NCBI RefSeq assembly: GCF_947623445.1
Contig: NC_135240.1
Span: forward strand, 1,364,001-1,428,000
Origin: Clavelina lepadiformis
Lineage: Eukaryota; Chordata; Ascidiacea; Aplousobranchia; Clavelinidae
Length of the DNA stretch: 64,000 nt
Direction of reading: 5' to 3'
Notes under the pieces: generated by a model
What the model was told of the DNA's origin: nothing
Seen by the model: only the letters and a program-made list of their open reading frames with translations
Databases searched by the model: none
Translations under genes and position numbers: made by a program
In this document: positions 1 to 64,000 of the stretch, piece after piece
Numbering within the stretch: the stretch's first letter is position 1
Layout: each line of letters begins with the position of its first letter

Positions 1-356
1 CATATTCTTGTTTGACCAGTCTACAACGAAGTTAGCACAATATTCTTTGCTCCCCACAGTCAATGGTGAAATATAAATAGTATGATAAGATAAAAAAAAT
101 TTTTTTGTACACTGAAATCTCAAATCAGTGCAAATCCAAACTTTGCAATCGTGCGCACTTTTAGGCTGCCAGGCGTTCTTGTTGATGCTTTAGCTGGCCC
201 GTGTCTGCGAGAAAAAAAATAGCAATAAATCCTGTAAAAATGCATAAAAACGGTGTTCACAAATGATTAAATGCTTTGAAAATTCAGCTAAGTTCATATA
301 AATGTGTTCAACATACCTGAAGTGTACTACTGAATATAATGATAACCGCACTTCAG

Positions 357-635
357 TGTACTCTTGCCCAATTCTGTAGACTGCCTTTTTAAGTTGATTG
401 AAGGTTTTACATAGCGATGTTTAAGTTGACATTCACATGTCAGTAAGCGCAGGAAAAATGCCAAGACTGATAAATGGAGTGCACCTAGCGCTTGACAGCG
501 GCTTTTTTAAAAAAGTGTTACTCATGCGTTTCGATGAAAAAATGCTTTTGCTTTTTTATACAAAAAAATGTGATCAATTTTTCACTCCCACTCTTTTTAA
601 CAATTTAAAGGTATTTTCATTTTGCCGCATTCTGG
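357..635 (+). repeat. Left ~280-bp terminal inverted repeat of a 17.4-kb unit
   Basis: This stretch recurs in reverse complement at 17471-17750. By eye the two copies differ at only about ten positions in ~280 bp, and the outermost ~110 bp are identical. Similarity starts abruptly at TGTACTCTTGCCC on the outer side and fades inside near 635. The two copies face each other, as terminal inverted repeats do, with a KDZ transposase gene between them. I found no clear 8-bp target duplication outside the copies (CACTTCAG on the left, TTTTACAG on the right). Confidence 0.7.
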
Positions 636-671
636 AACACGATGGTACATTTGCAAGATTGATTGGTTTTA

Positions 672-752
672 CAGTTTCCTATAATCCGGAGACCCCGCTA
701 ACCCGACATTTTATGACGAAACAATGTGGTCCGGATTAACGAGGTCCTACTG
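672..752. mobile_element. 81-bp pogo/Tigger-type MITE with TA duplication
   Basis: The two ends are inverted relatives, CAGT...ATAATCCGGA and CAGTAGGACCTCGTTAATCC (reverse strand), flanked by TA at 670-671 and 753-754. CAGTAGGACCTCGTTAATCCGG-like ends are typical of pogo/Tigger family elements of the Tc1/mariner superfamily. It has no coding capacity and sits just inside the left inverted repeat. Confidence 0.6.
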
Positions 753-1102
753 TACTTACGTGTAGTAAGCTTATGATTCTCTTTTAAATACTTTGTCCTA
801 AAACCCGACCGACACTTTTTAAATGCTCAACCCAACTTCCGTTTCTTGTTTCAACGCTAAGTTATGTTGTTAATTAATAATGTTAGATTAGTACAAGGCA
901 GGTTGATAAAAAATTATAATTTTTTATAGTAATTAAGGTGGTACTGTTTTGACCTACTGAAAATGCAGTATCTGTAATTTGATTTCATATTTGTATTTTG
1001 GTTTCAGATAAATGTTGCTATCATCCATAGGCTCTGTAATAGAATAAGTAATGCGTAAACTTAGCAAGAAATACTGTAGATGTAGAACGAAATGTTGTTG
1101 GC

Positions 1103-2344
1103 GAGGGGTGTTCAAATGATTTCTGCCAGGATCCACCACAGCCAAACCTGACAACATGATGCTTCACTAAATACGAATAGTAAACATATTGGACATGCTT
1201 AAATTTTTATGGTGTTTTATTTATGTAAATTAACCCTACAACATATTAATAACTTTGTAAAAATCAAAAGTGAAGTGTGCTACAGTTGCAAGATTTGTTC
1301 AGTGAGAAAAATGAAGAGTTGGTTTAGATCTCACAATAGCATCGAATGGGGGCTTTCTGTCACTTACTGATATCCTCAAAAGCTCATGAAGATGAGCATT
1401 TGTGAGCCTCGTTCTATGCTTGCAAAGGTACGTAGAAGCGAAGCAAGTAAGGACCCTTCTGGTCCTGCCAGCCTGGTTATAACTGGATACCTTTCCAAGG
1501 TTTCAAGTGATAACCAAAACACATTTGGATCTGCGATACAAATCTCATCTCCTATAAGATTACACAGTTCTACCTGCATTTTAGACACCAGCAATGCATA
1601 TTCAGTGGAAAGTTGGGTTTTCCAAGTGTCATCAACATCAGCAGACAGTGGATGAGAGATTAGCTCTATAACTGAACTGATTTCATAAAATTCCTGTTAC
1701 AAAACTCAGTGTCCAAATTTGACAAAACATGACAAATCATTATCACAGCTAACTTCTTGTAGAGTCACTTTCAAGCATGGAAAGTGGAGCATGTCTTTGG
1801 TGATAGTTGAAACGAATAGCAACAGCTGTTGCTTGAAAGATTTCTGGCCACAGTTGAATGATAGTATGCCCCTTGCCCTGGAGCTTCAAGTTCAGAGTAT
1901 TTAGATGGGTAAAACGGTCAGCGAGAAAAGCAAATTTACATAGATTGGTACCTTCAAGCAGAGTACTAGTTTGACCCTTGTCATTCAAAAACATGACCAA
2001 CTCTTTACGAATTTCCCACAGCCTTTTCAAAGCATTGCCCTTACTTTGCCATCTCTTGTTATTATGCGTGAGTACGTCACAAAATTCAGCGTTATGCTGA
2101 TCTAGAAAGTTCCTTAGTTGCCGGTGCTTAAAAATCTTTTTTTTGTTCAATATTTATTTACACTAAAAGTATGAGAATACATATAATTTTATGCTATTAA
2201 AAATTCCAAAAATTAGTTTCAACGCTGACAATTGGTATCCACATGAAAATACTGTAAAAAGTTTATTTTTTTCAAGACTACATTGGAAGATCCACACAAA
2301 AAGTTGAAAAGATCCAGATCGAGATCCGCCATTTGAACCCCCCG
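1103..2344 (-). mobile_element. hAT DNA transposon, decayed copy with both ends
   Basis: The ends are GAGGGGTGTTCAAAT on the left and, reverse complemented, CGGGGGGTTCAAAT on the right. The flanking octamers are TTGTTGGC (1095-1102) and TTGTAGGC (2345-2352), a 7/8-matching 8-bp target duplication as expected of hAT. The interior holds a decayed transposase read on the minus strand. At 1242 bp the copy is internally deleted compared with typical full hAT elements. Confidence 0.75.
1299..2150 (-). pseudogene. hAT transposase remnant (GTF2IRD2/ZBED-like C-terminal half)
   Basis: The minus-strand translation at 1749-2150 carries the family pattern around FLDQHNAEFCDVL, then LNLKLQGKGHTIIQLWP, matching the C-terminal half of hAT transposases of the GTF2IRD2/ZBED5/SCAND3 type. 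Nearer 1300-1400 another frame reads LTNAHLHELLRIS followed by FDAIVRSKPTLHFSH and a stop, which is the usual hAT dimerisation-domain tail. The reading frame changes between these parts, and the N-terminal BED finger and first catalytic region are not visible, so this is not a working enzyme. It lies inside the 8-bp duplicated element at 1103-2344. Confidence 0.75.
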
Positions 2345-2352
2345 TTGTAGGC

Positions 2353-2465
2353 TATGTTGACACAGTAGCTGAGTGATTAGAGCGCCAACCTTGCAATGGT
2401 GTGAATCACTGCTTTATTCGTAGTGACTCTACTGTTGAAATGTTCCTGAGCAAGGCATAAAAAAA
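2353..2465 (+). repeat. tRNA-derived SINE fragment
   Basis: A tRNA-like head with an A-box-like TAGCTGAGTGATTAGAGC followed by GCCAACCTTGCAATGG is followed by CTCTACTGTTGAAATG and CCTGAGCAAGGC and a short A-run. This order (tRNA head, GAGCAAGGC core, A-rich tail) is that of SINEs seen in deuterostomes. The B box is poorly kept. It abuts the right target duplication of the hAT element at 2344. Confidence 0.6.
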
Positions 2466-2689
2466 AATGTTTTCTCATTTGCAGTGATTCTGGTGAATAG
2501 TTTCGAATTTGGGCAGAACAAATAGCAAGTCAAAGTATAACAGTGTACGCAGAATAGTAAGGTAGCCGAGCCAGTAGAAATCATTGTCTAGTGTAAGTGA
2601 TATGAAGACTTCTGGGTCCTAGGATTGATAGTCCGGTACCATATTAAAATTGACCTTGCAGTGTGTTGCTTTTTGTGATGTGTGTTTCA

Positions 2690-2815
2690 ATTACATTTAA
2701 TGATTTTTTGATGATACATTTTGTCATACATTTCATGATACATTTTGTGATGTGTGCTTCAATACAATTGATATGTTTTTTGTGATGTGTTTTTTGTGAT
2801 GTGTTTTTTAATTTG
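2690..2815. repeat. Low-complexity TTTTGTGATGTGT repeat
   Basis: Diverged short repeats of TTTTGTGATGTGT and GATACATTTTGT are clustered here. It looks like slipped simple sequence with no coding content. Confidence 0.5.
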
Positions 2816-3436
2816 CTTTTGAAATTAGTATGATATCAGGTAATAAAGAAACACTAGTTTTAAAAGGGATATTTTCCTTACATGGGCCTATCACAGAAAG
2901 TTGCCTAAGGGGCCCGTAGGTGTCTTGCTGAGCCTACGTATTGTACTATAATGGTGACAAGAATGTCAGTCTCTTGTCTGCATGGCAGTATATCAGTGTT
3001 TTCATTCCATCTTAACATTATTACCGTCTTTGCAGAAGTTTACCCATAATTTACGCATACAGGGGATTGAGCTGACAAGCAGTAAGATTGTTTAAAATTC
3101 TCCATGCCTTAAACTACAAATGGTAGAATTTGGTAGTATTAGAAACTCCCATCATTACTGTAGCTTTGGAGGTATTACATTCGGAATACTTACACAGTGA
3201 ATAGTTAGTGTGTTTGCCAGATGAAACCATGTTGTTTGCTACAAATTGTAACACTAACAATGTATACTATATAAGTGTATACACTCTGAAGAAAATAAAT
3301 TAGTCATGAGACCCTGCTGTACAGTATTTAAAGTGTTAACTTCTAAAAAAACTGAATTTAATAATAATGTGAATGTTTTAGGTGTATGCTGTATTTAATT
3401 TAATTTTTAGGTTTTACTTAGTTTTTCAAAAGTGAA

Positions 3437-5415
3437 ATGCCTAAAAGACAGAGGTAAGCATGATGCTCATACAAATGTATTCTTATATGTTTTAGCGTAA
3501 CTTGTATACATGTAAGCAAGAATTACATTTGCAGAGTAGTTTGAATTTGTAGTCCAGTCATCCAACGTTTTCTTTGGTTAAGGTTGTATGATATTGTAAT
3601 AGACTCGATCTGCTGGCTACTCAGGTAGAGCTACTGACTGAGTATTGGCAACTAGGAATGCGAGATCTTTCAGATCCCAGGGTTTCTGAAGCCGCTGTTT
3701 CAGCACATTTAACGGAGAATCAAGTGAAGGTACAAAAAGGTTAATTTTAGTAAAACCTAGAAAGGTTTAATAAATCATCGTTCAATTTGGAAGAACATTT
3801 TTTTGTATTTTAGGTCTGGATAAAAGATACGTGGACAAAAAATTCCACCAGCGCTAGTACCGTAGGAAAACTTACAAATATCTCTTGCAAAAGAAGAGTG
3901 TCAGGGTATAACCTGTATTCTTCTTCTCTTAAAAAGGACGGAATTGGTACATTGTTTTCTTTAGATTGTGTTAAAAATTGCAACAGAAATAGAAAAATTT
4001 GCATAATTGTGTAGTCTATAACTAATGAACAGCATATATTTCGTAATTGTGTTGCTTATCAATTATGATTTAACATTTGCATGTGCTATTTCTTCTAAGT
4101 AGCGTCACAGCTACATGGTATTGAAAAAAAACAACTGCTGGCAATTTTTCTAGTTTTCATCCCCCCTGAATAGTTTGGCTTGCCATTTTTCTCCAGAATA
4201 GTGTTTCTTGTTTCAATTGTTTAATTACTCTGTCTGGTTTTCTTTGCAAAAGTTTATTTGCAGTTTAATTTAAGGTTTTAGACAATGGGCAACAAAATGG
4301 AAACAACTGAGTGATGAGAAAAAGAAGTTTTGGGAAAAAGAAGGTCAGAAAGCAACTTTGGCAGAAAGGCTTGCTCCAATCACCGAAAAACGAATCAAGC
4401 ATCTAAAAAACAGGCAGTTAAAAATTATAGATAATGCTGTGAGTAAACAGGATGATACCATTACTTTGATCGATGATTTTCTGTTAAAGCAGGTTTAACC
4501 AACTATATTAGCAACTTAACATTGCTCTACTGCAATTGCATTATTACATTTGACATTTTGATTTAAAATTGAAGCTTAAAAATGAAAGGTCACTGTTCAG
4601 GAACTGAGATATTTGCGGTACTAAAAATTGATCGTATCTACAGAAAAAATTTGAAAAAATGAAAGACTTTCAGAAATTACTTGCTTAACTATGGCAGTTA
4701 TTGACAGTTTCAGTCTGTTTTTAGTCTCATTTATAGTATATATTAAAACCATATTTCAACTGTGAAGTGAACTTATTGCATTTTTGGAGCATTTTTATCA
4801 GACAGATTTTACATAGCTGCGATTGCTGTGTTGTCATTAATAATTGTGTTCAATTTTTTTTGGGATATTTTAGACAAACCATCCACTTCTAGAAGTTTGA
4901 AAATCCTAAAAAAAGAAGTCAGAGCAATAATTAATGAGAAATATTGTAAGTTTTTTCTTTTGTATTGTTTTAGTTTTACAGTTATTATGAAATAATTGTA
5001 GTGTTATTTATTAAATTCTTTAGCAGAAGCTGTGAAAAAAAACAACCAGCGGCTGCCATATTCCAAACTTAATGAACTAGGCATAAGCATGCTTGGCCTG
5101 CCATCAGGAGTTTTTTTAAAAAACCCAGCAGGGTATGGTGCGTGCATATGCAAAGAGATTATCAGTTGTAGGAACCAGCTTAAAGTAGTTATCAACAGGT
5201 GTGGTTTCGGCTTTGTTGTATGTTATATTTGTCTGTTTTTATTTGTTTGTCATAGATGCAATATATCTTAAGCTGATGCAGTGGTAGTGTATCTTGTTTT
5301 TATGTATCTTGGGATACTGGTATTATATTCGGTATTATACTATTCTTTTATAATTGGTAGGTCTGCACCAGAGAGTGAAAAAGATATGCTTGAAGTGGTA
5401 GTGTTAGAAGGTTAA
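3437..5415 (+). CDS. Homeodomain-like / HMG-like / GTF2I-repeat protein
   Basis: Inferred exons: 3437-3453, 3603-3729, 3814-3946, 4282-4492, 4874-4945, 5024-5198, 5361-5415. Exon 1 reads MPKRQ. Exon 2 ends in LTENQVK, continued as VWIKDTW in exon 3, which resembles a homeodomain recognition helix. RRVSGYNLYSSSLKK followed by QWATKWKQLSDEKKKFW resembles an HMG box. Exons 5-6 hold one GTF2I-type repeat: INEKY, then RLPYSKL, then MLGLPSGVFLKNPAGYG. All introns are GT-AG. Phases agree for exons 1-3 and for the last three; the junctions 3946/4282 and 4492/4874 do not match, so a small exon is probably missed in each gap (one candidate is near 4599-4640). The GTF2I repeat is a DNA-binding fold of the TFII-I family, so a nuclear DNA-binding role is inferred. 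It lies inside the 17.4-kb inverted-repeat unit. Confidence 0.65.
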
Positions 5416-5448
5416 ACTGTAACAATTCATATAATGATGTTTCATTGC

Positions 5449-5895
5449 CAGAGGTGGGTGGTCGGTACTTTGAAAGAACAAAGCGATTATTATTAACTCG
5501 GCTATTACAGTGCAATACTGAGGGATGTAAGCAACTACATGTGATATACGTACAAACCCAGAAACCAGTGTTAGCAAACCGTACATGTTCAAAGTCGTGT
5601 TGCAAAAGAGTAGTTTGGTACTCTGCATCGGTACTTTTTATATAGAGGATCCTGTTGCAAATGGAATACTTGCCTCTATTTATACTCCGCCACAGATTAC
5701 TCCAGTTCAGAACATAAGTGACGTCACTCAGAACAAAGAACAATTGAGAGCGCTAAAATGGGTATTAAGGTTTGATCAACATGATTTCAAAACCTTGAAA
5801 TAATTACTTGAAGAGTATCGGAACCGAATAAACTATTTTTAAATAAACTGAAAATGTATTGCGATACCATAGATCCGCCGCACTGCCCACCTCTG
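5449..5895. mobile_element. Probable non-autonomous hAT element
   Basis: The ends CAGAGGTGGG (left) and CCCACCTCTG (right) are perfect 10-bp inverted repeats of the common hAT type. The flanking octamers TTCATTGC and GTGTTTGC match at only 5 of 8 positions, so the duplication is weak. No transposase coding was recognised inside. It starts 34 bp after the stop codon of the upstream GTF2I-repeat gene. Confidence 0.5.
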
Positions 5896-8143
5896 GTGTT
5901 TGCTTTGTTAGATTATATCGGGCGCTTCGCATTTCTCATTTTTTGTATTTTTTTATTCATTTTTTGCTTTACTGTCTTTTACTGTATTATTCGCTGTCTA
6001 CCAGTTGCATGGAATACAGTAGCGAACTTTGCTGATAAATTAATGATGTCCGCTTTGCCTCATGTTGTTATGCAATATTTTGCTGTTAATGTGCGTTTAG
6101 TGTTTTTTGTTGCTACACGTCTTCAGTTCTTTTGTAATAGTGCCTTTGCCTAAATTTGTTGCCAGTTTTGCAGCTGTATTTTCTGTAGGTCGTTTGAAAA
6201 ATTCGTTATCGCAGCTTTCTTTCTTGCCCTTTCAACGTTCGCTGTCTAGTTCCAAATAAACAAAGTACTGTGGTGTTTTTGGTGTGTGTTGCTGACCAAT
6301 TGGTATCTTCTTAACAAATATTTTTGTAAAACTGGTGACTCGAAACAACTGTAATACTGTAACTGTATACTTTGCAGAAGAAATAGAGCAGGGGTGGGAA
6401 AGTTTTCAAATACCACATTGCAGTTATCTGGGAATCAGTTATTCTGTGGCTGTTTAACAAAATTATAACCTCTCCAGTAACTATTCCATCATTAGCAATT
6501 ACGTATTTATCATGACGTCACGCGCTGTGCGTGGTATTGCACACGTTGGAATTTCCACCAAGTTATGTTTGCTGTATAGGCAACGACATCGTCATAAAGA
6601 GGTCATTCTACGACACATCATATAGTAACACGTGAATGTAAGCTTGTAGCAGCTAAACCATGTTTGCCCCGATCAATGCAGGTAATTTTTCGTGTTTTTA
6701 AGCGTCACGTTGCATATGACAATTTGAAACTTAACTTAACGTTTCTCCCTAAACTTGACAGCTTTGTTTTGTCTCTTAACCTAGAAAGCTTCGACGCTCG
6801 TCGTTTGATCACTTTAGGCCATCGATTTTAGTTGACGTTTGGACATTTTGTTTGCGCGAACAAGGAGTAGACAGCGAACTCCAGATTTAAGTTTGGTTCT
6901 CGTAACAGCTTTTCCCTCAAGAGACGTTGGAGTAATCCGGCATGTTATTCTGTCTATTATGATGGCGCTGCACAGTGTGCTAAACTCGCAAGAACGTGCT
7001 AGGAGCATTAGGTCTGTAGCGTACTCGCCCACAGATTCGTGGGGTTACTTGTGGAAAATGTGTGCCTTTCCACTGTGATGTTGCGTTTCAGGCTACAATA
7101 CTATTCCAGCTTACCTAGCAAGGTTATCATGATGCCTTTATGTTCGTCATTCAAACCCCAGGAATTGTAAATATTTCTGACGTCCTGACCAATGTAACAA
7201 ATAGCTAACCTTTTCCGCCTCGATTTTTCTGTTTGCCGGACGCGCAGTGATGGACGTCACATAAACACTTGACCGTAATCCCTGTTCTTAGCAGCCCATA
7301 TTTTTGGTTAAGACTTGAAAATTAAAAGTTTTGCTTTGTTTGTAAATGTGAATCGGAAAAGTTTCCTTGATTCTGTCATAGTTGGTGCAACACATAACAG
7401 CTAACTGTTCATGGTCTCGTGACAGATGGGACTACACGAAATAGCAGTTGTGTATGGTTGTGTTGAAAATTTATTTCACAACGCAGTATATGCTCAAAAA
7501 CGTACCGTCACCAATTCTAGGGGACCTTGTCATTAGTACGTCATTGTCATTGTCATTCGAATCCCGAATCTGTTCCTATCAGCACCAAATAATAAAATTC
7601 CATCAAAAAGTCGCCAAATCTTGCTTGTAACGTGACGTAATTACTAAAAATTAATGATTAAATGGCGATTTGAAAAGTAAATTTCTTAAGAAAATGATTT
7701 TTGGTAAGAAATGTTGACTCTGGTTGAGCCAGGAAAATAGATCATTGCAAGTCGATAGATTTTTAAGTAGCATAGTAATTGGGTTAGCCATCATTAGGAT
7801 TCGTGTTCGCCCGAATCTCCTACACAGGAGATATTCGGCGAATCTATGGCGGGTTTGGGTTCGTGTTGGCCCATCCCTACCAATTATTAATCGGAAAGAA
7901 GCCAATTGCAAAATTTACACACTATGCAGATGTTATTCATGCACACCGTAAGCAATACTTACTATACCGATTCTTAATACCGACTATGTATGTTTCCTTT
8001 ATCGAAACATGAGAATAAATATAGTTTGCAAATAATTATAATAATTGGCCCCAGAATTGTAAACGGGCCTGATCGAACCCGATAATTTATTTGAAGAAAT
8101 AATAATAAACTTATAGCGATAATTTATAAATTTATTCGCTTAC
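5896..8143. other. Spacer with no firm gene
   Basis: No ORF here resembles a known family. A hAT-like single end CAGGGGTGGGAAAG is seen at 6389 with no partner found. A possible first exon reads ATGTTTGCCCCGATCAATGCAG at 6659-6680 followed by gtaattt, below a TGACGTCA-containing stretch; I could not find a convincing second exon. The rest is T-rich and unremarkable. Confidence 0.4.
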
Positions 8144-8151
8144 ATATAGGG

Positions 8152-8465
8152 CAGCGTGGTCCAACTTCTTTTCATCGCGGGCCAAAATCAAACAAAAATT
8201 TTATCTTGCGGGCCAATGTTTTTAAATCAGAACTGAAGAAATGTGAAATTAGAACTGAAGAACAATGTGACATTGATATTAGAACTGAAAAAAGTTCTCT
8301 TTTTTAATTAAAACTGAAATTAGAATAGTTCAAAATTTTTAGCTGTTAATGCTGATCAATGTGACATCTGCGGTCGAGGTTCTTCCTCGACAATAGCGAC
8401 TATCAAAGCTGACTATCAGTTCGCGGGCCAAAGTTAGCCCGCGGGCCTGCAGTTGGACCACGCTG
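8152..8465. mobile_element. 314-bp hAT MITE with perfect 8-bp duplication
   Basis: The perfect terminal inverted repeats CAGCGTGGTCCAACT and AGTTGGACCACGCTG are flanked on both sides by ATATAGGG (8144-8151 and 8466-8473). Subterminal GCGGGCCAAA motifs occur near both ends. There is no coding sequence. The perfect duplication suggests a fairly recent insertion. Confidence 0.85.
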
Positions 8466-9294
8466 ATATAGGGTATTGTCATAGAGTTTGTTATTGTCTA
8501 CATTGTTTGCATGACCTGTGCTAACTGAAAGCTTTTGTTTATTAAATACTGTGATGAAATTTCTTCCAATATGGATCCCCTTCAGTATATGGTACCCATC
8601 AAGGCAAATCTTATGCGAGAGTAGGTTAAGGAGGCGTCTAACACAAAAATGCTATAAAATTCCTGTTTGTTTTGTTATACAGCGTATTTACTAAAAAACT
8701 GATTACTCGAAAAGTCCTCCATGGGGCTCTCTGAAATTTTGCATTCATTCATTCATTCCATAGAATGCCATCAAAAAACTATGATTCAAACTTTTTTGAC
8801 ATAGCTAAGCTTAAAATTGACACTGCAATTTTTTGGCTAAAACTCCGATTTTTATCGCAATTTTTAGTTTAATTATGCAAGCGACATAGGAAATCCAAAC
8901 ACGCCAACTGCTAGGGTAATTCCGAGGCTATCAATCAATCAATCATTTTATTTTTCGTCAAAAGCGGGGTGGGGACGAAAAATCAAGCCAGTTGTTACTA
9001 ACACGCATCAATGAACAGGAAAGCGACAAAGCCGAAAAGGCTTAAAACGTGCCCAAGAGAAATATATTCTGGTAACAACTAGGGCACGGCCGGCCACTAA
9101 ACCTATAATTAGTTAAATCCATAAAACATAAGTTGAAAAAGCGAAAAATTAAGCAGACGAGCAGGTGGTGTGTTCAAGCAACTGATGAATGAAAATTGCT
9201 TCAGTGCTGTACATCAGTGGATGGGAAAAGAAACCCCATCCAGGGCAAGAGCCTGGTTTCAGGTGGCCGTAGCACTGAAGAAGGGCGTTGTTGA
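8466..9294. other. Spacer and probable 3' untranslated end of the KDZ gene
   Basis: No gene is seen in 8466-8925. A short TCAA microsatellite lies at 8929-8945. On the minus strand AATAAA occurs at 8947-8952, about 340 bp below the KDZ stop codon, and could serve as its poly(A) signal. Confidence 0.4.
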
Positions 9295-12200
9295 TTAGCC
9301 CGAGTTAGTACAGCAAGAATGCACACCAACTGGGTTCAGTTCAACTGGGATTTTACAAACAGTGCCATGTAGAATGTCAACCTGTCGTTGATAATAAAAT
9401 AACGTGCCCAGCATATCTTGCTTGACAAGCTCAATTTCCTCTTTACATCGTTGAAGCAAATTGTAGCAATCCGTCCTTTGCTTGTCCAGTGAGGTTGGAC
9501 AAGAATTGGATTTTCCAAAATCTTCTAAAGTCCGTGTCCTAGGCTGGTGTAATACTGGATAGTCTTACATTTCATTGTATTGTACAATCAGTTTGCGGAG
9601 ATTTCGATTAATTTTTTGGATGTTTGTCATCAACCGGTTAACGATTGCTTGTCCGACTATAAAGTATAAACAAACAGTAAAAAAGGCGTTGTTTAACACA
9701 CATTGAAAAAATTTATTTGAACAATTAAAATGCAACAGCAAAGGCTTACTTACAATTTCAAACTATGATCAAAAACAGATAACAATAATCATCCACCTGG
9801 ATATTTTTTGACCAAGCTACTCAAAAACGTTTTTTCCACATTGAAGTTTAAAATTTTTTGGGTTATTTCCTGCCGCTTGTTTTCAGCGGCAACAGTAATA
9901 GTTTGAATAAAGATTTCATCCGAAGCATCCCAACGCGATATGCCAAGCTTTCTCTCCACAATAGTTAGCTCCTTATCAAGTCTGCACAAATAATAGCAAG
10001 AGACATATATTTGACGACGTTTCAATATTCATAACCCACAGTAGCAAATCAATAAAGCAAACGTACTTCGCAATTGCACTTTGGTGCTCTGTTAGGTCGT
10101 TTTCGCTGTCAGTGATGTTGTTTACAAGATCTCTAAAAGGTTGATATGTTTTTAAATTAACACCTTTTGGGACGAACTTGGTAGCGCATAGATACTTACA
10201 TGCGTTTGTAGTAATTTTTTAGATCGAGAGATTTTCATAACAAATTCATTTACTTTAAAGGTAAACTTTTTAAATCAACCTGTAAGTGTGATCTCAGTTT
10301 GCAAGCAATGTCATAACAAATCTTGAGATTTTTATTGGAAGACAACAGCTGATTTAGAATCCATACTGCATAACCCAACCTAACATCATAATAAAATCAG
10401 AGAAATCTTATTTTTTGAACCATATGCCTTCTTAACGGTGCATCAGATAATGTACACCAGCAAAACATGTATCAAACTAAGTACATTTTAAATTATCATA
10501 TATAATTATTGCAACTTTAACCACCTTTCTCCATGTTTCATATCCAAGAACATTTTAGGAAACTCATGTCGGCAACAAGCACCAAACACCCCTTTTACAT
10601 CCGATTTCGTACTTTTTTTCTTGGAACGAATCAAACTCCCAGCTTGAAAGTTACTACAATCCTTTGAATAGCATTTTAGGAACTAAAACTATCAAATACA
10701 CTTTTGTAAATATTCCATGGAATTCCATTCCATTCAATATGGGCAAATTGTTATCACCTGATATATAATACCAAACCAAGGCTTAATCTTAGCAATAATG
10801 AACCGTTTAAGACTCAATTTTGTGCTGTAAATACATACAAACAATTTTGTCTCTTGTTCACTGTAATCATTCATAAATTTGTCAACTTCAACTTGGTTGC
10901 AAAAAAATCGTTCCTGGTGCCGAGGGAAGGCACTCTGTATGCCGGCAGTTTTGCGCCTCACCAAGCCAAAGTTTCCATCGAAACAGTATAAGTTGTTGTT
11001 TGCAACACTCTGCACAATGCAACAAACATACATTACGCACAAAAAATGTGTTTTTTCAATTATTAATAGCAGGAACTTAAGCTGATAAATATCAGAGTCA
11101 AACAAACCACTTCACATGCTGGACAAACTGCCCCTGAATCAATTCCTGATATACAGTAACCCGCATTTAAGTCCTGCATATGCTGCAATTGATAAACATG
11201 ATGTCTGTATGCTTCAAACACTTCTTGCAACAGTATCCTTGAAAGTTTTTTCACCTTCAAAAACAGTGAAAACTATTAGAACTTAAATACCAAATGATTA
11301 CAAAATAAACCTACAAGTACAAATTTATTTATAACAAGTCCTTATTGCCAAAATATGCTGTTTAATTTGCACTTGAACCCATTACCTTTAGTCAGGTAAG
11401 TGCCTTCTTTGAACAAATATTCAAAAAAATCATTTAACTTTTGCTTTTTGACCTGGTGTTCGATGGTATCGATATTCCAACGCATTACAAAACCCCTCTG
11501 TCGAAACATGTTTTTCCAAACACAACACTCGAAGTAGTTCTAAAAGTTCTATGGAAACTGCAACTTGAGGAGATGTAGGAGAACAAGGCCATAAATTAGA
11601 TCGAAGCAAGGTTTCTCCTTCAGATTCACAACCGCAAAATTCAACTAAAACATCATGCTGAATGCCTAGAATTTTCAGAAAAAAATCAAAAGTATTGATG
11701 TCAATTACTGGACTACATTACAACATTTCAAAAGTACAAGGTAGTGGTTTATATATTTGTCATTTTTGATTACGAATAAACGTTTAGGATAGAGCTTTTA
11801 TATTACAGGAACAGAAACAATTGCTTCTTGGGCTTACTCACATTAAAACGTCTTATAACGTATATTAAAAAGCCTTATAGCTTAACAAACATTATTTTCT
11901 GCATATGTCTTTACAATAGAATGAGCATAACACACATAAAAAGAAAAATTTAAAACAATGAAATAAACGAATTCAGAAATTGTTTTATTTGTTTCAAATC
12001 GAACTAATAACTGAAAACTTTCCTGAACACCCTATCGCATTTAATGTAAAGTTTTGGCTAAGAAACACTTGGTGCCAATGGCGCAAAACATCAAAATGAA
12101 GCTGAGGCCTCTATGACAAAGGGGAACCTAACATATTTAAAAAAATTTCAGTAACTAGTTTTATAAAAAAAAATCTCCATTATGAAGCCAAAACACACCT

Positions 12201-12674
12201 TGGTTGTTGGCAACTGTCAAATGCTTGGTATACTGGCTGTTACACCGATGTTTATCAGAGCGCTTCATAGTACGTGGTTCAAGTGGCATCTTACAAAACA
12301 TTTTTCCCTATATATCATGTAGAAATGTAATTATTTAACAAACTTAATTGTACCATAGTGGGTCTGGTTCATACTGTACATATAAAATATTATTAACTTT
12401 GTACATTGTAAAGTACATAAACTATATGCTTAAACGTTTATGAAGTAGAAATTTCAATTCAACACAACGACTCACAAAATACATATTATACCTTCCAAAT
12501 GTCTGGTGAATGGAACCAAACTGCATCATGACAAGTGTGCCAACAATCCAAACAAAAGTACTGGTCAGGTCCACAATCAGAACATCTTATCTTATCATTT
12601 CATTTCATTCTATTTCACTTCTCTGTGGCAATGGCAACAGGTAGACGAAATACGATTGTACGATTGTCGCTTAA

Positions 12675-15368
12675 CACTAGAACGGCCGAGGTGTCGAAAT
12701 CGACACTTTTTGGATTTTGATGTCCTTTTATTTTACCAAATGACGTTGCAACGGTATAAAATTTTCAGTAGCTTCCTAACTTTCTTGAAAGAGTATGGAT
12801 AAGGAACATTTTTGGAAATTTGACTTTTGAATATTTTTTTACAACCTGTTATACCTTCAACGGCCGAGGTGTCGAAATCGACACCAAGATGATTTTAGAG
12901 GTAAAATAGACTAAAACATATTTTTACTTCGCACGATTGCACTTGCAACTATTATATACGTAAGATTACCCTGGTTTTAATATTTTCAATTGATTGTTTA
13001 TTAGAGTTTATGACGTCATAGACTTACTTTTTTCATGTACATTTGAAAAATACAACCTTGCTTTGCTTTGCAGCGAAGACTAACTGTGAACTGCACATGA
13101 CAGTTTTTGTGCAACGTACGGATTGTGTGTTACAGCAGTAAGACTAAGACCTTCAAGAGGTAAGATTTACCAGTAAGAGCAGCACTAAGACCAGTAAGAT
13201 TGAGGATATAAACTGTATAGTAGGCAACAAAATGCAGACTACAGGCAGAAAACTACCTTACGATAACAATGAATATTTTCATATGCAGATTTACAAGTCA
13301 ATTTTAGATAAAGATGTCATCACACAAATGTAGGTTCACAGCGGCCGAAGCCATAGCAATCCTTCATGAAGATTCTGACATTGATGAGACTGATGATCTA
13401 GAAGATATGCCAGAGGAAGTTCTTCAAGTACGTGAGAGTGACACTTCAAGTGACGAAGATTTGTATGATGCTGATGATGCTGGTAGTTCTTCAGACCATC
13501 ACAGTGATTGTGAAAGTTCATCTTCGGTGCAATATACAGCAAGAAATGGAGAGACGTGGACTCCTTTATTGTGTGCAAGAACTGTCCGTTCCAATCCTGC
13601 AAACTTAGTGCGGGTGAGACCAGGTGTCAATCCTAGTGTTCGTTACAAAGCCTCTAGTAGCCCTTATGATTGCTGGAAATTGTTTGTGGACAACTCTATT
13701 TTGATACCCATAAAAACACATACAACAAGAGAAGCTACGAAAAATGATCCCAACTTCCATTTGCCAATGGAAAAGCTGGAAGCCTTCATTTCCTTACAGT
13801 ACGCAAGAGGAATTTACAGCAAAAGTCATTCTGTTGACTTTTTATGGAGTGAAAAGTACGGTCCTCCTATCTTCAGGGAAACTATGTCAAGATCTGACTT
13901 TGTAAAAGTAAAAAGATATATTAGATTTGATAACAAAGATTGCCGAAGTCAGAGATTGTTGTCCGATAAATTTATACACATTCGTGAGACTATGGAAGCA
14001 TTGGTCTCTAATTGCATAAGAAACTACAAGCCGGATTGGAGTTTAACAGTGGATGAGCAGTTGTTTCCGATGAAGAACAGATGTCCTTTCATTGTTTTCA
14101 TGCCAAACAAACCGGATAAATTTGGGATGAAGTTTTGGGTAATAGCTGAGGTGAGCTCCAAATATGTTTGTAATATCTTGCCATACCTCGGCGCTCTGGA
14201 AAAAGATCAGAGAAATGGCAGACCTCTTGCCGAAGATGTTGTCATGAGATTGACCAGCAACTTGGATAGAAATGGCGGATACAACATCACAACAGATAAC
14301 TTTTTTACTAGTTTGAATCTTGCTGGTTTGCTAAGCCAAAGAAATATGACAATTGTGGGAACGGTTCGATCTAACAGCAAAGGACTTCCAAAAGAGATAA
14401 CCAGAGGGGAGGAAGAAAAGTTTTCTAGCAAGTTCTTCCACAATTCACTGAGAAACAGTATGCTTGTGAATTACCAGTGCAAACAAAAGAAAAAAATGAC
14501 CTTTTATCGACAATGCACAACAGCCCAAGCACCGATGCAACAGAAAAAAAGAAACCTACAGTTATTCAATTTTACAATCAAAACAAGGTAGGAGTGGACG
14601 TTTTCGACCAAATGGCGAGAAAATATACAACCCATGCAGGAAGTAGACGATGGCCTTTGGCTGTTTGGACAAACTTACTTGACATAGCAGCACTAAACTC
14701 CTGGATACTGTACAGAAAATGTTCCGGTAGCAACATCAGCCGACGAAGCTTCATACTCCAGCTTATTGAGGGGTTGAGGGATGCTTACATGGTGAAGCGG
14801 AAGCAAGTAGTCCAGAGAGAAATGAAACCAGCGCAGAGAAGACCATCGGGAAAACGAAGAAAATGTGCGGGACAAGGTTGCAAAAATAATACAGTAACAG
14901 TTTGCAGTCACTGCAGCAAGCCAACTTGCGGAGTGTGTGGTAACGGGGACTGGAAGCTTACAGAATGCAAAAACTGCACGACGTAAATTGGTCAACATGG
15001 GTCGTGCTGTAAACTCATCATCTGTAGACTTATCCTATTGTGTGTAGGAATCATATTAGTTTTCTTTCCACAATAGTTGACATTTTGTTAAGATACCTAC
15101 CATTAGAGTAGTGTTTGTTTCTTTCAAATCTTAAATGTTATTTTTTTTCGTTTCTTACAAATCTGTGCAACGTCATAAAATATCGACTTGCTGTAAATAC
15201 GTTACTTTTTGTTTTAACTGAACAAATAAAATATATACTAAACTCATAACGTAAGTATTTCTCTTTGAATTGTTAGCAAAATTTGATCAAAAAGTACATT
15301 TATAGGATGGTGTCGTTTTCGACACCACCGGCTGTTAGAGGTAAACTTTTTTTCCGGCCGTTCTAGTG
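12675..15368 (+). mobile_element. Complete piggyBac element inserted in a KDZ exon
   Basis: TTAA at 12671-12674 and again at 15369-15372 flanks the element, the target duplication specific to piggyBac. The terminal inverted repeat is CACTAGAACGGCCG at both ends. Subterminal palindromic copies GGTGTCGAAATCGACACC (near 12867) and GGTGTCGTTTTCGACACC (near 15308) lie inside. Length is 2694 bp, usual for an autonomous copy. The disrupted exon belongs to the KDZ gene: its coding sequence reads up to AATTAA on one side and resumes on the other. Confidence 0.92.
13314..14986 (+). pseudogene. piggyBac transposase, one frameshift
   Basis: A cut-and-paste transposase of the DDE_Tnp_1_7 (piggyBac) family. 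The first frame (13314-14591) gives an acidic N-terminus and the catalytic core: Asp247 in LTVDEQLFPMKNR and Asp328 in ITTDNFFTSLN. The second frame (14477-14986) supplies the third Asp in GVDVFDQM, the RRWPLAVW segment and a C-terminal cysteine-rich zinc-binding domain beginning CAGQGCKNN. The two frames meet at a run of seven A at about 14489-14495, so one slipped base separates them from a ~555-aa protein, the family's normal length. All three catalytic aspartates are kept. The break may be a genuine mutation or a sequencing slip; otherwise the copy looks young. Confidence 0.9.
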
Positions 15369-17081
15369 TTAATTACAAGCAATTTTTTTTCCAACTCCCT
15401 CCAATTCTTAGATAGTTTTTGTCTTTTCTCTGAATAGCACTGCTTTCCTAATGAAATAAATAAAAATACATTTACAAAAGTAACTAAATACAGTTAACTT
15501 CATATTAAGCAATTAAGTATAAACTCTACATGTCAGGTTTTTCTTTGTTGAAAATTCTAGAAATGAATCCAATAGCGTGCATTTGTTAACAACGATTACA
15601 GTTAGTTGCATTTTTAGCAAAAATTTACAAACAATATCACCTACCAATGGCCGAAGAATCATTATATCCACTGTAAGAGGCCGAACTGTCATTTAATTCA
15701 GAAGTATTTAAGGGTAATAAAGGGCTATCATTGGAGGCAGATAGAGCTGGAGTAAAGGTTTTGCAAAACAAAGAAACACTTCTTTTTCGTCTTCCTTTAA
15801 TCTTAACACTGTATTTTGCCTTAAGTCGACGAATAATATTCTGTGGACCATAGAACAATTATGTCATTATCAGGAACTAAATAACATGTTTTTCATAGAG
15901 CAGATCGATTTCACACAATTAAACAAAAGTTACTTCCATAGTGAACCTTTCATTTTAAAGCGATTGTAAAATTTCCCATCTCCATAGCCCATAAACAATT
16001 TTAACAATCCTGAACTTGTAAACAAATTAAAAAACCAAATGTAAAATGTGTGTGTAGATTGGAACTTGCATAAAAAACAAGCTCGCGGTACCTAATCGAG
16101 GAAAGTTAAGTCATGCAAAGACTTTCTTCATTCTGAGGATAAAGATTGTGATAATATATCATACCAAATAACTTTGCTATTCTACTTTCACTCTCAATCT
16201 CAATTAGCGAAAATCCAAACAAAATTTTTGTTTGGATTTGCCAAAGTAGTACTTTTATCAACTGCTTTAAATGAGTGTATACTATTATGTGAATAATTTA
16301 TTATAACAAAACAATATAATAATGATCCGAATCAAAGAACCATGTTTGGCTGCGGTAGGTTAACATAAAGGTACTCTGCTTGACAGTAAACCAAAATAAA
16401 ACAATATTATTCAAAACTGTTTTATCCTTGTGCTTGAAAAATGATAAATACAGTTCATACAATGGTTTGTCTAAATTACCATAAACTGCCAAAGTGTGCT
16501 GGGGAAAAATGAGCCACAACATAAATGTAAGGGTATGGATAAAAAGATATATCTTGTTATGACACATTTTAAAAAGCCAGAAAAAGTTTTTTTGCATTAT
16601 TCAAATGCCCAACTTACCGATTTCGGAGCCATGACAATTTTGTGTACCAATATTGGGTAACTTTACAACGTTAAAATCAACACATAACATGTGTGTAGAT
16701 ATAAAGTACATATAACTATAAGTCACAATCAACTACTATCCTGCAGGTCAATTGAAATTGTTAGTAGTAAGTACTGGCAACTTGTAAGTGCAAAGGTTGT
16801 TCATCAAACAAAGCCAATAGGTAAAAACAGCATAATTTATGATGCAGACCTCTAACAAATATTTGTACGATTAAAATATTGCTGTTACTTCTATAACTTA
16901 AATGATAAATGCTTTGAAAGTGAATAATAGCCTTAGATTTAATGAAAGAATGTGGGCATCAATAATAATTGTAAAAGGTTCTACTCTAATTATCTGTGAA
17001 TCATTTGTGGCAGATGTGACAAAAAACAAAATTCTTCAATATGGGCTTCCATGAAATCTCACAACATGTATTAGGCTACAG

Positions 17082-17410
17082 CAGGGGTCGGGAACCTTTT
17101 TAACTAAGGGAGCCATGAAAGCTACATATTTGTAATTGTATTTCCATCAGAACCATGTAATATTTTTTAACACTTAATGCAACTAACGTGTGCATGTTTA
17201 AGCAAAACCAACAATTTTAGGCGACAATGAATGTCTGAAATTACTCTTTAATATCATGCTTCTTACTGTTAATGCGTTATGAAAAATTACAGAAAAAGTT
17301 TTGATCGTAACAGTCGTGCTGAGAAATGCCAGCTCAGATTTATTTGCGAGCCAGATGTCGTCATCAAAAGAGCCACATCTGGCTCGCGAGCCATAGGTTC
17401 CCGACCTCTG
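17082..17410. mobile_element. 329-bp hAT MITE with perfect 8-bp duplication
   Basis: The ends CAGGGGTCGGGAACC and GGTTCCCGACCTCTG are imperfect inverted repeats, flanked by GGCTACAG at 17074-17081 and 17411-17418. The subterminal sequence ATGGCTCGCGAGCCAG is palindromic. No coding is present. It sits between the KDZ gene and the right inverted repeat. Confidence 0.88.
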
Positions 17411-17470
17411 GGCTACAGTTAAACACACGTACCACAATGCAATTTTGCAATTTACCAATGTCATTGATTT

Positions 17471-17750
17471 CCAAAATGCGGCAAAATAAAAATACCTTTG
17501 AATTGTTAAAAAGAGTGGGAGTGAAAAAATGATCACGCTCTTTTTGTATAAAAAAGCAAAAGCATTTTTCCATCGAAACACATGAGTAACACTTTTTTAA
17601 AAAAGCCGCTGTCAAGCGCTAGGTGCACTCCATTTAACAGTCTTGGCATTTTTCCTGCGCTTACTGACATGTGAATGTCAACTTAAACATCGCTATGTAA
17701 AACCTTCAATCAACTTAAAAAGGCAGTCTACAGAATTGGGCAAGAGTACA
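17471..17750 (-). repeat. Right ~280-bp terminal inverted repeat of a 17.4-kb unit
   Basis: Reverse complement of 357-635 with about ten differences. The outer edge at 17750 is as sharp as its partner's. It lies ~840 bp upstream of the KDZ start codon, with the hAT MITE 17082-17410 between. Confidence 0.7.
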
Positions 17751-17880
17751 TTTTACAGTGTTAAAATCTAGCCAGCTTGCTACTGGCGTGTCGAGATTTA
17801 TGTTCAACTAGCCTACATACCGAGTGCTGTACCGTTACTAGCAGATATTTCGAAAATGATCTTATACAACCTTATACAGC

Positions 17881-18570
17881 CATGGATGAGCAAGATAAAG
17901 GCAAAAACAAAGAAAACAATATAGGTTATAGCCCATAATGGGAAGAGTGGCACCTGTACGCAACAGACATCAACGTACAAGCCGAAATTTGGTATCTTCA
18001 TGCTATCATGCATAATGAACCAAAAAGGATTGAGATTTCAGTGCACGGAAAAGTTTGCATTTTTACTTTATCGTACAACAATGTACCGAACCTTACAACA
18101 ATGAAAGTTAGCCTGGCCATTAAACCCAAGCAGTTTAAGAGAAAACAAAATACTAAGCACCAAAAAAGAAAAGAACACCAAGAAGAAATATATACACCAA
18201 TGTTAATACTTACACTAGTTACATATATTAGTTAATATGTACACAGCTATAGAAACGAGTCCATTTATTAGAATAAGAAGTGGTTGTGACAAAAAATAAT
18301 TAGAGTTTTAATACTAGCGTGGCCTAAAACATACATCCTAATTTTTGGCCGTAAGTCTCCCTGTTTAAAATGCATGTTTTCCAATAAAGATGACAAAATA
18401 CCAAAGAAAACAAAATAGGCTATAACCCACAGTGAAAAGTGTGTATATACGCTATATACGCAAGAGACATCAACGCGCTCATGTGCAAACCAAACTTTGT
18501 TATCTTCATACTATCATTCATAATAAACAAACAAAGAATTGAGATTTCAGTGAACGCCAAAGTTTGCGTA
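17881..18570. repeat. Pair of ~190-bp direct repeats
   Basis: 17881-18072 and 18371-18570 share a diverged sequence in the same orientation, including ACAGACATCAACG/GAGACATCAACG, TATCTTCATGCTATCAT and ATTGAGATTTCAGTG. Family unknown. 18073-18370 and 18571-19190 hold nothing recognisable. Confidence 0.55.
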
Positions 18571-19196
18571 AGTTGCATGCACGACGTACTTTCCGGATGG
18601 GGCTATAGCTCATACCTCAAAGTCTCAAGAATAACCTATAGTCAATGCTGAAACATGAAAAACCCGCTAAAGTTTGAGAAAACCTTAAGTAAAAAAGGCC
18701 AAACACTGTACAGTCAACCAAAATCAAAAGGTCGGTTGTCGACTACCCATACTATATATACAGATAACAGGCAGACAGGTTCTCAAATATGTTGACCAGC
18801 AGAGCAGGTTCAGCATTCAGTGGCCGCAGTAGTGGTAGTACGGTAACTAAGATTCTATTATGGTGATAACTGATAACCGTGACAAAGTATATGCTTATAC
18901 GATAGCCTAGTCAGTAAAAGGCGGATGTCCGGATCTGCCGGAGGTGAGATTAGATGTAGCCAAAAACGCTTTTTAATAGAGCATGCTTGTACCCAGATTT
19001 TGCGAGTAAGTGTGCTTGAGAGTATAGAAAACTGAAAGAATGAAACGTATAGGCTCGGCAAGCTATTATTTGTGCTTGTTTCCTTTGGTTACACACTTAC
19101 TGGTTCGCTGTTCGTCCTTTGTTACCCGGATCCGGAAGTTGGACATTTAATAGCCGGTTAATTCTATTATACGCGCAATTACGGCAATTTTATCTA

Positions 19197-19420
19197 AACC
19201 TTGCAATCTGTAAGGTACTGCTATTATACAGTATAAGCCTTAAGCTAAAGGCCTACGCGTATATAGGTTATAGTTATACGGCATAAGCTTTAAGCTAAAC
19301 GCATCTTAACCTTGCAATCTGTAAGGTACTGCTATTATACAGTATAAGCCTTAAGCTAAAGGCCTACGCGTAGGCTATAGTTATATGGCATAAGCTTTAA
19401 GCTAAACGCCTACGCCTAGG
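19197..19420. repeat. 111-bp tandem repeat, two copies
   Basis: The unit beginning AACCTTGCAATCTGTAAGG starts at 19197 and again at 19308, with near-identical following sequence; within each unit TATAAGCCTTAAGCTAAAGG and GCATAAGCTTTAAGCTAAACG are themselves related sub-repeats. A third partial sub-repeat follows to about 19425. Confidence 0.7.
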
Positions 19421-19765
19421 CTATAGTTATACGGCACACACCGCTGCAAGCTGTACGGTACCGGAACGACCTTGCCTGCTTTCAGCAATGGGGTTTCCCA
19501 CGAATCATATTTCTGCCGAAGTAAAGTTTTCCCCATTCCAAATGCAAATCGTCTTACTCTAGAGTTAGAAGTGCATACTTCCTACCATTCCAATGGGAAA
19601 AAATTACCGTACTCTGGCCCATTTTAATGAGCGGATAGTAGACGAATGGGGTGTTATTTTGACCTAAAAAAAATTTTTTTTGACTTTATTTTAATCAAAT
19701 TTTGACTTTATTTTGACCTAACGAAATTGCTTATTTGTAGAGGCCACAGTTCTTCCTCCAGTTAC

Positions 19766-20500
19766 CCAAACATAACATTTTGTCGATTTCAGACCCAAAC
19801 GTAATATTTTGTCGAAAAGTCAAGGTGTTTTATGGATTATAAAAAGTGCGTCGTGTTTTTTGGCGATAGATTTAGGTAGCTTGTGTTATTTTGTCCTTGT
19901 GAAAAAGGCACTTTGCCTCGATTTTCTCCGCATGGTAAATTCTAATAAACAGCAGATTAAACAATTAATCAGAAAAATCTCGACAAATCTGTCTAACTTT
20001 TGCTGAAGACGATTTAGCTTGCTTAGGCATTTTTGTAGCCTAATACGGAATGTCAGTAGGCTATTCCTAAAATCCAAACTGTTAATCTTCGAAAAGACCA
20101 CGTTTATGAAGAGGAAGTATTTTATAAGAATTATTTAAATACGCAACAATGAATAAACAATGGACAATTTGCGATAAAAGTTACTGCTGATCCAAGTGGG
20201 CATTGTGACTTATTTCCTGTTTTTATGGGTTAATATGGTTTAATTGTGTCGCAGTTCCTGATTTACAATGCTTCCACGAGGATTTTTACAAAAATTACTC
20301 TCAAAAAACACAAAAACTTTGTCAAAAGCCATAATTTGACAAATTTTGACTTTATTGAAAATTTTGACTTTATTTTGACCTATAAACTTCTTAGAAACAA
20401 TCCCCTAGGCCTAGGTGCTGAAAACAACTTTATTCTTTGATTCGTGGTCAGACGAGGTCCTTAAAAAATTTTGACTTTATTGACTTTTGCGGGCCCTACT
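19766..20500 (+). repeat. Interspersed repeat, copy A (family also at 39.5-40.2 kb)
   Basis: Shares both outer parts with the reverse-strand copy at 39484-40160: the 5' part from about ATTTTGTCGATTTCAGACC through GGTAAATTCTAATAAACAGC, and the 3' part from AAAAGTTACTGCTGATCC to GCGGGCCCTACT. The middle parts of the two copies are unrelated. The 3' part is full of TTTTGACTTTATT motifs, which also occur just upstream at 19655-19725. No terminal inverted repeat, poly(A) tail or known protein is visible. Confidence 0.65.
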
Positions 20501-20504
20501 CATA

Positions 20505-22330
20505 ACAGATGTTTCACCCTTTAGAAATAACACGTATCACTATGACATCACTTTTCTTTTCTATCACACAGTATGAGATAACTGATTCTTTCATTACTTG
20601 TATATCCACAAAAACCGATATTTCACTTTAGCAATCATAAGTTTCACCATTTCACTATTCTTGTATGCGTGGTGCGGTATTATACTTTTGAAACTGTGAT
20701 GTACCTTTTCCATTACATAAAAGATATTCAAGTTTATGATGTCACAAAAAATTCATACATTTGAAAAAGTTAGTTACATCATAGTTTCAAAAGCGTAATA
20801 CCGTGTATTGCACCACGCGTACAAGAAAAGTGAAATAGTGAAACTTGTTATTTCTAAAGGGTAAAACATCTTTTGTGAATATGTAATGAAAAAAGTTAGT
20901 TACGTCATAGTTTCAAAAAAGTATAATACTTTGTACAAGAAAAAAGTGAAATCCAAACCTGTAAAAGAGTAAATGATGTGAGACAAGTCCATAAACCATG
21001 ATACGTTTCATATTGACTTATGCCTGTTGTACACTTTCTCATTGGTTTTAACGTTTAAATTGTTAAACATAGAACACAAAGATTATAAAATGTATCATAC
21101 CAAGTAGTGTTTAGGAAAAATATGTTTATTTTATGTTTTTTTCTGGTTATGCCACTGGTTGTAATTCGTGTTTTAGTACTGTTTAAATCTTTTAAACCAT
21201 TCAGCGATATAAATATTTAAATAATTACGTCATATTTAGACATACTATCTCGATAAACAATACCGTTTAATCGCTATAAACGAAACATAGTTCATTACCA
21301 TATCTCAATAACTAATACACAACCAAGCCTATCCATATAAAATAATACATTTCAGTGCTTTTTCACATCTAATACACAAATCATCTAACACATATAAGGG
21401 AATAGAGGTTCTTTTAGAACATGAAACAGTAGTTAACATAATTATTTATCCAATATGTCTCTAAAATCTGACATATATTCTGGAAACAAATCACAGCTGG
21501 GGGCAAATGAATTGGTTGCAACGCACTCAAATGATCTCATAACACCACAATCGCGCAATCATTTACTCTTTTACAGGTATGGACTTGTTAGTGTAAATAT
21601 AATGTTCACATCCCTATAGACTCAGATGAATCCAATTGGTTCACATGGTATTATGCTTCTGAAACTATGACGTAACTGATTCTTTCATTACTTGTATATC
21701 CAATATCAATTAAACCAAAACATATTTCACTTAAGAAATAACAAGTTTCACTATTTTACGGATTACGATAACAGCTGTTTTTCAAATCGTGACGAATTTT
21801 TATATCCGGTTTATTTCAAAACAAGTTAGTCAAGAAATCAAATACATCCTGTAACTTTCCTATGCCAGCTTTTTCCTCAAAAACAGGTTGGATTTTTTAT
21901 ATCCAGCAGCAGTGAATGGATTCATTACAATGTACTCGTATGAACTCATAACAGATGTTTCACCTTTTGGAAATAACAAGTTTCACTATTTTACGGATTA
22001 CGATATAACAGCTGTTTTTTCAAAACTTGACGAATTTTTATATCCGGTTTATTTCAAAACAAGTGAATCAAGAAATCAATTTTTGTAGGCAGGTCTTGAC
22101 TTCACTTCACTTTTTCTTGTACGAATAAAGTATTATGCTTTTTGAAACTATGACGTAACTAACTTTTTTCATTACATGTTCACAAAAGATGTTTCACCCT
22201 TTAGAAATAACAAGTTTCACTATTTCACTTTTCTTGTACGCGCGGTGCAATACACGGTATTATGCTTTTGAATCTATGATGTAACTAACTTTTTCATTAC
22301 ATAAAAGATATTCAAGTTTCTGATGTCACA
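20505..22330. repeat. Cluster of inverted and direct MITE-like repeats
   Basis: One motif set (GATGTTTCACCCTTTAGAAA, CACTATTTCACTTTTCTTGT, GGTGCAATACACGGTATTA, GAAACTATGACGTAAC, ATTACATAAAAGATATTC) recurs in both orientations. 20505-20960 forms a large imperfect palindrome centred near 20750, and 21640-22330 carries further direct copies. The space between (20970-21630) is AT-rich with no gene seen. Confidence 0.6.
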
Positions 22331-22419
22331 AAAATTCATACATTTGAAATATTTCATAAATACGCCATTTTCTACGTTTTGGGGGTCTTATTGCATTTCG
22401 ATAATACCCCAACACGTAC

Positions 22420-22753
22420 AAAATGCCGTATTTATGAAATGTTTCACGTCAATTCTCCTGAGTGTTGTCGGAAGATATGTCACTTTTTTATTGCAGATTC
22501 TTAAAGTAGATTTCCTCCTCTTCACGATGGTGACCTTGAAATCGATCCCCCCTCGCCGGAAAGTTCCGAAATCCACAAAAACGCGACAGGTACTAAGAAA
22601 TGCGATAAGACCCCAAAACGTACAAAATGCCGTATTTATGAAATGTTTCACGTCAATTCTGCTGAGTGTTGTCGGAAAATGTGTCACTTTTTTATTGCAG
22701 ATTCTTATAGAGGATTTCCTCCTCTTCACGATGGTCACCTTGAAATCGATCCC
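22420..22753 (+). repeat. ~200-bp tandem duplication with a splice acceptor in each copy
   Basis: 22420-22548 and 22620-22753 match closely: each has GCCGTATTTATGAAATGTTT, GAGTGTTGTCGGAA, CACTTTTTTATTGCAG and then TTTCCTCCTCTTCACGATGG. The shared TTTTTTATTGCAG looks like a splice acceptor, so the duplication seems to have copied the start of the next Ig-gene exon. Confidence 0.65.
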
Positions 22754-24023
22754 AAGGTCCCGATCCCACCTTATTGGGACATTGGTGGTGTCTAACCTGC
22801 GAATGACAGACAATGGAACGTACGCTTGCCACGCTCACTACAGCAACAATAGGCAGCGAGCGTTACAGACAATTTTGATAAGATTGATAACAATTTTGTG
22901 CAAGCCACCAAGCCAACTTTCGTGGGTGCTGTAGAACGCCGAGTCCAAGTATTGTGACTTCTTTGCTTTGGTCTCGAAACAAAGACACTATGTGACTTAA
23001 CATGAAGAATCTAACCTTCCGAGTTTGTAGTTTTTTGTGTCTATTTCAGGCAATACATGGTGAAGAAACGCGACTTACTTGCGAAGTTGATGCCATTGCG
23101 GTAGCCACGGTAAAGTGGCGGCCTACGCGCCGTGCCACCAATTTTGGCCCTTTTAATTTTACAAGCAATGACAGGTTAAGGCTGGAAAGTGGTGGAATGA
23201 CCTTAGTTCTAACACGGACCAAAAAGTCAGATCAAGGAAACTGGTCGTGCACCGCGAGGAACGTAGAAGGTACCGATAGGAACATTGCATGAGCTACAAG
23301 CGAGGGCTGTAATTCCAACTTCGTGTTTCACAAGCTAATCCACAATCAGCAAAGTTAACTTCGAATGTTAAATAAGCTGCTGTGCATACACTTTTAATAC
23401 CACACATTTTGACGACTTTAGGCATGGCAAGAAGAAAGATATCCCTAGAAGTTGATGAAACGTCCGAGTCATCTGCCAAGGACACAATGGTGATCATTAT
23501 TGCGTCTGCGGTTAGTGGAGGAATCCTAGTTATCGTCATCCTTTCCATCGTGGAGGTATATTACCTGCTTCGAAAGCGGAGAAAATCAGAAGAAAATGCG
23601 ACCAAGACGAAGCTTAGTGACGGAAACCCGACAAACGGAACCAGAGTTGGTTTTGAGAATCCGGTGAGCACAGAAGAGTACGAATCGGAAATCGACGATG
23701 ATGCAAATGATGATAGTTCGATCGACTTAGAGGAGTCCGAGGTTGAATCAAAAGAAGAGAACGAGACGAAAAAGGCAAACGAAAGCGACGACAAGAAAAA
23801 TGATAAACGCGAGAAGACGATTGATAAAAAGAGAAAATGGTTAAGTAAAAAGAAAAACAACCAGCCTATTAACGGCAACAAGAACAAAAAAACAAAGAAA
23901 ATTAAACAAAATGATCAACCGACTGACGGTGACGGCACAGTTGTGTTCGAACAGCAGCCACAGACCATGGCATATTACTGTACTAATCGGGGCAGCATCA
24001 ACTACAGAGGGTCTAATAAGTAA
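22701..24023 (+). CDS. IgSF type I membrane protein, 3' exons
   Basis: Exons inferred: 22701-22948, 23050-23269, 23422-24023, with GT-AG introns. The first exon carries the end of an Ig domain (GTLVVSNLRMTDNGTYAC); its reading frame must change between CHAHYSNN and NNFVQATKPTFVGAVERRVQ for the junction to exon 2 to work, so it holds a one-base break or a sequencing error. Exon 2 is an I-set-like Ig domain with LTCEV, VKW and DQGNWSCTARN. Exon 3 encodes a membrane segment (VIIIASAVSGGILVIVILSI), a stop-transfer RKRRK and a ~150-residue acidic/lysine-rich cytoplasmic tail ending in RGSNK. Phases of the last two junctions agree. The 5' part (signal peptide, other Ig domains) was not found. AATAAA sites follow at 24025-24055. 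Probably a cell-adhesion or recognition receptor; subfamily unknown. Confidence 0.7.
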
Positions 24024-24062
24024 ATAATAAAAGTATAACAGTTAACCAATAAAAGGTTTGTC

Positions 24063-25048
24063 TGTTATCGTTAAAAGAACTTAACTAAAACATTTGAAGA
24101 TAAGTCTCTCAAAGTCGTTCCACTCAAGTGAAGTGCAGAGAACTGGTAACAGCAAGTGCTCAATGATTGACAAACATCAACGAAGCCGTCAACGGTAGGT
24201 GAATTCCACGTAGTGAGTGAAAGCCTTATCATTCTGCCGGAAACGACGTTGACTAAGACCACTTCCCAGCTTGTAGCGTTGTTTTCTTGAACTTGGTGTA
24301 CGCTGTCCGGAAATCCGGGGTGAGAAACCAAGAGCGCTGAATTTGGATACTTCAACGCAAGGTTCAGTTATTGTTTAACTTTAACAGGAAGTACGTCGGC
24401 TTTCTCAGTTGTAATATCTTCGTCGTTAATTTGTGTGGTCAATTCGGAGTCAGGCGTGTTCGTCTTTAGGAGCGCTGTCTGCGGGGTTATCAAGAATTTG
24501 CAAAGTGCGTCAAAATCTTTTTCGTCGAACACTCGTTCGGGAAGTTGCATGACTTGCTGCGGGTCACGTAAGCCCTTCACCACGCAAAGGAACATCAAGA
24601 AATTGAGGACCTGTTCATCATCTTCAGCAGGATAAGCTCGTTTTCCCAAAGTCTTCACTTTTGAAACAAAGTCACAAGCAGATTCATGATCTAGCTGACA
24701 TATGTGCGAAAAAAGGATCTTCGCATTCTAAACACAGCGCTTTGTCTGTCCACCGCTAGCTCGATAAGATAAACGAGATAATCAAAGTCGCCTTTCCTGA
24801 CAGCGGTGTCATCTAGCTCTAGAAGTAAGGTTTCGTCTATAGAAGCTAATAAAAATGCTTTTTTCTCTTCTTCAGGGAAGTTGGTAAGGCGACAATATGA
24901 CTTGAACAGGTAAATAAACCTTTCCAAATCGTCGCCTCTTCGGTAAAATGGTCGTGGCAAAAACAGTTTTGGGTCCATGATTTCTCAGGTAACTTCTTCT
25001 CTGCGGTTTTAGAATCCTGGCGCGCTCGCCAGTTTTCAACGTCTAATG
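24063..25048 (-). mobile_element. LTR retrotransposon gag fossil (minus strand)
   Basis: Minus-strand translations at 24691-24978 (FLPRPFYRRGDD, FPEEEKKAFLL) and 24368-24658 resemble the capsid part of gag proteins of Ty3/Gypsy-like elements. It is an incomplete, broken fossil with a few breaks. No matching LTR was found next to it. A hAT MITE adjoins its 5' side. Age unknown; the protein is still readable, so not ancient. Confidence 0.5.
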
Positions 25049-25365
25049 CAGGGGCGGGCAACTTTTTTGGTCGGCGGGCCTGATATGAGAAAATAAACTA
25101 CTTGGCGGGCCGGATTCCTGAATCGGTACATTAATCGTGTATTTATCCACCTATGCAAGAAATAAATCGTATTTAATGTAAACTTTAAGTTTAAAGCATA
25201 GAGACCGAAAACAGTATTTAATGAATTTATTAACAAATAATGTACTTCAATAGCTGCTGAAGTCAAAACTAAACTGCTAAACTGAACTGCTGAACTGTCT
25301 GCGGGCCGCTCAAAATCCCGTCGCGAGCAGGGTCCGGCCCGCGGGCCGTATGTTGCCCACCCCTG
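25049..25365. mobile_element. 317-bp hAT MITE with perfect 8-bp duplication
   Basis: The ends CAGGGGCGGGCAACTT and TGTTGCCCACCCCTG are flanked by GTCTAATG at 25041-25048 and 25366-25373. Its first ~75 bp match, in reverse complement, the end of the hAT copy at 37240-37495 almost base for base, so that element is the likely autonomous parent. It separates a minus-strand gag fossil from a plus-strand pol fossil. Confidence 0.9.
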
Positions 25366-25373
25366 GTCTAATG

Positions 25374-26300
25374 CGTATTGTTTTGCATGGGGTAGAGTGG
25401 AAAAGCGTTTTGGCTTATCTCGACGATGTAATAGTGTACGGTCGTTCTTTTGAAGAACACCTGGAGAGACTTGAACTAGTTTTCGAACGGATAAAGGCGG
25501 CTGGTCTCACCCTTAAGCCTACAAAGTGTACGTTGTTCAATGCTGAGATTCACTTTCTTGGTCATGTGGTCTCTCGACGAGGTGTCAAGTGTGATCCCAA
25601 CAAGACTCGCGCGGTTGTGGAGTGGCCGATACCACGTTGCATTAAACACGTCAGACAGTTTGTCGGCCTGACTTCGTACTATAGAAAATTTATTAAAAAC
25701 TACGCGAATATAGCAGCTCCCTTGCATAAACTTACTGAGAAAGGAAAGAAGTTTTCTTGGGCCAAAGAATGCCAAACGGCTTTTGAAAATTTGAAGGGCG
25801 CTTTAGTGGGCTCACCTGTTTTGCGGTATCCCGATTTCAATAACCCTTTCATATTGGACACCGATGCTTCCGATCTCGCCATAGGGTGTGTGTTATCGCA
25901 AAATGTTGGTGGTGGTGAACTCGTGGTAGCTTATGGCAGCCGCTCTTTATCCAAAAGTGAGCGGAACTATTCTACGACAAGAAAGGAGTTGTTGGCGATA
26001 GTTTACGCGTCGAAGCTCTTTAGGTGATATTTACTTGGTAATAAATTTCTTCTTCGTACAGATCATGCTTCCCTCCGTTGGCTCTGGCGGTCAAAGGAGA
26101 TGTATGGCCAATGCGCAAGGTGGGTCGAGCAGCTGTCAGCCTACGAATTCGAACTCGGACATCGAGTTGGTAACAAACATCAGAACGCCGACGCATTGAA
26201 CCGAGTTGAACTTGAAGAAACACCAGCTGACTTCCCATACGTTCCCATACGTTCCCGATGGGTCGGCTGCTCAATAGTATACGAGTTTGTATATATATGT
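25374..26300 (+). mobile_element. Ty3/Gypsy-like pol fossil: RT end and RNase H
   Basis: The plus-strand frame holds the reverse transcriptase core motif YLDDVIVYG, the LGHVVS and GLTSYYRKFI connection segment, then RNase H with DTDASDLAIG and DHASLRWLW and the start of the NADALNR linker. This is the standard Ty3/Gypsy order. The RT N-terminus and integrase are missing. It is a truncated, broken fossil with at least one break within the remaining part. Confidence 0.88.
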
Positions 26301-26500
26301 GTTATATAGCTTTCCCGTTTTTGCCTAACTAATTTTATTTGTTTTAGGACTGTTCTGTTCTGCTTTTAATAAAGCCTAAGTTACTTGAATTTAGTGTTTA
26401 AGTTTCGAGGTCATAACAAGTTATTAAAAACAAGATAAGACGAACTGGTCAACAGCAAGTTTACTCTTACTTCGACAGAAAGATCTCACGGTCAGCCCGG
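26300..26500 (+). mobile_element. Possible LTR relic
   Basis: AT-rich sequence with TTTTAATAAAGCC (poly(A)-signal-like) lies between the pol fossil and the next gag fossil, where an LTR would lie if two copies shared one. No TG...CA boundaries or second copy were identified, so this is position-based inference. Confidence 0.3.
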
Positions 26501-27710
26501 ATACCGTCGACGCCCATTAAGTTTTCAAGTATTGATTACAGACGGTCGAAGACTACATTGCTACACTGGAAGAGCTACGCCCTACGCAATCGCCCGCTAT
26601 AAACAAAACAAGAGTTGTTCGAAGCTGTCTTTCGCCCGAAGTTTTCTCCTACGTATAAGAAGGTGACAGCTACGAGAGTATTGTAGCTGTTCTAAAGGAG
26701 TTGTACATCCGACCAAGAAATAATGTCTACGCACGACAACTACTGGTCAGTCGCCAGCAAAACCACGGAGAAAATGTCCTGGAGTACCTTCGTGCCCTTA
26801 CGCTACTCGCTAAGGATTGTACTTTTGAAGCAGTCACAGCGAGTAAGTACCGCGACGAACTTATACGGGACTCTTTAATTAATGGGGTGAGTTCTTCGCT
26901 CGTACGTCAACGCCTGTTGGAGATAGATGATGTCGACCTACAACGAGCGGCCGATTTAGCCGATAACTTAGAGCGAGCTCAACGGGCTCTGGTATTACCG
27001 GCCCTCGCCTGGTGGCATCGGCACAAACAACGTTGCCCGCTTTGACACCGAGAGAAAGCACACTACAAACTGGAGGATCATTAGGTGTCGCTCCGAAAGT
27101 GCGTAAATTGAGGACTCAGAAGACTTGCTTCTACTGTGGCGGTGCGCTACATAATCGTAATTAATGTCCTGCCTATGATCGAGAATGTCGCAATTGCGGA
27201 AAAAGAGGCCATTTTTCAAATGTCTGCCGCAGTAATCGCTCTTTTCTACAAACTTCTTAGGAATCGAGTGAATTATCAGAACGGTATTCTGCCATCGTCG
27301 CTAAAACATCTGGGACCGTATTTCTGGCAGGAGCTCCCGGCTGCCTCCAGCGTACAGTCGTAAACGCTGTCATTAAAGGCCGACTCGTTAAAGCCTTGTT
27401 AGACTCCGGCACTTCAGAAAATTTTATCAATAGCTCTTTAGCCGAAAACGTCAATTTAAAACCCGAAGGAAAAGCGAGTGATATTACCATGGCTTCCACT
27501 GAACTGCAGTTAGAAACACAAGGCCATGCTAAAACAACCGTTCAACTGCTTGGCCGGAGCTACTCTAAGGTCGTGCTCAACGTAATGCATAATTCTTGTG
27601 CTACTAATTGGGTGCAATTGTATGTAGATGAATTGGGACGCAAACATCGAAAACGATTCTTCACATTAGCCAACCGACGAAGAACCGTTCAAATCTTTTG
27701 TGCATGAAAC
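26500..27710 (+). mobile_element. Gypsy-like gag, zinc knuckle and protease fossil
   Basis: 26701-27045 gives a gag-like helical segment (ENVLEYLRALTLLAKDC, DVDLQRAADLADNLERA). A CCHC-type knuckle follows around 27125-27235 (TCFYCGG and CRNCGKRGHFSNVC in different frames), then an aspartic-protease-like stretch near 27380-27600 (VKALLDSGTSENFI). The order gag, knuckle, protease is normal, but it lies downstream of the pol fossil, so it is part of another copy or a rearranged one. Broken, with several breaks. Confidence 0.7.
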
Positions 27711-29700
27711 GAATACCTTATCAATGAATGGTAGGCAATACTTTAGTATGAAACTTTTTATTTTTTTATTCGGTCTCCAAAACAATTGCAATCTTTTGGA
27801 AAATGCAAGGCAATAAAATAATAACTAGAACACGTAAGTTTAGTAAGTTATTAAATAACTAGCTTTTGGTTGACAAACAACAATTACGTTTAAAGTAAGT
27901 TAAGTCAGTTGAGCAGAATTACCGTAACACAGAATAACGCTTTTGAGTATATTATTTTCTATGCAGCTCCTCAAAACGACTAATCACTAAAGGAACGAGG
28001 ATATCGGTTACGTTGCGACTATGAAAGGCATATTGACTCTTCAACATAATTTCAAAGATATGTGCTATAGTGAATTTTTTTCATTTTTGAAATCACACAA
28101 GGCCCTATTTAAGAGAATTAGATCTTCAGAAAAATATGCATGGTCAGAAGAGTAAATATGTCGTGACTTGAATTACAAGCGTTTCTTTAATTTTTTTATT
28201 TTATTTGATGTTCTTCCTTTTTCGGCACAACCTAAATCTCATTATTATTTTTCACTCTGAAGTTGAGATTTTTTCAGTGACGGTCCGTGGTTATATTTAG
28301 AGAGTGCTTACCCTACCTGGTGTGAGATTCTGCTCGTGACAGAAAACAATACTTTTCATTTCGGAAGCTGGCGCTCTAGCATGAGTATCGCACAACGTTT
28401 GCAGCTTTAGCATTTAGGTAGCGCATATTGTAGGCTATTTACGGGTTCTCTGTCCGAAAAAAGTCTACTTTACGATTTTGAAAAATCATCCATTTCAACA
28501 CAAAAAATTTTGGTAAAATCTAAGAGTTTGCTTTATTTAACCTAGCAGACAAGTTAGTCAAGTTAAATAAAGATAAAAACCTGCTCGATTTCTTTGAGGA
28601 TTACCATGTTAAGTTACAAATCGATATAAAATGATTTAAGTGTGTTTTAGAAAAAATCCTCAGAAATAATGCTATGTTAGGGGAAACACCTAAGCCAAAA
28701 CTCTGTAACAGAATGTTATTTTGGTCTGTTCATTGCATAAAAACATTTCATGCAAAACGTTTTTTTAAACGAGTAGCAATGGATAAATTCAACTCTGGAG
28801 CATTTACCTTTAAATACCTCGCATTTTTGGAAGAAATCAATGCTCAATGCTTGACCACTCCTCCCGTTTATTCGAATCTCGAGAAATCTTTTAAATGTAG
28901 AAGACCAGAAACAGTAACGGCAAGAAGGCAGAAAGGTCGTTGCGGGAACCTTGTAGAAGTTTAGCTGGAGTTGAAACAGCTGCTTTTGATTAAACGTGTC
29001 TGTGAAGTGAACATTTATTTCTTTACAAGCATGTTTCGTATGTATATAGGCAGCCTTTGAGAGGTAATAGTACGTTTGTTTTACTTGCAAACGATCCAAA
29101 ATGCTATACCACGTCTTAACTAAACCCAAGTAACCCTTTATAATACCTACGAACCGTAATACAACTTTTATTATTAAACAAAGCTAAATGCATAATTTGT
29201 CAACCGATTTAATGGGCATGCGGCAATTAGCAAGTGAGACGTAGTGGTGGGTAACAAAACAAAAGTTTTTCAAATGAAAGCAAAGAATAGCGTTTACTTT
29301 GCGTCCAGAAGTGCAAACAATAGGAGTGGGAAATATTTCTTTGTTCTTTGAACCAAACGCTATTTCTGTTTTATTTCACCCATCTCTTTTTTTTCACAGG
29401 TTTTTATCCATATCAATCTTTCAATCTTAATCATGTCTCAATCTGCTGGTTCTAATGCCACATCTCCCGACCTGAAAATTTCCCTTTCAGCTAGGAACAA
29501 GATGATCGTGCAGATAAGCGGTCGTTGGGAAAGGAGGTCTGCCTGAACAAGACCTATGAAACTGCTATGGTTCGGTTCTAGTCTGTTATGACGTAACTGA
29601 AGGTTAGCTAACTACAAATAGCGATGTAAATGTATAGCAGCTTAACAGTAAGTTGACATTCTTATTATACCTATGTTCCGGGCAAAAATAAGCAGTTAAA
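27711..29700. other. Spacer with no recognised gene
   Basis: Overlapping ORFs on both strands at 28674-28964 and 28716-29129 match nothing I know and lack splice or codon support. Sequence at 29243-29388 has hAT-like ends (GTGGTGGGTAAC and CACCCATCT) but no clear duplication. Confidence 0.35.
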
Positions 29701-29714
29701 AATCAGGGCAATTT

Positions 29715-30835
29715 ATGTCTTACATTTCAAATGAACAGGAGACTAACCGCGATACCCCACCGTCGCAACAACCATTAACATCGGTACCATCGTCTCGGTC
29801 TGGGTTGCCTGCCCCCTCCCCTTCCGATGAGGCCCCCGTACCCAACCCTGCTTTCCGGTCTCAACCGCAAGCCCCTCAACCGTCTGCCGGTACTAACCAC
29901 TTAAGCCTGTTTATTGTCCCGTTTCATACTCAGTCGTTAAACACGCTGAAATATTATTATAGCCGCAGTCCCTATGGAGTCAGGTTCCTCGCACCCCAAT
30001 TTGCTGCCTCCGAGTGCGGCCAGGAGCAATGTGATTGGGAGTCTCAGTCAACGTAAGTTACGACCACGCAAGAGGCGAAAATCTCCCGCTCACACGTAAG
30101 TTTTAATTCCCTGAAAACACAATTTATTCATCAGTAGTTGCTAAGAGCTTTCATTTACCAAACAACCTACAAAGCAGATGCATTTTATACGTTTTTTTTT
30201 CAGACAACCAAATCGACAAAGATATGTTCGTCCAGAGTAGCACTGCTCGTATGATGGCAGTTACGTTAATGAAACATCCAATCATTATTGTTGTGGCTTC
30301 ATGACGCAACAATGCGTCCTTTATTTAAAATGTTTGTTCTTTAACCTTTCAATTTTCAGGTGTTTAGCCGCAGTTGCCCGCCCTGCTCAAGCACCGTGAC
30401 GCGACACTTAATCGAACGACTGTTTATGTCATAGTTCCCTCAAGCACAGGCAGTACAAAGAGCGCCTCTACCGGATGCTTTGTAAGAAATACAGTATTTC
30501 AAGTTTTCATTAAAATCATTTTTAAAAAGGTTTTATTCGGCGCAGGACGGAGTCAAATTTTTTTTAAATCAGTAATTAGGCTTCAAACCATGAATCTTTT
30601 TGTCCAAGTAAATTGAAAATTTTAATAAATAATGTTTAGATGCATGATAATTGATAGTACTTATGTTGCAATCTCACTGCGGCCGAGTTTTACAAATTAA
30701 CAATCGTCTCATCCATCAATTAACGTGAGGCATTCTATTGTTTGTAGACGTAGAGGCCAGATATCGGAGAATATTTCGTTCACATATCGACGTGGCAGGA
30801 CCAAGTCGTTCGATGGTGTAAGTTTGAACGAAGAT
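29715..30835 (+). CDS. Unrecognised proline/arginine-rich exons
   Basis: 29715-30056 encodes a Pro/Ser/Gln-rich stretch (PPSQQPLTSVPSSRSG, SQPQAPQPSAG). In the next frame it runs into KLRPRKRRKSPAHT followed by gtaagttt, a good donor. Further possible exons lie at 30361-30480 (RQYKERLYRMLCKKYS) after a TTCAATTTTCAG acceptor and near 30749-30815 (GQISENISFTYRRGR). The pieces are in several frames and no domain is recognised. They may be a disordered nuclear protein gene or chance. Confidence 0.25.
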
Positions 30836-31920
30836 AAATAACCAGATAATTTGGTTGGCCGCCGTTATTTCATTGACAAAAATCGAACGTTTGAAGCTAT
30901 TAACCTGCTTTCAGCATAGCAACCTACGCACGGTGAAATTACCACACTCGATATTTCGTAGACTAAATTTCAGAAATCCCAAAAAAATGTGTCGAAGGTT
31001 TGTTTCGACGTTTCAGTAAACTAGTTAATTATATGATTTTAATTTCATATCGACACCAATCGGCGACAAACAAGGACCTCGGGAAAGATTTCTAACTCAA
31101 ATAGAAATTGTCACTGTTACTGGACTGTTTGCATTGCGCGGATGGTCATGTTTTCTATCGGGCTTTGCCTCTATCCAGATGTCCAATTCGTGACATGGCT
31201 TTAAAATGTGAATTATGACTTGAATGTTGCATGATTTTTAAAAGTTTTAAATTTATTTTTTGGTTTTATAGGAGTTAAAACTTAAGTAACTTTCCCTGAA
31301 GTCAAAAGCTCTTAAACAAGAGGTCTTAGACGGACTGAGCCGAAGCTCAGCAACCAACAAAGAAGGTAACCAGTAATTTCTATAACTTATATACAGTAGT
31401 TTTTGTTGGCATCTATAGAGTCCTGTGTGTAACTCTACTCGGATCCGGTTTTAAAAGAGTCTTGACCAGAGTCTCTTTCACGGAAATTACAAAAATGGCG
31501 AAATTGTATTGACTTGACTTCCTTAAACCCGATTCGAGTTACTCTTAAAGACTTGAATTATGAATCCCTTCTACTAGGGATGGGATGTAGTTGAGACTAT
31601 AAATGCTTTTCTGAGAAAAAGAATGAGAATAGCAGGAAACTGAATGTGATGTGAATACAGAAATATAAAGAAACTTGAAAAATTATTACATCAATTCAAA
31701 ACAAGACAAACATCCTCAAATGGTTCATACTGTATTATGTAATCTGACTTTCGCAAATGTTTCACAATAGGGCAAAACATAACAATCATTGGCATAAATA
31801 ACAAATCACCAAACTAGTTTTATGTGGAAGAAAAATTAATACTAACATTACTATTACTCTGAAAGCAAACAAATACCAAAACATTGTCACATCAATATTT
31901 TATAATAGATCAGATTAACA
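30836..31920. other. Spacer with no recognised gene
   Basis: No coding segment recognised. From about 31613 the sequence matches 34214 onward: both have AAGAATGAGAATAGCAGGAA and following bases, which is the shared 3' flank of duplicated zinc-finger copies. Confidence 0.5.
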
Positions 31921-31921
31921 C

Positions 31922-32820
31922 CTAAACAAGGGGCTCTCCAGTGTGGACTTTTATATGACGTTGCAAATGGCTGTTTTGTGAAAATATTTTGAAATAAACA
32001 TCGCATTGATATGGACGCTCTCCAGTATGGACTTTCATATGAGTGTGTAAATTGCTGTTTTGTGAAAATAATTTACAGCAAACATTGCATTGATAAGGGC
32101 ACTCTCCAGTGTGGACTTTCATATGCGTTCGCAAATTGCTGTTTTGTTAAAATGATTTGCAACAAACTTGACATTGGTATAACTCTATACTCATGTAAGT
32201 CTTTAAATGAATTTTTATGTTTGCTTTTTGTGTGAAAGATTTATCACAAACAGTGCAAGAGAATTGCTTCATTTTGTCATTTCCAACAATTCCTGAACAT
32301 TTAACTTCTCCACTATTGCTCTCACGATTCATTATGTTTTTATCAGAAAATTTTGTAGCCAATTGGTTGTATTACTCATGTGAGTTTCTTTCCTTCAAGC
32401 TTTCAGAATCAACAACTTCATCATCGGATGTTGTATTTCCTTCATTCTCTGGCTGAGGGAAAACATTATTTGACATGAGAATAAATGTGGCATCTGTCTC
32501 ATTCCGGAAAATCTCAATATCCTGAAACAAAAAAGATTTTTCTTCAATAGCTTCAAGATGAGCTTCAACTGATGCCTTCTCGGAATGAACTTCCTGAATA
32601 CTAATGCTAGTGTCAGACTCACACTGTTTAGATGATGGTTGCAATGTTTCTTCAAATGGCTTCGTATTGTTTATGGGTTCAGTTCTCTTCGTTTCTTCAA
32701 GAAGCTTTATGTTCCATGTTTTCTTGCACCTTTGCAAATTCCATTTTCTTACGATATCTTGTCGCATTGATTTTAATTCTTGCAAAATAAGATAATTCAA
32801 TGTTTTTAAAACTACCTCAA
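31922..32820 (-). pseudogene. C2H2 zinc-finger copy 1, truncated and frame-broken
   Basis: A diverged copy of the intact gene at 34591-36444. 32372-32800 encodes the N-terminal region (SDTSISIQEVHSEKASV is shared), 32147-32362 the linker and a first finger, 31922-32134 two more fingers ([20 protein letters not shown]). The three pieces lie in different frames. The first finger keeps CTVC but has HLKTY instead of HLKTH, and another has CDVY instead of CDVC, so zinc ligands are lost. Only about four fingers remain against 14 in the intact copy. Confidence 0.75.
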
Positions 32821-33529
32821 GTTGTATACGACCTGGTTGACATTCTGTGGTTGCATATGATGCTGTTTATACTTACGACCTATACACTAAGTAAAGGAAG
32901 ATAAATGTTAAAGCTTAAAAATGTAGAAATACAAAAAACGTTTTGACAGATATTGCAATCGACAATAATCAAAATAAAATGAGAAAAACAAATTCCTAAA
33001 GTTAATTCATGCAGTGTAACTGTGAACAGTCATAAGTTGCTTTAAAACACTGTTACGTAAAAACGATTAGCAACAAACTCCACATTGATGTGGCCACATG
33101 TACACAACCGAATTTATTTTACTCACAGTTATCACCTAGAAACATACAATTAAAATTGTTTTAAACATAAAAGCTAGTAAAACATTTCCATACCACCTGG
33201 ATGACACTTCATACTTTACACTGTAATGAATCAAATAATATAAAAATTTGGCAACAGATTAAAGAAATGAAAAAGCTAAAAAGGATTCACAAAAATATTT
33301 TATCAGGATGAATGACACCAGAAAAATTTTCAATTAAACAAATTCACTTTAATATTTGATCACAGAGTTTACACATGCACGGTCTTGCAATGCTACGATT
33401 TCCATAAACCCCCCACAAATGTGATTTTAACTTCTGTCTTTTTACAACGAGAACAATTTGCGTAGTTTTATCTAGTGTGGATTCTTATGATGCAGCAAGT
33501 AACAGCTTTGTAAAAATGTTTTGAAACAA

Positions 33530-34183
33530 ACCCGTGATTGATACGGCCGCATGTCCGTGCCAGTGTTTAAATGAGTTTGATTATTGTGAAAAAGATATAT
33601 CACAAAGAGTGATTGTCGCAAACAGTCACAAGCCGACAATGGTCGAAGAATGCTCAGCCTTTTTGGTAATATTGCTTAAATCACATTTACTATGTATTTT
33701 TCAGGAAATTCATTAGACAATAAGTTATATTCCTCACATGACATCACATCTTTACCATCAAGTTGTCAGAAACAAACACTGTGTCTTTGAATGTAGAACT
33801 TGCTTCATTCTCTGACCGAGGGACAATATTCTCTAACATGGTAGTAGTTGTGTCGTTGTTCTTAGACTGTGATACATCTGGATCCTGAAAATACGAAGCC
33901 TTCCAATCCTGAAATGATGATATTCCTTCATCAGTAGCTTCAAGCCGAAGAAAAAGTAATATTTTCTTCAAATGAACTTCTTGAATTCAAGTGTCAATGT
34001 TAAATTCTGCATCTGATGTCAATGTTACTTCAATTGGTGTTGAATTATTTATGATTTCAGTTTTCTCTGTTTCCTTATTCAAACTTCATAACTTATCAAG
34101 CATACTTTAATTCTTGTGAAATCAGATCACTGATTGCTTTTAATACAGCGTCAACCAGTCAACAACCTGATTGACACTCCATA
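33530..34183 (-). pseudogene. C2H2 zinc-finger copy 2, heavily decayed
   Basis: The start MECQSG near 34183 parallels MECHSSG of the intact gene. The segment 33744-33971 echoes the linker (SENEASSTF, SFQDWKA). The finger region near 33540-33650 keeps only scattered residues. Several frame breaks are present. 32821-33530, between copies 1 and 2, shows no gene. Confidence 0.6.
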
Positions 34184-34590
34184 GCTAATACATGGTGCGG
34201 TTTAGACTACGACTTATTTTCTAAGAAAAAGAATGAGAATAGCAGGAAACTGGATGTTATGTGAATACAGAAATATAAAGAAACTGGAAAAATTATTACA
34301 TCAATTCAAAAACATTGCAAACAACAAAATTCAAAACAAAATAAGACAAACATCCTTAAATGGTTCATATTTCATAATGTAACTTTTGCAAATGTTTAAA
34401 AATGCAACAAGATTTTTATAGTACAAAACAAAACAATCATTGGCATAAATAACAAATCACTAAACTAGTTTTATGTGGAAGAAATATTAATGCTAACATT
34501 ATTGTAACTCTGAAAGCAAACAAATACCAAAACATTGTCACATCAATATTTTATAATTAGATCTGATCAACACCTAAACCAAAACTATCA

Positions 34591-36444
34591 TTAAAGGCGC
34601 TTTCCAGTATGGACTTTCATATGACGTTGCAAATGGTTGTTTCGTGAAAATGATTTGCAACAAACATCGCATTGATAAGGGCGCTCTCCAGTGTGGGCTT
34701 TCATGTGAGTTTGTAAATTGCTGTTTTGTGAAAATGATTTGCAACAAACATTGCATTGATAAGGGCGCTCTCCAGTGTGGGCTTTCATATGAGTTTGTAA
34801 ATTGCTGTTTTGTGAAAATGATTTGCAACAAACATTGCATTGATAAGGGCGCTCTCCAGTGTGGACTTTCATATGTTTCTTCAAAGTGCTGTTTTGTAAA
34901 AATGATTTGCAACAAACATCGCATTGATAAGGGCGCTCTCCAGTGTGGGCTTTCATATGACGTTGCAAATGGTTGTTTCGTGAAAATGATTTGCAACAAA
35001 CATCGCATTGATAAGCGCGCTCTCCAGTGTGGACTTTCATATGAGTTTGCAAAGTGATGTTTTGCAAAAATGCTTTACAGCAAACACTGCATTGATAAGG
35101 GCGCTCTCCAGTGTGGACTTTCATATGTTGCTTCAAAGTGCTGTTTTGTAAAAATGATTTGCAACAAACATCGCATTGATAAGGGCGCTCTCCAGTGTGG
35201 GCTTTCATATGTTGCTGCAAAGTGCTGTTTCGTGAAAATGATTTACAACAAACATCGCATTGATAAGGGCGCTCTCCAGTGTGGACTTTCATATGTTGCT
35301 TCAAAGTGCTGTTTTGTGAAAATGATTTACAACAAACATCGCATTGATAAGGGCGCTCTCCAGTGTGGACTTTCATATGTTGCTTCAAAGTGCTGTTTTG
35401 TGAAAATGATTTACAACAAACATCGCATTGATAAGGGCGCTCTCCAGTGTGGACTTTCATATGTTGCTTCAAAGTGATGTTTTGTGAAAATGATTTGCAA
35501 CAAATTTTGCATTGATAAGGGCGCTCTCCAGTGTGGGCTTTCATATGAGTTTGCAAAGTGATGTTTTGCAAAAATGCTTTACAGCAAATACTGCATTGAT
35601 AAGGGCGCTCTCCAGTGTGGACTTTCATATGTTGCTTCAAAGTGCTGTTTTGTGAAAATGATTTGCAACAAACATCGCATTGATAAGGGCGCTCTCCAGT
35701 GTGGGCTTTCATATGTTGCTTCAAATTGCTGTTTCGTGAAAATGATTTGTAACAAACTCGACATTGATACAACAGTATACTTGAGTGAGTCTTTAAATGA
35801 ACTTTCATGTTTGTTTTTTGTGTAAAAGATTTATCATAAACAGTGCAACAGAAATGTTTTATTTTGTTATTTCCAACAATTCCTGAACATTTATCTTCTA
35901 TACTATTGCTCTCATGATTTGCTAAGTTTTTATCAGGAAATTTCGAAGCCAATTTGTTGTATTTCTCATGTGAGTTTCTTTTATTTAAGTTTTCAGAATG
36001 AACAACCTCAAAATCAGATATTGAATTCCCTTCTGTCTCTGACTGACGGAAAACATTGTTTGACATGAGAGTAAATGTTGCATCTGTCTCAGTCGGGGAA
36101 ATCTCAATATCCTGCAACAAAAAAGATTTCTCTTCAATAGCTTCAAGATGAGCTACAACTGATGCCTTCTCTGAATGAACTTCCTGAATAGAAATGCTAG
36201 TATCAGATTCAGACGGTGTAGCTGATGGTTGCATTGTTTCTTCAAATTGCATTGCATTGTTTATGGTTTTAGTTCTTTTTGTTTCTGCAAGAAACTTTAA
36301 ATACTTGTCTTCCATGTTTTCTTGCATTTTGGCAAATTCCAACTTCTTACCATCTTGTTGCACAGATTTTAATTCCTTTAAAATCACATCACTGATTCTT
36401 TTCAAAATAATCTTGACATTCTTACCACTTGAATGACACTCCAT
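34591..36444 (-). CDS. C2H2 zinc-finger protein, 14 tandem fingers, 617 aa
   Basis: A single open frame from MECHSSG. Residues ~1-195 are acidic and Ser/Thr-rich with no KRAB, SCAN or BTB domain. A degenerate finger (CTVYDKSF, second Cys replaced by Tyr) precedes 14 regular C2H2 fingers of 28 residues joined by HTGERP linkers, so the DNA is an 84-bp tandem repeat. Most have YQCDVCCKSF before the helix. Helices vary mainly at base-contact positions: QNSTLKQ, RNSTLQQ, QNITLQT, QNSNLQT, RNNHLQR, RNSNLKQ. That pattern is known of rapidly evolving DNA-binding arrays. It is likely a sequence-specific nuclear DNA-binding protein; target unknown. Two decayed tandem copies lie downstream. The plus strand has long shadow ORFs that only reflect the 84-bp period. 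Confidence 0.88.
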   Translation of the reverse strand: MECHSSGKNVKIILKRISDVILKELKSVQQDGKKLEFAKMQENMEDKYLKFLAETKRTKTINNAMQFEETMQPSATPSESDTSISIQEVHSEKASVVAHLEAIEEKSFLLQDIEISPTETDATFTLMSNNVFRQSETEGNSISDFEVVHSENLNKRNSHEKYNKLASKFPDKNLANHESNSIEDKCSGIVGNNKIKHFCCTVYDKSFTQKTNMKVHLKTHSSILLYQCRVCYKSFSRNSNLKQHMKAHTGERPYQCDVCCKSFSQNSTLKQHMKVHTGERPYQCSICCKAFLQNITLQTHMKAHTGERPYQCKICCKSFSQNITLKQHMKVHTGERPYQCDVCCKSFSQNSTLKQHMKVHTGERPYQCDVCCKSFSQNSTLKQHMKVHTGERPYQCDVCCKSFSRNSTLQQHMKAHTGERPYQCDVCCKSFLQNSTLKQHMKVHTGERPYQCSVCCKAFLQNITLQTHMKVHTGERAYQCDVCCKSFSRNNHLQRHMKAHTGERPYQCDVCCKSFLQNSTLKKHMKVHTGERPYQCNVCCKSFSQNSNLQTHMKAHTGERPYQCNVCCKSFSQNSNLQTHMKAHTGERPYQCDVCCKSFSRNNHLQRHMKVHTGKRL

Positions 36445-36632
36445 ACTAAACTATGAGGTTGCTAGCTAAAACAAAACAAAAAATGATGGTTAAAGTAGCG
36501 TTGGATGGATACGTTTTACATACGATACGTTTTCGCTATTTTGTTGTTTTTGTTGCAAGCAACAAACTAGTAATGTCATATACAACTATCTCTTGAACAC
36601 ACAGGGTACTGCAGAAAATACATCTGAAAACA

Positions 36633-36974
36633 TCATTTTGCCGTTGTATCATCAACATTTACATTAGAATTGCTAGAGATATTATTACTACTTTCAGGAT
36701 ATCTTGCATCAAACAAATTACACCTATTTGTACGTGAATTGAAAGGCGTTGAACTATGTCGTCGACCAATATACTTATGATAGTGACGAGAAAAAGAAGT
36801 AAGAATATTATACTTAGAATTCATTAATGAACTAAGCCGTTGTATTGACAGCTTAAATTTCTGTAGAGAAATTAGTTTATACGTAGAACGTAAATAAAAC
36901 CTACATATACGGTATACCGCACAGGGTGGTCTTTTTGCCTTAGGAAAACAAAATTTTTGCAACGTTACAATCAT
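36633..36974 (-). CDS. Hypothetical basic protein, 113 aa
   Basis: An open frame starting MIVTLQKFCFPKAKRPPCAVY, rich in Arg, Lys, Ser and Asn, ending in VNVDDTTAK. The basic, hydroxylated N-terminal half could be a mitochondrial presequence or a nuclear segment. It lies 190 bp upstream of the zinc-finger gene on the same strand. No family recognised; it may be chance. Confidence 0.3.
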   Translation of the reverse strand: MIVTLQKFCFPKAKRPPCAVYRICRFYLRSTYKLISLQKFKLSIQRLSSLMNSKYNILTSFSRHYHKYIGRRHSSTPFNSRTNRCNLFDARYPESSNNISSNSNVNVDDTTAK

Positions 36975-37239
36975 CTTTCAATACAAAATCGTAAAACAAA
37001 GTTTTGCACAGGAGCTCGAATTACAACGTCAACCAACAGTGCATTTTTGGTTCAGCGCTGAGTAGCCAAAGCCCAGGAATAAAACGCGACGAAATTCTAA
37101 TGAACAGGGAAGCTGGCGGCACCGCTCTTACGCGTGGCAAAATCTGAAAATAAATTTACAATTTCATTTGAAAAAAAAAGAAAACTTTCCACTTGTACAA
37201 AATAGCAATGAAAAGCATGACAAGAAAGGTGAAAGAAAA

Positions 37240-37495
37240 CTAACGCAAACTATAAAATACACAAATGCTGCAATCCCTGTATTGCGTCACTGAATAAGTC
37301 CAAGTTTGCCAACCTGAGAAAGATGGCCATAAATCTACGTGTTCTGTTCGGGACTACATACATTTATGAGCAAACATTTTCGACCATGAACATTAATAAG
37401 ACAAAGCTGCGTTTCAATCTATTCAGGAATCCGGCCCGCCAAGTACTTTATTTTCTCATAACAGGCCCGCCGACCTAAGAAGTTGCCCGCCCCTG
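37240..37495 (+). mobile_element. 3' end of a hAT transposon with transposase C-terminus
   Basis: The plus strand reads LRVLFGTTYIYEQTFSTMN and then INKTKLRFN, the start of the hAT dimerisation domain (usual family form: FGSTYICEQ.FS.MNINKSK). It then runs straight into the terminal inverted repeat ending GTTGCCCGCCCCTG at 37495. That end matches the MITE at 25049-25365 over ~75 bp. The rest of the element is missing, and no left end or duplication of TGCTAAAG was found. Confidence 0.8.
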
Positions 37496-38300
37496 TGCTA
37501 AAGCTATGAATTTTCAAAATATACGGTAGGCTAGTCCAGGCTACATACGGCATCGGCGTATCCTACGATGTATAAAGAGTCCTAGCCCGTATAAGTTCTG
37601 TATAACGTTAGAACTAGGCTATTTTTACAAATATACCGTACTGGAGACAAGACAATTGTCGATACAACTCCGTCACAATTCAGGACCACTGTTGGGACTG
37701 GGTCCCTGGCCTTAATGGCGGATTCACAAAGTTTCAATTTGGCTTCAGGTTCAGGTCCAGAGGCGAGTTGAGCGATCTAGTGTTTTTATAGGATATCTAT
37801 GGTCAGGACACGCAATAACAAAGCTATTTGGAGTTTTAGGAGACACAAATCATATAATTCATTATCACTTAAGTCTTAAATCATATAGTTTGAATAAACA
37901 ACAATGTTAATTTGGAGGTTACTACTTGGATGATTAAAACTTACAACATTTTCGTTATCTGGCAGTGTTGTTTTATTTCAAGAGTTACCTGTACATTGAA
38001 GTTAGGCAATAAAGCGCAGCCCGTCAATTATGTGATGTCGATGGATTGTACAAATATACAATTAAAGCGCCACCTTGTGTTGTAAATTTGACACAAACTA
38101 ATTTGGAATGAATTGCGACAAAAGTTATTTACATTTGTTACGATATGATTGAGTTATCACAATCTAGGATTGTGTGAGTTTCTGGCCTTATATTTAGAAG
38201 CTGTGTACATTTTGATGGCAATAAAGCACGAACGCAAAGCAATGTCATTCACTGTAAAACGATTTGATGACGTGTAAATTACGTCACAATGACAAAAACT
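37496..38300. other. Spacer between the hAT end and the semaphorin gene
   Basis: No coding segment, tRNA or clear repeat seen. Confidence 0.4.
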
Positions 38301-38304
38301 CTTA

Positions 38305-38764
38305 TATTTTTCTGACACAAAGAAGTTGGTAGAATATTTGGCAGAGCAGCCAACTCATCAATATGGAAGATATTCTTTCTGAAATCAGTGATTGTCTTGT
38401 CATGAAGTGAGGTCGATTCAGAGCGGCGGTGGCCGTAGGGGTGCTGGGGTTTGATTTAGTCAGGCTGCCCCCACTTTCTGGGCGAAGTCTAGGCATGGCA
38501 TCCTCCGGCACACTGTGATGGTGGGGCATATAGATTTGCTTGGGCTTGCTAAGTAACGTCGTGTGACCTTTATTGGGTATCATCATAGGGTCAAACGCAG
38601 GTGGCATTTTCCCCTCATAGGGGTCCCGGGATTAGAGTAGGTATTACGTATAGGGGATATTGACCCCTGTAGTAGCTAGGCGTGTTGAGATCGCCACGGG
38701 GCGGTATTTGCACGGGGGCACTGTGGGTATTGAACCCGTTCCTCGGTTCCTCCTCCTGGGGGGT
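38305..38764 (-). other. Semaphorin tail-like sequence beyond the stop codon
   Basis: Past the TAA at 38765-38767 the same frame goes on for about 40 codons of tail-like protein (PQEEEPRNGFNTHSAP, PSYYRGQYPLYV). A second frame then reads RDPYEGKMPPAFDP to MPRLRPESGG (38440-38636), and a third RRSESTSLHDKT to DELAALPNILPTS (38305-38430). Three consecutive frames with protein-like composition suggest an older, longer cytoplasmic tail now in the 3' untranslated region, or sequencing errors in this C-rich stretch. Confidence 0.45.
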
Positions 38765-41700
38765 TTAAGTTAGAGTTTGTTTCGAATCATCTTTGGGTCC
38801 CTCATAGATCCCGTGTGACGCAGGTTCTTGTTCTTCGTGAATTGCATGTAGAAAGGGGTGGTAACGGGTGGGGCGTGACATGGCAACGTGGCCGTTGGGT
38901 AGTCCTGTTATGAGTGGAAATTTTAAATTCAGTTTTTTTGTTGCGTCATAAAGGTAAATCGAGCGGTAAGCGGGATAGTCGCAAGTAAAAACATTTTAGC
39001 TTAGTTGTTTGTGAACAATCTCCAATAAAAAATTTAGCTAAAGTTAAGATTTAGTTTCATCTCATAGTGTAACTCACCCATCATTTGCTGTTGGGCTGAT
39101 TCCTCGAAAACCTCGTTCTGTGGGACCTGGTACTGGGGCTGCCAATTGATCATCTTCCTTCTGTCAAGACTGTGGTCGTCCAATGTCCATGGGTAAGCGC
39201 TGACCGTCGAACGCTTTTCTGGGTGTTGGGTTGGGTTGTGGGGGGTTTGGCCAACCTGCTGGTATGGGGGTTGGTGGTTTGGTGGGTTTTGCACCGGTGA
39301 GGGCTTTGCAACGTAGATGGGGTACTGCTGCTGATCGTACCGCCCTGGCATGGTGTCGGCAACTTGGAGGGAGTGTTGCTGCAACAGCCACTGAGCCCCC
39401 AGAAGAAAATGACCCACTGTTTTGGCCCTTTGGTTGTCGATGACTACATAATAGTCAACCTGAGGAAAATGTTGAAGGTCATCAGTAGGGCCCGCAAAAG
39501 TCAATAAAGTCAAAATTTTTTAAAGACCTCGTCTGACCACGAATCAAAGAATAAAGTTGTTTTCAGCACCTAGGGGATTGTTTCTAAGAAGTTTATAGGT
39601 CAAAATAAAGTCAAAATTTATAATAAAGTCAAAATTTTCAATAAAGTCAAAATTTGTCAAATTATGGCTTTTGACAAAGTTTTTGTGTTTCTTGAGAGTA
39701 ATTTTTGTAAAAATCCTCGTGGAAGCATTGTAAATCAGGATCTGCGACACAATTAAACCATATTAACCCATAAAAGCAGGAAATAAGTCACAATGCCCAC
39801 TTGGATCAGCAGTAACTTTTATTTCAAAAAGCTATTGAGAAAAGACAGAAATTTCAAGCCTGAAAATGTTAAAAATTACATGATGCTGTATTACAATAAA
39901 TAAGTTGAAACACTTTTCTGTAGTGCTTTCTTTAAAGCCGCTTGAAGGGGGTTACATTACTTCTTCCCTGTTTAATTTGCTGTTTATTAGAATTTACCAT
40001 GCAGAGAAAATCGAGGCAAAGTGCCCTTTTCACAAGGACAAAATAACACAAGCTACCTAAATCTATCGCCAAAAAACACGACGCACTTTTTATAATCCAA
40101 AAAACACCTGACCTTTCGACAAAATATTACGTTTGGGTCTGAAATCGACAAAATATTATGTTTCAAAATATGTCACCTACCTGCTTGCTTCTTCGGTCTG
40201 TGACGTCATAATATAAGGGATGTTTGGAGGAGAGGACCAGATCATTTGAGTGGAATGTTCCCATTTCTGCACCACTCAGCGCGCTCGTTTCCTTGATTCG
40301 TCGCGTTCTACGCGATTCTTTGTGGGTTGAAGTTCGATTCCTATCACCAGAGCACATTATGATGTCACATGGAGTGCAAAGACGCGCAATCAAGCAAAGC
40401 AAATATTATGACGTAATAAAGCTACCTTGCATGGCTGCTCGTGCTTGATTGCCGCGACTTTGATGCGTTTCTGCTGTTAGATTGGTTCGAAGATGTCCTG
40501 ACGTCATTTCCGTTGGGCAAGGTCGTCTGAAAGAAGAGATAACAATCACATCACGATCACGTTATGATATATGAAATAAGAGATCACGAGTAGGTGGCCA
40601 TGATCACATGAGCTTATAACGATGAGACCCAACACAATGTTGAGTTGATGACGCAAATGCTCACCAGGATGACGTCATCCTTCCTGGACAACTTCCCGCC
40701 GCAATATCCCCTGTGGAGGGCGCACAAGCACACACAGAAGACGACACCGACAACAAAAGCGACCAATAGAAAAACGATCCCAATCGTGAACTCTGACGTA
40801 GTCGCCCCAGACACGTCATGCAACATAACCGGAGCGACAGTGATATTGTATGACGTATCATTTACGGCTGGTTCCACTTCATCATTTTCAAAGGAAGTGA
40901 GTGTGGCACCAATAGAGGGCGCTGCACGACAAAAAGACAATTTTCACTTTTTAATTTCAGCCGTGCGATGATTGGTTAAATTATAATTGACGTGACAAAC
41001 CTTCCACGTCTGTGGCGTGGACGTTGCACTCCTCCATCCCGGCTACATTCCCTTCCAACACGTCCTGGCGTGGTTGCGCGCCACTCGTACTGTTGGCGTG
41101 ATACTGGCTGTCGACTACCACGCAATTCTTCCCGTCCCACCCACAGTAAGGGTCCCGGGATTTGATGCAACTCCTGGAACAACAATCGACCGGGTTACAA
41201 TCTGCCGCGATCTACGCGCGAGCTATTTCCTTGCTCACCTGCCACATGAGGTGTTGAGGGCACAGAGCGGGGCGCGAATGACGCAATTCTCGAATGCGAC
41301 CAACATGGACCCGGTTGGTTTGTCGAGATTTATCGAAAGGGCCCTCCTGTAACAAACAACAATTGTGACATCACAAACCTCTACTTCAATCGGTTGACAT
41401 AGAAACAATATTGACGCACTTGTTCCCAGGTCCGCATCTGTCCTCGCTGTAGACCGACCTCTCCTCGATCAGCACCGACTTCGTCCCCGCTCCGAGGAGA
41501 ACCTTCAGAATTCGTCCATCGTCAGTGCCCGCGATGAAGACGGTGTAGATGGGGGTGGTGCCCACTGTCGTGTCCACCACAAGTGAGGTCAGGAAGTCTC
41601 TGGAAATTTGAAATTCTTTCAACTCCGAAGAATTCTCAAATGAACAGAAGCTCTACGAGTCTACGGGACCAGTTGGTGGCGCTATTGTTCGTATATTATC

Positions 41701-44700
41701 GTCACTTACCCGGAGTTTGTCCGCGCATAAAGAGGAATCGCGTTGTGTGGTTGCGTCACGTTTCCATGGAGATCCCACGCGTTGACGCTCTGGTACATTA
41801 TGGGATGCATACGCATGAAGTTGAGACTGTGGACAGATAATTTGCTTGGATCGCTAGCACAGCTGGGAATGAAAAAATACGTCATAATTACTAACCCTTG
41901 TGCATAGCACGATGATCAAGTATTACGTCAAAAAAGACGTAATGATACGTCATAAAGTATGATTTACCTGGCCACGTGAGGATTGGGGGAGTGGTCCTGC
42001 TGAGCCCAGTATTGTGAACTAGTCTTTGCATCGGTGAATTTCTCATAAAATGCGCCGTTCATGGAAGCTTCAATATCCGGCAGAGAGAATGCGCAAATGG
42101 CCGATGCAGGGATGCTGTTGCTGTGAGGAGAGAATTCAATGTGATGTGGTTGAGCTTAGGTTAAGCTGCTGGGTGCCTTCATACTAGGTCGAGGTTTGTG
42201 AATATCCAGCCCAACAACAACCCACCTGGGCGTGCTCATGAGAGCGAAAACCATCTTTGTCTTGCCGACTTTGTACCACTTGTCCAACGTCACCAGCTCA
42301 GTGACGTCACTAAGCTCGTTGAAGTAGAACGGCGGTTGTCCTGGCAACGAGCAGTTCAGTCTCGCTTTTAGGAATGACGAGAACTGATTCCTCAAATTGC
42401 GCCATCCACCGTCGTTCTTGCAAACTTGACCGATGCGCGTGTAAACTTGCTGTAGCGAAAATATTAATTTAAATTTCCCGCCACTTTTAAATTACTGCCG
42501 ATTATATGAAGTAATTTAACGTACCTCTGATTTATCCTCGACGGAGATCTCGGTAAAAAACGAATAAACTTTGTTCAAAGACATGCCGCCGTCGACGAAT
42601 TTAACGAAATGGGGGGCTGGAACATAACAACCATAATTTATGGTCATTAACTGGCAATTAGTAACTATTTATTAACGAACACCAAGCATTAAAATTTTAA
42701 TAAATCTTAGACGATAACATTTTTCATTTCGACGAAGTTCTACCAAGAAGACTTGGCGTGACAAGTTTTGGACATAGTCCCTTGTTTCTTTCATGATAAT
42801 AGATTCTATTACATATCATTACGTCACATAGAGGTCGGGTTTACTTCAGCAAAATGCTTATTGTTGCGTGAAGGCTATAAAAACGACAAGTACCAAACAA
42901 GGAAATGCAAATCTTGTGCAAACGCAGGTTGACCATCCAGGGCATCCGGCAATGAGCGCCATTACCTGACTTGGTGCATTTGAGACATGCAAGTTTTCAT
43001 GTCGACGTTGCATTTGAGACGTTTGAGTGACGCATTTGAGACGACGTTGCATTTGAGACAACAGTTTTCATGTCGACGAAGTTCAACCAAGAAGACTTGG
43101 TGTGACAAGTTATTATGAGATCACAATCTCGGTGTCAGCGAACAGAAGAATGAAAAAGCGGTTTCACTCCCCGAATCCAGGAAAGATCGCGACAATCAGT
43201 TTGAAGAAAGCTTGATGTTCGCCTTTATTCGATTTTTGCTGAATCGTCTAAATCTGTCGCCAAAATAAACCTGAGCTGTGAAGTTATTATGACAACGAAT
43301 GAGTGTCGCGTGTTCTTTACGCAACAATTGGAAGCGGGATTATAGTGACAGGACGTTTGGGGCTGGTCAGAAAATGACTTATAAAAAGTCAACAGGAATC
43401 AAAATCACGGCCGACTTAATCCATGTATGGCGGAATAAATACAACTCTACCTCGTCACAATAAGGATCTTGTTGGAATAAGACGACTGAGATTAGATGCG
43501 AAGCAAAACTCAACAATAGGCATTTTCTCGTCATAATCGCAAGACAAACAAAGAAACAGAGTCAAATATAGGAGACTACTATCTGCATTCTGCACGCTCC
43601 AGCGAGCACAGGGTTGAGGCTGAAAATAACTGGGTTTGACTCGACGCTCTACGGCTGGAATACTTGGCGTTAGGTGTAATGACGTCACGCTTCAGTGATC
43701 ACGGTTACGGATCATTGCACACGAGCACGGTTCAGATGTTAAATAAATAAAGGTAGTTTCTACCTACAAGGGTGTCATTCAGCGAGTTAAGCCAAGGCGC
43801 AGTGCCTTGCCCACCACAATATTTACAGTGCAAACTGCAAACGCGGATAACTCACCGTTCAAGAAGGTCGCTTCACCGCTAGCTGTCCGCAAACTGGTGT
43901 CCCACCTTCTGCTGTGAACATTTCGGACGACTGATGAGCGGAATATGAGGGGATCGTCCCCGCAGAAGCCTGCCTGGGTCGCCGTGTACAGGTTGTCGCC
44001 TGCGTAGAATGTGCAAAGAACATTATTCCTCGAAACGACTTGAGATTTCGCTCAATTCTTAGCCTGAGCTGATCGTGTTATTTTCATTATTTTCACAACA
44101 AAGTCGCGCGAAATGTCGAGTTTTAATTGGATTCGCAAATCATAAATAAAACGGTTCATCTTCAAATAAATTCTACATATCGGACGAACCTGACACAAGG
44201 CTTGCTACGTCATAATCCGGGTCATATGGACAGCTCAGCTTTCCTTCAAATTCCTGATTCAAATAAGACAAATTCCCGCCCTCTGTCAGCTGAAAGTTCG
44301 AGAATCATTTTTAAGTTTACAGTAAAAACCATCCGGTTGTTGAAAAACTTGCTGCATATCCAAAATATTGTGACATCACAATAATCCAATAGTGTTACCT
44401 CATAATATCTACAAGTAGGACTGAAAGATTTGGTCGAACAGACAATCACTCTTCGGTTGGGGGATTCCCCGTCGTGGACCTGCTTGAAAATTTTGATGAA
44501 ATTTTGGCATTTTTTGCTGGTCTGACCCTTTCTCTGGCACAACTGGATGCTTGCGTCATCAGACTTCCACGTCATTGCCTGCAACGTATTGCGAGTGTTA
44601 TAATCTGCGATGCTGTGGAATGGCTTACCCACGTCATCTTTACAACGAGCTTATTATTGACAAGAAAATATGCGCCTCGAAGCTCGCTACGTTATATCTA

Positions 44701-46742
44701 AGACATTTTCATCACGTGACAACTTGAGATTCTGAAGTTGTTATTACGTCACTAAAGAAGTTTGAAAGAGAATCATGAAGTTTGCATTTTAAGTTTTTCC
44801 AGAAAAACAATATAAACGTGTTTGGCGCATGATGCTAAATATGTGCATTGTTTGCTCAAAAATGATGTTTATTTTGTCTTAGTTCTTCTGAAATCATAAA
44901 ATCAGGTGGTTGTGGGCAATCCACATTCCAGTATCACCAAAATCATTACAACGCGAATCATGCTTAGCTGAGTAAAGTCAAATGCGTCACCTGCTTGTAA
45001 GTAACTTCGCCGGTTCCGCTTGACTGATTCTTCAAATCCAGGACAAAAATATTATCCCTGCGCAGAAAATAAAAATTGAAATAAACACAAAACCGTTGCA
45101 TGACGGTTAAAATCATTCAAGCATGACAACGAATGAGTTGTGACGCAATTCAGCTGCTAGCGCTACTTTGAAATGGTTGATCTGTTGCTGTGCTTATGCA
45201 GTGCCCTGTATGGTATAAGGCCGGGCTTGAATAACAATTATTTTTTCAACGTAATAATTGCCAGAACAAATAGATATTTGGTTAAACTTAAACGAATCTT
45301 GTAGGCGCGCGAACATAGCGGAGGAAAGTATCTGTAGAAAAAAGAACCAACTTCATCATTTCGGAGTGCTTCATACGAAGAGACCACTTTGTGTAGCATT
45401 ATTACCCCACAATAGACGCTTTCTTACGTGTAAAAAACTTGTATTATGACCGACAAAGACAACAATGCGTCATAAACCTATTGAACACTGCAAACGCATT
45501 AAGTTGTAGTGATAGCTGATGTTTGAAGACCCAGTGCAGGTTTATGTTGAAAACAAACGCAAAGATGTCTCGGAGAACATGTACCTCGGTTAAACGTTAA
45601 ACACAAGCTCCTTATGTTGGCAAGAAATCGTAAAAGTACTAAGCATTAATATGAAATATAGCAGAGGTAAAGAGCTTCGTTAGAACAAACGAAAGTATTT
45701 GTCTTCCCCCCCGCTTATATCGAACCTCGTGGAAAGTGATTCAACGAATTGAGTCTTCACACCTCGCAGGTATTTTCAATATGAGCTGAGAACTCCAAAA
45801 CCTTCAAAGTCACAAAGTACAAATGCCACTGACCTGGCGTAAATGTAGTGATATCCACCAATGTTGGTCATGCCTTGAAAGTTCTTCAACAATGGGAGGG
45901 TTTTGGTGGACTGGCCTGTTTTTTTGCTGCCACGAAACACTTGAAGCCACGTAGAATCTGGAAAAATACGTTTTCATATTCATCAGATTGTGGTCAAACT
46001 GCTGATTTGTCTAAATATTGTTATTACACCAGTCTTCTAAAAGAGCTTCTTGCAGAAAGTTTGATCGCCTTTATGCCAAGTCGCCATAAAATATAAATCA
46101 CGTCCACTTCAAGCAAACTTGCACAGAATCGAAAACTAATCGTCAAATTTGGAGAATTTTCTCCTGAACAAACCAATCCCAAACAATAAACGATCGCGAT
46201 TTGTTGAAACAATTCTACAAAGCTGAGCGATTGACTCGAATTTATGAGGCGTTAAAAGCGAAATGAAACAAACTCGATTTTAAGGAAAATTTCAACATGA
46301 CTTCAACTAAGTTCTAACACTTCTACTTGTGGGAGACCTGAAATCTGCACTGAACTCGAACAAGTTGTTTCCTTTGACGTCATAACATGTATAAATTTTG
46401 TCATAAACACTTAAAGCAGAGTTTATTTGGTAGACAGAGGGGCGAAGGGTTTATCGTAATCCACATAATCCTTGATTACGCCTTAAATTATGGATAATAT
46501 CATAATATGGGAGATTGGTGTCATATGAAGTGAAAAGTGACGTCACTCCGATTTATTTAAACAAACACATATTGTTGGAACCCTGGCAAGCAATCTACCT
46601 ACATTATGACGTATATATGACGGTACAAACCTTCCAACTTATAAACGTTGATTGGTTCTTTATCTGTAGGGATTCTTCCCATGGATGACTGGATCAGACA
46701 TAAGATGATATTCACAACGATCAGTGCAGTAGAAACACGCAT
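38765..46742 (-). CDS. SEMA6-like: Transmembrane semaphorin, class 6-like, 949 aa
   Basis: Eighteen exons: 46631-46742, 45834-45957, 44991-45057, 44399-44578, 44190-44289, 43856-43999, 42525-42616, 42226-42449, 41968-42120, 41710-41862, 41420-41599, 41239-41346, 41001-41173, 40665-40921, 40426-40526, 40181-40340, 39078-39459, 38765-38904. All introns are GT-AG and all phases agree (2850 nt). Signal peptide MRVSTALIVVNIILCL; sema domain to ~residue 545 (VFRGSKK, SFSPTCRYYE, FLKARLNCSLPG, PASAICAF); PSI domain in exon 13 (SCIKSRDPYCGWD); no Ig or thrombospondin domains; membrane segment ~648-671 (IGIVFLLVAFVVGVVFCV); long cytoplasmic tail with basic, Ser-rich then Gln/Pro/Tyr-rich parts. That layout is class 6, a plexin ligand and reverse-signalling receptor in axon guidance. 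A repeat copy sits in the intron between exons 16 and 17. The tail may once have been longer (see 38305-38764). Confidence 0.92.
39484..40160 (-). repeat. Interspersed repeat, copy B, inside a semaphorin intron
   Basis: Reverse-strand relative of 19766-20500. It fills nearly the whole intron between the exons ending at 40181 and starting at 39459, stopping ~25 bp before the splice acceptor. Its middle (~39830-39965) differs from copy A. Confidence 0.65.
42721..43110. repeat. Direct repeat pair and GCATTTGAGAC repeats in a semaphorin intron
   Basis: 42721-42769 and 43064-43110 share TCGACGAAGTTC, ACCAAGAAGACTTGG and GTGACAAGTT. Between them GACGTTGCATTTGAGAC recurs three to four times. It lies in the intron between exons 6 and 7. 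Confidence 0.55.
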
Positions 46743-49277
46743 TGTATCAAAATTAATGAGGCTTTATGATGAACTCCAGTGAAAATACGGTTTAGTCCTC
46801 CATTGGTGGATCAATGGTCGCAATTAAACGTCAGATATCAAATCAACACACAATACTCGTAATACGAATCCTAAACAAGCTACAAAAGAATTTCAAAGCA
46901 GCTCGTTGATCTTAATTTGAATTGAAAGATATACGTTAGTCCCATCGTATAGAATATAGATAACTGGACTCCACTGACTGGGAACACGACCTACAATGAG
47001 CGTTTAATCGAGTTAGGAATCGTTTGCAATAAAACAAGCGCTTCCACAATTATTCTCAGTCCGACATCGGTTGTTATTAAACAGGCAATGAAAGAGATAC
47101 CACTACGTCACAATTCATGAAAATGTGAATTGTTTAATCAATTAAATAAAATATCTTACAATGAGGAAATGAAAAGGAAATGACTCATAACAATAACTTC
47201 GCAAGATATTTAAGGAAATAAAATCTAAACAATTGCTTGATATGAAGCTTAATAGAACAGACAATTATAAAGAAAGTTAAAAATTTTATTTATAAATAGC
47301 TGCGATATGCACGAAAGCTTTGTTCTGACTCAATGTTACAAAACGCATATAAGATTAAATGTAACAAGCACATGTCGCCTTATGGAACAATGCAATGAAA
47401 TTTCAATTAAATTTATTTTAAATCAATTTAAATTTAACCATCAAGGTGGCTTCTCAAAGGATGCCAGACCGGTAATACATTTATACATTGTACGTAAAGT
47501 GCGCGAGGTTGTTAATAAATATGGCCGACATTGAACGAGCAAAATTTTGTTGCGCCGCGGAATTTTGTCGATGTCGAACCCGGTGAGACTTTACCAATTA
47601 TAACGAGGTACTACCAGGTAAATATTCCTGTGTCAGAAGCATTGTATTGGGTGAATGGGACGATTACAACGTGTTACTATAAATTAAGGCAGGGATGTCC
47701 AACCTGCGGCCCGCTAGTCATTTTCACTCCAAAAGTATGTATTTTATGTACCCATTTTTCTTGAAATTTAATAGGTTTTGCGGCCCATTCAACTATTTCA
47801 AGAGACAATGCGGCCCACTATAATAAAAGGTTGGACATCCCTGAGTTAAGCATTCCTTGTGTCAGAAGCATTGCGAAGTCATTTCATGACAAATATATAT
47901 AAAAATGCTTCAAAGCGCATTATTAGATTTGATTACAAATTCCTGGACACCAGTTGCATTTTTAAATTGCCGTTTTCAAAATTCAAATTGGAAAGGTTAT
48001 AACTGTTCGTCCATGGTAACTTTTTATCGAGATCATTATATTCCTTATCGTCGTGTTTCACTCATTTTTCTGTTATGCCTTTCACTAGTTTTACGGTTTT
48101 GATGCTAAAAGTATAATTTTCTTTATTTTTAATCGAAATTTCTTGATTATTTTTCTTTCGTTCCTTACGCATCATCACAATTTTTACCCTTTGAAATGAA
48201 TATTAGATTATTTAGCACATATAACCGGAAACATATGTAAGTACTCGGTTAAACACTCTAGCACCCACTTACTGTTTTCACAAAGACGGCAAATAGGCTA
48301 CCAGGTCTTTTGAGCACCTGAGCACATTAACTGACAAATTTACTTATTAAATTTATTTATTTAGCGACCTATGAAATAGCGTTATGAAAGTAACCTACGT
48401 TATTATACGTTTCTTGATCAGCAGATGCGGTTATTTGTAAAATAGATAAAAACTAATCAACGTGTTAACCTCTAACTACCACTGAAAATATCTAACACAG
48501 AACTCTAGCTACCACAGAACTTAAAGGTTTTCTGTCTTCAAACAGTGAAAACTGAAAACTTTGGCTGCAATGTTTTATAAAAGCAACTCCAGTGACTAAA
48601 GAAATTAGTAAACATTGAACAATGATTCAAAACCACAGCGGGTGACACAAAAAGCAACGATTCAGAAAGTTATCAATTTTACTATTGAATTTTAGTTCAA
48701 TTTTAACGGTAGCGATTTGAGGACTGACCGAACTGAAACAACGAAGAACTGCAGCAAAGTCGGTAAATGTTTCGGCTGTGCTATTTGCTATCTGAACTTA
48801 TATTATATTTTAAAAACTTGTTCTCTTCATAAACAACCTTTGATTGATCACATTCAGTATGGGAAAAAAGTTACGCCTAATAGGTCTCGGCCAATTTGGA
48901 ATTTATAATTCTCTCTGGGGAATAAAGATTTTACCGCTGTGGCTATACCAAACAATTAGACGCATTTCATAGGTTTCGACTGTAATAAATAATAATGATA
49001 GAAATTTACTTTATTTTGTGTAATATAGTGAGAATCTAACTCTTTTTAAGGTTTGAGATTACAACACCTAGTTATGAACCCTGGTAATAAGTGCGAGGAG
49101 AATTAGATTAAGACTTCATACTTCGCTACAAAAGGGCCAAAGGAAATTTTTCAATTAATGTGAAATCAGGTGAAATCAGTACAAAACTCCACTCAACTCA
49201 GGTGAAATCAGTACAAAACATTAATTAAAATTAGTATGAAATGAAAGACCTGCTATTTGCCGTCTTTGTGCAAACAG
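46743..49277. other. Semaphorin upstream region and spacer
   Basis: It holds the 5' flank of the semaphorin gene and one hAT MITE (47690-47843). ORFs at 47307-47534, 47531-47764 and 48717-48908 are not supported by family or splice signals. No promoter element can be named with confidence. Confidence 0.4.
47690..47843. mobile_element. 154-bp hAT MITE
   Basis: Perfect inverted ends CAGGGATGTCCAACCT and AGGTTGGACATCCCTG, with inner GCGGCCCA repeats. The flanking octamers AATTAAGG and AGTTAAGC match at 6 of 8 positions, so the duplication has aged. Confidence 0.8.
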
Positions 49278-49839
49278 TTAGTGGATACTAGAGTGTACGA
49301 GGATACCACCAACGTCAACTTAGGATGTAAAATGGGTCATCGATCTGCGTTTGTGGTCAGTCAAGGTTCACTTGTGAGAGTGCCGGATAAAGCACGTGGT
49401 GAAGGCTGTTTCATATCATGCGTGTGTTCAGCAAATGGTTCTCTGCGCCCGTGCACTAAACTGCCCTGCACCGATGTACAGAAACCCTGCAAGCTTGCCG
49501 GTCAACTAAGAAGTAAGTATATTCAGTAAAAAAACAAACCGCGCTTCTATGGGCCGTCTTTTCCATTGCCAATGTTATAGGTTTACCACAAATATAACAA
49601 TTAGGCTATAATATGTGGTTAAGCTATTTATGGAAAAAAGTATCCTTTTGCAAAAGGATATGCGATATTTTCCTTGGGATAAGTTTTGACATTTTCTTAT
49701 TGGTAAATAAACACTTCTATCAAAGGTCACGGCAGCAGTTTTAAGGTGGATTGCAACTTTTGTAATTGCTTTGCGGGAAATGTCACTTGCACCACTCGTC
49801 AATGCCAGGCTACAGATATCCAAAAAGGTGCTTTTACGG
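49278..49839 (+). CDS. Cysteine-rich secreted protein, two exons of a partial gene
   Basis: Exon 49278-49512 (after acceptor TTTGTGCAAACAG, donor gtaagtat) has CFISCVCSANGSLRPCTKLPC in its second half. Exon 49726-49839 (donor gtaagg) reads SSFKVDCNFCNCFAGNVTCT and then TRQC. Both end in phase 1 and join cleanly. The spacing C-x2-C-x-C-x(5-7)-C-x4-C is that of small VWC/pacifastin-like modules found in secreted or matrix proteins and protease inhibitors. Neither the start nor the end of the gene was found. Function not assigned. Confidence 0.55.
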
Positions 49840-51730
49840 GTAAGGCATAGCTAAATAATGTTTCTTAGGTTTACTTTATCACTTAAGTAAACCGAAGCAT
49901 ATATCCTTTCTCTGTTGTTACCAGCAGATCTCTCTCCATGAACAGCTACGTGGTTTGCGATTTTTTTGTTGCTTAGCCTCGCGGTGGCAGCAAAGCGACG
50001 CTCGTCTTGACATTCCAAACAATGCGTAACATTGCCGACGAGAATGAATTGTGTTGGTTCATGCTTAGCTTTTGCGCTGTTGCGTATATCTGGACCGTAT
50101 CCACATTCCACACTATTGGGAATAATTTGGGACTCTTAAATTTTAAAATATCCAAAAAATTACTGTAACTTATAAGAACTGTTGAAACTCCCGATGCAGA
50201 CTTTATGTTGATTGGGGGTGACACGTCACAACAAAGATGTTAAGAAGGCTTTTGTTGAAGTCTTTTGCTTTTTAAGTGATTCGGGAATTGAAGGTTTGTT
50301 GTTCATTTCTCACCGGCAGTCCGGCACTGACTTGAAAGTGGGAATTATTGAACACCAAGTTTTAACGCCGCATATTTTAACGCTTCGTTATTCACGTTAA
50401 ACCTGTCCGTTTAATTGAAATATTAAAATAACAAAGACTCGCCCATTCAATTTCATTTTGCCCAACTGGCTTTCCCCACCGCCATTTTCTGCTTAGAAAT
50501 ATGGCCGACGTTTTCAAAACAATGATCAACGATTTGTTTCTCAGTCCAGAACTAGGCAGCTTCGAGCGCTGGATCAACGAAATCTCACGTCTTGTCTTCA
50601 GACTTTAGAATTCTGCTCATCAACCGGGTATGTCGATTTGATTTCAGCCATATTTTGCTTACACGGTAAGAATATGCACCTTTGGAGATGTATTTCTGTA
50701 CTTAGTAGGACCTGTACGCCCCATCGCTCGGTTTAGAGTCAAATGGGCCAAATTTCAGCACTTTATTGTTGCAGCCAGAATGACAATGTCAATATTCTCA
50801 TTGTCAAATCCGGCAGAATTATGAATGGTCAAGGCCAATAACTTTATTCTTGAAATGATTTCCTGACACCTACGTCATTGGTATATCTCCTTCCCTTTCT
50901 AACTATGGACTGTTTGACAATCATGTAGATTAGTGGACACGGTTTTGTTTGGCGTTTTTTTATAGCTACCTTTGCATTCTGTTCGCTTCTCGACACTCAG
51001 TGCAAACGGCAGTTCTCTTCCGTTGGTTGAACTGTCATTTTTGATTTTATTTATCAGAAAATTTTACTTCTGTGTGATTACTGGTCACTTGAGTGCGAGT
51101 CCTTTTTTATACTCGAAAGCTGGAGTTTTATTTCTCGAAATGACTCTTACATAATGCAGTTTCGGGTACAATTGCGCACTTCAAGCGATGTAGTATAATA
51201 CGAAGCGTCAATTCTTTTGAAAGGCAAAAACAAATACGAATGCAATATTGACACAGCGTGAACTTTTAAGCAACAATAACTTACAAAGTAAGCACGAAAA
51301 GAAACGAAAAAAAGTTATAGAAAAGCAGAAAAAATTCGGAAATCTTTGAAAATCATAAACGTCCTGCGTCCATAAAAAAGAGCCCATATAGGTCAACCAA
51401 ATGACATCAGCAACAATGACAGAGTTGGCTTACATCCATCTTGTCTTATATTGTTAAGTGATAACTACAGCAAATTATTGCTGCGCTGCAAACATAATTC
51501 ACAGTTTTTGTTATCAAGGAATTTGTGGGAGGGAAATTAAATATATAATGTTTGGAAGTGGATTTATTATGTTTATAAACTCGGAAACTTATCGCTTTCA
51601 GCATTATAAAGATATCTATGTCGTCACAGCAAGGTTGGTCCAAGACTGTCGAAAAAGAAACAAAGTAAAAAGTTTACGCCAAATTTCCGAACCAGTTCAC
51701 ATGACCATGGATGGTATCATGGAAAACCGG
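49840..51730. other. Spacer, possible small exons only
   Basis: A minus-strand ORF at 49851-50111 (ECGYGPDIRNSAKAKHEPTQ) is open between plausible splice sites but matches nothing I know. At 50503-50610 the plus strand reads MADVFKTMINDLFLSPELGS and stops after 36 codons; it could be a first exon. Nothing is seen in 50620-51730. Confidence 0.3.
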
Positions 51731-51732
51731 CG

Positions 51733-54700
51733 TCATACAGTTTTCAAAATCTGTCCATTGCTCATTGGCATTTGGTTATAGTGGTCAGCGTGCGAGTTCG
51801 TGTACCTCTGTTGCTGACCAGGCGTGTAATGCATCAAGACTGGCTGTGGCCTGGCCTGGTAGCCAGGCATGGTCACCGGGTTGTTCAGTTGGTAAGTCGT
51901 CGCTGGGATCACAGTAGTCGTGGCTATTGGCCTCTGATGGAACTGGTTGACTACCGTATCGGTGGACCGGACTGGGTAAACGCATTCTTGTCGTCGGCTT
52001 GTTAGAACAGACCCATGGCCGGTCGTATACGTCGGATGATCGTTGTAAGGTCCATCGTTCGACTGGCAAGTGCTACTGCTTGGTGTCGTACTGCAGCGCA
52101 TTAATTCTTCACTGTTCACCATTGGCGCGACGGAATGCATAACCCTGGCCGCAGTGGTGCAGCACTTTTGCATGTCTATTGGGTGATTTTGCGGAACCCC
52201 GCTGACACTTCCGTCGGAGTTGCTACTCCCCAACGACCCCGTTTTGTTTGGGGTACCCACCCGTTGAGGAGAAGCACCATTTAATGGGTAACTGTGCGTG
52301 GGTGTGTGATAGACGTCACCGTTTTGCCCCAACAGGGGTACGCTGGTCTGCTGCTGGTATTGCCGCCTTTGGTGGGTCACCGTGGGTACAATTTCTTGGT
52401 CACCCGTTTTACCGGCGACATATTCGGCGTGACCCCGACTTCCAACGCTGCGGTTATCCGCCTGTTTCAGTTTCCTCTTGTTTCGGTAACAAACAAAGAA
52501 GAGGATTACAAGGATGAGGATGATGAAAGCTCCCAGACTTGCTCCCAGAGTAGGATAAAGAAGTTTGAAGTCGGAATCCGTTTTCGGATCAGCCACCGGG
52601 GCATTACCTCCACTTGGTTGTTTTACTATGTCACAATCGTCTCCGGTTTCTTGGCCAGCGTTTGTGTTGTCGCCGTTGTCGCCGCCGTCGCCTTTAACAA
52701 TCGTGTCGCCACCGTCTCCATCGCCTTCGTGCTCAGTGGTGACCTCTTCAACTGGTGGCTTGATTGTAATGGGCAGGGTGGTCACTTCGCCACACAGCTT
52801 GTCCTCCACGATGCGCCTGCTTTGTAATGACGTCTGAATGACGTCGGTGGAGCTGATACAGATCTTGTACCTTTTCCCAGGCTCGAGGTTCGTCACCGTG
52901 TAGGGGTGAGCCGTGGGGCGAATGCGGAATTCTCGGGGTGACCGATCGATGATCCCGTTGGGGAATATTTGTGCAACTGACACCTTCAAACGCTTTCTAG
53001 TGCTGGGCAGCATGATCTGTACCGAGTTGGGTGTTAGCGTGTCGCTTTGTATGATCAGCTGAGGTCTGAAGGCTGTGTTGCTTGCTATTGCAGTTGTGCT
53101 GGTTGTTGTAGAAGTCGACGGGGTGGGCCGGTATAAGGGCTTGTCACAAAGCATGCCTTTGTATCCAGTTAGGCACCTACGCAAAGCAATCGGTTAAACT
53201 TACTTGATGATGTTATATAACACAGCAACCATCATCGAAACCGTAAACTTGTACATTCCTTTATTGATGCACACTCATATATTATTATTACGCATATTTG
53301 GCGACGACAAATTACAGTGCTAGCAAACGTGCTATAGGGCATAGGCTGTTATTACTATTGAACTAACATATGTGCCGTAGTTTTTGTTTTGGTGGTCTTA
53401 CCTGCACACCGGCCGAAACGAGGTCCTGTTTATGTAACAAGTTGCTCCGTTTGCGCAGGCCATAGCTGCGCACAAGTCTATATTAGGTCTTCGACTTGTT
53501 GGGGAAGGTTGGGGTATGTTATTGGCGCCGCTGTGTTTTCCTGGTGACCCACTGGGTAGAAAAAATTACAATTAAGCCGCATACATGTTTGCGTTTGACC
53601 GCACACCCTAAATCAGGTGAAATTATTCGTAATTTTTTGTCTCAATCCTTGCCTGCAGTCCCGTTGGTAAAGCGCAATCAATGGACGCCCAGTGAGTTCC
53701 GGTGGTTGACTGCACTTCGCTTGGTTTACATTTCTGAACGCACCTCTAACGCGCCTGAAAAAATTAAGTCGTCTTTTAAATTTATTGTGACCTAAAAAGT
53801 CATTTAAATTTTAAAAGCGTATCTTGCATCAGGGTTATTCCATTGAAATCGCAAATGGTACAGATGTGCGTTGGTCACCTCATGAAATTTGTCAACCAAC
53901 TGATGGCGCAGTCACAATTCCAAGGATTGTTGGTGAGATCCAAGAAGTTGAGATAAACCCCGCGGGGTATGAAGCCTTCGCTTAGGGTGGAAAGTTGTAA
54001 GCTGCCGAGATCTAATGTTTTCATTCTTCGCAAGTTAGTTAGGAAATTGCCGTCCAGTGTCGTAATGGGGTTGTGGGAAAGATTCAGTGTTTGCAGCGAT
54101 GTCATGTTGCTGAAAGGTAAAACAGGCGTTTCGTTAAACTCACGATTTCCGCAAATAGGGCTTGAACGGGAAATTAAAAGCTCCTTTTTCCCCGAAATAA
54201 TTCTTAGAGTCGTCTCGTTGAATACGTCCATGATTCTGACTTAATAACAGTGATTTAAGGATTTATTAAACGAATTTAAAATCGCAATTTGCGAACATTA
54301 CAACGAAACCCGCGTCATTGAAGCATTGAACTGGCGGTTTCGCACGTTATAAAATTGCAAAGCAATTTGCCTCCAACGCAGAACACAACTTTATTTCAGC
54401 GATATTAGAATTCTTATCTGCGTTCTCAGCGTATCGATCGCTGTCTCAATGAAGCACCAAGACTAAGTGGCCTATCGATGGCTGTCAACGAGGACCTCGA
54501 TCTTCATCGGAATTGTTGGTAACTTTTAAATACCTTCTGGCATCCGATTAATATTCACTGACGACGGGCCGGCAGTCAATATCGCGCCACTAGAAGCTGT
54601 GTAGCTAAATGGTGGTTTTATCAAAGCATACCTGATTATTTGCGGTACCCGGTGTATCTGGTTGCTGCTGATGTCAAGCACCCTCATGTTACTCAGACCC

Positions 54701-55934
54701 CCGAAAAACGTCGACGGCAACTGATTAAGACGATTTCTTGACAACTGAATGACACAAGATAAAGAATGATATCCCATACTGCTGTACAGACGTCACACAC
54801 ACAAAGTTAACACGCCAACAAAATTTTTCCTTTCAATCAAGCCCATTTCAAGCTATTCAAATCCGCCAACTTCTCCGACAGCTGCCATGACAACGCTTAC
54901 CTCGAGGTGTTCCAGGTTGACCTGCCTGAGACCGTCTGGACGGAGCCGGACTAATTCATTGCCGCCCAGGCAAAGACGACTCAATGCCGGGCAGGCGACG
55001 ATTTTAGGGAAGTCGGACAGTCGGTTGTTACTCAACTTCAATTCGAGTAAATTGCTCATGTTTTTCAACGCATCGCGGTCAATTGAGCTAATTTTGTTGT
55101 TTTCCAAGTATATTCTAACGACGTTCGGCATCCCTACATCAACAAGTTTATATTAATAGACTTCATTTACGAGTGAGGTTATAGTTGGATTGAAGAACAA
55201 TGTATGACGGCATAATCAAGCGTCATTTATAACACTCGTTGTGGTAAGCTTCGACAACTTTAAGCTGTGTTCTAAGGAAATTTGTACAAAGCAGGATAAA
55301 AGCGGCCATTTTGTAATGGTATTTGTGAGCTGCTTTCCTACCTGCGAAAGCATTTCTTGGGATACTCGTCAAGCGATTGTCAGATAACTCGAGATTCTGC
55401 AGTTGTTTCAATTGCAAAAATAACGAAGGTTTGAAAGCGCTGTCATTCAGGCGGTTTGAAGATAGACTAAGTAGTCTCAAACTCTGTAGAAACGAATTCA
55501 AACATCAATTGACTATGCAGTTGGTAGTTGCGATGATAAACGCGTCCTAACAGTCGTTTGGAACATTTGTCGTGCTCATAGTCTCGTGCAAAAATCTTAA
55601 CACCAGCATGTAATTAATGACGGTGGGACAGCACAGGTTCAGTCAAGGGGTCATTTTTTCAACCACGCCTGATTCTGCACCCAGTGAGTAACCCAGACTA
55701 AATATTTACCTTCAGTCGTGACAGCGATCCGTCAGGAATGGTCGTTATTTTGTTGTCAAACAGAAAAAGCATCCTGGTGTCAGCTGGTATATCCACCGGC
55801 ACAGAGGTGAGTCCTCTGCTCTCGCACCACACTTCTTTGTTGTGGCAGTCGCACGCTGAAGGACACGCCACAATTGCAGGCACACCTGACGTCACGACAA
55901 GTAAAAACAAAAATGTTTGGCACAATAAATCCAT
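51733..55934 (-). CDS. VASN-like: Vasorin-like LRR/EGF/FN3 receptor, 921 aa
   Basis: Eight exons: 55710-55934, 55342-55483, 54901-55133, 54632-54744, 53879-54235, 53653-53754, 53402-53551, 51733-53176 (2766 nt, all phases agree). Signal peptide MDLLCQTFLFLLVVTSG; LRR N-cap CPSACDCHNKEVWC; then VPVDIPADTRMLFLFDNKIT, close to vasorin; about ten leucine-rich repeats; LRR C-cap from NPWNCDCAISWL to KCSQPPELTGRP; an EGF module split over two exons (CANGATCYINRTSF...CLTGYKGMLC); an FN3-like domain (~478-573); membrane segment ~649-671 (LGAFIILILVILFFVCY); a ~250-residue Gln/Ser/Thr-rich tail. This is the vasorin domain order; vertebrate vasorin binds TGF-beta at the cell surface. The tail is much longer than in mammals. 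The intron after 53653 starts with GC, not GT. Toll-like and slit-like proteins are excluded by the EGF-FN3-TM order. Confidence 0.9.
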
Positions 55935-56590
55935 CGCTGTAGTAAGAGGTTTCGTGCTGAATGCTTCTTTTGATAAATTGACCGCTGATTCAACGAGAGG
56001 TCAATTCGAGCCTGACTGGTCCGTGTAAGTCGTTCTGAGCGATTTGTTTATCTTAATTGTTTGTTTACCGCTGTCCATTTCTTTTCAACGAAACGCGGCG
56101 TCTTACACTCTCTGAGTTTTCTAAACTAAACTGTGGTAAACATCAACAGTCGAGTCGTGATCTGCAATGTTCAGCAGAAAATCGCCTATAGCAGCTATAA
56201 GTTCTATGATAAGCATCACTGCGAAAACAAATAAAATCAAAATAAGTATAAAATGAATCGTTTCAGGTTGATTCCAAATGCACAGCTACTGCAGTACTTC
56301 ACCAATCAAATACGCTGGGATTAAAAACAAAGTGTTCACAACATTCTTACAAAGAGCTCACAACATTCTTACAACTACACGTCACTGCGCACAATCAAGG
56401 CGTAGTAATAATAAAATTAATTAATAAAAGAGTAAAACCTTTTTTCCTCTCGGGCGGTCGGCTTAGTCTGAGCGAAGGAGCGTCTGAAGAGATCGGTCAA
56501 CTGCAAAGGGCCGGCCTATTTTTCTGAACGACTTTTGGATTAAAAGTCAATTTGTTGATGGTAAAAATCATTTGGCCGCGAAGTAAAAGG
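55935..56590. other. Vasorin-like gene upstream region
   Basis: No further coding exon is seen upstream of the signal peptide exon. No named promoter motif. Confidence 0.35.
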
Positions 56591-56595
56591 CGCAT

Positions 56596-57321
56596 TTAAA
56601 CTTTATTATCTTCAACATCACTGTCTGGTCTCTTTCTAGCGAGCTTAATGCAGAAGGATATACTTTTCAACGCTTTGAATTTGTCTTTAGCCAGATATGC
56701 GCCAGTAACATTCACGCATGCCATGACGTTGCCGTTGTACACGTCTGTGGAGAAGCCAAGACTGAACTTATTGACCATAAACAGCCATGCACTTCTAATT
56801 ATTGTTGTGTCACATTTGGCTGCAGCTGGAAGCCCAGCTAAATAGTCGAGGTCCTGCCTCAAGATCGACTCAACAACTGACATAGGTCAGGCGCGTCATC
56901 CATGTAATGCTTTTTGTGGCGGCGGTAACTTATTAATGACAAAATGTGAAGAAATATTTGCTAACTTTTGCCGATGACCCCACAACCGGTTATAGACGTG
57001 ATCTAGTTCAAGGGCGTATGCTTCGATTCAGCTCTGCACAGACACCTTGTCTTGCTCATAAACGCTTTTTTCCTGAGTTTGTAGTCCTTGAAATCTGATC
57101 CAAGATAGCGTCGCCAGTAATATCATTCCACCGCTTGAATTAAGAACGACTATTCCCGCCTTTTTATCACATTTTTGAATGTTTATTTTATCATAAGAAA
57201 TAATTTTGTTTTCGCTTTGTGTCGACTGTCTTTTCATTCTCGGACTCTTTTGTTGGAATTGCCTCTGTGTTTTGCGCTGATTGTGAATTGTTTGTAAATT
57301 TTTCTCGGAAAAACAAAACAT
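56596..57321 (-). CDS. Unrecognised minus-strand exons
   Basis: 56596-56883 (ILRQDLDYLAGLPAAAKCD, ending DSDVEDNKV then stop) and 57028-57321 (basic start, then AGIVVLNSSGGMILLATLS) have protein-like composition. A splice acceptor CCTATGTCAG precedes the first, and a donor GACAAGgtgtctg ends the second, but their phases do not match. No domain recognised. They could be C-terminal exons of an unknown gene or chance. Confidence 0.25.
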
Positions 57322-59400
57322 AAAACATAAAAAGATCCTCCTTTTGAACAGAGAGTAATAATAACGTCTGTTTTAAATCTGAAAGCTACGAATGACGAAA
57401 CATCGTTTTAAAAGTAAGCAAACGAACTGCCGAAGCCTCTGTGTGGGGACATTTATATCGCGTCGCATAACGTCACTTTAAACACAATTTGTGGTATGAT
57501 TTGCTCGGAAGTTCTTAATCATGACGAACACATTTGAAGGTGAATAATACAACAGCGGGAAAATTTAATCAAAATTTTGCTTTTTCCCACATCATTAAAA
57601 ATTCCCACATCGTTCAAATATTGTAGTGGTTATGACGTTTGTCTTGTTATTGTATTATCGCCATTTATCAATCTATGACACCAACTCAATCCAAACCTGT
57701 TTTCTGAAACATCCCTAAATTCCTAATCGGCTTCGTTAGCTTCTCGGCCCACGTCGGCATTAAGAATAATACGGAGAGGAAATACATCAGGGCGGTGCTA
57801 CATTGTGTCCGAACCCGAAGCTGTTCATTACGCACCTTTCCGACCTTCCCTTTTCCTGTCATAATAACCGGTTAGCCCCAAATCTCTTGTGCGGCGTTCT
57901 TCAAAGTCTTGATTTCAGAGCTCAAGTCACGTGACCAACAGCGACTACTAGAGTAACTAGACGACTGGACTTAGTACGGAAGTGCACGGTTTATAAACAT
58001 AAGAGCCAAACTGCTAAACCCATATGTATGGTATACGCCATACGGCGAGCGTTGTTTGCAGCCCCGAAGTACATAGGTTTCCTGCAGCGTTTTGTACGTG
58101 ACAGTTGGCCATTTATCAAGTTTTCTGATCTAAAGTCAATTCGATTCCAAATGAACCAAAACCGTTATTTTGAATGTCTGGTTATTGATGAGGTCTGTTA
58201 TTAATGTCCATAAGGCTTTAAAATTTTTATAGGCTTAATGGATATCGCACCGGTCTGTTGTTATGCGCCGCTTGCCCATAAACGTTTAAAGCTCTTGGGG
58301 AAAGACTAACGATATTGTGAACAAATTTTTATAAAACGACTCTTACCGCGCTACAAATCGTTTGAAATAAACAAATGACGTCACCGTTCGTCGCTGATTT
58401 AAGCCACCCCCGATGTTGGGAATGCGCCGTTATTACCAATTCATTTTTCATCGCTTTCCCCTTTTATTCGGTTGGTTTGTTTTTTGAATCTTCGGTCAGT
58501 GAAGTGTATGAAAGAGGCGACTCGTTTGTTTCAAATATCGCGATCGCTTTTACTCGCGCCCCGGCCCCCGGAGTCGACTGTCGAGGAGTAAATCCCAAAA
58601 TTGCTTCTTAAGGAGAATCTGACACGAGCAGCTTTAAAGAGTATTAGAATATCGTCTTACACAGCAGATCGTTTTCAAACTTGAACGCTCAAACTTTTTC
58701 TTGCAAACCGCCACGCAAGTTCTGGAGCGGCGGCCGCAGAAAAATAAGTTCAGGAATGGATTCGTTCTTGGTTTCAATTCTGTTGTTTGATGTTGAAAAC
58801 TTTTCACTGTTCTCCATCTGCGAGCAAACTTTCTTCACAAACTGCTATGCATGAAACCTCGTAGTAATACGTGATTTGCAACTTTATTGCGATTTTATTT
58901 CAACCTAATTGAATTTCATTTACCATTTTCATTTTAACCGATGATGCGAATTATGATGGAATATTAGCTAAAGACGTTAAATGCCGCACGTGATCTAGGT
59001 AAGTGGGCCCAGATACGCAGAACAGCGAGAATTCATCACCTGAAGTGATGTTGTGAGCATCACATGGGTGTCCGTGTAATAGAACAAGCAACCTGAACAA
59101 GCAACCTGAACTGACAACTGCAGCGATCGGTCCTGAAACGATTAGTTGAAATGGCGACAGCTCAAACAACATTTCAACTGAAATTCCTTAATTTAAAAAA
59201 AAAATTTTCATTTTTTAGATTGTGTTTTCAGCGGCTTGAAAATGAATCGCGTTTGTGTTTCAAGAGCGTGCAAGTGCTCCCTTTCGGACGTTTTGTGTGC
59301 TGCCGCAAGTTGCCAATTTTTCAAAATTTTAAGTGATTTTAACGTAAAAATCAAAGTTTCGATTTAATGTTCACCGTAGCGGGGCTGCGTCGTGTAACGC
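57322..59400. other. Spacer with no recognised gene
   Basis: The ORF at 58375-58611 lacks family or splice support. No repeats with clear ends were seen. Confidence 0.4.
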
Positions 59401-59410
59401 AACACCAAGA

Positions 59411-59755
59411 ATGGACGCAGTCAACCGCGAACTTGCGACTCGCTTGACTGAGAAACGAAAACAAGCTTTCCGTGACTTCAGAAATCGTGTCAAAACTTTT
59501 TTCTCGGCAGAAAATTGCGGCGCCGATTTTTTTGCCATCGAAGCTGATGGCGGTGGATCCAGTTACTTGAAAACAACCAGATTAAGGGATAAAAGAGCGT
59601 CGTTCTAATAAACCAAATTTCTTTAATTTTGCCTCGTCCTCGCCCGGATCGCCACCTGGTGTGGATATAACGCTGCTCAGTGTTGATGATAATTGTTATT
59701 TTACTTTACACCGATGGCAATTCGAAAAAAAACTGCATCGTCTGAACCCGTGGCT
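59411..59755 (+). CDS. Unrecognised small protein-coding segment
   Basis: Begins MDAVNRELATRLTEKRKQ, basic and helical, to SYLKTTRLRD. In the next frame (from ~59601) a protein-like stretch SNKPNFFNFASSSPGSP, then DITLLSVDDNCYFTLHRWQF continues to a stop near 59753. A one-base change would be needed between the two. No domain recognised. Confidence 0.3.
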
Positions 59756-59806
59756 CTGATTAATCATTGGAACAATTTTCAAGAGGAAGTTTGTTCGCCT
59801 ATCCTA

Positions 59807-62800
59807 ATGTTTGTCATTCTCAGCTGCGTTTATGGGGAGAATGAGAACTCGTTTGCGTTTCGCGTGAATAATTCGGCAATAAACATCGCTTCCATCGAAC
59901 GCGTCACCCGACTCCGTTTCTGGAAGATGCCAGGCTTCCTGGAGAAGTCTGAATGTGGCGCAATAAATGCAACGATTGGCGCAACTTAATTTATGACTAT
60001 CCGGTTGCATTAAATTGTAAACGGACACCACGACTCACACCACCCAACGCATTGTATGCAGTGGAACGTGGGAAGTGAGTCGTCCACAGTGTAGCTGGGA
60101 TGGAACCCAGTATTGAGAACACTGTATGGTTTGGTCGGTTCATAAACAGCCTGTTACTGCTAATTTCAATGTTCATTTATTACATAAGTTGACGGTTGAC
60201 CGCTCGCCATATCTGACTAATAAATTAGGTTGTTTTACAGGTAACACGATCGTTTGCTTGATTAATTTGCACGCAAATGAGTGTTCGAAATATAATATGC
60301 AATTGAACGTTAAATCAGAAGGTGAAATCGTGAAGGTAAAAACTGGATCGTTCCAATTTGTTGCTGTACTTTTCAGGGGGATTCTTCTATTAATATTCTT
60401 GAAGTCGGATCGGACGAAATCACTCAAGGTTCGTATTTACTCGATCATTTTTTTTTGTAAACATTTTGCACTTAAGCACTGACCCTCGGCGATGGTTTAG
60501 GCCTTTATAACGTGACACAGGATACCACCCCGCACATTATACATGCGTCAACGGGTCCGCACACTCCGCCAGATGTTCCTCTGTTGCCCTGCCAAGAACC
60601 CTTTTCCTGCTCCGTCTCAGAAACCTGATTTTGTCAGACCACAGACCAAGTCTGATGTTTTGGTCTGTCTCTGGCACGAGTTGCGCCAATTTTTTTATTG
60701 CCTGTGAAAATGGTTTTGCCCTTTCGGTTAACTTCACAAATAACCGCAATTAGTTGATTTCTTCTATTACCATAGTTATTGCTTACGTAACAACGGGAGT
60801 TTTTTACTTAGTGTTTTCAACATAACAACGATGTGTGTTGCTCAGAGAAATTCCTTCGAAATTTGCCGTTTTATTTCGTTTAAGCAAATATTTGGTTAAA
60901 TACAGATTTAGAATTAACTTAAAAACCTTTATTTAACTTCAAATAACTTTACGCTTTAACTTATATTATGAATTATTTTCAGTCAAAAATTGATTTTGCC
61001 GCCGAACTTTTTCCTGACACCGACTCCGATGACATCGTGCTTACGTCAGACTCCTGGTTTGAAGGTCAGAATGCCAAGGTAAGTTTATGACGTGCGTATG
61101 ACGTCACATGACGCGTTGATGCCAGAATCTGATGTTTAGACCCCTCGCGTCGTAAGTCATTACGTAGTGATGTGTTGTGTTGCTTGTGCAGCCACTGCGC
61201 TTCAATATGGTAGCGTCGTGTTTTTAACTTTAACGTCATGTGTACGTCAGTGCAAGTTTCGACCGAAGTTTGGACCGGCACCGTCCTTCATCCATCCACA
61301 GTTCCACACACATCACTGCAGTCGCTAAACTGAGCCACACTATTCCCGGCGGATCTGATGGTTTCCATGCCAATGACCGCTACGCCGCCGTTCCTCTAAC
61401 GACACCTGGTGTACACGACGGAATTATCGAGGTAAACACCAACATCGCGGTTGACTCATTGTACTGGACATGATTATGTACATTATGACGTCATTCTACT
61501 TGACATACAATTTTGATTGATGCTGCTGGTCCAAATGAGCGAATGTGCAATGACACCTACCTCAGCTCCAACGTCAGGGTGAGCCTGTGAGGGTGCGTCA
61601 GGGAACGCAGGTGCCCCGAAATGGATACTACAGGATCACTGCTGAAGCCCCATCTGGGTACCATAATAACCCTGACCGTGCAGGAAAAGGGGCAACAGTC
61701 TACGCCCAGTTCAAGTTCAGGAAGGGGACTGAATTAAGGGTAAGTGGGTGCAGGTAGTGATGGGCAACCAGGTATAAGTTGCAATTTCCTTCCCAGGTCC
61801 TGGTTGGTCAGCATGGGGAGTGAAATGGAGGATTTCGAGGGACGTTTGTGATCGAGGTTTTCAACACCTACGAGCAGAGGGTGCTGGTAATCGCGGAGCT
61901 GGAGTTGCTAGGCAACCCCCCGGTGAGTAAAATACTGCCTCGCAACAAACACAGAGCCCAGCTTATAAAGTCAATGTTGTCGCAGATTGCTGATGCTCCA
62001 ATGAACGAGCGAGCAAAAGATTCATCGGACCAACTACCTGAAGATGCAAATTCCAGTTTCACATAAGTCCTGTTGAAGTGCTTCCTATGCCGAAAGCAGC
62101 TCACACTCGCCAAAAGAGGAAGTCTAAGAGAGGTGCAACTGCTATTTTAACCAGTTCACCATACAAGAAGCAGTTGGCTGCAACGAATCGTAGCCAATTC
62201 GCGGTATCTGGCAACAGCAGTAAAGCAAGTTCATCGAAAAAGCGTTCTATGAAGAAAGCTAAGGTTTCCAGGTTATCAATGCAGCAGAAGGACACAGTCG
62301 ATGAAAGTGATAACAACGTAACCTAGATGCAGAATGCTTTTACTGTAACGAAATGTATTCCAAATCATCCGAGAATGATGGGTGGATCCAGTGCTCCAAA
62401 TGCATGCGATGGGCGCATGAAGCCTGCTCTGGGTGTAATGAAGAGGATGACAACTTTATTTGTGAATTATGTTTTTAAAAATTGATAGTGAACTGCGATT
62501 ACTTTCATAACTACTTCGCTTATGATGACAATTTGTAAATAAATTAATTGTGATGTGGAACAAATCGCCTTGTTTACTCAAAACTTACGGTGGTACACTT
62601 TACCCCACACATGTGGGGGTGTTCACTTTTATTTCAGTGCTGTGAAAATAAACACCACCAGTGATAATTATGGTTATGGTTATCCGCATTTACCAGAGGT
62701 GATTACTTTTCTATTCTAGCAAAAAGTTTGTGACGACACAGAAACATGTAGTACGCGTGAATGCAAAAACACAGCATGTTTTGAAAGCTGGCAAACAGGT

Positions 62801-62875
62801 CAATCGAAAATGAAGACTAAAGAACGAAGCTGCAGCAAATCAACTGTGAAAATGCAAAACGAAAGATCAGTTTAA
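59807..62875 (+). CDS. Secreted protein exons: sushi-like module and ALK/LTK-type glycine-rich domain
   Basis: Exons read on the plus strand: 59807-60115 (hydrophobic start MFVILSCVYG; a sushi-like module ECGAINATIG, NLIYDYPVALNCKR, RIVCSGTWEVSRPQC spread over three frames), 60241-60335 (VCLINLHANECSKY), 60377-60428, 60983-61078, one near 61302-61431, 61578-61739, 61797-61922, 62720-62875. The last three junctions are all phase 0. 61578-61922 encodes NGYYRITAEAPSGYHNNPDR, TVYAQFKFRKGTELR, VLVGQHGE and GGFRGTFVIEVF, the glycine-rich domain known from ALK/LTK receptors and many invertebrate secreted proteins. A TGA lies in frame at 61821-61823. The final exon is Cys-rich (CDDTETCSTRECKNTAC) and ends with a basic tail; there is no kinase. 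The gene is either a pseudogene or carries several sequence errors. Confidence 0.5.
61930..62700 (+). mobile_element. pogo/Tigger-like transposase 3' remnant inside an intron
   Basis: 62060-62326 reads SPVEVLPMPKAAHTR, KRGATAILTSSPYKKQ and a basic tail, the usual C-terminal stretch of pogo-class DDE transposases. 62329-62479, in another frame, gives a PHD-like finger CFYCNEM, DGWIQCSKCMRWAHEACSG, FICELCF and a stop, also typical of that family. Upstream parts of the transposase are missing. GGTGGTACACTTTACCCCAC after the stop resembles the end region of such elements. It lies between exons 61797-61922 and 62720-62875 of a host gene. Confidence 0.75.
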
Positions 62876-63665
62876 CACAAAGCGGTTTGAATAATATACA
62901 TTTGTACAATTGTACATACTCAGTTACTCACATACATATACAGTACTGTATATAGGTACATATACACAATATACACACGGCATACAATATACCTACTGAG
63001 GTTACCACAGTAATTTGGGTTGAAATACTTAACACATACCATCAACATCTCAATCTCATCTAAGTGAACTACACATTGGTAAATTCTTTTCCCAAACACC
63101 AAAACCGCTCATTTGAACAACTTGCACAGCACGGCGATGTCTAAACCAGTCTTGCCACAAATACAAGACATAAAATATTTTCAAACTAATTCGGTAATTA
63201 CTATAAACTTAATATTTTAAGCTGTGAACCATTCCCATTAAACTGAAGTATATCAACAAGACATTAATCTAATGATTCACGAAATAATCAGACGATTCTA
63301 TGACGTCACAAAGTGACGTATGATCTGTAGGTAGAGTAGGTCGAACGTGAAGTGAAGCATAATGCAGTGTTTAGAATCAGATAAACGAAGTTCACGAGGA
63401 ACATGGTTGGTGACGAAATATAATTTTCCGTCTGTAAGAATTTATCACGCAATGTAAATGAAATCCGGACAATACAACAGTTTCCGATTTCCAAGTTCAA
63501 ATTCAGATTCCAGTTTCCAACTCTTCAAGTCATTCTCTTCCCATTGCTATGTGTCATCTTAAGCTCTAGAAATCATCGCTCGAAACGATTACAACGAAAA
63601 GAAACAAACAAACTAATTGGGAGGTGGATATATGTCACTTCAGGCAAGCATGGACAATAGACATC
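62876..63665. other. Spacer between convergent genes
   Basis: It holds the 3' flanks of the plus-strand gene ending at 62875 and the minus-strand RING gene ending at 63666. No coding was seen. Confidence 0.4.
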
Positions 63666-63865
63666 TTACGACATGTAAGTACGGATAGATTTTTCAATTT
63701 TAACTCTGCATATCGGACACTTTCTGAGAGCTTGTGCGCACCCGGTGCAGCTACAGAGGTGCCCGCACGGCACAAACACAACATCAGCTGGTAGATCGAG
63801 GCAAATCTTGCACTTACGCTCTTCCTGCAATTCGCGAATACGTGCTTCCATTGATGGGGTTACGT
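63666..63865 (-). CDS. IAP-family RING finger, last exon (gene continues past the window)
   Basis: The exon starts after a TTGTTCGTAG acceptor and ends with a stop at 63666. It encodes EARIRELQEERKCKICLDL, then VVFVPCGHLCSC, CPICRVKIEKSIRTYMS. This C3HC4 RING with the CxxC-PCGH-CPxCR spacing at the very C-terminus is that of XIAP/BIRC proteins, E3 ubiquitin ligases that restrain caspases. BIR domains would lie beyond base 64000 on this strand. MUL1- or neuralized-type RINGs are less likely, given the C-terminal position and the EERxCKICLD start. Confidence 0.85.
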
Positions 63866-64000
63866 CTACGAACAAGAATTTAAAAGCTCCGTGAAAGATT
63901 TATTTAATCTACGAACTATTCGACTACTATCTGAATTCTAAAGCCTTATCATGTCAACTTTAACTTAACACACATCAATCACCTTCTGGCATTGACATCT

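Follow-up and report, generated by a model that had tools for sequence, protein, structure and literature searches.

Does this locus hold a giant KDZ transposon that happens to carry a foreign gene, and, if so, where does the element end and does the second gene belong to it? The DNA analyzed is a window of 64,000 nucleotides from Clavelina lepadiformis (GCF_947623445.1, NC_135240.1, positions 1,364,001 to 1,428,000 of the forward strand). The original prediction placed in it a KDZ transposase gene and a GTF2I-repeat gene on the opposite strand, flanked by a facing pair of 280-bp repeats of about 96% identity with sharp outer edges. Both the repeat pair and the gene order were recovered, with the KDZ/CxC gene on the minus strand and the GTF2I repeat on the plus strand (Table 1). 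As detailed below, the window very probably carries a KDZ-type cut-and-paste DNA transposon with two genes and a length of about 18 to 21 kb, present here as a decayed copy; in such an element the KDZ enzyme would do the cutting and a second protein would serve as a DNA-binding helper.

The 280-bp repeats can be ruled out as the termini of this element: their edges are internal, and copies remain alike out to window positions -1636 and 19653. Homology from copy to copy, together with shared termini, delimits an element of 21,290 bp (C1:1362364-1383653), assigned to family A, whose left start lies 1,637 bp beyond the left edge of the window. With the left arm entirely beyond that edge, it was invisible to the original prediction. 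Its inverted arms, which open with CACCCCATTCGTC, measure about 1.56 kb in this copy and about 1.4 to 1.56 kb among the four family A copies compared. A search of the genome returned 14 matches to the 280-bp repeat, 12 of them strong. Ten of these 12 form five facing pairs, each enclosing a KDZ match, and the other two are single (C3 and C7); the repeat is therefore not a common dispersed family found mostly in single copies.

Table 1. Features of the family A element, in window coordinates (position 1 is the first base of the window; negative positions lie to its left)
Feature	Position	Strand	Basis or remark
Family A KDZ element, part within the window	1..19653	.	Copy-to-copy homology, shared termini
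Left terminal arm, partner of the right arm	-1636 to -80 (wholly beyond the window)		Inverted homology
Left inner (subterminal) inverted repeat	357..637	+	Left edge in the original prediction
hAT-like transposase fragment	1376..2153	-	Also in the C8 copy
Second gene, homeodomain-like exon	3625..3729	+	tblastn position
Second gene, exon opening the HMG-like stretch	3814..3945 (ends approximate)	+	Conserved in family B
Second gene, exon completing the HMG-like stretch	4274..4445 (end approximate)	+	HMG_box 14.5 bits, cut-off 25.4
Second gene, exon with first part of GTF2I repeat	4873..4947	+	
Second gene, exon with remaining GTF2I repeat	5023..5199	+	PF02946 23.2 bits unspliced in window
KDZ transposase gene, multi-exon, broken	9358..12590	-	tblastn with C8-copy segments, 10 of 13 found
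KDZ domain, N-terminal part (profile 4-135 of 217)	10413..10991	-	PF18758 51.7 bits
CxC2/CxC1-like cysteine cluster	11469..11660	-	37.7 and 29.7 bits, both above cut-off
Nested piggyBac transposon	12675..15368	+	TTAA at 12671-12674 and 15369-15372
Right inner (subterminal) inverted repeat	17469..17750	-	96.45% to left over 282 bp; right edge in the original prediction
Right terminal arm, final bases GACGAATGGGGTG	18094..19653	-	98.9% over 1561 bp to left partner, inverted

The genome contains five two-ended family A copies with the same termini, 21 two-ended copies of a family B (19.9 to 21.3 kb, with sharp common edges), and also a third family, C. For this last family, as for short derivatives that retain only the outer ends, a sample was examined. 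Element sizes range from 17.7 to 21.3 kb. The termini have the form 5'-CA..TG-3' (CACCC...GGGTG), and A and B agree in the 13 outermost bases of an end, with two deviating positions at the right end of B, whose inverted terminal repeats span 138 bp. Among the 22 elements read, 20 have a perfect 7-bp target duplication (four of five in A, 15 of 16 in B, and the one read in C), as do all three short derivatives read, which gives 23 of 25 insertions; one B copy and the window copy have none. A duplication of 8 bp was rejected, since the match stops at seven bases and the eighth differs in three A copies and in B1. The earlier remark that an 8-bp duplication is missing thus holds for the window copy, which shows no duplication even at its outer ends, but other elements do make duplications there, of 7 bp.

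These copies represent many independent insertions with CACCCC ends, some of them very recent. Over the 10.4 kb compared, which lie outside the middle half or so of the element, ten of the B copies hardly differ from one another, which might instead point to segmental duplication or an assembly artefact. That reading is extremely improbable given that the copies share sharp edges while their flanks differ, that all but one of the B copies read have a perfect duplication, and that no two of the 20 duplications in families A, B, and C are identical. The near identity of the ten copies in the parts compared is rather due to movement being so recent.

A different concern is that a KDZ element ending in the 280-bp repeats might be nested within another transposon, to which the outer arms belong and whose enzyme moves the whole. 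The 280-bp repeats do resemble ends, and short elements with the outer ends alone do occur, yet such a composite is very unlikely. All five 280-bp pairs lie inside outer ends, the 280-bp edges of the window copy have no target duplication, and none of the 14 repeat matches combines 280-bp ends and a duplication of its own with absent outer arms. Moreover, family B has the 13-base end and both genes, its self-comparison over 18 kb gave no inner pair, and tblastx of A against B found no common transposase gene except KDZ.

The window copy itself is broken. Directly after the exon that completes the HMG-like stretch, it has lost a 358-bp stretch that other copies retain and that includes the next exon of the second gene. 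The nested piggyBac, whose open reading frame (13308-14591) matches PF13843 with 173.4 bits, is missing from the other aligned copies, which have a gap at its place. The hAT-like fragment gave no match in a Pfam search of the window copy, and its counterpart in the C8 copy matches Dimer_Tnp_hAT with 17.5 bits, below the cut-off of 21.4. Because its KDZ gene is short of conserved segments and because of the piggyBac insertion, this copy must be either dead or non-autonomous; having no whole transposase of its own, it could move only by means of transposase from other copies.

The transposase is better preserved elsewhere. On gene models pieced together from genomic sequence, by eye or from tblastx segments, PF18758 scores 140.5 bits in the family A copy on C8 (profile 4-212 of 217) and 134.6 bits in family B (4-211), against a cut-off of 26.6, and CxC2 (44.3 and 43.3 bits) and CxC1 (33.2 and 32.1 bits) are likewise above their cut-offs in A and B, respectively. 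The joined segments of both families contain the motifs DGNF/DANF, YDIAC, and TDGE..ER, candidates for the DDE catalytic residues. Between A and B the gene is under constraint (pN 0.31, pS 0.80), and the C8 copy has an in-frame stop.

The second gene is also multi-exon and faces the KDZ gene in both families. Its GTF2I repeat (PF02946, cut-off 27) reaches 48.0 bits over 75 of 75 positions once its two exons in the C8 copy are put together and 40.1 bits in B, and all ten PDB matches are repeats of the TFII-I family (2dzq, E 4.5e-7). The gene thus resembles the vertebrate TFII-I family (GTF2I, GTF2IRD1, and GTF2IRD2) in the repeat itself. It differs in that vertebrate TFII-I family proteins contain several repeats, whereas the exons modeled here hold one, borne by a transposon and placed beside homeodomain-like and HMG-like stretches; the count of one match per element comes from an exon-by-exon genome search with an incomplete gene model, which a weak second repeat could escape. 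As for the proposed DNA-binding character, the GTF2I repeat stands above its cut-off, but the other two domains fall below theirs. The homeodomain match has 16.5 bits on joined family A exons (cut-off, 22.9), two other families score equal to or above HMG_box on the HMG-like stretch of B, and of the PDB searches made with the HMG-like stretches, one yielded a single weak, unrelated match and the other nothing.

Whether this gene belongs to the element depends on how it is distributed and conserved. Since GTF2I repeats are mostly familiar as parts of vertebrate host genes, a host gene might have been caught by chance and be hitchhiking without a role in the element; 5 of 28 KDZ loci have no GTF2I match, and among young A copies the second gene is little constrained (ratios of 0.3 to 2.2 on 5 to 13 changes). 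Nevertheless, we consider chance capture unlikely. Families A and B have six conserved exons at equivalent positions, running in the same direction, with 38% amino acid identity and a pN of 0.40 against a pS of 0.81, and a GTF2I match is found at the other 23 KDZ loci. Among 31 GTF2I matches in the genome, 30 lie inside A or B elements or their fragments (C6:5723881 and C3:23709309 are A fragments), and the remaining one, at C3:14652749, is a frameshifted relic; no intact repeat was found outside the elements in the C. lepadiformis genome. This relic was rejected as a host GTF2I gene, and at the nucleotide level it matches neither the B element nor the two A copies on C8 and C3. A search of IMG/VR gave no relative of the A repeat. 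As judged from sequence conservation between A and B, the GTF2I gene is therefore an old component common to the elements, a resident rather than a chance passenger. The prediction of a giant KDZ transposon with a GTF2I gene is thus true in two families, with the amendments that the 280-bp repeats are subterminal and that the gene is no recent addition.

We propose that the KDZ enzyme, a DDE-type transposase, would cut at the CACCCC ends with a 7-bp stagger and would also mobilize short derivatives having just the ends, while the second protein, with its homeodomain-like, HMG-like, and GTF2I regions, may bind the long ends as a helper, serving either transposition or expression of the element. 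In vertebrates, TFII-I acts as a transcription factor. It is tempting to speculate that the second protein is instead an activator of transcription or an anti-silencing factor, dispensable for cutting and joining. Fungal KDZ elements have accessory genes that are thought to counter silencing (PMC12730594). No observation speaks directly against such a role, and the domains are compatible with either, so that we regard it as a serious, if less favored, possibility.

Among known systems, these elements resemble fungal KDZ transposons, which carry an extra TET/JBP gene proposed to counter silencing (Kojima 2025, PMC12730594). The fungal KDZ lineage Kyakuja shares the KDZ transposase, 7-bp target duplications, 5'-CA..TG-3' termini, and the presence of an extra gene, but lacks terminal inverted repeats, in contrast to the repeats found here, from 138 bp in B up to about 1.56 kb in A, and its extra gene is TET/JBP in a fungal host rather than a GTF2I-repeat gene in an animal (PMC12730594). 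Zisupton from fish, fungi, and nematodes likewise has a KDZ domain in a multi-exon gene, with duplications of 8 instead of 7 bp, and Cryptococcus KDZ1-3 share the KDZ domain, inverted repeats (139 to 241 bp there), and a CxC1 domain but make duplications of 4 to 8 bp and measure 9.2 to 11 kb, compared to 7 bp and 17.7 to 21.3 kb here (PMC12730594, PMC9297572, PMC12810828). Some hAT elements have been misnamed GTF2IRD2 on account of a hAT tail (PMC10641963), which cannot account for similarity to the GTF2I repeat itself. Among the matches listed in a search of the open-access literature, none reported GTF2I together with KDZ or Zisupton. The present elements, of about 20 kb, are a chordate case with a conserved second gene unlike the fungal TET/JBP.

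In a survey that included amphioxus and C. elegans for comparison (PMC8122590), GTF2I was found only in tunicates, and one table row there gives, by our reading of the column order, 15 for human and 1 for a single one of the six tunicates. One could imagine that the GTF2I repeat belonged originally to KDZ transposons and that the vertebrate TFII-I family, of the Williams syndrome region, arose by domestication of the second gene followed by duplication of the repeat. We hold this idea only tentatively and consider it rather doubtful, and the opposite course, in which a transposon captured a host repeat, fits the present data equally well. Either way, the GTF2I repeat is a regular constituent of a mobile element, beyond its place in vertebrate gene regulators. 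The origin of the TFII-I repeat thereby becomes testable, and invertebrate annotations of GTF2I-like genes call for caution, as they may be transposon genes.

The original prediction placed the ends of the element at a pair of facing 280-bp repeats, about 96% identical, between which it read a KDZ gene and, on the opposite strand, a gene with a GTF2I repeat. The pair exists as described, and both genes are borne out by a Pfam profile search of the window, which placed KDZ and CxC domains on the minus strand and a plus-strand GTF2I repeat inside the pair. The genome search it proposed (209 Mb, 95 contigs) gave 14 matches to the left repeat, 12 of them strong, and ten of the strong ones form five facing pairs, each enclosing a KDZ hit. 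The repeats do not, however, bound the element: in a copy-to-copy comparison of five copies of this family (family A), homology continues past them to inverted arms, which in the window copy match at 98.9% over 1561 bp. Perfect 7-bp duplications (CGCAGTG, ATTGCGT, ACTTTGT, AGAACTC) flank four of the five two-ended copies. None was found even at the outer ends of the window copy, and the unit in the other copies is 7 bp rather than the expected 8 bp. Partial copies lie on contigs C7 and C3.

Coordinates of the elements, fragments and nested features (C1 to C8, contigs; C1 carries the window)
Feature	Location	Length or identity	Remarks
Family A, window copy	C1:1362364-1383653	21,290 bp	no target duplication
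Family A, C1b copy	C1:25500647-25518368	17,722 bp	two-ended
Family A, C8 copy	C8:13438621-13457923	19,303 bp	two-ended
Family A, C2 copy	C2:6465101-6483923	18,823 bp	two-ended
Family A, C4 copy	C4:5892614-5921563	about 29 kb	two-ended
Family A fragment	C3:23641584		GTF2I-bearing
Family A fragment	C3:23709309		GTF2I-bearing
Family A fragment	C6:5723881		GTF2I-bearing
Family B reference element	C1:10557307-10577211	19,905 bp	138-bp inverted ends
Inner inverted repeat pair	window 357-637 vs 17469-17750	96.45% over 282 bp	facing
Nested piggyBac	window 12671-15372		inside window copy; includes TTAA duplication
Short insert	window 17082-17410		ends CAGGGGTCGGGAACC / CCCGACCTCTG; 8-bp duplication GGCTACAG; read by eye

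KDZ and GTF2I hits are also paired at many loci besides family A. Reading one such locus and searching the genome with its pieces revealed family B, for which both ends were placed in 21 copies (19,879-21,322 bp), with a perfect 7-bp duplication at 15 of the 16 whose two edges were read. Ten copies, counting the query, are about 100% alike over the roughly 10.4 kb compared, which lie outside the middle of the element, except that three of them carry an extra piece of some 280 bp close to the right end and one more differs slightly in length; family B looks recently active. Family C (at least four copies) is 71-96% identical to B, varying by part, and the single copy read has the target duplication GTTTAAG. 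Among 20 duplications of the three families, no two are the same. The first 13 bases, CACCCCATTCGTC, are identical in the A end and the B left end, and the B right end differs from them at two positions. Short elements with A-type ends also carry 7-bp duplications (3/3), and a genome search with the 62-base A end gave 185 candidates, of which the 40 scored all matched. One short derivative is a near-palindrome of about 370 bp.

The 31 KDZ hits fall into 28 loci (6 A, 22 B), and a GTF2I hit is present at 23 of these (4 A, 19 B), the C1b copy having lost its own by deletion. Conversely, an exon-by-exon genome search at E up to 0.05, which a host gene with an intron-split repeat may escape, gave 31 GTF2I hits, five of them over the Pfam cut-off unspliced: 23 in B matches, four in A copies with both ends, another three in fragments of A, and one elsewhere, a frameshifted relic at C3:14652749.

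In A and B alike, the two genes lie in facing orientation. Segments conserved between the families were detected by tblastx; KDZ segments were joined unaltered and second-gene exons by eye at splice sites. The joined KDZ domain scores 140.5 bits in A (C8 copy; profile 4-212 of 217) and 134.6 bits in B (4-211), with CxC2 and CxC1 above cut-off in both; one KDZ segment of the C8 copy contains an in-frame stop. The GTF2I repeat reaches 48.0 bits in A (1-75 of 75) and 40.1 bits in B (1-70) against a cut-off of 27, and at E up to 1 the repeat from A matches ten PDB sequences, every one of them a repeat of the TFII-I family, with 2dzq the best (4.5e-7). The predicted homeodomain-like and HMG-like stretches fared less well, scoring below cut-off at 16.5 bits (A alone scored) and 14.5 (A) or 14.4 bits (B), with two other families equal to or better than HMG in B. 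Between its two genes, B holds a 314-aa ORF (element positions 9052-9993) with a CCHC-like cysteine pattern, whose sole Pfam match is zf-C2H2_10 (18.3 bits, below cut-off); tblastx of A against B showed no counterpart in A.

Between A and B, pN and pS are 0.31 and 0.80 for KDZ (662 codons) and 0.40 and 0.81 for the second gene (211 codons, 38% identical); because synonymous change is saturated, we state no ratio. Against the older C7 copy, the C8 copy gives dN/dS of 0.37 for KDZ (554 codons) and 0.53 for the second gene (188 codons). Among the remaining A copies and fragments, second-gene ratios of 0.3-2.2 rest on 5-13 changes, too few to judge, and fit decay after insertion.

Judged by its sequence, the window copy is dead or non-autonomous. 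A search with the 13 KDZ segments of the C8 copy did not turn up segments 7, 8 and 12 there; the stretch carrying segments 7-8 in the C8 and C2 copies is missing, as also seems the case in C4 and C1b, and one second-gene exon is absent. The short insert, which we take to be hAT-like, is present in the C4 and C1b copies and absent from C2, C8 and C7. Family A also carries a hAT-like transposase fragment (window 1376-2153; the C8 copy scores 17.5 bits to Dimer_Tnp_hAT, below cut-off). To the right of the element, an inverted repeat pair (window 20762-20950 and 22106-22296, 93.8%) is perhaps another small transposon.

These elements have defined ends, 7-bp duplications, recent copies and two conserved facing genes. 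Fungal Kyakuja elements are described as having 7-bp duplications, CA..TG termini and no TIRs, Zisupton as having 8-bp duplications, and either can carry TET/JBP (as outlined in PMC12730594); Cryptococcus KDZ elements are given as 9.2-11 kb, with TIRs of 139-241 bp and duplications of 4-8 bp (PMC12810828). Compared by description, the Clavelina elements, KDZ by domain, are Kyakuja-like in duplication and termini but differ in having TIRs. GTF2IRD2 is reported as a frequent misnomer for hAT elements because of its hAT tail (PMC10641963), whereas here it is the GTF2I repeat itself that matches. Cleavage at the CACCCC ends would be the work of the KDZ enzyme; the second protein is a putative helper in transposition or expression that would bind DNA, and there most likely the ends of the element. 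The GTF2I repeat may have passed from a transposon to a vertebrate gene, or from a vertebrate gene to a transposon.
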